Origin: Eubacteriaceae bacterium
Lineage (GTDB): Bacteria; Bacillota; Clostridia; Eubacteriales; Eubacteriaceae
Assembly (NCBI GenBank): GCA_017405085.1
Contig: JAFRBB010000046.1
Location: forward strand, 1 to 33,705
DNA: 33,705 nucleotides
Direction: 5' to 3'
Part shown: positions 1 to 33,705 of the stretch, piece after piece
Layout of the letters: each line of letters starts with the position of its first letter
Numbering within the stretch: position 1 is the stretch's first letter
The notes under the pieces: generated by a model
What the model was told of the DNA's origin: nothing
The model's database searches: none
What the model saw: only the letters and a program-made list of their open reading frames with translations
Position numbers and translations under genes: made by a program

Positions 1-90
1 GATTATGAAGAAAAAGGGATTGATTCCAAGCAGCAGTTCTTTTATTTTTTGCATTCAAAGCTTTTTTATGTCGAAAATCGTTCCAAATAG
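1..90 (+). CDS. 3' end of an unidentified gene (partial)
   Basis: An open frame enters from the left edge and runs for 29 codons to a TAG at 88-90. The visible C-terminus is rich in aromatic residues and lysine (Phe-Phe-Tyr, Lys-Leu-Phe-Tyr). It is followed about 50 bases later by a strong hairpin terminator on the same strand, which supports a real gene ending here. The family cannot be told from this fragment. Its position next to the surface-polysaccharide locus makes a glycosyltransferase or polymer-assembly gene a reasonable guess, but that is inference only. Confidence 0.5.
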   Translation, partial: DYEEKGIDSKQQFFYFLHSKLFYVENRSK

Positions 91-140
91 AAAAGCCGTG
101 CTTAACTCAGTTGTTTAAACACGACTTTGTCTTTGGTCTG

Positions 141-175
141 AAGGGCGCGGCAGTGATTGCCGCGCCCTTGTTGTG
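141..175 (+). terminator. Hairpin terminator after the partial gene
   Basis: A perfect 12-bp stem (141-152 with 158-169) closes a five-base loop GTGAT and is GC-rich. The downstream strand is T-rich but interrupted (TTGTTGT). It probably ends the gene entering from the left. On the minus strand there is no T-tract after it, so it is a weak stop for the convergent LCP gene. Confidence 0.75.
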
Positions 176-262
176 TATATGGTTGCTTTGTAAATTTTAA
201 ACTCTATTAAATATACGTATTAACTGTTGATCGCATTTTTGTCGATGTTGTCCAAGAAAGGA

Positions 263-1411
263 TCAATAATAGACATCTTCGGAATAACTGACTTCATTTT
301 CGGGAATCTGCACTTCCACCTGACCGCCGATGGGAGAGCCGTTGTCCGAACCGGGACCGTAGGTGGAGGGATCCGCCGCCGAGCCGTGGGAGAGACCGGT
401 TGTGGAGACGATGTTGTTACTGATCATCTTGACGGTATCCGACGGGGTGTAGTCGTTGTTTTCACCGTAGATGAGCTTGTGGAGCATCACGGCGTTGTCT
501 TCCAGCGTGACGGGAACCACATAGGAGGTTTCGTTGATGTCGGCTGTGGTGTTGTAGCCGTCGAAAGGAATCCGCCCGTTTTTGAAGGTCTTGTTGCTGA
601 GGGACATATAAGCGCCGGCGTATTGGGTGATTTCATTCAACGAGAAAGAGGTTTGAATATAGGGATAAACCTTGTTGATGATGTTGAGGGTTGTCATAAT
701 GTCGGCGTTGATGGCTTTGTCAAACATGGCTTTGACCACTTCGCGCTGCCTTTCGGTGCGGCCGTAATCGTCATCGGAATAGCGGTTGCGGCAATAGGCG
801 AGGGCTTGGACGCCGGTGAGGGTCTGCATGCCCGTCCGTTCCAAATAGGGATCGTTGTGACCGGTTTTTTCGTTGACATCGCCGATGTATTGATTGGTCC
901 AATAGACCACTTCGCCGTTTTTCACATCGATATCGACGCCGCCCAAAGCGTCAACGCTGTCGACCAGGCAATTGAAATTGACGACGACATAATCACTGAT
1001 GTTCATGTCAAAGTTCTCGTTGATGGTCTGGATGGACTGCTGGGGGCCGCCGTACATATAGGCCGCGTTGATTTTGTCGTAGTTTTCTTCGTTGTTGCTG
1101 CCGGCGGGAATGCGCACGTAAAGGTCCCGCATGATGGAGGTGACTTGAACATCGCCTTCGTTTAAATCGATGGAAGCGATCATGATGGTGTCGGTGCGGT
1201 CACCGTCGACGTCCTCGCGACCGTCAATCCCGAAGAGGGCGACGTTGATGACGTCGGTGTTGGACAGGGTGTTGATGCTCAAGGCGCTTTCGTTAAGACG
1301 CTGGCCGGAGCCGAGGCCTGCCAGAATGTTGTAGGCATAAATGGCGCCGCTGCCGAGAAAGACCAGTAAAATCGCTAAAACAATGGATAATATTTTCTTT
1401 TTTAAACTCAT
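263..1411 (-). CDS. LytR-CpsA-Psr (LCP) family cell-wall polymer ligase
   Basis: LCP proteins transfer undecaprenyl-linked glycopolymers (teichoic acids, capsules, rhamnans) to peptidoglycan on the outer face of the membrane. The 382-residue product has a short basic N-terminus and one membrane segment (about residues 6-28). The LCP domain follows, with the family's pyrophosphate-binding charged residues: GIDGR (61-65), RTD (72-74), MRDLYV (94-99), the DALGGVDIDV block (154-163), and the Arg-rich CRNRYSDDDYGRTERQ block (207-222). The last ~50 residues are a Ser/Gly/Pro-rich acidic tail. The ATG at 1411 is preceded by GGAGAAAAC on the minus strand. It diverges from the dTDP-rhamnose operon across a 240-base promoter region, so it is the obvious candidate to attach the polymer made by this locus. 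The polymer specificity itself is inferred from context. Confidence 0.93.
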   Translation of the reverse strand: MSLKKKILSIVLAILLVFLGSGAIYAYNILAGLGSGQRLNESALSINTLSNTDVINVALFGIDGREDVDGDRTDTIMIASIDLNEGDVQVTSIMRDLYVRIPAGSNNEENYDKINAAYMYGGPQQSIQTINENFDMNISDYVVVNFNCLVDSVDALGGVDIDVKNGEVVYWTNQYIGDVNEKTGHNDPYLERTGMQTLTGVQALAYCRNRYSDDDYGRTERQREVVKAMFDKAINADIMTTLNIINKVYPYIQTSFSLNEITQYAGAYMSLSNKTFKNGRIPFDGYNTTADINETSYVVPVTLEDNAVMLHKLIYGENNDYTPSDTVKMISNNIVSTTGLSHGSAADPSTYGPGSDNGSPIGGQVEVQIPENEVSYSEDVYY

Positions 1412-1491
1412 TTAGTTTTCTCCAAATTTAGGCATTCATAACGGTGTCGATGATTGATGATTTCTTTTTGCGTACATCATTAATGTTTGTT

Positions 1492-1500
1492 ATTATAGCA
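1492..1500 (-). promoter_or_regulatory. Extended -10 promoter for the LCP gene
   Basis: On the minus strand the sequence TGCTATAAT gives a perfect -10 hexamer (1497 down to 1492) with the extended TGn element. The best -35 is a poor ATGAAA 16 bases upstream. It sits about 80 bases from the LCP start. Confidence 0.6.
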
Positions 1501-1549
1501 TAAATACGTTGATTTTCATGGATTTATCAAAAAAAATCGCTGATATTGT

Positions 1550-1578
1550 TAGACATTAAAGAAAGCCTTTAGTATAAT
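1550..1578 (+). promoter_or_regulatory. Sigma-A-type promoter for the dTDP-rhamnose operon
   Basis: TAGACA (1550-1555), a 17-base spacer and TATAAT (1573-1578) match the housekeeping consensus in 11 of 12 positions. The rfbD start lies about 73 bases downstream. Confidence 0.8.
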
Positions 1579-1651
1579 GACTGTAAATCTGTTACATATT
1601 GTGTTACAATTTCTATCAAAAGATTTTATCAGAAAGATATTAAGGTGATTC

Positions 1652-2515
1652 ATGAAAATCTTACTTACCGGATGCGGCGGTCAGCTCGGAAGGGAACTGA
1701 CACGCCAGCTTAAACAAAAAGGCACACCCTTTGCGGGATATGATATTCCCGAATTTGATATTACCGATAAAGCGGCGATGGCGGCGATCATCGATCGTGA
1801 AAATCCCGATGTTGTCATTAATTGCGGCGCGATGACCAACGTTGACGGTTGCGAAACCCAAGAAGCCGCGGCGACAGCCATCAACGGCGAAGGCCCCGGA
1901 AAGCTTGCCGAGCTTACCGCCGAGCGGGATATTGTGCTGGTTCACGTCTCCACGGATTATGTGTTTGACGGCAAGGGCATTTCGGAGAACGGCCGGATCC
2001 GCCCCTATACGGAAGCCGATCCCATCGATCCCCAAACCGTATACGGAAAAAGCAAAGCCCTTGGTGAAAAACTCGTCAAAGAAAACGCCGAAAAATATTT
2101 TATCGTACGCACGGCCTGGCTGTACGGGGACGGTCACAATTTTGTCAAAACGATGTTAAAGCTCGCCGAAAACCACGACAAATTGACGGTGGTTGCCGAT
2201 CAGGTCGGCTCGCCGACGAGCACCGTTGATCTTGCCCGGGCGATTTTGGCTTTGATTGAGACCGATGCCTACGGCATTTATCACGGCACCTGTGAAGGCA
2301 TGTGCTCGTGGTATGATTTTGCCTGTGAAATCTTCAAGCTTAAAGGCATCGATATCGATGTTGCTCCCGTTACCTCCGAGGAATATCCCAGCAAGACGCC
2401 GAGACCCAAGTATTCGGTTTTGGAAAACGCGGGACTTGCCGCCCTCGGTCTCAATGTTTTCAGACCCTGGCGGGATGCGCTTGTCGACTATTTAAATTGG
2501 CTTGATGAATCTTAA
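1652..2515 (+). CDS. rfbD: dTDP-4-dehydrorhamnose reductase (RmlD)
   Basis: It catalyses the last step of dTDP-L-rhamnose synthesis, the NAD(P)H-dependent reduction of dTDP-4-keto-L-rhamnose in the cytoplasm. The 287-residue protein is a short-chain dehydrogenase-type Rossmann enzyme of normal RmlD length. It shows the nucleotide-binding GCGGQLG at residues 7-13, STDYVFDG (100-107) and the catalytic YGKSK (Tyr131, Lys135). The ATG follows AAGGTG with good spacing. It is the first gene of rfbD-rfbA-rfbC-rfbB, 21 bases before rfbA, behind a near-consensus promoter. The order D-A-C-B places the final enzyme first. Confidence 0.95.
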   Translation: MKILLTGCGGQLGRELTRQLKQKGTPFAGYDIPEFDITDKAAMAAIIDRENPDVVINCGAMTNVDGCETQEAAATAINGEGPGKLAELTAERDIVLVHVSTDYVFDGKGISENGRIRPYTEADPIDPQTVYGKSKALGEKLVKENAEKYFIVRTAWLYGDGHNFVKTMLKLAENHDKLTVVADQVGSPTSTVDLARAILALIETDAYGIYHGTCEGMCSWYDFACEIFKLKGIDIDVAPVTSEEYPSKTPRPKYSVLENAGLAALGLNVFRPWRDALVDYLNWLDES

Positions 2516-2536
2516 GGAAAAAAGGAGTTTTTCGAT

Positions 2537-3430
2537 ATGAAAGGTATTATTCTCGCGGGCGGTTCGGGAACCCGCCTTTATCCCATTACCCGGGCTGTGT
2601 CCAAGCAGCTTTTGCCCATTTATGACAAACCGATGATTTATTATCCGCTTTCAACCTTGATGCTTTCGGGCATTCGGGATATTCTCATCATCTCCACGCC
2701 GCAGGATATCGGCAATTTTGAACGTCTTCTCGGCACCGGCGAAGAATTGGGCCTCCATTTCACCTATAAAGTGCAGGAAGCGCCCAACGGACTAGCCGAA
2801 GCTTTTATTATCGGTGAGGAATTTATCGGCGACGACAAGGTCGCCCTGGTTCTCGGCGACAATATTTTTTACGGCCAAGGCTTTACCTCGTCCTTAAAGG
2901 CCGCGGCGGAGCTGGAACACGGTGCGGTGATTTTCGGCTATCCCGTTCACGATCCCAAACGCTACGGCGTGGTGGAATTCGCGCCTGACGGGACGGTGCT
3001 GTCCATTGAGGAAAAACCCGAGGTGCCCAAATCCAATTTCGCTGTTCCGGGACTTTATTTCTACGATAACGACGTGGTGGACATCGCCAAAAACATCAAG
3101 CCTTCAGCCAGAGGAGAACTGGAAATCACGACCGTCAACGAGACCTATCTCAAACGGGGCGATCTGAAGGTTGAGCTTTTCAGCCGTGGGATGGCCTGGC
3201 TCGATACCGGCACCCACGACAGCTTAATTGAAGCGTCCAATTTTGTGGAAACCATTCAAAAACGCCAGGGACTTTATGTGTCCTGCGTTGAGGAAATTGC
3301 TTTTCTCAGAGGCTTTATTGATAAAGAACAATTGATTAAACTAGCGGAGCCCATGAAAAAAACAGCATATGGTGAGTATTTGATTAAACGCGCGACGGAA
3401 GGCAGGGAGGTAAGCTATGGCAGCCATTAA
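2537..3430 (+). CDS. rfbA: Glucose-1-phosphate thymidylyltransferase (RmlA)
   Basis: It makes dTDP-glucose from dTTP and glucose-1-phosphate, the entry step to dTDP-L-rhamnose. The 297-residue product has the nucleotidyltransferase signature GGSGTRLYP (8-16), Lys23 in SKQLLP, and LGDNIFYG (106-113), whose Asp108 is the expected metal ligand. Length matches the family. AAAGGAG precedes the ATG. Its end overlaps the rfbC start by 14 bases, indicating translational coupling. Confidence 0.96.
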
Positions 3431-3980
3431 AATCGAACAGACGGGCATTGAAGGCCTTGTGATTGTACATCCTCAGGTGTTCGGCGATGAACGCGGCTAT
3501 TTTATGGAAACCTATAATCAACAGACGTTTAATGAAGCCGGTCTGGATATGGTTTTTGTGCAGGATAATGAATCGCGTTCCCGCAAAGGCGTGCTTCGCG
3601 GTTTGCATTTCCAGACCAAACACAGCCAGGGCAAGCTTGTCCGCGCCACCGAAGGCACGGTGTGGGATGTCGGCGTCGATTTGCGCGCGGGTTCTCCCAC
3701 CTACGGCAAATGGGCCGGCGTGACCTTAAGCGCTGAAAACCATACGATGTTCTATATCCCCGAGGGGTTTGCCCACGGTTTTGTGGTGCTTTCCGATACG
3801 GCGACTTTCAATTATAAATGCACCGATTTTTATCACCCCGAATACGACGGCGGCATTCGCTGGAATGATCCGGACATCGGCGTCAAATGGCCTGTCGACG
3901 ATATGGATTCCCTTATCCTTTCCGAAAAGGATGAAAAACAGCCTTTCTTAAAAGATGTGCGTGATCAGTTGCAATTTTAA
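3417..3980 (+). CDS. rfbC: dTDP-4-dehydrorhamnose 3,5-epimerase (RmlC)
   Basis: It epimerises dTDP-4-keto-6-deoxyglucose at C3 and C5 to give the L-rhamno configuration. The 187-residue cupin has the family blocks GDERGYFME (23-31), VLRGLHFQ with the catalytic His64, [11 protein letters not shown] (112-122) and the [20 protein letters not shown] region (about 133-152). The ATG lies inside the end of rfbA and is preceded by GGAGGT within that gene. Confidence 0.95.
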
Positions 3981-3997
3981 AACACATCTTTTATAAT
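3969..3997 (+). promoter_or_regulatory. Internal promoter ahead of rfbB
   Basis: TTGCAA (3969-3974), a 17-base spacer and a perfect TATAAT (3992-3997) overlap the end of rfbC. They would allow rfbB and possibly downstream genes to be transcribed separately from rfbDAC. Confidence 0.5.
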
Positions 3998-4054
3998 ACA
4001 TCAGTTATCCGACGCGCCTGGTCTTTGCCACGCGCCAATGAAAGGAGCTTTCTC

Positions 4055-5164
4055 TTGAAAACCATACTTGTAACAGGCGGTGCCGGCTTTATCGGCTCCA
4101 ATTTTGTCAAATATCAATTAAATACCCATACCGATGACATTATCGTCAATTTGGACGCGCTGACCTATGCCGGCAATCTTGAAAATTTAACGGACGTCGA
4201 AGAAAACCCCAACTATGTCTTTATCAAAGGGGATATTGCCGACAAAGCTTTTGTTGACGCGCTGTTTTCCGAATATAATTTTGACTATGTGGTCAATTTC
4301 GCGGCGGAATCCCATGTGGACCGCAGCATCGAAAATCCCGAAATCTTTGTCAAAACCAACATTTTGGGGACGCAAATTCTGTTAAACGCGGCCAAAAACG
4401 CCTGGCAAACAGGCAAAGATGACGAAGGTTATCCCACCTATAAAGAAGGGGTGAAATATCTTCAAGTCTCCACCGACGAAGTATACGGCGCGCTGGGCAA
4501 AACCGGTATGTTTACCGAAACCACCCCGATTACGCCCAACAGCCCCTATTCCGCGTCCAAAGCCAGTGCCGATTTGCTGGTTCGCGCCTATGGCAATACC
4601 TTCAAATTTCCGATGAACATCACGCGTTGCTCCAACAATTACGGCCCCAATCAATTCCCGGAAAAACTCATTCCTTTGATGATTGCCAACGTTATCGATC
4701 TTAAAGAGCTGCCGATTTACGGCGACGGGATGCAGGTTCGCGATTGGCTTCACGTTAAAGATCATTGCAGCGGCATTGACACCGTGCTTCGACAAGGCCG
4801 TTTAAACGAAGTGTATAACATCGGCGGAAACAATGAAAAAGCCAACATCCAAATCGTCGATCTTATCATTGAAAACGTCAAAAAACGTCTGGAAGAAGGG
4901 GCTTATCCCGACATTAAAACCGACTATACCAAAATTTCCGACGATTTAAAAATTCATGTCGAGGACCGCTTGGGTCACGATAGACGCTATGCCATTGACA
5001 ACACCAAAATTACCACCGAACTGGGATGGGAACCCTCCTACACCTTTGAGGAAGGCATTGTCGAGACCATCGACTGGTATCTCGGCCACCAGGATTGGGT
5101 GGCTCAGGTGAAATCCGGCGGCTATCAGGAATATTACGAAAAAATGTACTCAAAGAAAAAATAA
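4055..5164 (+). CDS. rfbB: dTDP-glucose 4,6-dehydratase (RmlB)
   Basis: It converts dTDP-glucose to dTDP-4-keto-6-deoxyglucose, step two of dTDP-rhamnose synthesis. I place the start at the TTG at 4055: AAAGGAG lies eight bases upstream and the protein then begins directly with the Rossmann strand (KTILVTGGAGFIG). An upstream in-frame TTG at 4025 would only add ten unrelated residues. The 369-residue product shows TGGAGFIG (7-14), the catalytic Thr140-Asp141-Glu142, and YSASK with Tyr165 and Lys169. It closes the rhamnose operon and is followed by a terminator. Confidence 0.95.
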   Translation: MKTILVTGGAGFIGSNFVKYQLNTHTDDIIVNLDALTYAGNLENLTDVEENPNYVFIKGDIADKAFVDALFSEYNFDYVVNFAAESHVDRSIENPEIFVKTNILGTQILLNAAKNAWQTGKDDEGYPTYKEGVKYLQVSTDEVYGALGKTGMFTETTPITPNSPYSASKASADLLVRAYGNTFKFPMNITRCSNNYGPNQFPEKLIPLMIANVIDLKELPIYGDGMQVRDWLHVKDHCSGIDTVLRQGRLNEVYNIGGNNEKANIQIVDLIIENVKKRLEEGAYPDIKTDYTKISDDLKIHVEDRLGHDRRYAIDNTKITTELGWEPSYTFEEGIVETIDWYLGHQDWVAQVKSGGYQEYYEKMYSKKK

Positions 5165-5172
5165 TTTCGCCG

Positions 5173-5209
5173 ACCGCTGGCTGTTTTTCACAGGTAGCGG
5201 TGGTTTTTT
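5173..5209 (+). terminator. Terminator after rfbB
   Basis: The outer stem ACCGCT (5173-5178) pairs with AGCGGT (5196-5201), with an inner CTG/CAG pair across a two-base mismatch. A run of six T follows from 5204. It separates the rhamnose operon from the exporter genes, perhaps incompletely. Confidence 0.65.
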
Positions 5210-5312
5210 GTTAAAAGAATTGATTTTCGAAGCGATATAGACTGTACGTCTGCTTGTTTTCATGGGCAGCAGAGCGTGTTTTGGCTTCGAGAAGAATACG
5301 GGAAGGATTCTA

Positions 5313-6119
5313 ATGATCAAAGATTTTTTCGCTTTTTTCAAAGATATCTGGCAAAACAGAAGACTGCTGCTTCGCTTTGCCAAAAATGATTTTAAAGCGC
5401 GTTACGCCGGCTCTTTCTTTGGCGTCTTTTGGGCGTTTTTCACGCCTTTTGTGACCATTTTAGTGTATTGGTTTGTATTTGAAAAAGGGTTTAAAGCCGG
5501 TATGACCGATGGTTCAGTGCCCTTTATTTTGTATCTTGTCACCGGGATTATCGTCTGGTTTTTCTTTTCGGACACCCTTGTGACGGGGACCAATTGCTAC
5601 AGGGATTACAACTATCTGGTCAAAAAAGTGGTGTTTAATATTCATATTTTGCCGACGGCAAAGCTGATATCCAATCTGTACACCCACTTTTTCTTTATCG
5701 GAATCGCCATTATCCTGACAACGCTTTACGGGTTTTTCCCGTCCCTTTATTTGCTTCAAATCGTGTATTATCTGTTTTGCCTGATTGTGATGCTAACGGG
5801 AATCGTATGGATTACCTCTTCCATTCAGCCGTTTTTTACGGATATTACGCCTTTGATCAATGTGGGGTTGCAGGTGATGATGTGGGGAAGCCCGGTGCTT
5901 TGGAGCATTAATAATTTCCCGCCGCAATACCATTTGCTTTTTAAACTCAATCCACTGTTTTACATTATTCAGGGATACCGCGACGCGTTTTTCGGCACCG
6001 GATGGTTTTGGCAGCATTGGCATCTCGGTCTCTATTTTTGGGGATGCACCCTTGTGTTTCTCATCATCGGATCGATCACTTATTCAAAAATGCGCCCGCA
6101 TTTCTCGGACGTGTTATAA
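5313..6119 (+). CDS. wzm: ABC-2 type polysaccharide/polyol exporter permease (Wzm-like)
   Basis: It is the membrane subunit of an ABC exporter that moves undecaprenyl-PP-linked glycans out of the cytoplasm. An in-frame ATG at 5262 exists, but the ATG at 5313 has GGAAGGA at proper spacing and gives the normal 268-residue Wzm/TagG length starting MIKDFF. The N-terminus has the amphipathic FAKNDFKARYAGSFFGVFW region typical of TagG/RfbA permeases. About six hydrophobic segments follow, and the C-terminal part has NPLFYIIQGYRDAFF, characteristic of the family. The ATPase gene starts 15 bases downstream. The rhamnose genes alongside suggest a rhamnose-containing substrate. Confidence 0.92.
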   Translation: MIKDFFAFFKDIWQNRRLLLRFAKNDFKARYAGSFFGVFWAFFTPFVTILVYWFVFEKGFKAGMTDGSVPFILYLVTGIIVWFFFSDTLVTGTNCYRDYNYLVKKVVFNIHILPTAKLISNLYTHFFFIGIAIILTTLYGFFPSLYLLQIVYYLFCLIVMLTGIVWITSSIQPFFTDITPLINVGLQVMMWGSPVLWSINNFPPQYHLLFKLNPLFYIIQGYRDAFFGTGWFWQHWHLGLYFWGCTLVFLIIGSITYSKMRPHFSDVL

Positions 6120-6134
6120 AAGGGGGCGCAGGAT

Positions 6135-7409
6135 ATGACACAGGACAACACCATTATCAGCGTTCGCGATCTGACCAAAATCTACTATATCTATGCCAAA
6201 CCCAAGGACCGCCTGAAAGAAGCGTTTTCCTTAACGCGCAAAAAATATCATACGGATTTTTATGCTTTAAGAGACATTAATTTTGATGTTAAAGAAGGGG
6301 AATGTTTCGGCATTATCGGCAAAAACGGCTCTGGTAAGTCCACTTTGCTCAAAATTATTACCGGGGTGCTTACTCAAACGAAGGGTGATGTCAATATCAA
6401 CGGGCGCATTTCGGCGCTTTTGGAACTCGGCGCCGGCTTTAACCAGGAATACACCGGCATCGAAAATGTTTATTTAAACGGCGATATCATGGGTTTTACC
6501 AAAGAAGAGATGGACGCCAAGCTCGATGAAATCATTGAATTTGCCGATATCGGCGATCACATCAATCAACCGGTCAAAACCTATTCGTCGGGGATGTTTG
6601 TGCGTCTGGCTTTTGCTTTGGCCATCAATGTGGATCCCGAAATTCTCATTGTAGACGAGGCGCTGTCCGTTGGGGACGCCTTTTTCCAATTAAAATGCTA
6701 CAAAAAATTCATGGACTTCAAACGCCGGGGCAAAACCATCATTTTCGTCACCCACGATTTAAGTTCCGTGATTAAATATTGCGACCGCGTGATGGTCTTA
6801 AACGAAGGCGATCAGATTGAAATCGGCGAAGCCCGGGATATGGTCGACTTGTATAAAAAAATTCTTGTCAATCAGGAAAACAAAGGCAAGGATAAAGAAA
6901 GCGGCAAGGAATTGCTCGATTCCGGCCTGATCAAAAGCAATGTGCCCCTCAGTGAAAATATCATTGATTACGGCACGAAACAGGCCGAGTTTACCGAGAT
7001 CAATCTATATAATCGAAAGGGTGAGGCCGCGGATCAAATCGCTAAATTTGATGAATTGACAATTGCTTTTAAGGTGCGTTTTAACGAAGAGATCCACAAT
7101 CCGATTTTCGCGGTGTCCTATAAAGACATCAAAGGAACGGAACTCACCGGCACCAACAATATGTTTGAAGGTATGGACGGCTTTATCGCAAAAGCGGGAG
7201 AGACCTATGAAGTGAGCTTTAAACAGATCATTCCCTTCCAAAGCGGCAACTATTTTATTTCCCTTGGCTGTACGGGCATTGATGCCGACGGAACCTTTAT
7301 CGTCTATCACCGTTTTTACGATATCATCGATCTTAAAGTCATTTCCGAAAAGGATACGGTTGGATTCTTTGATACCAATACGGAGATCTCAATTAACAAA
7401 CTTTCATAA
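6135..7409 (+). CDS. wzt: ABC exporter ATPase with C-terminal extension (Wzt-like)
   Basis: It is the ATPase partner of the preceding permease. Residues 1-250 form the nucleotide-binding domain: Walker A GKNGSGKS (62-69), signature YSSGM (150-154), Walker B ILIVDE (170-175) and H-loop His207. A charged linker (about 240-270) leads to a C-terminal domain of about 155 residues with alternating beta-strand character. This matches the layout of Wzt proteins, whose C-terminal beta-sandwich binds the capped non-reducing end of the polymer. TagH and simple RgpD-type ATPases lack such a domain or carry a different one. GGGGGCGCAGG upstream gives a strong ribosome site. It is followed after 12 bases by the methyltransferase-kinase gene, which supports substrate recognition through a cap. 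Confidence 0.92.
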   Translation: MTQDNTIISVRDLTKIYYIYAKPKDRLKEAFSLTRKKYHTDFYALRDINFDVKEGECFGIIGKNGSGKSTLLKIITGVLTQTKGDVNINGRISALLELGAGFNQEYTGIENVYLNGDIMGFTKEEMDAKLDEIIEFADIGDHINQPVKTYSSGMFVRLAFALAINVDPEILIVDEALSVGDAFFQLKCYKKFMDFKRRGKTIIFVTHDLSSVIKYCDRVMVLNEGDQIEIGEARDMVDLYKKILVNQENKGKDKESGKELLDSGLIKSNVPLSENIIDYGTKQAEFTEINLYNRKGEAADQIAKFDELTIAFKVRFNEEIHNPIFAVSYKDIKGTELTGTNNMFEGMDGFIAKAGETYEVSFKQIIPFQSGNYFISLGCTGIDADGTFIVYHRFYDIIDLKVISEKDTVGFFDTNTEISINKLS

Positions 7410-7421
7410 CGAGGTGAGATA

Positions 7422-9659
7422 ATGGCAAACTGGCATTTGGAATTTTATCAAGATGACACCGGTTACTCCGACGGCGATATTGAGCTTGAAATGCTTGATG
7501 TTGTCAAAAATCATACAGACTATCATTCGGTTCTGTCCACGGATGACCGTTGGCCGATGTTTTATCATTTAAGCGAGCTCAGACACAATGTTTTCAGTTG
7601 GTATCCGTTTGAAAAAAACGCGTCTCTATTGGAAATCGGTTCCGGCTGCGGCGCGCTCACAGGACTTTTTTGCGAAAAAGTCGATCATGTCACATCGGTT
7701 GAGCTGACCAAAATCCGCTCGGAAATTAATTTTGAGCGCAACAAAAAATACGATAACTTAGATCTTTTCACCGGCAATTTCAACGCGATGACCTTTCCCG
7801 AACAGTTTGACTACATCATTTTAAACGGCGTGCTGGAATACGCGGTGAGCTTTACCGAGGGCGATTCACCCTTTGTCACCTTTCTCTCAGGCATTCGCAA
7901 TCTTCTCAAAAAAGACGGCGTACTGCTCATTGCCATCGAAAACAGACTCGGTCTCAAATACTTCAACGGCGCCGTCGAAGACCATACCTCCGCGCTTTTC
8001 AGCGGTCTTGACGCGTATCGCGATGTTGATTTTGTGCGGACCTTTTCCAAAGGTGAAATGAACACGCTTCTTGATGACAGCGGATATGGCGACAGACGCT
8101 TTTATTATCCCTTTCCCGACTACAAATTTCCGATGGAAATTTTGACCGATGCTACGATCAACACCATGGACTTTTCTTATCGGCGGACCAACGCAGCCTA
8201 TGACCACGACCGTCTTAATTTCTTTGACGAAAACAAAATGCTTGAGACCTTAAGATCCGAGGGGGTTTGCGATCGCTTCGCTAATTCTTTTATTGTCGAG
8301 GTCAAAAAATCGGGAATCCTTGCGGACAACGGCATTGAATACGTCAAATTCAGCAATAACCGACGGAAGAATTTTAATATTACAACGTTTATCAATCGTG
8401 AAAATGGCAAACGCATTGTCAAAAAAACAGCGATGAGCGATGGGGCCAAAACGCATCTGGACAAAATGATCAATCATTACAAAAGACGCCAAAATAACCA
8501 AGGTACTTTTTTGTACGCGCCGGTTTATTCGATAAAAGACGGGCTGACGATGGCTTATTTTAAACTGCCGACGATGGAAAGCGTGTTAAACACCTACCTG
8601 AAAATCGGCGATTTCGATGCCTTTAATCGGGAAATCGACGCTTTAAAAGCCTATATGAATCAGGGCGCTGAGTCGGTCGCTTACGGGGATTCGCCGGATT
8701 TTGTGTCTGTTTTCGGAAACGAAGGAATCCGTCACGACGCCGAACCGTGTCAAACCCATGCCAATATCGACTTGCTTTTCGGCAATATTTTCATGAATCG
8801 AGAACAAGGCAAATACTACATTATTGACTACGAATGGGTGTTTGATTTTGCCATTCCCGTCAAATTCATTTTGTGGCGCTGCCTGTTTTATTACTATTTG
8901 TCCAGCGCGGAAATCACCTATCGATATACCCTTTCGGAATTTTTGGAAAGACACGGTATCACAGAGGATGATCATGCGCGTTATCTTCGCTGGGAAGCGC
9001 ATTTCACCGACGAATATGTCTCGGATCATCCCGTTTCCCTGCGGTATGTCAAAGAAACCTATTATCAGACACCGGCTTTAAATCAGTTTATCAGGGATTT
9101 TGATCGCTCGGTGGAAATTTATTATGGACAATCCGGTGTTTTCACCGCCGATATGATGATCACGGACACTTTGTCTTTGGTCAGAGATCGTTTTAGGATT
9201 GATGTCGATCTGGACGCGTTGCGGAGTCAATGCGATGACGAACATATACCTGATACCTTCCGTATTGATCCCTGCAATCAATCCTGTGTTATCGGCGATC
9301 TTACGGTCACCGATGACAAGGGAGAAAAAATCGTCTTTGAAACCAACGCTTTCGACCATCACGAAAGGGATCTGATGTTCATGGACGATGATCCCCAAAT
9401 CATCGTGTCTGGTATTTCAGATCAAACAAAATCGCTTCATCTTGAGGGAAGCCTTAAGCGTTATGCCCTCATTGATCGCGTCAACGCTATTTCCCGAATG
9501 AAAGCGGAGTTGACCGAACGTCTGGCGGCAATGGAAAATGAAAAGAATATCATCGAACAGCAATATATCAACGTCAACGACCAGTTGACAGCGATTAAAA
9601 ACAGCGCTGCTTGGAAGGCGTCTGCCCCTTTAAGAAAAGCGAGAAAGCTGTTAAAATAA
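7422..9659 (+). CDS. WbdD-like methyltransferase/kinase-like/coiled-coil protein
   Basis: The 745-residue cytoplasmic protein has four visible parts. Residues ~1-245 are a class I SAM methyltransferase with motif I LLEIGSGCGALTG (69-81) and an acidic strand end (VEL, 93-95). Residues ~305-600 resemble an aminoglycoside/choline-kinase-like fold: VKK at 333-335 may supply the nucleotide lysine, NIDLLFGN (448-455) fits the D-x4-N catalytic loop (Asp450, Asn455), and YYIIDYEW (465-472) gives the metal-binding Asp469. Residues ~610-680 look beta-rich. Residues 683-725 form a regular heptad coiled coil (L683, V687, I690, L697, L701, M704, I711, Y715, V718, L722, I725). This order matches enterobacterial WbdD, which phosphorylates and methylates the chain end and sets length with its coiled coil. 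The methyltransferase call is firm. The kinase is plausible but has Asn instead of His before the catalytic Asp region. The role is inferred from architecture and from the adjacent Wzm/Wzt genes. Confidence 0.8.
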   Translation: MANWHLEFYQDDTGYSDGDIELEMLDVVKNHTDYHSVLSTDDRWPMFYHLSELRHNVFSWYPFEKNASLLEIGSGCGALTGLFCEKVDHVTSVELTKIRSEINFERNKKYDNLDLFTGNFNAMTFPEQFDYIILNGVLEYAVSFTEGDSPFVTFLSGIRNLLKKDGVLLIAIENRLGLKYFNGAVEDHTSALFSGLDAYRDVDFVRTFSKGEMNTLLDDSGYGDRRFYYPFPDYKFPMEILTDATINTMDFSYRRTNAAYDHDRLNFFDENKMLETLRSEGVCDRFANSFIVEVKKSGILADNGIEYVKFSNNRRKNFNITTFINRENGKRIVKKTAMSDGAKTHLDKMINHYKRRQNNQGTFLYAPVYSIKDGLTMAYFKLPTMESVLNTYLKIGDFDAFNREIDALKAYMNQGAESVAYGDSPDFVSVFGNEGIRHDAEPCQTHANIDLLFGNIFMNREQGKYYIIDYEWVFDFAIPVKFILWRCLFYYYLSSAEITYRYTLSEFLERHGITEDDHARYLRWEAHFTDEYVSDHPVSLRYVKETYYQTPALNQFIRDFDRSVEIYYGQSGVFTADMMITDTLSLVRDRFRIDVDLDALRSQCDDEHIPDTFRIDPCNQSCVIGDLTVTDDKGEKIVFETNAFDHHERDLMFMDDDPQIIVSGISDQTKSLHLEGSLKRYALIDRVNAISRMKAELTERLAAMENEKNIIEQQYINVNDQLTAIKNSAAWKASAPLRKARKLLK

Positions 9660-9676
9660 TCATCCCGATCAACATT

Positions 9677-9700
9677 GAAACGAAGGGTCGTTTCGTTTTG
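9677..9700 (+). terminator. Possible weak terminator or attenuator
   Basis: GAAACGA (9677-9683) pairs with TCGTTTC (9688-9694) around an AGGG loop, followed by GTTTTG. The T-tract is short, so transcription may only be reduced before the glycosyltransferase gene. Confidence 0.35.
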
Positions 9701-9708
9701 CATAGCGT

Positions 9709-9738
9709 TTGACATTGACCGGAGCGCCAAGTTGTTAT
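9709..9738 (+). promoter_or_regulatory. Possible promoter for the tandem glycosyltransferase gene
   Basis: A perfect TTGACA (9709-9714) stands 18 bases before TGTTAT (9733-9738), a 4 of 6 match. It lies in the 200-base gap between the methyltransferase-kinase and glycosyltransferase genes. Confidence 0.45.
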
Positions 9739-9860
9739 GGCAAAAAACATATCAAAAAACGGCTCGGCATTGTCATCTGCCGTCCTATCGATAATTGATA
9801 TGGCCGATAATCTTAAAACAAAGGCAATGAGAGATCCTTTTGCAAAAACAGAGGTAATAG

Positions 9861-12002
9861 ATGGAAAACAATAATATTGTAATTTATGTCGACAGTGTCG
9901 CAAGAAATCGCGAGGAGATGACCTTTAGTCTTTTTGGCTGGGCCATTGACAATGTGACTCATGAACTCGTGAGTATCAGCGTTGAGGATAATCCCTCCGT
10001 TGCAAACGTCGAGATCGAGAGTATCTTGCGTTATGATGTCAATCCGATCTTTATGCTGCCCCAGGATGCCGAGTGCGGGTTTTACATCAAGATTGATCTC
10101 AAAGCTTTTGACAATGTGGTCAATATCGTCTTTGAAAATAACGGTCACAGATCTGTGCAGAGTTTTGATATGCGTAAAAAATACTGTCATTTGATGGAAG
10201 AGGGAAATCCCCAGCGCAAACGGTATGAAATTCTTCAAAAGGTTCAAAAATACACCAAGCGAAGTGGTCTCAAAAACGCCATCAAAGGGATTTTTCACCG
10301 GGTGACCAACAACGATTCTTTCTATCAAACCTGGATTGATCGCAATGAGACAAAAAGCGACGCCGAATATAAGGCCGAGCTTGAAAAAGCACCGATCAAA
10401 CCGCTGATTTCCGTTGTGATGCCGACGTATAACGTTGAGTCGATCTATCTGAAAAAATGCATTCAATCGGTCATTGATCAATATTATGACAATTGGGAAC
10501 TTTGCATTGCCGATGATTGCTCCACCCTCGCGTCAGTCCGTGAGACTTTGGAAGAATTCAAAGATCGGGACGCCAGAATTCACGTCACTTACCGTGAGAA
10601 AAACGGGCATATTTCGGCAGCAACCAACACGGCCATTGCCATGGCGAAGGGAGAATTTGTCTGTCTTTTGGATAATGACGACACTTTGGCTCCCAATGCT
10701 TTGGCCGAAGTGGTTTTAGCCATTAATGAAAATCCCGATGTGGATTTAATCTACAGCGATGAAGACAATATCACCGCGGACGACAAGCGAAAAACACCGT
10801 ATTTCAAAAGCGATTTCGCGCCGGACAGCTTGATGTGCAACAATTATATTTGCCACATCAGCGTTTATCGCAAGTCAATTTTGGATGAGGTCGGGGGATT
10901 TAGAGTCGGGTACGAAGGCGCCCAGGATCATGATTTACTCCTTCGCGTCACGGAAAAAACCGACCGTATTGTCCACATTCCCAAAATTTTATATCATTGG
11001 CGTCAGTTAAAAACATCCACCGCCGTCAACACCAAATCCAAAACCTATGCCTATGACGCGGGGATTCGCGCAGTCAGCGACGCCATCGAGCGGCGGGGTC
11101 TTAAAGGGGAGGTTACTCCCGGAGAGCTTCCCGGTCACTATAAAGTGCATTATGAGATCACCGAAGATCATTTGGTATCGATCGTGATTCCCACTCGGGA
11201 CGGCGCCGACATTTTGAAAGTCTGCATCGATTCCATTTTGGAAATAACAGACTATCCTTCCTATGAAATCATTATTGCCGATAACGGCAGCGAAAAAGAA
11301 GAAACGTTGTCGCTTTTCAAACATTATACCGAAACCTATCCGGACAAAATTAAAGTGGTGCGCATCGACATTCCCTTTAATTTTGCCAGAATCAACAACA
11401 TTGCCGTCAGGGAAGCGTCAAAAGGCGATATGCTGCTTTTCTTAAACAACGATACCGAAGTGATCCGAAAGGATTGGCTGACCCAAATGGTTGCCCTGTG
11501 TCAGTTAAAACACATCGGTGCCGTCGGCGCGAAGCTTTATTATCCCGATGATACCATTCAGCACGCCGGCGTTGTCGTCGGGCTCGGGGGTGCCGCGGGA
11601 CATATTCACTACAATTTTCCGAAGGATTCCAAAGGGTATTTCGGCAAGCTCGTCAGCACAACCAATTATCTGGCGGTAACCGCCGCCTGTCTGATGGTCC
11701 GCCGCGAAGTCTTTGACGAAGTTGACGGCTATACGGAGTCTTTCGTGATTGCCTTTAATGACATTGATTTTTGCCTCAAAATTTACGATCACGGCTATTA
11801 TAATGTCTGGACACCGGAAGCGGAACTTTATCATTTTGAATCCAAATCCCGGGGATACGAAGACAGTCCGGAAAAGAAAAAGCGTTTTATCGGCGAAATC
11901 AACAGACTCAAACAAGCATGGCCCGAATACATTGCCAGGGATCCATTTTACAGTCCGAATCTGACATTGGCTAAAAACGATTTTTCCATCAATCTGGAAT
12001 AA
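9861..12002 (+). CDS. Tandem-domain family 2 glycosyltransferase (rhamnan/surface glycan type)
   Basis: The 713-residue cytoplasmic protein has three parts. Residues 1-105 form a beta-rich domain. A first GT-A family 2 domain starts near residue 182 (ISVVMPTYN) with DNDD (271-274) as its metal-binding motif and QDHD (355-358) as its acceptor-site motif. A second GT-A domain starts near 438 (VSIVIPTRDG) with NNDTE (529-533) and FNDIDF (632-637). Both catalytic motifs are intact, so each half could add a different residue or linkage, as in polymerising rhamnosyltransferases. AGAGGT precedes the ATG. With dTDP-rhamnose genes, exporter and cap enzyme upstream, it is the best candidate chain-building enzyme. 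Donor and linkage are not readable from sequence. Its last ~55 codons reappear in decayed form around 14498-14645. Confidence 0.9.
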   Translation: MENNNIVIYVDSVARNREEMTFSLFGWAIDNVTHELVSISVEDNPSVANVEIESILRYDVNPIFMLPQDAECGFYIKIDLKAFDNVVNIVFENNGHRSVQSFDMRKKYCHLMEEGNPQRKRYEILQKVQKYTKRSGLKNAIKGIFHRVTNNDSFYQTWIDRNETKSDAEYKAELEKAPIKPLISVVMPTYNVESIYLKKCIQSVIDQYYDNWELCIADDCSTLASVRETLEEFKDRDARIHVTYREKNGHISAATNTAIAMAKGEFVCLLDNDDTLAPNALAEVVLAINENPDVDLIYSDEDNITADDKRKTPYFKSDFAPDSLMCNNYICHISVYRKSILDEVGGFRVGYEGAQDHDLLLRVTEKTDRIVHIPKILYHWRQLKTSTAVNTKSKTYAYDAGIRAVSDAIERRGLKGEVTPGELPGHYKVHYEITEDHLVSIVIPTRDGADILKVCIDSILEITDYPSYEIIIADNGSEKEETLSLFKHYTETYPDKIKVVRIDIPFNFARINNIAVREASKGDMLLFLNNDTEVIRKDWLTQMVALCQLKHIGAVGAKLYYPDDTIQHAGVVVGLGGAAGHIHYNFPKDSKGYFGKLVSTTNYLAVTAACLMVRREVFDEVDGYTESFVIAFNDIDFCLKIYDHGYYNVWTPEAELYHFESKSRGYEDSPEKKKRFIGEINRLKQAWPEYIARDPFYSPNLTLAKNDFSINLE

Positions 12003-12071
12003 ATTTGATGTATCTTTGATGCTTTGCTGTCGCGTGACGATGGTGTAATGGCTTGAAACGGGGAATGCGGC

Positions 12072-14255
12072 ATGGAAATTAAAAGTTTAACGACAATTTA
12101 CCAAGAGGACAAAAAGCGCTTTTGGCTGAAGCTTGCCGGCATGGTTGCCGCGGCTTTGGCCGTTGCTTTTGCGTTGAGCATTTACTTCGCGATTTTGGAA
12201 GAACGGGTGACGCTATCGGGATTGCTTCATGTCAACCCCCTTAGCTTAATTCGTGTTCATCAGTGGCTTTTGGTTTTTGCTGTTATCCTTGTCACGATGT
12301 TTGCCGCGCTCTTTTATCGCAGGGAAGCCTGTCATTATTTATTTAAATACAGGTTCCTTATTGCCGGCATTGCCTTTATCCTTTGCGTAATCCTAGAAAT
12401 CAACGGATCATCCTTCGGAAATTGGGGGGCCGCGATCACCGGTGTTCCCGCTCAGCCACTGATCGGAATAAGTCGAGAAATCCGTTCTGACGAATGGATG
12501 GTTTTCACACCGATGGCCATATCGCAATATGTCAATCCCATGGGAAGCTTTGGGTATTTTAACTCGCTTCTTCGGGCGGCTCCGACGGATTATTTTATGG
12601 TTTACGGTCAGCCCGTTAGGGATATCGCCATGATTTTCCGCCCCTTTCAAATCGGCTATCTCTTCCTTAGCGAAGGGCAGGGAATGGCTTTTTATTGGTG
12701 CGGAAGAATCATCGCCCTTTTTTTGGTATCTTTTGAATTCGGACGATTGTTGACCAAGGATCGCAGAGTCCTTTCGGTGGTTTACGCGGCGCTTCTTACT
12801 TTTTCACCGGTTGTTCAATGGTGGTTTTCCGTCAACGGGCTAGTGGAAATGCTGGTTGCCGGACAACTGATGATTGTGATAACCGACCGGTATATCGAAG
12901 ATCATGAAGCACTATGGAAAAAAGCGCTCTATTCCTTAGCGTTTTTTATCTGCGCCGGCACCTATGCCTTTACCCTTTATCTCTCATGGGAAATCCCGCT
13001 GGCTTTTATCTTTTTCGCCCTTTTTGTGTGGGTGATCGCGACGAAAAGGAAATCAATTCGGATTTCTTTGGTTGACGGGCTGTTTTTGGGACTGGGCGCT
13101 TTGATGTTGGTTGCGGTGTCCGCCCATATTTTCATTCAGTCTTGGGATGCCATCCAGACCGTTTTGCACACGGCCTATCCGGGAGAACGGCTGGAAAACG
13201 GCGGATTCGGGTTTTTTAGTCTTTTCGATTATCCGCTGACAATCTATTATCCGATTAAGGAATTAGAGCTCAATCAGGTTGTCTGTGAAGAAGCGTTTTT
13301 TTACGACTTTTTCCCATTGGGAATTTTGCTGACAATCTATTTGTTGCTGAAAGACGAAAAAAAAGACGGTCTCAGTATTATTTTTGTGCTTTTTTTTGCG
13401 GTGTTCGCTTGGAGGATTATCATGCCGTGGCCGGCATGGCTCTCGAAAATCACTTTGTTGTCCAAAGTTCTGAGCAATCGCTTGGTCATGGTGGTCAGTT
13501 GGCTTAATCTTTTGCTGTTGATTCGCGGGTTAGCGCTCATTCCGGATGAGTCCGGGAGTCAAAAACGGTCGTGGCCATTTGCTGCGGCAAGTGTTGCCTT
13601 TTCGATTGCGATTGTGGTGATGTCCGCGCTTATTCAAAAGAATTATGTTAATCCGATCATTGCGGCTTTATCGTTCGGCCTTTTATTCTTGGGAACATTG
13701 GGGATTGCCTTGTCTCGCCGTCCTTACGGCAAAGGACTCTTGCTTGCCGGGATTTTTATCATTTGTTTCTTTTCGGGCATGACGGTCAATCCGGTCAATC
13801 GGGGGCTTGACACGGTCAAAACGCAAACTTTGTATCAGACGATCAAGCAAAACAACAAAAAGGAAGATATCTGGATTGTTGAGGGAATGAAAGACTACGC
13901 CATTCCGCGGAACAATTATCCAATGATGGCCGGGGCCGCTACGATTAACACAACCAATACCTATCCGAACATGGACAGATGGCGGACGCTCACATCCGAT
14001 CCGTCACAAGAAGACATGTTCAACCGATATGCGCACATTGTTCTTGAAGTCGCTCCGAATGTTGATTTTGAGCCGGAACTACTTCAACCGGATCTTATTT
14101 TAGTCAAGCTAAATCCGTCGTATCTCAAACAATTAAACGTGACAAAAATACTGTCCGGGCGGAATTTGACGGCAATGTCGACGGATGCGGTTTCATTCCA
14201 AAGTGTTGCCGAAGATTCCGGCTACACGATATTTGAAGTACGATATCAACAATAG
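12072..14255 (+). CDS. Polytopic membrane protein, GT-C-like glycosyltransferase candidate (copy 1)
   Basis: The 727-residue product has about 12-13 hydrophobic segments between residues ~18 and 580 and a hydrophilic C-terminal domain of about 140 residues (~590-727). After the third segment is a loop with RSDEWMVFTP (138-147). An acidic Asp-Glu pair in an early extracytoplasmic loop is the usual catalytic signature of GT-C enzymes that use polyprenyl-phosphate sugars, so Asp140/Glu141 are candidate catalytic residues. Families such as GtrII, YfhO or unnamed DUF membrane proteins have the same plan. I cannot assign one exactly. It lies 69 bases after the tandem glycosyltransferase and upstream of a GtrB-like donor synthase, which fits a role in adding side groups to the exported polymer. 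It is a close paralogue of the protein at 14742-16925. Confidence 0.75.
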   Translation: MEIKSLTTIYQEDKKRFWLKLAGMVAAALAVAFALSIYFAILEERVTLSGLLHVNPLSLIRVHQWLLVFAVILVTMFAALFYRREACHYLFKYRFLIAGIAFILCVILEINGSSFGNWGAAITGVPAQPLIGISREIRSDEWMVFTPMAISQYVNPMGSFGYFNSLLRAAPTDYFMVYGQPVRDIAMIFRPFQIGYLFLSEGQGMAFYWCGRIIALFLVSFEFGRLLTKDRRVLSVVYAALLTFSPVVQWWFSVNGLVEMLVAGQLMIVITDRYIEDHEALWKKALYSLAFFICAGTYAFTLYLSWEIPLAFIFFALFVWVIATKRKSIRISLVDGLFLGLGALMLVAVSAHIFIQSWDAIQTVLHTAYPGERLENGGFGFFSLFDYPLTIYYPIKELELNQVVCEEAFFYDFFPLGILLTIYLLLKDEKKDGLSIIFVLFFAVFAWRIIMPWPAWLSKITLLSKVLSNRLVMVVSWLNLLLLIRGLALIPDESGSQKRSWPFAAASVAFSIAIVVMSALIQKNYVNPIIAALSFGLLFLGTLGIALSRRPYGKGLLLAGIFIICFFSGMTVNPVNRGLDTVKTQTLYQTIKQNNKKEDIWIVEGMKDYAIPRNNYPMMAGAATINTTNTYPNMDRWRTLTSDPSQEDMFNRYAHIVLEVAPNVDFEPELLQPDLILVKLNPSYLKQLNVTKILSGRNLTAMSTDAVSFQSVAEDSGYTIFEVRYQQ

Positions 14256-14741
14256 TAACGTCATGGTCATCCGCTTTTCAAGACGGCGGACGTCTTGCGT
14301 CTACTGTTTGATACGATAGAGAAAATTTTTGAAAGCCCTTCATGTCCGGAAATGACCAAGGAAGATTCCGACGATTTTCCGAATAGGAACAAAATGAAAG
14401 ACAAGAATAGAACGACTATTCATTGTTTGAGGGCGTTTAAGTTTTATATGTTAAAATAATATATCGAAAAATGACGATAAAGACACAAAGATGATTTAAT
14501 TCAAATCCACTGGCCACAAAGACAGCTCAGGCAAAAAAGCGTTTTACTTGCGGGCTTTAACAGGCCAGGCAGAATAGATTGCCGGAGAAGCGTTTTACTC
14601 CCTGAATCCGGCATCTGCCGACAGGATTTTTCCGTCAATTCGGAATATGATTTTAGTTTGAATCAATCATAGAATATATTCGAAATATTTGATGTCTCGT
14701 TATCGTTTGATGATGCAGCAGATTGAAACGGAGAGTGCGGC
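14256..14741 (+). other. 486-base gap between paralogues
   Basis: No intact gene lies here. The right two-thirds carry a decayed 3' end of a glycosyltransferase gene and a leader resembling that of copy 1, including the shared start-site context GCGGCATGGAAATTAAAA. The left part has one small hairpin, AAGACG (14280-14285) with CGTCTT (14291-14296), without a T-tract. No convincing promoter was found. Confidence 0.6.
14498..14645 (+). pseudogene. Decayed 3' fragment of a family 2 glycosyltransferase gene
   Basis: This stretch aligns base by base with 11839-11999, the last ~54 codons of the tandem glycosyltransferase gene. Shared blocks include AAAAAGCGTTTTA, GAATA-ATTGCC and GATTTTTCC-TCAAT-CGGAA. 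Translated, it gives FYSLNP and DFSVNSE where the intact gene has FYSPNL and DFSINLE. A TAC-to-TAG change and small deletions break the frame. It has no start and cannot be functional. It marks the left edge of the duplicated unit that produced the second membrane protein. Confidence 0.75.
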
Positions 14742-16925
14742 ATGGAAATTAAAAACTTAACGACAATTTATCGAGAGGATAAGAAAAGCTTTTGGCTAAA
14801 GCTTGCCGTTATGTTCACAGTGGCTTTGTTTGCGGCTTTCGCCTTAGGCGTATATTTTGCCCTTTTGGAAGTTCGCGTAATGCCTTCGGAGTTATTTCAT
14901 GTGAACTGGTTGGGTCTAATCCGATTCAAAGAGTGGCTTTTGGTTTTCGCCGTGGTCCTTGCCGTATTGTTCGCCGCTTTTTTTTATCGAAAAGAGACCT
15001 GTCATTATCTATTTAAATACAGATTTCTCATTGCCGGCATTGTCTTTATCATCTGTGTTATCCTTGAACTCAACGGATCGTCTTTCGGAAATTGGGGACT
15101 GGTCGTCGGCAAAGAAGCCACGAACCCGCTGATTGGCACAAACAGGCTGATTCGCACCGATGAATGGATGGTTTTCACGCCGATGGCCGTTTCACAATAT
15201 GTCAATCCCCTGGGAAGCTTCGGCTATTTTAACTCGCTTCTGCGGGCGGCGCCGACGGATTATTTTGTGGTTTACGGTCAAGCTGTCAAGGATATCGCCA
15301 TGATATTCCGCCCCTTTCAAATCGGCTATCTTTTTCTTAACGAAGGGCAGGGAATGGCTTTTTTCTGGTGCGGAAGAATCATTGCCCTGTTTTTGGCCTC
15401 CTTTGAATTCGGGCGGGTGTTGACCAAAGATCGCAGGGTTCTCTCGGTGGTCTACGCGGCGCTTCTAACTTTTTCTCCTGCCGTTTCGTGGTGGTTTTCC
15501 GTCAATGGTTTGGTGGAAATGTTGGTGGCCGGACAACTGATGATTGTGTTAACCGACCGATATATCGAAGATCATGAGGCCATGTGGAAAAAAGCGCTGT
15601 ATTCCTTAGCGTTTTTTATCTGCGCCGGCATCTATGCCTTTACCCTTTATCCCGCTTGGGAAATTCCTTTGGCCTTTATCTTTTTCGCCCTTTTTGTCTG
15701 GGTGATTGTGACGAAAAGACAATCAATTCGGATTTCTTTGGTTGACGGACTGTTTTTGGGACTGGGCGCTTTGGTGTTGATTGCGGTATCCGGCCATATT
15801 TTCATTCATTCCTGGGACGCGATTCAGACCGTTTTGCACACGGCTTATCCCGGAGAGCGCCTGGAAAGCGGGGGAGGTAGTTTTTTATTCCTCTTTAATT
15901 ATCCGTTTACGACATATTTCCCCATCAAGGAAACAGAGCTTGTTAGAAATGTTTGTGAGGAAGCCTTTATTTATGACTTCTTCCCACTGGGAATTTTAAC
16001 AGCGTGCTATCTTTTTATCAAAGAAAAGAGAAAAGATGGGCTAAGCATCATGCTGCTTGTCTTTTTCGCTGTATTCGCGGCGAGACTGATTGTGCCATGG
16101 CCGGCGTGGCTGTCAAAAATCACTTTGTTATCAAAAGTATTAACCAATCGTCTGGTCATGGTGGTCGGATGGATTAATCTTTTGCTTTTGATCCGCGGTT
16201 TAGCGCTGATTCAAGTTGAGCCCGGCAGTCAAAAACGCCTTTGGCCCTATGCCGCGGCAAGCGTTGGGTTTTCGCTTGCGGTTGTCGTGATGGCTTCTTT
16301 TGTCCAAAAGGATTATGCATCTTCACTGATTTGGGTCTTTACATTCGGCCTTTTGACGTTGGGCACATTGAGCATTGTCTTTTATCATCGCCCTTATGGC
16401 AAAGGAATGATGCTCGCGGTGATTTTTATCATTTGTTTCTTTTCGGGCATGACGGTCAATCCCGTCAATCGGGGACTTGGCACAGTGAAGGCCCAAACTT
16501 TGTATCAGAGCATCAAGCAAATCAATCAGCAGAAAGATGTCTGGGTTGTTGACAGCGTGGATGATATAGGCAGACGCCTTGACAATTATCCGATCATGGC
16601 CGGCGCCGCCACCCTCAACACAACCAATACTTATCCGAATATGGACAGATGGCGGGGGATCACATCCGATCCGGCACATGAAGAAATATTTAATCGATAT
16701 GCGCATATTGCCATCGAAATTAATCGCGACGCCGATTTTCAGGTTGCCCTACCCAATCCGGATTCGATTTCAATTAAGATGAACCCGTCGTATCTCAAAC
16801 GATTGGGCGTGACAAAATTATTGTCCGGACGGGATTTGACGGCAATATCAACACCGTCGGTTGCTTTCAAAAAAATTGCCGAAGATTCCGGTTACTATAT
16901 ATATGATGTGACGTATCAACAATGA
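14742..16925 (+). CDS. Polytopic membrane protein, GT-C-like glycosyltransferase candidate (copy 2)
   Basis: The 727-residue protein has exactly the same length as the protein at 12072-14255 and is roughly three-quarters identical by eye across its whole length. It keeps the acidic loop as RTDEWMVFTP (138-147). The central segments (residues ~140-370) are nearly the same. Differences concentrate in the first 70 residues, in the loop after PGERLE (~370-430), and in the extracytoplasmic C-terminal domain (~590-727), which could reflect changed donor or acceptor preference. GAAACGGAGAG precedes the ATG. It arose by tandem duplication, and both frames are intact. The GtrB-like gene follows after a terminator. 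The substrate is unknown. Confidence 0.75.
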   Translation: MEIKNLTTIYREDKKSFWLKLAVMFTVALFAAFALGVYFALLEVRVMPSELFHVNWLGLIRFKEWLLVFAVVLAVLFAAFFYRKETCHYLFKYRFLIAGIVFIICVILELNGSSFGNWGLVVGKEATNPLIGTNRLIRTDEWMVFTPMAVSQYVNPLGSFGYFNSLLRAAPTDYFVVYGQAVKDIAMIFRPFQIGYLFLNEGQGMAFFWCGRIIALFLASFEFGRVLTKDRRVLSVVYAALLTFSPAVSWWFSVNGLVEMLVAGQLMIVLTDRYIEDHEAMWKKALYSLAFFICAGIYAFTLYPAWEIPLAFIFFALFVWVIVTKRQSIRISLVDGLFLGLGALVLIAVSGHIFIHSWDAIQTVLHTAYPGERLESGGGSFLFLFNYPFTTYFPIKETELVRNVCEEAFIYDFFPLGILTACYLFIKEKRKDGLSIMLLVFFAVFAARLIVPWPAWLSKITLLSKVLTNRLVMVVGWINLLLLIRGLALIQVEPGSQKRLWPYAAASVGFSLAVVVMASFVQKDYASSLIWVFTFGLLTLGTLSIVFYHRPYGKGMMLAVIFIICFFSGMTVNPVNRGLGTVKAQTLYQSIKQINQQKDVWVVDSVDDIGRRLDNYPIMAGAATLNTTNTYPNMDRWRGITSDPAHEEIFNRYAHIAIEINRDADFQVALPNPDSISIKMNPSYLKRLGVTKLLSGRDLTAISTPSVAFKKIAEDSGYYIYDVTYQQ

Positions 16926-17045
16926 TGTTGGCGGTGTCGTCCCGTTAAAAGAGATGGTAAAAAACGGTGTATATGCCGTCTGTGTTGAGGTGACGGCGTG
17001 AAAACCAATGATAGATCACTCGCGTCTCAAAATGACTGAGAAAAG

Positions 17046-17089
17046 AAAAAGCCGGGTTTTTAGAAAAAACAACAAAAACCGGACTTTTT
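17046..17089 (+). terminator. Terminator after the second membrane paralogue
   Basis: A 16-position stem (17046-17061 with 17074-17089) with two internal mismatches carries A-rich and T-rich flanks, so it may act in both directions. It ends the exporter/glycosyltransferase block. Confidence 0.65.
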
Positions 17090-17107
17090 CGAAGCGGATA
17101 TTAATTT

Positions 17108-17139
17108 TTGAGGTTATTTTAGATTTTTTATGATATGAT
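17108..17139 (+). promoter_or_regulatory. Possible promoter for the GtrB-like gene
   Basis: TTGAGG (17108-17113) precedes two overlapping TATGAT hexamers (17129-17134 and 17134-17139) at non-ideal spacings of 15 and 20. The AT-rich setting and nearby GGGAGGAG ribosome site make a promoter likely, but the elements are uncertain. Confidence 0.35.
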
Positions 17140-17163
17140 GGATAAAACATTTGGGAGGAGATT

Positions 17164-18129
17164 ATGAAAACAGCAGTCCTTATTCCGTGTTATAACGAGT
17201 CACAGACAGTCGAAAAAGTCATTAAAGATTTTAGAGAAGCGCTGCCCGACGCGGATATCTATGTTTATGATAATAATTCATCCGACGGGACCGATGAAAT
17301 CGCGAGAAACGCCGGTGCCATTGTGCGCTATGAATATCGCCAAGGAAAGGGCAATGTCGTGCGAAGCATGTTCCGCGATATTGATGCCGACTGCTATATT
17401 ATGGTGGACGGTGACGATACTTATCCCGCTGAATTTGCCAAAGATCTCGAAAAAGCGGTACTCGAGGGTAAAGCCGACATGTCCATCGGCGATCGCTTAT
17501 CCGCCACATATTTCGAAGAAAATAAAAGACCGTTTCACAACATGGGCAACAAATTGGTCAGAGGTTTGATCAATGTGCTCTATAAATCCGATGTGCGGGA
17601 TATCATGACCGGGATGCGCGGCTTCAGCTATGATTTTGTCAAATCTTTCCCCGTGTTATCCGAAGGATTTGAAATTGAAACGGAAATGACGATTTTCGCC
17701 CTCGACCACAATTTTAAACTCAAGGAAATCCCCATCCAATACCGTGACCGTCCCGAAGGCAGCGAATCAAAACTCAACACCTATTCCGATGGGGCCAAGG
17801 TGCTTCGCACCATCATGCGGCTGTTTCGAGATACCAAACCCTTTGCGTTTTTTACCGGAACATCGATGATCATTCTGGCGGGAAGCGGCGCGTTGTTCCT
17901 GCCGGTTTTGAAGGAATACCGAAAGACGGGGAAAGTCAAACGTTTCCCGACCCTCATTGTGACCAGCGCCGCCGCGACGGTCGGTGTCATGAATTTCTTC
18001 AGCGGTGTGGTGCTTCAGGTGCTTCGCAAACAGCATATGCAGAATTTTGAGCAAAATCTCAATACCATCAGACATCAAAAGCGTCTGCTCGATGCCGAAG
18101 AAGCAAAAAAATCCCAAAAAACCAAATAA
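17164..18129 (+). CDS. GtrB-like polyprenyl-phosphate glycosyltransferase
   Basis: Family 2 enzymes of this type load a sugar onto undecaprenyl phosphate on the cytoplasmic face. The lipid-sugar is then flipped and used by GT-C enzymes. The 321-residue protein has the N-terminal GT-A start VLIPCYNE (5-12), YDNNSSDGT (35-43), QGKGN (60-64), and the metal motif DGDDTYP (82-88). The central MTGMRGFS and the ETEMTIFA region are typical of DPM1/GtrB relatives. Two hydrophobic segments lie near residues 227-248 and 262-285, and the tail is basic. GGGAGGAG precedes the ATG. It sits just after two GT-C-like proteins, the donor/acceptor pairing expected of an outside-decoration system. The sugar loaded cannot be read from sequence. 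Confidence 0.88.
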   Translation: MKTAVLIPCYNESQTVEKVIKDFREALPDADIYVYDNNSSDGTDEIARNAGAIVRYEYRQGKGNVVRSMFRDIDADCYIMVDGDDTYPAEFAKDLEKAVLEGKADMSIGDRLSATYFEENKRPFHNMGNKLVRGLINVLYKSDVRDIMTGMRGFSYDFVKSFPVLSEGFEIETEMTIFALDHNFKLKEIPIQYRDRPEGSESKLNTYSDGAKVLRTIMRLFRDTKPFAFFTGTSMIILAGSGALFLPVLKEYRKTGKVKRFPTLIVTSAAATVGVMNFFSGVVLQVLRKQHMQNFEQNLNTIRHQKRLLDAEEAKKSQKTK

Positions 18130-18136
18130 ATATGTG

Positions 18137-18172
18137 AACCGCCCTTTGATCATGAAAGCGGCGGTTTTCTTT
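18137..18172 (+). terminator. Terminator after the GtrB-like gene
   Basis: AACCGCC (18137-18143) pairs with GGCGGTT (18160-18166). An inner CTTT/AAAG extension and a single bulged C follow, then TTTTCTTT. It closes the polysaccharide region. Confidence 0.75.
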
Positions 18173-18229
18173 ACGGAAGTTTAAAATAAAAAAACAATGT
18201 GCTGCGGGGTTAATTTTTACCTTGGATTG

Positions 18230-18238
18230 TGTTATAAT
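18230..18238 (+). promoter_or_regulatory. Extended -10 promoter for hpf
   Basis: TGTTATAAT gives a perfect -10 (18233-18238) with the extended TGn element. The -35 position holds only TTAATT (18210-18215). It implies a leader of about 95 bases before hpf. Confidence 0.6.
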
Positions 18239-18247
18239 GAAGACGTC

Positions 18248-18311
18248 AACAGATGATGCAGGCCACGCCTTTTTCATCTGTTTAACTATCGTTTCCCATC
18301 ATCGAAACGAT
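18248..18311 (+). promoter_or_regulatory. Two-hairpin 5' leader of hpf
   Basis: A 9-bp stem (AACAGATGA 18248-18256 with TCATCTGTT 18274-18282) is followed after five bases by an 8-bp stem (ATCGTTTC 18288-18295 with GAAACGAT 18304-18311). Both are perfect and lie between the promoter and the ribosome site. Neither has a T-tract. A role in mRNA stability or translation control is possible; I recognise no known RNA family. Confidence 0.45.
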
Positions 18312-18340
18312 TCTATTCCATTGACCGGGAGGATTACACT

Positions 18341-18874
18341 ATGAAATTCACAATTTACGGCAAAAACATGCATGTATCCGACGGCTTGAAAGATGCGCTC
18401 AAAAAGAAATTTGAAAAATTTGATCGTTATTTCGATAAAGAAACCGAAGTTTACGCAACCTTCAGCAAGGAAAAGAATACCCAGATGCTCGAAGTCACCA
18501 TTCCGATGGGAAAAACCATTTTGCGCGCTGAAGAACGCACCGATGATATGGCCGGCTCCATTGAAGCGGTCGTCGATAAACTCGAAGGTCAACTGCGTAA
18601 GCATAAAACCAAACTTCAAAAACGCTATGCCAACGAACCGCTCAAGTTCAATTTTGATGCGTTGGAAAGCGACGAAGATGACGAAGCCAATCTTCCGAAA
18701 GTGGTCAGAACCAAAAAATTCGCGGTTAAACCCATGTCGGTGGAAGAAGCGACCATGCAGATGGAACTGCTGGGACACGATTTCTTTGTGTTCTTAAACG
18801 CGGATACCGAAGATGTCAACGTGGTCTATACCCGTAAAGATGGTAATTTCGGCTTGATTGAACCTCTGTTTTAA
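18341..18874 (+). CDS. hpf: Ribosome hibernation promoting factor, long form
   Basis: HPF binds the 30S decoding region and, in the long form, dimerises 70S ribosomes into 100S particles in slow growth. The 177-residue product has the S30AE/RaiA N-terminal domain (about 1-100) with basic helices around residues 17-30 and 85-98. An acidic linker (~105-118) leads to the C-terminal dimerisation domain (~120-177), with VVRTKKFAVKPM and the conserved VVYTRKDGNFGLIEP end. GGGAGGA precedes the ATG. It is monocistronic between a promoter and a strong terminator. Confidence 0.95.
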   Translation: MKFTIYGKNMHVSDGLKDALKKKFEKFDRYFDKETEVYATFSKEKNTQMLEVTIPMGKTILRAEERTDDMAGSIEAVVDKLEGQLRKHKTKLQKRYANEPLKFNFDALESDEDDEANLPKVVRTKKFAVKPMSVEEATMQMELLGHDFFVFLNADTEDVNVVYTRKDGNFGLIEPLF

Positions 18875-18921
18875 TCATAGCCGAACAATGTCCGAAGACA
18901 CCGGTTTGTTGTCAGAGAATC

Positions 18922-18945
18922 GCGGCGTTTCGACGCCGCTTTTTT
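18922..18945 (+). terminator. Terminator after hpf
   Basis: GCGGCGT (18922-18928), a TTCG tetraloop, ACGCCGC (18933-18939) and six T form a textbook intrinsic terminator. Confidence 0.92.
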
Positions 18946-19043
18946 CATATCAGCGTTATCCTTTCGGGAAAAAGCCATGCCGGACAAAGGCTTAAAAAAA
19001 GCAAAATGTGACGGGTGAAAACATTTTTGAACACCGCATATAA

Positions 19044-19072
19044 TTGACATTGGGATGGCTTTGTTTTAGAAT
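19044..19072 (+). promoter_or_regulatory. Sigma-A-type promoter for the DUF5317-like gene
   Basis: TTGACA (19044-19049), a 17-base spacer and TAGAAT (19067-19072) give 11 of 12 consensus matches, about 36 bases before the ATG at 19108. Confidence 0.8.
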
Positions 19073-19107
19073 ATAAGTTGTAAATTTTTAACAAAAAGGC
19101 GGCAACT

Positions 19108-21009
19108 ATGTTTTTTCTTTTGGCGGTTATTATCGGTTTAATCATCGGATTTGCGCGCGGCGGTCGCTTAAAAAATCTTGGAAATGCGAAGCTCAGTTTT
19201 TGGATTCCGGGTATTTTAGGCGCGTTGCTGCTTGCCCTGTGGCATTTGCACAGATATATTCCGTTTTTGCTCAATCAACCGGCGGCAGTTTCAGTCATCG
19301 GATTTGCGGGCTATGTGCTTTTAATGGTCGCGCTGATCTTTAATTTGGACAGCGTGTGGGCCATTTTGATGATGGTCGGCACCGTTTCGGATTTTGTCGT
19401 GACCTTTATTAACGGCGGGAAAATGCCCGTTCTGGAGTCCATTTTGCGCTTGACCGGTGATCAAAATGTCATTGACGCTGTCATGAACGGCACTCATGCC
19501 TCTTACGGCTTGCTCACGGTCAGCAATTCCACATTGTGGTTTTTGGGCATCAACGTGCCGATTCCCGTTCCCGTTGTGGGCACGATTACCAATCTTTTCG
19601 GCGGCATGCCGGGGCTGAGCATCGGATCCATGGTGCTTCTCGTCGGCCTTGTCGGATGGATTTCCCATCAGCTGGTCAGTCACGACTTCAGAAAAGCTCT
19701 GCTTGACGATTTATCCTCCGACGCGAACAGCGATTTTATTTTGGATGAAGAAGAACGCCTGTCCGAAGCTCGTCTTGCCGGCGATTATGTCGAAAAAAAT
19801 GAGACGGACGCGGTGAAAGAAGCACAAAGGGCAACAAGCGCCGATGTTGATTCAAAAAGCGGCGAGGCCGAAACGCTGGTGAGCCAGGAGCTCTTTAAAC
19901 GGGATTCGGCGCCTTTGACATTTTCGGAAAAACCCGATTATTTCGAACAGGTGCATGCGCTTCAAACCGGTGAACTGCTGGTGACGGATATTGAAGGGGG
20001 GGATTCCTCCAATGAAAACGCTTCGGACAAAACGGAAGTCATTGGTGTATCAGACGAGGCGATGCCCGAAAAACCAGAAGCTCCGTCGGCAGACAAAACA
20101 GAAGTGGTTCCCGTCATTAAAGCTGTCAGCCGGACATCTGAGGACTTTGAGCAGGATGAATATATTTCTCCTCCGATCAAACCGAGGGCCTTTGTCGATG
20201 ACGATACAAAGATACTGACATCCCTTCGGGATTTAAAAAGCGCGGAAATTTACGCGCCGGAAAACCCGGCGCCGAATCAAGCGTCGGATTCCCGTCAGAA
20301 CGCTTTTGCTTTCGGGGAAGGCAGACAAGGACAGGGACATGCTGTCGATTTCAACGATTTTGAGGGCGACGCGTATGAGGATGATGTCCGTCGCGAAGCG
20401 CCCCAAAACACAAAACCCCGGTGGGAAATTCCCGAGGCGGGCCGAGACGGTTTCATCGCGAATCGAAAAGACGATTCCGACCGCGCCGATGGAAAATCAG
20501 GTGAATTTGAACCGGCATGGGTGGTACATCCGACATATCACGGCAAAACGCCGAAAGAAAAAACCAGCTATAAAAAGAATCCTTATCGAAAGGCAAGCAT
20601 TCAAGAGGGCAATACAATGAAAAAAGACGAAAACAAAAAAAGCGAACAGGATATGATGAACGTATGGCACCAGATGTCAGAAGACAATCAGGCCATCAGA
20701 CAAAAACGCAGACGTAAAAATTATGACGCGGATGACAGCCATCCCTTTGCGCAAAAACCCAAAAGCGCGCCTGCTAAACAAAAAAGCAGTGAAAGAGCGG
20801 ATTACAGTCACTATGAACAAGCCTCGGCAGCCGGACGCCGCAAGCAGGCTGAACAAGCAAAAGAGGCCGAAGCCAAACGGGCCGTGGATGAACGCCCCAA
20901 ACGCCGCCGTTCCACCGATGAAGAACGCCGCCGCGCGGGCTTTGAAAAGGTGGAAGTCAATGTGGACGGCCGGATTGTCACGTTCTGGCGCAAGCGTAAA
21001 GACAAATGA
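19108..21009 (+). CDS. DUF5317-like membrane protein with long charged tail
   Basis: Residues 1-~195 form a compact membrane domain with about six hydrophobic segments. It includes LIIGFARGGRLKNL near the N-terminus and a FINGGKMPV motif (about 106-114), which resemble the DUF5317 family of unknown function. That family is usually only about 200 residues. Here it continues for some 430 further residues: first acidic and Ser/Glu/Asp-rich (~200-440), then increasingly basic (~455-633) with Arg/Lys/Ala stretches and a short final strand VEVNVDGRIVTFW. The tail is probably disordered and cytoplasmic. An internal ATG at 20618 with AAGAGGG upstream could start a separate basic product. It is transcribed alone and ends in a terminator before secA. 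No function is assigned. Confidence 0.75.
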   Translation: MFFLLAVIIGLIIGFARGGRLKNLGNAKLSFWIPGILGALLLALWHLHRYIPFLLNQPAAVSVIGFAGYVLLMVALIFNLDSVWAILMMVGTVSDFVVTFINGGKMPVLESILRLTGDQNVIDAVMNGTHASYGLLTVSNSTLWFLGINVPIPVPVVGTITNLFGGMPGLSIGSMVLLVGLVGWISHQLVSHDFRKALLDDLSSDANSDFILDEEERLSEARLAGDYVEKNETDAVKEAQRATSADVDSKSGEAETLVSQELFKRDSAPLTFSEKPDYFEQVHALQTGELLVTDIEGGDSSNENASDKTEVIGVSDEAMPEKPEAPSADKTEVVPVIKAVSRTSEDFEQDEYISPPIKPRAFVDDDTKILTSLRDLKSAEIYAPENPAPNQASDSRQNAFAFGEGRQGQGHAVDFNDFEGDAYEDDVRREAPQNTKPRWEIPEAGRDGFIANRKDDSDRADGKSGEFEPAWVVHPTYHGKTPKEKTSYKKNPYRKASIQEGNTMKKDENKKSEQDMMNVWHQMSEDNQAIRQKRRRKNYDADDSHPFAQKPKSAPAKQKSSERADYSHYEQASAAGRRKQAEQAKEAEAKRAVDERPKRRRSTDEERRRAGFEKVEVNVDGRIVTFWRKRKDK

Positions 21010-21056
21010 TCCGGATGGCTTCGATCGAACAGCCAATATATTCATGAAAAAAGCAA

Positions 21057-21088
21057 ATAAAAAGGGCTGACTTTTTCAGTCCTTTTTT
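21057..21088 (+). terminator. Terminator between the DUF5317-like gene and secA
   Basis: The stem AAAAAGGGCTGA (21059-21070) pairs with TCAGTCCTTTTT (from 21076) with one G-T pair, giving a five-base loop and a T-run. Confidence 0.8.
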
Positions 21089-21118
21089 CAATATGTCTGA
21101 AATTTTTCATCGAATCTG

Positions 21119-21127
21119 TGTTATACT
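21119..21127 (+). promoter_or_regulatory. Extended -10 promoter for secA
   Basis: TGTTATACT carries a 5 of 6 -10 hexamer (21122-21127) with the TGn extension. No good -35 is visible. The secA start is 75 bases downstream. Confidence 0.5.
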
Positions 21128-21201
21128 GAGACTGTTTGAATAAAAGATGACGACTTTACAGCTAAAATATATTTACATCTTAACGATACAGGAGAAATTA
21201 A

Positions 21202-23706
<2,505 letters not shown>

Positions 23707-23736
23707 ATCATGGCGCTTTAACCGCAATATAACCTT

Positions 23737-23940
23737 GCGTAGCGATTGATACGGGATATTGAGATATGTTTCAATGATTTCACTATGCGTGATTTAAGCG
23801 CGGAGAAAACGTATCGCTAAGAGAAAACCGCTTTTCATCAAAATTATGTGGGTCTTTCCATCCGAAAAGCGCGCTTGCAAAAAGCGACTTATCCGAATAG
23901 CTTTGTTTAATTCTGATGACGGATGAATAACCGAAAGACC
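23737..23940 (+). promoter_or_regulatory. Structured leader upstream of prfB
   Basis: Two long-range inverted repeats fill the secA-prfB gap. The first pairs 23740-23753 with CGTATCGCTA (23810-23819), with a four-base bulge. The second pairs GGTCTTTC plus CATCCG (23851-23864) with CGGATG (23920-23925) and GAAAGACC (23933-23940), ending just before the prfB ribosome site GAAGGGAG (23941-23948). It has no terminator T-tract. It could be an RNA control element or the remnant of a small inverted-repeat element. I recognise no known riboswitch. Confidence 0.4.
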
Positions 23941-23956
23941 GAAGGGAGAAAATTCA

Positions 23957-25051
23957 TTGATTGACTTATACGAATGTCATCAAAAAACATCGGGCATGAA
24001 AGAAGAACTTGCCGCCATCGGCAAGTCGATGGATCTGCCCGCCATCGATCAAAGACTGGAAGAACTAACGGCGATTTCCGAAGAGCCGACCTTTTGGAAT
24101 GACACCCAAAAGGCGCAGAAAGTGCTCAAAGAGCAGAAAGTCCTCAGAAGCAAACGCACCCATTACGACAGTGTGAAAGACGATCTTGACGACATTGAAG
24201 TTATGCTGGAACTTGCCGACGCCGGAGAGGTGCTTGACGAATTGCCGGAAGCCATCGACGATTTTGCCAAAAAATTTGACGCTTTTAAACTGGAAACCTT
24301 GCTTTCCGGCGAATATGACAGCAACAACGCGATTATTTCGCTCCATCCCGGCGCCGGCGGCACCGAATCTCACGATTGGGCGTCCATGCTTTTGCGCATG
24401 TACACCCGATGGGCCGAACAAAGGGGATTTAAAATCAAAACCCTCGACTTGCAGCCCGGCGACGTGGCGGGGATCAAAAGCGCGACGCTGCTCATTGATG
24501 GGATTAATGCCTACGGCTATCTCAAAACCGAACGGGGCGTTCACCGATTGGTGCGTATTTCGCCCTTTGACTCCTCCGGGCGCCGCCACACGTCCTTCGC
24601 GTCTCTCGACGTGACGCCGGAAGTGGACGACAGCGTGGAAATCGAAATTAATCCCGACGATATCCGAGTGGATACCTATCGTTCCAGCGGTGCCGGCGGT
24701 CAGCATGTCAATAAGACCTCCTCGGCCATCCGCATTACCCATATTCCCACCGGGGTTGTGGTGCAGTGTCAAAACGAACGCTCCCAGCATCAAAACCGCG
24801 AAGTGGCCATGAATATGTTAAAATCCAAGCTCGTGGAAATCATGGAGCAGGAGCAAAAGGAAAAACTCGAAGACGTCGTCGGCGATTACTCGCAAATCGC
24901 TTGGGGCTCGCAAATTCGTTCTTATGTTTTTCATCCCTACACGATGGTCAAAGACCACCGCACCAATGTGGAAACCGGCAATATTCAGGCGGTGATGGAC
25001 GGCGACCTGGATGATTTTATGAACGCCACCTTACGCATGCAGGTGGAATAA
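23957..25051 (+). CDS. prfB: Peptide chain release factor 2 (no programmed frameshift)
   Basis: RF2 recognises UGA and UAA and triggers peptide release. The 364-residue product begins at TTG 23957, seven bases after GGGAG, and is continuous. It carries the SPF stop-codon recognition motif (202-204) and the catalytic GGQ (247-249) within the RSSGAGGQHVNKT block. Most bacterial prfB genes need a +1 frameshift at an in-frame UGA near codon 26. Here codons 25-26 (24029-24034) read ATG GAT, with no UGA and no internal Shine-Dalgarno stimulator. The protein is therefore made without that autoregulation. proB follows after 17 bases and is probably cotranscribed. Confidence 0.97.
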   Translation: MIDLYECHQKTSGMKEELAAIGKSMDLPAIDQRLEELTAISEEPTFWNDTQKAQKVLKEQKVLRSKRTHYDSVKDDLDDIEVMLELADAGEVLDELPEAIDDFAKKFDAFKLETLLSGEYDSNNAIISLHPGAGGTESHDWASMLLRMYTRWAEQRGFKIKTLDLQPGDVAGIKSATLLIDGINAYGYLKTERGVHRLVRISPFDSSGRRHTSFASLDVTPEVDDSVEIEINPDDIRVDTYRSSGAGGQHVNKTSSAIRITHIPTGVVVQCQNERSQHQNREVAMNMLKSKLVEIMEQEQKEKLEDVVGDYSQIAWGSQIRSYVFHPYTMVKDHRTNVETGNIQAVMDGDLDDFMNATLRMQVE

Positions 25052-25068
25052 AAACAGGGGAGCGAGCG

Positions 25069-25869
25069 ATGCAAAACAGACCCAATCGAATCGTCGTGAA
25101 GGTGGGGACGTCCACGCTGACCAACGAAAACGGCAAAAGCAACCTGCGTGCCTTTGAAAAGCTGGCCCTGACCTTATCCGATGTTCAAAACATGGGCTAT
25201 GACGTCATTTTGGTGTCCTCCGGCGCCATTGCCGTCGGCACCAATAAAATGCGCCTGACCAAGCGGCCTGAGACCCTGCGGGAAAAACAAGCGGCGGCGG
25301 CCGTCGGACAGAGCAGCATTATGTTTTTTTACGATAAGTTTTTTGCCGATTATAACAAGACGGTGGCCCAGATTCTTTTAAATGCCGAGGATATCAAACA
25401 GGAAGAAAAAAAGGAAAATCTCACCAACACCTTTGATACCCTCCTCAGCATGGGGATTATCCCCATTGTTAATGAAAACGACTCGGTGAGCTATACGGAA
25501 ATCGAATCGACGGAGCGCCTCTTCGGCGATAATGACATGCTCTCCGCCGTTGTGGCGGTGCTTTGCGGCGCGTCGAAGCTTGTGATTTTTTCGGATATTG
25601 ACGGGTTTTACGACAAGGACCCGAGACTCTATGTCGACGCGAAGCTCATCGAACGGGTGGACGCCATCACCGAGGAAACCTATGCCCTTGCCGGCGGCGC
25701 GGGTTCCCGTCGGGGAACCGGCGGCATGAAAACCAAGCTTCAGGCCGCGAGCCTGGCAACGGCCCAGGGCATTGACACGGTGATCACCAACGGCAAAAAC
25801 ATTGACGCCCTCTATGACGTTGTGGAAGGCAGACCAGTGGGGACTTTGTTTACCGGAACGGGGAAATGA
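25069..25869 (+). CDS. proB: Glutamate 5-kinase, short form without PUA domain
   Basis: It phosphorylates L-glutamate to start proline synthesis. The 266-residue protein comprises only the amino-acid-kinase domain: IVVKVGTSTLT (8-18), VSSGAIAVG (49-57), the NENDSVS loop (about 139-145), FGDNDMLSA and the GTGGMKTK nucleotide loop near residue 217. The C-terminal PUA domain present in many ProB proteins is missing, as in other short forms, so feedback properties may differ. GGGGAGCGAGCG precedes the ATG. It shares a transcript with prfB, and proA is not next to it in this window. Confidence 0.95.
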   Translation: MQNRPNRIVVKVGTSTLTNENGKSNLRAFEKLALTLSDVQNMGYDVILVSSGAIAVGTNKMRLTKRPETLREKQAAAAVGQSSIMFFYDKFFADYNKTVAQILLNAEDIKQEEKKENLTNTFDTLLSMGIIPIVNENDSVSYTEIESTERLFGDNDMLSAVVAVLCGASKLVIFSDIDGFYDKDPRLYVDAKLIERVDAITEETYALAGGAGSRRGTGGMKTKLQAASLATAQGIDTVITNGKNIDALYDVVEGRPVGTLFTGTGK

Positions 25870-25937
25870 TTTTTGTCGGTTATACCGTGACGAAAATAAG
25901 AACAAATGATATGAGATGATTGTTGCGTTCATCTTCA

Positions 25938-25962
25938 GCGCCTGAAACGGCGCTTTATTTGT
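25938..25962 (+). terminator. Terminator after proB
   Basis: AGCGCC (25938-25943) pairs with GGCGCT (25950-25955) around TGAAAC, followed by TTATTTG. The T-tract is short. Confidence 0.6.
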
Positions 25963-25986
25963 GTCTCAAAAAAACCAATATTTCTC

Positions 25987-26015
25987 TTTATTTTATGCCC
26001 AAACAGGCCTATAAT
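25987..26015 (+). promoter_or_regulatory. Promoter for the flavoprotein gene
   Basis: A perfect TATAAT (26010-26015) lies 17 bases after a weak TTTATT (25987-25992), about 64 bases before the start at 26079. Confidence 0.5.
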
Positions 26016-26078
26016 GGTATTGTCAATTATTGCAAATTTGTAAATCAATCCCTTGTTGAGTGAAGAGAGGAAATAACG

Positions 26079-26717
26079 ATGAAGGTTTTACTCGTCAACG
26101 GCAGTCCCCACGAACACGGCTGCACCGACCGCGCTTTGCAGGAAGTCAAAATCGCCCTAGAGGCAGAAGGCGTCGGCGCCGATATTTATTGGATTGACAA
26201 CGCGCCCATTCCCGGTTGCCTGTCCTGCATGTACTGTGTCAAAAATCACAAATGCGTCTACGATGATTTGGTCAACAGCTTTGTGAACATCGCCAAGCAC
26301 TACGATGGTTTTGTGTTCGGCTCACCGGTCTATTTTGCCTCTGCCGCCGGACAGATGGTGGCTTTCATGGATCGCGTGTTTTTCTCGAGTTACGCGGGCA
26401 AAACCGACACCTTCTATATGAAACCCGTGGCTTCGGTGGCGTCTTGCAGACGCGCCGGCGATGTGGCGGCCCTCGATCAACTCAACAAATATTATGGCCT
26501 CATGCATATGCCGGTGGTCAGTTCTTCCTATTGGAACGAAGTCCACGGTCACAAGCCGTCGGAAGTCGTCCAGGATTTAGAAGGGATGCAGACCATGCGA
26601 AACCTCGGCAAGAACATGGCATGGCTTTTAAAATGCATTGATGCCGGGCGCAAAAACGGCGTGAAGGATCCCGAACGTCCCGAAAAACCCGATATGACCA
26701 ACTTTATTCGAAAATAA
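26079..26717 (+). CDS. Flavodoxin-fold NAD(P)H/FMN reductase, iron-sulfur flavoprotein type
   Basis: The 212-residue protein begins with the flavodoxin-like strand and phosphate loop KVLLVNGSPHEHGCT (2-16). It then has the FGSPVYFASAAGQMVAFMDR segment (after residue 84) that binds FMN in NADPH-dependent FMN reductases. Cys47, Cys50, Cys53 and Cys59 form C-x2-C-x2-C-x5-C, the compact 4Fe-4S motif of the iron-sulfur flavoprotein family of anaerobes. It probably transfers electrons to reduce oxygen species or small organic acceptors. The physiological partner is unknown. GAGAGGAAA precedes the ATG, and the gene stands alone between promoter and terminator. Confidence 0.85.
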   Translation: MKVLLVNGSPHEHGCTDRALQEVKIALEAEGVGADIYWIDNAPIPGCLSCMYCVKNHKCVYDDLVNSFVNIAKHYDGFVFGSPVYFASAAGQMVAFMDRVFFSSYAGKTDTFYMKPVASVASCRRAGDVAALDQLNKYYGLMHMPVVSSSYWNEVHGHKPSEVVQDLEGMQTMRNLGKNMAWLLKCIDAGRKNGVKDPERPEKPDMTNFIRK

Positions 26718-26772
26718 ACCAACAAGTAGCTTGACATCCGCTTATTAATGGCGAATCATTGAATGATGTGAG

Positions 26773-26800
26773 AAAAATCCGGAGCATTGTCCGGATTTTT
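26773..26800 (+). terminator. Terminator after the flavoprotein gene
   Basis: A perfect 11-bp stem AAAAATCCGGA (26773-26783) with TCCGGATTTTT (26790-26800) surrounds a GCATTG loop. Its A and T flanks suit termination in both directions. Confidence 0.9.
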
Positions 26801-26840
26801 GATTTTTAACGCCCTTTGATTTGTTTTTGTTAAATTCCTA

Positions 26841-26869
26841 TTGTTTTTCTCGGAATTCGGCGTTAAAAT
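26841..26869 (+). promoter_or_regulatory. Promoter for cysE-aroE
   Basis: TTGTTT (26841-26846), a 17-base spacer and TAAAAT (26864-26869) lie about 30 bases before the cysE start. Confidence 0.5.
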
Positions 26870-26897
26870 CAGATAAGTTTATTTTGAAAGGAAATTA

Positions 26898-27872
26898 TTG
26901 ATCGGTCACGCATCAAATAAGAAAAGAACGATGAGCAGAAAATTTAACCAATATATCAACAAACTAACCGCCGAGATGGTCAGGAGCTATCAACGGGATG
27001 ATGATTATCTGTCCTATAGTTCGGCGGCTTTGCCGGAGCGCAGCGAAATTATTCTCATTTTAAAAGATATTCGCGCGCTGTTTTATCCTAGGCACTATGG
27101 GAAACGGGAGCTGTTTAACTGCACGATTCAATATTATATCGGCGATTTAATGCTTCGCATTCAAGATCGGCTCACCCAGCAGATCGCTCTGGCCTTTACC
27201 CGAAAGACGCCGGAAGAGGAAGTGGATGCTGAAAATATTTACGAAAAGGCGGAGACGATCAGCGTGAGCTTTATGGGCAGACTCCCTTATGTGCGGGAGA
27301 TGATCACCATGGATGTTCAGGCGGCCTATGACGGCGATCCCGCCGCCAAGGATAAAGACCAAATCATCTTCGCTTATCCCGGTGTGTTTGCCGTGATGGT
27401 CTACCGCATCGCCCATGAGCTTGTCAACCTCGGCGTGCCGATTATTCCCAGACTCATGACCGAATACGCCCACAGCCGCACGGGCATTGACATCAATCCG
27501 GGAGCGGTCATCGGCAAGTATTTCTTTATGGATCACGGCACGGGGATTGTCATCGGAGAGACCACCGAAATCGGAAATTATGTCAAGCTCTATCAAGGGG
27601 TCACGTTGGGGGCACTGTCCACCCGGGGCGGTCAGTCGCTGCGCGGCATCAAACGCCATCCCACCATTGAGGACAATGTCACCATTTATTCCAATGTATC
27701 GGTGCTCGGCGGCGAAACGGTCATCGGTCACGATTCGGTCATCGGCGGGAACTGCTTTATCACGACGCCGGTGCCGCCGTGCTCCAAAATTTCCGTGAAA
27801 AATCCCGAACTGCAAATGGAAAACGGCACCTGCACCGAGATTGTGGAGGATTTTAAATGGGCAAAATCTTAA
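26898..27872 (+). CDS. cysE: Serine O-acetyltransferase
   Basis: It makes O-acetylserine from serine and acetyl-CoA, committing serine to cysteine synthesis. The 324-residue protein has a long helical N-terminal domain (1-~185). A left-handed beta-helix follows, with the SAT signature AHSRTGIDINPGAVIG, MDHGTGIVIGETTEIG and the LGALSTRGG active-site region. The TTG at 26898 has AAAGGAAA at good spacing; an ATG at 26931 is an alternative with a weaker site. Its last 16 bases overlap aroE. Such longer SATs are common in clostridia. Confidence 0.93.
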   Translation: MIGHASNKKRTMSRKFNQYINKLTAEMVRSYQRDDDYLSYSSAALPERSEIILILKDIRALFYPRHYGKRELFNCTIQYYIGDLMLRIQDRLTQQIALAFTRKTPEEEVDAENIYEKAETISVSFMGRLPYVREMITMDVQAAYDGDPAAKDKDQIIFAYPGVFAVMVYRIAHELVNLGVPIIPRLMTEYAHSRTGIDINPGAVIGKYFFMDHGTGIVIGETTEIGNYVKLYQGVTLGALSTRGGQSLRGIKRHPTIEDNVTIYSNVSVLGGETVIGHDSVIGGNCFITTPVPPCSKISVKNPELQMENGTCTEIVEDFKWAKS

Positions 27873-28738
27873 AAGAAAGTCGTCCCATCGACGGACAAAC
27901 CGGCCTCGTTTGTCTGCTCGGTCAACCGGTGGCCCACAGTTTGTCGCCGGCCATGCACAACACGGCTTTTGACGCCTTGGGTTTCAACTTTCGGTATTTG
28001 GCTTTTGACGTTTGTCCCGAGGATTTGGCCTCGGTCTCCGAGGGGCTTAAAAAAATGGGCGCCGTCGGCTGGAATTTGACCATGCCCCACAAAACCGAGA
28101 TGGCAAAGCTGGTTGACGAACTCTCTCCGGCGGCCAAACTGATCGGCGCGGTCAACACCGTCGTCAATGACGGTGGAAAGCTTACCGGCCACATCACCGA
28201 CGGTATCGGGGAAATGCGAAACCTTAAAGCCCATGGCGCGGATGTCAAAGGACAACGCATTGTGATGGCCGGAGCGGGAGGCGCCGCCAGAGCGGTTGCC
28301 GTGCAGGCGGCTTTGGACGGCGCGGTGTCCATCGATATCTTTAATCGCAGCGAGGACAAAGCCCGCGCGCTGGCGGAGCTCATCGGCGGCGGAACCGCCT
28401 GCGCCTCGAGGGGCTTTGCCCTGTCCGATCAAAAAGCCTTTGGCGATTCCCTTGCCGAGGCCGATATTTTCATCAACGGCACGCTCCTCGGCATGGCGCC
28501 GGACACGGACAGCTGTGTGCTTGAGGACGGCGCGATGCTGTCTGAAAAAACCGTTGTGGCCGATCTGGTCTATCATCCCGGGGAAACCAAGCTCCTTCGC
28601 ATGGCCAAAGCCCGGGGATGCGACGTTGTGCCCGGCTTCGGCATGCTGCTCTATCAGGGCGCCGCGGCTTTTGAACTGTGGACCGGTGAGAAAATGCCGG
28701 TTGAAATGGTCAAGGAAAAGGTTTTTGACGCGACATGA
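27857..28738 (+). CDS. aroE: Shikimate dehydrogenase
   Basis: It reduces 3-dehydroshikimate to shikimate with NADPH in aromatic amino acid synthesis. The 293-residue protein has the substrate serines in SLS (28-30), NLTMPHK with catalytic Lys79, Asn100, ITDGIGEM with Asp115, the dinucleotide loop GAGGAAR (139-145) and the late GFGMLLYQGAAAFELWTG block. NRSEDKA after strand two suits NADP binding. It overlaps cysE by 16 bases, so the two are translationally coupled. No other shikimate gene is nearby. No clear terminator follows. Confidence 0.95.
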   Translation: MGKILKESRPIDGQTGLVCLLGQPVAHSLSPAMHNTAFDALGFNFRYLAFDVCPEDLASVSEGLKKMGAVGWNLTMPHKTEMAKLVDELSPAAKLIGAVNTVVNDGGKLTGHITDGIGEMRNLKAHGADVKGQRIVMAGAGGAARAVAVQAALDGAVSIDIFNRSEDKARALAELIGGGTACASRGFALSDQKAFGDSLAEADIFINGTLLGMAPDTDSCVLEDGAMLSEKTVVADLVYHPGETKLLRMAKARGCDVVPGFGMLLYQGAAAFELWTGEKMPVEMVKEKVFDAT

Positions 28739-29184
28739 TCACTGCGTTCAAAAGGCTCGTCGGGATTTTGGACGCTTATTTTGATAAAACTTGAGTCAAT
28801 GATCAAAGGCTCGTTTTGTGCTTGCCTTGTTTTGAAGGCTTGAAAAACACATGGCAACCCCAAAACCGGCGGATGTTTTATCAACCGCGAATTTTAAAAA
28901 AGGTTGTCGCGCTATACCGGCGAGGATGAATGTCGGTAGCGGCCATTTTCCGCGTCACGCGGATGATGCCTTGACAATCGAGGGGTCGCAACCGGATTAA
29001 TCGTGAGTCCGAGAGCGGAAATTGTTCTGAAAGGGGTGCTTTCTTCCGGCTCCCTTAATGTACTGTTTTTAATTCTTGACTTCAATTTTTCTCTCGATTA
29101 AGATAAACTGTAGTCTTTTGTTTATTATGGGGCATTCAATCATTTATCAAAAGCAAGCGCCATATTATATTGAGGAGGTTCGTA
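28739..29184. other. 446-base gene-poor stretch before paaK
   Basis: No ORF with a convincing ribosome site was found. Several short inverted repeats occur (for example CAACC near 28881 with GGTTG near 28903), but no T-box motif, riboswitch core or terminator was recognised. A promoter for paaK lies near its right end. Confidence 0.5.
29076..29104 (+). promoter_or_regulatory. Promoter for paaK-ACT
   Basis: TTGACT (29076-29081), a 17-base spacer and TAAGAT (29099-29104) give a good housekeeping match about 80 bases before the paaK start. Confidence 0.65.
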
Positions 29185-30486
29185 TTGAAATATTGGAATA
29201 AGACATACGAATGTATGTCCAGAGAAGATTTAAAAAAATTGCAGTTAGATCGCCTGAAAAGCACGGTGGAACGGGTGTATTCGCATGTTCCTTTTTATCG
29301 CGAAAAGCTTCAGGAACTGGGGGTCGGCCCCGAAGACATCATAAGTCTTGACGATGTCCGCCGTTTGCCTTTTACCTATAAAGATGATTTGAGAGACAAT
29401 TATCCCTACGGTCTTTTGGCGGAACCTTTGTCTCAAATTGTGCGTGTTCAGGCGTCGTCCGGCACAACAGGTAAACCCGTGTGCGACGGCTATACCCGCA
29501 ACGATTTGGCCATGTGGTCGGAATGTGTCGCCCGGGGTCTGGTGATGGCCGGCGCCGATACAACCTCTGTGATTCACAATTCTTACGGTTACGGTCTGTT
29601 CACCGGGGGAACGGGGGTTCACGGCGGCGCGGAACGCATCGGTTGCTCCTGCATTCCCATGTCTTCCGGCAACACGGCTCGTCAAATCATGCTGATGCGC
29701 GACTTCAAGGCCACCCATTTGACCTGTACGCCGTCCTATGCCAGCTATCTTGGCGAAGCTTTTCGCGACGCGGGGGTCGACACGGCTGAGTTGCCGCTGA
29801 AAGCCGGTCTTTTCGGTGCCGAACCCTGGTCTGAAAACATGCGCAAAGCCATCGAAAAGAGCCTTAATATCAAAGCCTACGATATTTATGGCATGTGCGA
29901 AATCTGCGGACCGGGGGTTGCCGTGGAATGCGAGAAACAGGATGGTCTCCATTTCTGGGAAGATTTCTTCCTTTTCGAAATCATCAATCCCGAAACCGGC
30001 GAACAGCTGCCCGACGGCGAAATCGGCGAGCTGGTCATTACCACCCTCACCAAAGAAGGCATGCCGCTGCTTCGCTACCGCACCCATGACCTCACCTATA
30101 TCATTGATGAACCCTGCGAATGCGGGCGGACCCATCGCCGCATCGCGAGACTTCAGGGCCGCACCGATGACATGATGGTCATCCGCGGGGTCAATGTTTT
30201 CCCGACCCAGGTGGAAAGCGCGCTTCTCGACATCGGAAGCGTCGAACCTCAATATCAACTGATCGTTACCCGAGAAGGCAAGCTTGATGATTTGGAAATC
30301 AAAGTCGAGCTTTCCGAAGACTTCAATTTAAGCTCCATTCCGGAACTGGAAGCTTTGCAGAAACGCATGCGTGACCGCATCCATTCGGTGATCGGCATCA
30401 AGGCGAAAATCACCTTGGTGGAACCCAAGAGCCTGCCCAGAAGCGAAGGCAAAGCCAAACGCGTGCTTGACTTAAGAGAGATTTAG
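29185..30486 (+). CDS. paaK: Phenylacetate-CoA ligase family enzyme
   Basis: Members activate phenylacetate or related aryl acids to CoA thioesters with ATP. The start is TTG 29185: GAGGAGG lies about six bases upstream, while the in-frame TTG at 29170 would sit on the ribosome site itself. The 433-residue protein shows the P-loop SSGTTGKPV (91-99), YDIYGMCEICGPG (232-244), YRTHDLTY (298-305), and the GRTDDMMVIRGVNVFP hinge (325-340), with the C-terminal lysine region SEGKAKRV. In anaerobes such ligases with an adjacent ACT protein often accompany 2-oxoacid ferredoxin oxidoreductases of aromatic amino acid breakdown. Those are not in this window. The exact substrate is not fixed. Confidence 0.92.
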   Translation: MKYWNKTYECMSREDLKKLQLDRLKSTVERVYSHVPFYREKLQELGVGPEDIISLDDVRRLPFTYKDDLRDNYPYGLLAEPLSQIVRVQASSGTTGKPVCDGYTRNDLAMWSECVARGLVMAGADTTSVIHNSYGYGLFTGGTGVHGGAERIGCSCIPMSSGNTARQIMLMRDFKATHLTCTPSYASYLGEAFRDAGVDTAELPLKAGLFGAEPWSENMRKAIEKSLNIKAYDIYGMCEICGPGVAVECEKQDGLHFWEDFFLFEIINPETGEQLPDGEIGELVITTLTKEGMPLLRYRTHDLTYIIDEPCECGRTHRRIARLQGRTDDMMVIRGVNVFPTQVESALLDIGSVEPQYQLIVTREGKLDDLEIKVELSEDFNLSSIPELEALQKRMRDRIHSVIGIKAKITLVEPKSLPRSEGKAKRVLDLREI

Positions 30487-30497
30487 GAGGAAAACCC

Positions 30498-30935
30498 ATG
30501 ATTCGTCAGGTATCAGTTTTTATTCAAAATCGTCAGGGTAAATTGGAATCGGTGCTCAAAGCGCTGCGTGACGCCGATGTGAATATCCGCTCGCTGCACA
30601 TCGCGGAGACCGCCGATTACGGCATTGTCCGGTTGATTTTGCAGGACACCGAAAAGGGACTTGCGGCCTTAAAGGAAGCCGGCGTCATGGCCAACATCAA
30701 CCACGTTTTGGCCGCCGAAGTGCCGGATAAGCCCGGCGGACTCTGCCGCATTGTGGAGGCCCTCGGCAAAGAAGACATCAACATTCTTTATGCCTATTCT
30801 TTTAATCCCCAAAACACGAGCAACGCCATTATCATTCTCAAAGTCATCGATGATGACGCCGAAAAAGCCGTCTCTGTTTTGGAAGCGGAAAACGCCATTC
30901 ATCTCCTTGACCGTCAGGAACTGCTCAAAAAATAA
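30498..30935 (+). CDS. Tandem ACT-domain protein
   Basis: The 145-residue protein consists of two ACT domains: residues ~3-68 (VSVFIQNRQGKLESVLKAL start) and ~72-140 (LAAEVPDKPGGLCRIVEAL start). ACT domains bind amino acids or similar small ligands. Stand-alone tandem ACT proteins sit beside phenylacetate-CoA ligase genes in many anaerobes and are presumed to sense an aromatic amino acid. AGGAGGAAA precedes the ATG, 11 bases after paaK, so the two form one operon ending at the terminator at 30947. Confidence 0.9.
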   Translation: MIRQVSVFIQNRQGKLESVLKALRDADVNIRSLHIAETADYGIVRLILQDTEKGLAALKEAGVMANINHVLAAEVPDKPGGLCRIVEALGKEDINILYAYSFNPQNTSNAIIILKVIDDDAEKAVSVLEAENAIHLLDRQELLKK

Positions 30936-30946
30936 GCAAACCCGAG

Positions 30947-30980
30947 AGCGCGACGCGAATCCTTCGCTTCGCGCTTTTTT
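30947..30980 (+). terminator. Terminator after the ACT gene
   Basis: AGCGCGA (30947-30953) pairs with TCGCGCT (30969-30975), extended by four inner pairs across one mismatch, with loop ATCCT and six T. Confidence 0.85.
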
Positions 30981-30982
30981 CA

Positions 30983-31011
30983 TTGACTTTTTTGACTTTT
31001 TTTTATAAAAT
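30983..31011 (+). promoter_or_regulatory. Promoter for the corA leader and corA
   Basis: TTGACT (30983-30988), a 17-base spacer and TAAAAT (31006-31011) lie directly after the preceding terminator. They imply a leader of about 140 bases before corA. Confidence 0.6.
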
Positions 31012-31071
31012 ATTTTCGATTGCGGAGTTTTTGTCCGCCGGATTTAATCGTCAAAATGAAAGGAGCGAATA

Positions 31072-31128
31072 ATGGACGGTGACCCTTGTGAGAAAAAGTA
31101 TTTAATCAAACACGTTTCAAAAAGGTGA
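31072..31128 (+). CDS. 18-residue leader peptide upstream of corA
   Basis: The ATG at 31072 follows AAAGGAG at ideal spacing and opens a frame encoding MDGDPCEKKYLIKHVSKR, stopping at TGA 31126. It is too short to be an enzyme. GGTGAC occurs at its start (31078-31083) and across its stop (31124-31129). Both copies can pair with GGTCACC (31142-31148), just before the corA ribosome site (AAAGGAG, 31151-31157). That alternative pairing is what a translation-sensing leader would use. Comparable short ORFs precede magnesium transporter genes in enterobacteria (corL, mgtL), but the peptides are not recognisably related. Confidence 0.5.
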   Translation: MDGDPCEKKYLIKHVSKR

Positions 31129-31162
31129 CTGTCCGGCAGGCGGTCACCGGAAAGGAGACCGA

Positions 31163-32107
31163 ATGCTCAGTTATTACAAAACCATTGACGGCGTCATCAC
31201 GCAAATGGAGACGCCGGAAAAAAATTCGTGGATCAGTCTCATCGCGCCGACCGATGAAGAGATCGACACGGTGATGTCAATTACCGGCGTGGATGAGGAC
31301 TTTTTGCGCGCGGCCCTTGACGAAGAAGAAACATCCCGTGTGGAGGTCGATGACGAAACGGGTCATGCCCTCATTACCGTCGATGTGCCCATTGAGGCCG
31401 ATCACGAGGAAAACGACAGCGAGTTGCTGTTGTATTCCACCCTTCCCGTTGGGATTATCGAAACCCAGGATTACCTGATTACCGTTTGTCTGCAAAACAA
31501 TACCATTTTGGATGATTTCGCGGCAGGGCGGGTCAAACACGTTGTGACCAATCTGAAAAGCCGTTTTATTTTTCAATTTCTCTATGTGGTGGCCGTGCGG
31601 TTTCTCATTTACCTCAGGCGCATCAACCGCATGAGCAACCGGGTCGAGCAGCTTTTGCACCGCTCGATGAAAAACCAGGAGCTGATTCAAATGCTCGATT
31701 TGGAAAAATCCCTCGTGTATTTTTCCACGTCCCTCAAATCCAACCAGTTGGTGATCGAAAAGCTCCAGCGCGGGCGCATCATCGAAATCTTTGAGGAAGA
31801 TCAGGAGCTTATTGATGACGTGATGATCGAAATGGATCAGGCCATTGAAATGAGCAACATCTACAGCAATATTTTAAGCGGGACGATGGACGCCTTCGCT
31901 TCGCTCATCTCCAACAATCTCAACATTGTCATGAAGGTGCTGACGGCCATCACCATTTTGATGTCCATTCCGACGATGATATCAAGTTTTTACGGCATGA
32001 ATGTCACGGGGCTTCCCTTCGCGGAATTTGTTCCGGTGATCATCATTATCGTCGCGGTGACCATCGTGACGGCTGTGATTCTCTACAAAAACAATATGTT
32101 TCAGTGA
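31163..32107 (+). CDS. corA: CorA-type magnesium (divalent cation) transporter
   Basis: CorA forms a pentameric channel importing Mg2+, in some members Co2+ or Ni2+. The 314-residue protein has a large cytoplasmic domain (1-~255) with the acidic DEEETSRVEVDDE segment (53-65). A long helix is followed by the first membrane segment (~257-276), the signature YGMN (277-280), and the second membrane segment (~289-307) ending in a basic tail. Length matches the family. AAAGGAGACC precedes the ATG. A small leader ORF and an inverted repeat upstream suggest regulated expression. Cation preference cannot be decided from sequence. Confidence 0.92.
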   Translation: MLSYYKTIDGVITQMETPEKNSWISLIAPTDEEIDTVMSITGVDEDFLRAALDEEETSRVEVDDETGHALITVDVPIEADHEENDSELLLYSTLPVGIIETQDYLITVCLQNNTILDDFAAGRVKHVVTNLKSRFIFQFLYVVAVRFLIYLRRINRMSNRVEQLLHRSMKNQELIQMLDLEKSLVYFSTSLKSNQLVIEKLQRGRIIEIFEEDQELIDDVMIEMDQAIEMSNIYSNILSGTMDAFASLISNNLNIVMKVLTAITILMSIPTMISSFYGMNVTGLPFAEFVPVIIIIVAVTIVTAVILYKNNMFQ

Positions 32108-32197
32108 TGGCGACAACCAGTAGGCTTGCTGGCGCGGTATTCGGCTGTGTGCGGGAGGCGGCGCTTGATTAATGATGAATGATGAATAATTCAGGAA

Positions 32198-32234
32198 GAA
32201 ATCCGGCCGAGCCGGATTTCTATTTGGTTTTAGG
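32198..32234 (+). terminator. Terminator after corA
   Basis: A perfect 10-bp stem GAAATCCGGC (32198-32207) with GCCGGATTTC (32211-32220) has a CGA loop and is followed by TATTTGGTTTT. Confidence 0.8.
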
Positions 32235-32455
32235 GAAGGGCGTTGAAGGGCTTTTTTGCTGGCGAACGCTTTTTTTTATTTTTTGGGGAGGCGGCAGATG
32301 AATGATGAATGTGAGCGATAAGCGGACGGATTGCTTCACTAACTCAATCAAACACCACGTCTATGCTATCACGCATTTCGCGAAAGTCAGAGCGTATATC
32401 ATCTATTGCTATCGAACATGAAAGCAAACGCTTTTTTATTTTCAACAATAAGAGC

Positions 32456-32484
32456 TTGTGTTTAATTGCATGCTAAACTATAAT
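32456..32484 (+). promoter_or_regulatory. Promoter for the lipoprotein gene
   Basis: A perfect TATAAT (32479-32484) lies 17 bases after TTGTGT (32456-32461), giving a leader of about 115 bases. Confidence 0.55.
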
Positions 32485-32605
32485 ATATGCAACTCAAGAC
32501 ATGTTATCCATTCCATAGAGAAAAACAACCTGTTTCTTAAACTGAGCGAACATGGGTCTGCTTCTAAATGGCCTTCAACATCAATTTATTTCTGGAGGTG
32601 TTAGA

Positions 32606-33160
32606 ATGAAATTAAAAAGACGGTTTTTATTAGCATTCGCAGCAGCTCTTTTGATTGTGCTGGTGGGCGCCTCTGGATGCGGCGGCAGTCCATCTTCATC
32701 ATCTGATCAAAAAAAAGCAGAGGATAAAACGGATTATGCTGTAGGCGAAACGATTGCTTATGAAGGTAAAGCAGTGACTGTTGTTTCCGTAGAAAGAAAT
32801 TATCATTTCGACGACAAGTACTACACGCCTGAAAAAAATTATGATTCGGGAAACAAGTACGACAAGCCTGAAGCCGGCAAAGAATTTATCAAAGTCAACA
32901 TCAAAATGGATAACAAATCTGACGCTAACGTTTCATACAACTCAAACGAATGGGAAATCCAGGACAGCAGCGGGGATACTCAAAAAGTTGACAAACGTCT
33001 TCAATTGACTGCTGATGGTGTGTTACATAGCGGTGAATTAGCCCCGGGGGGAAGTAAAACTGCTGACTTGTATTTCCAAGCGCCAAGCGGTGATGCCGGC
33101 TTAGTGCTTCACTATCAACCTGCTTACGCTAACAAAAAAACGTACAACATTAAGCTTTAA
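32606..33160 (+). CDS. Secreted lipoprotein with DUF4352-like domain
   Basis: The start is ATG 32606, behind TCTGGAGGTG; an upstream in-frame ATG at 32552 would place extra residues before the signal peptide. The 184-residue product has a basic N-terminus, a hydrophobic core (residues ~7-20) and lipobox ASGC with Cys25 as the lipidation site. A Ser-rich linker follows, then one beta-sandwich domain (~42-184) with YAVGETIAYEGKAVTVVSVE at its start, KEFIKVNIKMDNKS in the middle and an ELAPGGSKTADLYFQAP strand. This pattern fits the DUF4352 immunoglobulin-like fold of Gram-positive surface lipoproteins. Function is unknown. Its coding sequence is richer in A and T than the flanking genes. A terminator follows. 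Confidence 0.85.
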   Translation: MKLKRRFLLAFAAALLIVLVGASGCGGSPSSSSDQKKAEDKTDYAVGETIAYEGKAVTVVSVERNYHFDDKYYTPEKNYDSGNKYDKPEAGKEFIKVNIKMDNKSDANVSYNSNEWEIQDSSGDTQKVDKRLQLTADGVLHSGELAPGGSKTADLYFQAPSGDAGLVLHYQPAYANKKTYNIKL

Positions 33161-33172
33161 TGATGTCCCTTC

Positions 33173-33200
33173 AAGAGAGCGCTGACAGCTCTCTTTTTTT
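33173..33200 (+). terminator. Terminator after the lipoprotein gene
   Basis: AAGAGAGC (33173-33180) pairs with GCTCTCTT (33188-33195) around GCTGACA, with seven T at 33194-33200. Confidence 0.9.
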
Positions 33201-33705
33201 AATGCTTTTCTAAACATATGATCCATCTTAAATCTTTATTCAAAAAAACGACAGTCATTACAACTGCCGTTTAATGAATCAATCTTCCGAACCGCTGCTT
33301 ACACGTGATCCACCGGATTGTTGCGCGCTTAAGTGAGCATCCAAATCTTTGATTTGGCTCATGCGAAGTTATCGAGCGAAGCGGGTGGACAAGCGCCCCT
33401 CGTCACGCTCCGTTAGGTTTTGACCTGCCTTTCTTGGGCAGTTTTCTCGCTTTGCTCGAAAACATCCGTTCGGAACGGCTGTTCCTCACTCAAGCGCCGC
33501 TCGTCATGCTCGCGGCTTACGCCCGACCGAAATGCCCGAAGGGCATGAGGTTGCCGCGGCTTATTCATGCGAACTTACAGTAGCTTGCAGCCAATCACGC
33601 TTCGCCCATGGCTTGCGTTCTTGGGCAAGCCTTGCATGGCACACACATCGGCTCTGTCTTCGCTTACGCTCGTCAATCACCGTGTCGTGTGCGCAATCGA
33701 GCGAA
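33201..33705. other. Hairpin-dense region without genes at the right edge
   Basis: No ORF of useful length exists on either strand. Short perfect hairpins follow one another: CCAAATC/GATTTGG (33351-33367), CTGCC/GGCAG (33425-33441), GTTTTC/GAAAAC (33441-33463), CCGTT/AACGG (33466-33478), GCCGC/GCGGC (33496-33516) and ATGCCC/GGGCAT (33532-33546). On the minus strand the word GAGCG with small variations recurs many times. It may be a structured RNA, an extragenic repeat family or a decayed element. The window ends inside it. Confidence 0.5.

What the first reader, a model, noticed from the sequence alone, without database searches (positions are those of the whole stretch)
7422..9659. WbdD-like chain terminator/ruler architecture
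The order methyltransferase (SAM motif at 69-81), kinase-like domain (Asp450, Asn455, Asp469), beta-rich segment and a six-heptad coiled coil (683-725) parallels WbdD, where the coiled coil sets polymer length. The coil here is much shorter than in O9a WbdD, which would predict short chains if the ruler principle holds. The residue usually His in the kinase loop differs, so the kinase could be inactive or have altered chemistry.
Basis: partly seen in the sequence, partly recalled or inferred. Interest (0 to 1): 0.72.

Follow-up and report, generated by a model that had tools for sequence, protein, structure and literature searches.

The report
Sugar-chain capping enzyme with built-in ruler
A Clostridia bacterium carries an enzyme that very probably caps a rhamnose surface polymer with a methyl-phosphate group and may set its length through a short coiled-coil spacer, like a capping enzyme proven in Klebsiella O7 in 2024, here in the setting of a Gram-positive cell wall.

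Summary
ORF 7422-9659 (745 aa) has the SAM motif at 69-81, D450/N455/D469, a beta segment and a 44-residue helix (683-726). The WbdD analogy is right in function, but the closest characterised relative is the Klebsiella pneumoniae O7 terminator ORF6 (PMC11231755): methyltransferase, cryptic kinase, Ig-like beta domain, coiled coil. An AlphaFold2 model of residues 300-682 (pLDDT 90) matches APH(3')-Ia (Z 13.2) and amicoumacin kinase AmiN (Z 12.4), the nearest fold to the O7 kinase. The missing His is a family trait; D450, N455 and D469 are conserved in 55-56 of 56 sequences, so 'possibly inactive' is not supported. Wzt with a carbohydrate-binding domain lies directly upstream in 59 of 71 loci. 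The next gene, a tandem GT2, is 46% identical to GT2 modules fused behind the coil in a Pseudomonas homologue. In close orthologues the spacer keeps its length (44-47 residues) at 9-16% identity. Most likely it caps a rhamnan with methyl-phosphate; Wzm/Wzt exports it and LCP attaches it to the wall. Product, oligomer state and ruler action are inferred. New member of a known kind, in a Gram-positive setting not described in the papers read here.

The parts
7422..9659 (+). Predicted chain terminator: methyltransferase-kinase-beta-coil protein, 745 aa
   Evidence: ORF and translation; AF2 model pLDDT 90.2; 80 related loci
7422..8318 (+). SAM-dependent methyltransferase domain, residues 1-299
   Evidence: Pfam Methyltransf_12 E 1.8e-7; fold Z about 16; 34.7% identity over 297 aa to the P. 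asturiensis O7-ORF6-like protein
8319..9107 (+). Cryptic APH/AmiN-like kinase domain, residues 300-562, catalytic D450, N455, D469
   Evidence: Fold comparison Z 13.2 APH(3')-Ia, 12.4 AmiN; conservation 55-56 of 56; encoded as its own gene or fused only to GT modules in many relatives
9108..9461 (+). Beta-sandwich (Ig/CBM-like), residues 563-680
   Evidence: Strands in AF2 models; corresponds in position to the CBM-like domain described for KpO7 ORF6
9468..9599 (+). Coiled-coil spacer, residues 683-726, 44 aa
   Evidence: Single AF2 helix; length 44/44/44/47/47/45 with 9-16% identity in orthologues
9600..9656 (+). C-terminal NSxxWKxSxPLRK tail, predicted amphipathic membrane/polymerase-proximal segment
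   Evidence: 32-58% identical in four of five close orthologues, unlike the coil; in L031 and L013 a like motif lies between coil and GT2 modules; membrane role inferred
6135..7409 (+). Wzt ATPase with C-terminal carbohydrate-binding domain
   Evidence: Pfam ABC_tran and Wzt_C E 2.7e-32; the only Wzt_C in the genome
5262..6119 (+). Wzm, ABC-2 permease
   Evidence: Pfam ABC2_membrane E 5e-16
9861..12002 (+). Tandem GT2 polymerase candidate, presumed partner of the terminator
   Evidence: Pfam Glycos_transf_2 twice; 46% identity over 564 aa to the GT2-GT2 half of the P. asturiensis fused protein
1652..5164 (+). rmlD, rmlA, rmlC, rmlB: dTDP-L-rhamnose pathway
   Evidence: Pfam
263..1411 (-). LytR-CpsA-Psr ligase, candidate for attaching the polymer to the wall
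   Evidence: PF03816; same divergent position in relatives L003 and L004
12072..18129 (+). Two DUF7657/DUF7654 membrane proteins and an AglJ-like GT2: probable extracytoplasmic side-chain module
   Evidence: Pfam/NCBIfam; homologues beside the P. asturiensis terminator; function inferred

Best explanation
The protein is the chain terminator and length-setting scaffold of an ABC-transporter-dependent rhamnan. The polymerase (9861-12002) extends a lipid-linked rhamnan at the inner face of the membrane. The terminator sits beside it through its C-terminal tail; its kinase (300-562) phosphorylates the non-reducing terminal rhamnose and its methyltransferase (1-299) methylates that phosphate, stopping growth. 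The 44-residue coil holds these active sites roughly 65 A from the membrane end so that only chains of a minimum length are capped. The Wzt carbohydrate-binding domain reads the cap, Wzm/Wzt exports the chain, and an LCP enzyme links it to the wall. Shown by computation: domain folds, catalytic residues, gene context, family relation, length-conserved spacer. Inferred: methyl-phosphate cap, rhamnan substrate, ruler action, wall attachment.
For: Kinase fold: APH(3')-Ia Z 13.2, AmiN Z 12.4; the KpO7 ORF6 kinase was also nearest to AmiN and D441A abolished it. D450/N455/D469 in 55/56/55 of 56. The P. asturiensis plasmid protein carries all six published KpO7 ORF6 SAM-site residues at the same numbers (Y28, Y66, G91, G93, E112, Y158) and they align to Y15, Y48, G73, G75, E94, Y140 here; its D443 aligns to D450. 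Wzt with C-domain directly 5' in 59 of 71 loci, often with overlapping codons. Polymerase 46% identical to GT2 modules fused behind the coil there; 22 of 80 loci encode MT-K-GT in one protein, 22 more have MT beside K-GT. Coil 44 aa in the window, L002 and L003 at 14-16% identity. Full rml set. LCP nearby, no Wzy_C ligase detected in the genome.
Against: The KpO7 ORF6 sequence itself was not available, so the link runs through a Pseudomonas protein that matches its published residue numbers. Kinase-domain sequence similarity across phyla is weak (profile hit E about 1e-5 in a tiny database). Heptad periodicity alone is marginal. Some relatives lack an obvious coil (L017, L019, L024, L025, L033), so a ruler is not universal. 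No glycan structure is known for this organism.
Confidence: 0.72

Rival explanations
1. It is a true terminator, but the coil is an oligomerisation and recruitment tether and does not set chain length; length is set by enzyme ratios or export.
For: Several relatives lack a coil yet keep methyltransferase, kinase and Wzt. [quoted passage not shown]
Against: Length is kept at 44-47 residues in close orthologues while the sequence has drifted far, and at about 86-93 in most of a separate fused clade.
Confidence: 0.3
2. The enzyme makes a different cap: phosphate alone, cyclic phosphate, or methyl and phosphate on different hydroxyls.
For: C. difficile Ox247 has a rhamnose-rich S-layer glycan, with rml and ABC genes, that ends in 2,3-cyclophosphoryl-rhamnose (PMC6254364). 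Many relatives encode methyltransferase and kinase as separate genes.
Against: The domain set and order match KpO7 ORF6, which makes 3-O-methylphosphate on rhamnose; methyltransferase and kinase occur together in 77 of 80 loci.
Confidence: 0.2
3. It decorates internal residues of the polymer and is not a terminator.
For: No direct evidence for a terminal position; kinase and methyltransferase could in principle modify repeats.
Against: Tight linkage to Wzt with a carbohydrate-binding domain, fusion to polymerase modules and the coil are the marks of terminators.
Confidence: 0.06
4. It is a WbdD orthologue with a eukaryotic-type kinase.
For: Same order of methyltransferase, kinase and coil as WbdD.
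Against: Kinase best matches are APH/AmiN; a beta domain lies before the coil, as in O7 ORF6. WbdD did not appear among the listed sequence or fold matches, which is inconclusive on its own.
Confidence: 0.06
5. The kinase domain is catalytically dead and only methylation caps the chain, as in E. coli O8 WbdD.
For: The usual catalytic-loop His is Asn448.
Against: The family as a whole lacks the His but keeps Asp, Asn and metal Asp almost without exception.
Confidence: 0.04

Closest known systems
K. pneumoniae O7 ORF6 N-terminal terminator (PMC11231755)
   Same: Methyltransferase, cryptic AmiN-like kinase, Ig/CBM-like beta domain, coiled coil; ABC-transporter locus with rhamnose; SAM-site residues conserved
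   Different: O7 ORF6 is fused to its two GT2 modules; here the polymerase is the next gene. Gram-negative O antigen there, Gram-positive wall context here. Orthologues reported there: alpha- and gammaproteobacteria, cyanobacteria, and a Methanoculleus homologue
E. coli O9a WbdD (PMC3482155)
   Same: Order methyltransferase-kinase-coil-C-terminal recruiting segment; separate dual-GT polymerase; capping needed for export
   Different: Eukaryotic-type kinase, no beta domain reported before the coil, spacer about 200 A, mannan substrate
Geobacillus WsaE (PMC2943079)
   Same: Gram-positive rhamnan, N-terminal methyltransferase terminator fused to rhamnosyltransferases, wzm/wzt beside it
   Different: 2-O-methyl cap, no kinase mentioned in the review
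C. difficile SLCT-11 S-layer glycan locus (PMC6254364)
   Same: Clostridial, rhamnose-rich, ABC-exported glycan with a phosphate-containing non-reducing cap
   Different: Cyclic phosphate; no capping enzyme named in the passages read; protein-linked S-layer glycan

Membership tests
KpO7 ORF6-type methyltransferase-kinase terminators | SAM-site residues Y28, Y66, G91, G93, E112, Y158 | tested here: met
   Align to Y15, Y48, G73, G75, E94, Y140 through the P. asturiensis protein, which has all six at the published numbers
KpO7 ORF6-type methyltransferase-kinase terminators | AmiN-like kinase fold with catalytic Asp (D441) | tested here: met
   AmiN Z 12.4, APH(3')-Ia Z 13.2; D450 in 55 of 56, aligned to D443 of P. 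asturiensis
KpO7 ORF6-type methyltransferase-kinase terminators | Ig/CBM-like beta domain between kinase and coil | tested here: met
   Beta strands 563-680 in both models; its fold was not searched on its own
KpO7 ORF6-type methyltransferase-kinase terminators | Coiled coil after the catalytic domains | tested here: met
   Helix 683-726; periodicity alone marginal; oligomerisation not tested
KpO7 ORF6-type methyltransferase-kinase terminators | ATP- and SAM-dependent 3-O-methylphosphate on terminal rhamnose | not testable with these tools
   Needs enzyme assay
KpO7 ORF6-type methyltransferase-kinase terminators | Direct sequence relation to KpO7 ORF6 | not tested
   Sequence not in the collections reached
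E. coli O9a WbdD | Methyltransferase, kinase, coil in that order | tested here: met
E. coli O9a WbdD | Eukaryotic-type kinase domain | tested here: inconclusive
   Top fold matches are APH/AmiN; WbdD is not listed, which does not exclude it
E. coli O9a WbdD | Trimeric coil about 200 A long | tested here: inconclusive
   Helix of 44 residues, about 65 A; oligomer state not testable here
ABC-transporter-dependent, cap-recognising export | Wzt with C-terminal carbohydrate-binding domain | tested here: met
   Wzt_C E 2.7e-32, only copy in the genome
ABC-transporter-dependent, cap-recognising export | The binding domain recognises the cap | not testable with these tools
   Needs binding assay

The most novel reading that the evidence does not exclude
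Clostridia build wall-attached rhamnans whose length is read by a coiled-coil ruler and proof-read by a methyl-phosphate cap, a system so far worked out in Gram-negative O antigens. The ruler evolves in heptad steps: relatives carry in-coil DNA tandem repeats of 21, 84 and 105 bp, so slippage could change chain length.
Probability: 0.3. Interest if true: 0.65.

Novelty: new member of a known kind. Interest (0 to 1): 0.45.

Why it matters
It extends a terminator family proven only in 2024 in Klebsiella to a large set of Clostridia, including gut Lachnospiraceae, and ties it to Gram-positive wall polymers. The natural spread of coil lengths (none, about 45, about 90, over 100 residues) gives a ready-made test of the ruler idea across species. 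It also offers a candidate type of enzyme for phosphate-capped clostridial glycans.

Tried and rejected
Pfam and NCBIfam found no kinase. A PDB profile search with the kinase alignment gave only chance-level hits. A whole-model fold search was filled by methyltransferases, so the kinase region was folded alone. WbdD did not appear among listed matches; this does not exclude it. The WbdD coil-ruler paper (PMC4650267) is not held. A literature search for glucorhamnan loci gave nothing useful. RNA structure at the start codon is no better than shuffles, and no Rfam family matches. A first idea that the six O7 residues map here by a constant offset of 18 held for five; Y28 maps to Y15.

Full report
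What was claimed and what is there. Pfam sees a methyltransferase only. AlphaFold2 on a 64-sequence alignment gives mean pLDDT 90.2: methyltransferase 1-299, kinase-like 300-562, beta-sandwich 563-680, a single helix 683-726 and a short C-terminal helix 735-744.

The kinase. Residues 300-682 folded alone (pLDDT 90.5) match aminoglycoside phosphotransferase APH(3')-Ia (Foldseek E 4e-5; Z 13.2, 205 residues at 4.0 A) and amicoumacin kinase AmiN (Z 12.4, 210 residues at 3.8 A). Among 56 sequences D450 is kept in 55, N455 in 56, D469 in 55; E471 and W472 are invariant. The usual catalytic-loop His is Asn (49) or Asp (5) in the 54 sequences aligned at that position; the two gammaproteobacterial sequences are gapped there in the alignment but carry no His two residues before the Asp either.

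The right relative. K. pneumoniae O7 ORF6 (PMC11231755) has a methyltransferase, an unannotated kinase whose nearest structure is AmiN, an Ig-like CBM-type domain, a coiled coil and GT2 modules; it adds 3-O-methylphosphate to terminal rhamnose, and D441A kills the kinase. Its sequence was not in reach. A Pseudomonas asturiensis plasmid protein (1457 aa) carries all six published ORF6 SAM-site residues at identical numbers, and these align to Y15, Y48, G73, G75, E94 and Y140 of the window protein; its D443 aligns to D450. Its methyltransferase is 34.7% identical to the window protein's over 297 aa and its C-terminal GT2 pair is 46% identical to the next gene in the window over 564 aa. The window therefore appears to hold the O7-type machine split over two genes.

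Context. The operon-like run is rmlDACB, wzm, wzt with a carbohydrate-binding domain, terminator, tandem GT2, two DUF7657/7654 membrane proteins and an AglJ-like GT2. Among loci with enough upstream sequence, 59 of 71 have Wzt with its C-domain directly 5' of the methyltransferase; the commonest arrangement is a short overlap of the two reading frames. Of the 80 related loci, 22 encode methyltransferase-kinase-GT in one protein, 22 a methyltransferase beside a kinase-GT, 20 methyltransferase-kinase and 13 two separate genes. An LCP gene lies divergently upstream here and in L003 and L004; the genome has two LCP genes, one Wzt_C and no detectable Wzy_C ligase. This favours attachment to the wall over an S-layer-type ligase, by inference.

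The ruler. In the five closest full-length relatives the methyltransferase is 51-82% identical to the window's, the kinase 26-48%, the beta domain 18-32% and the coil 9-16%, yet coil length is 44, 44, 47, 47 and 45 against 44 here. For L002 and L003 the 44 residues preceding the conserved NSxxW/YK tail show 7 and 6 identities against about 3 in shuffles. A spacer that drifts in sequence but keeps its length is what a ruler or fixed tether predicts. A separate clade with fused GT modules (most of L036-L063) keeps about 86-93 residues by the same crude measure. Other relatives have no clear coil (L017, L019, L024, L025, L033), so the ruler is not universal. At 1.5 A per residue the window coil spans about 65 A against about 200 A in O9a WbdD (PMC5082667); shorter chains follow if the principle holds, but this is untested.

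Distribution. The protein occurs in 11 of 67 genomes of the window's order, and the kinase profile in 6 of 299 genomes drawn across the phylum. It is patchy, as expected for a serotype-like locus, and related proteins occur on gammaproteobacterial plasmids.

Verdict. Very probably a methyltransferase-kinase chain terminator of the K. pneumoniae O7 ORF6 type, in a Gram-positive rhamnan locus. The WbdD analogy is right in mechanism and less apt for the kinase's family. Cap chemistry, substrate, oligomer state and length control need experiments.

Noticed in passing
L013:10889-16495 (aa 415-442), L040:10846-12135 (aa 346-429), L022:10863-11978 (aa 270-335): In-coil DNA tandem repeats of 21 bp (4 copies, 93% match), 105 bp (2.4 copies, 89%) and 84 bp (2.4 copies, 77%), all whole heptads, suggesting that the coil lengthens in heptad steps.
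   Followed up: partly
window 12072-14255 and 14742-16925: Two tandem DUF7657/DUF7654 membrane proteins, 74% identical over 727 aa; a distant homologue lies beside the P. asturiensis terminator. Probable GT-C-like side-chain transferases served by the AglJ-like GT2 at 17164-18129.
   Followed up: partly
window 9676-9695: Terminator-like hairpin with a T run just after the terminator gene's stop codon, within a 200-bp gap before the polymerase gene; might uncouple terminator and polymerase expression.
   Followed up: no
L005:10001-15676: A 1892-aa protein carrying methyltransferase, kinase, beta domain and coil followed by a long extension with glycosyltransferase-like sequence.
   Followed up: no
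C. difficile SLCT-11 locus (PMC6254364): Its cyclophosphoryl-rhamnose cap has no enzyme assigned in the passages read; a search of that locus for this methyltransferase-kinase family would be worthwhile.
   Followed up: no
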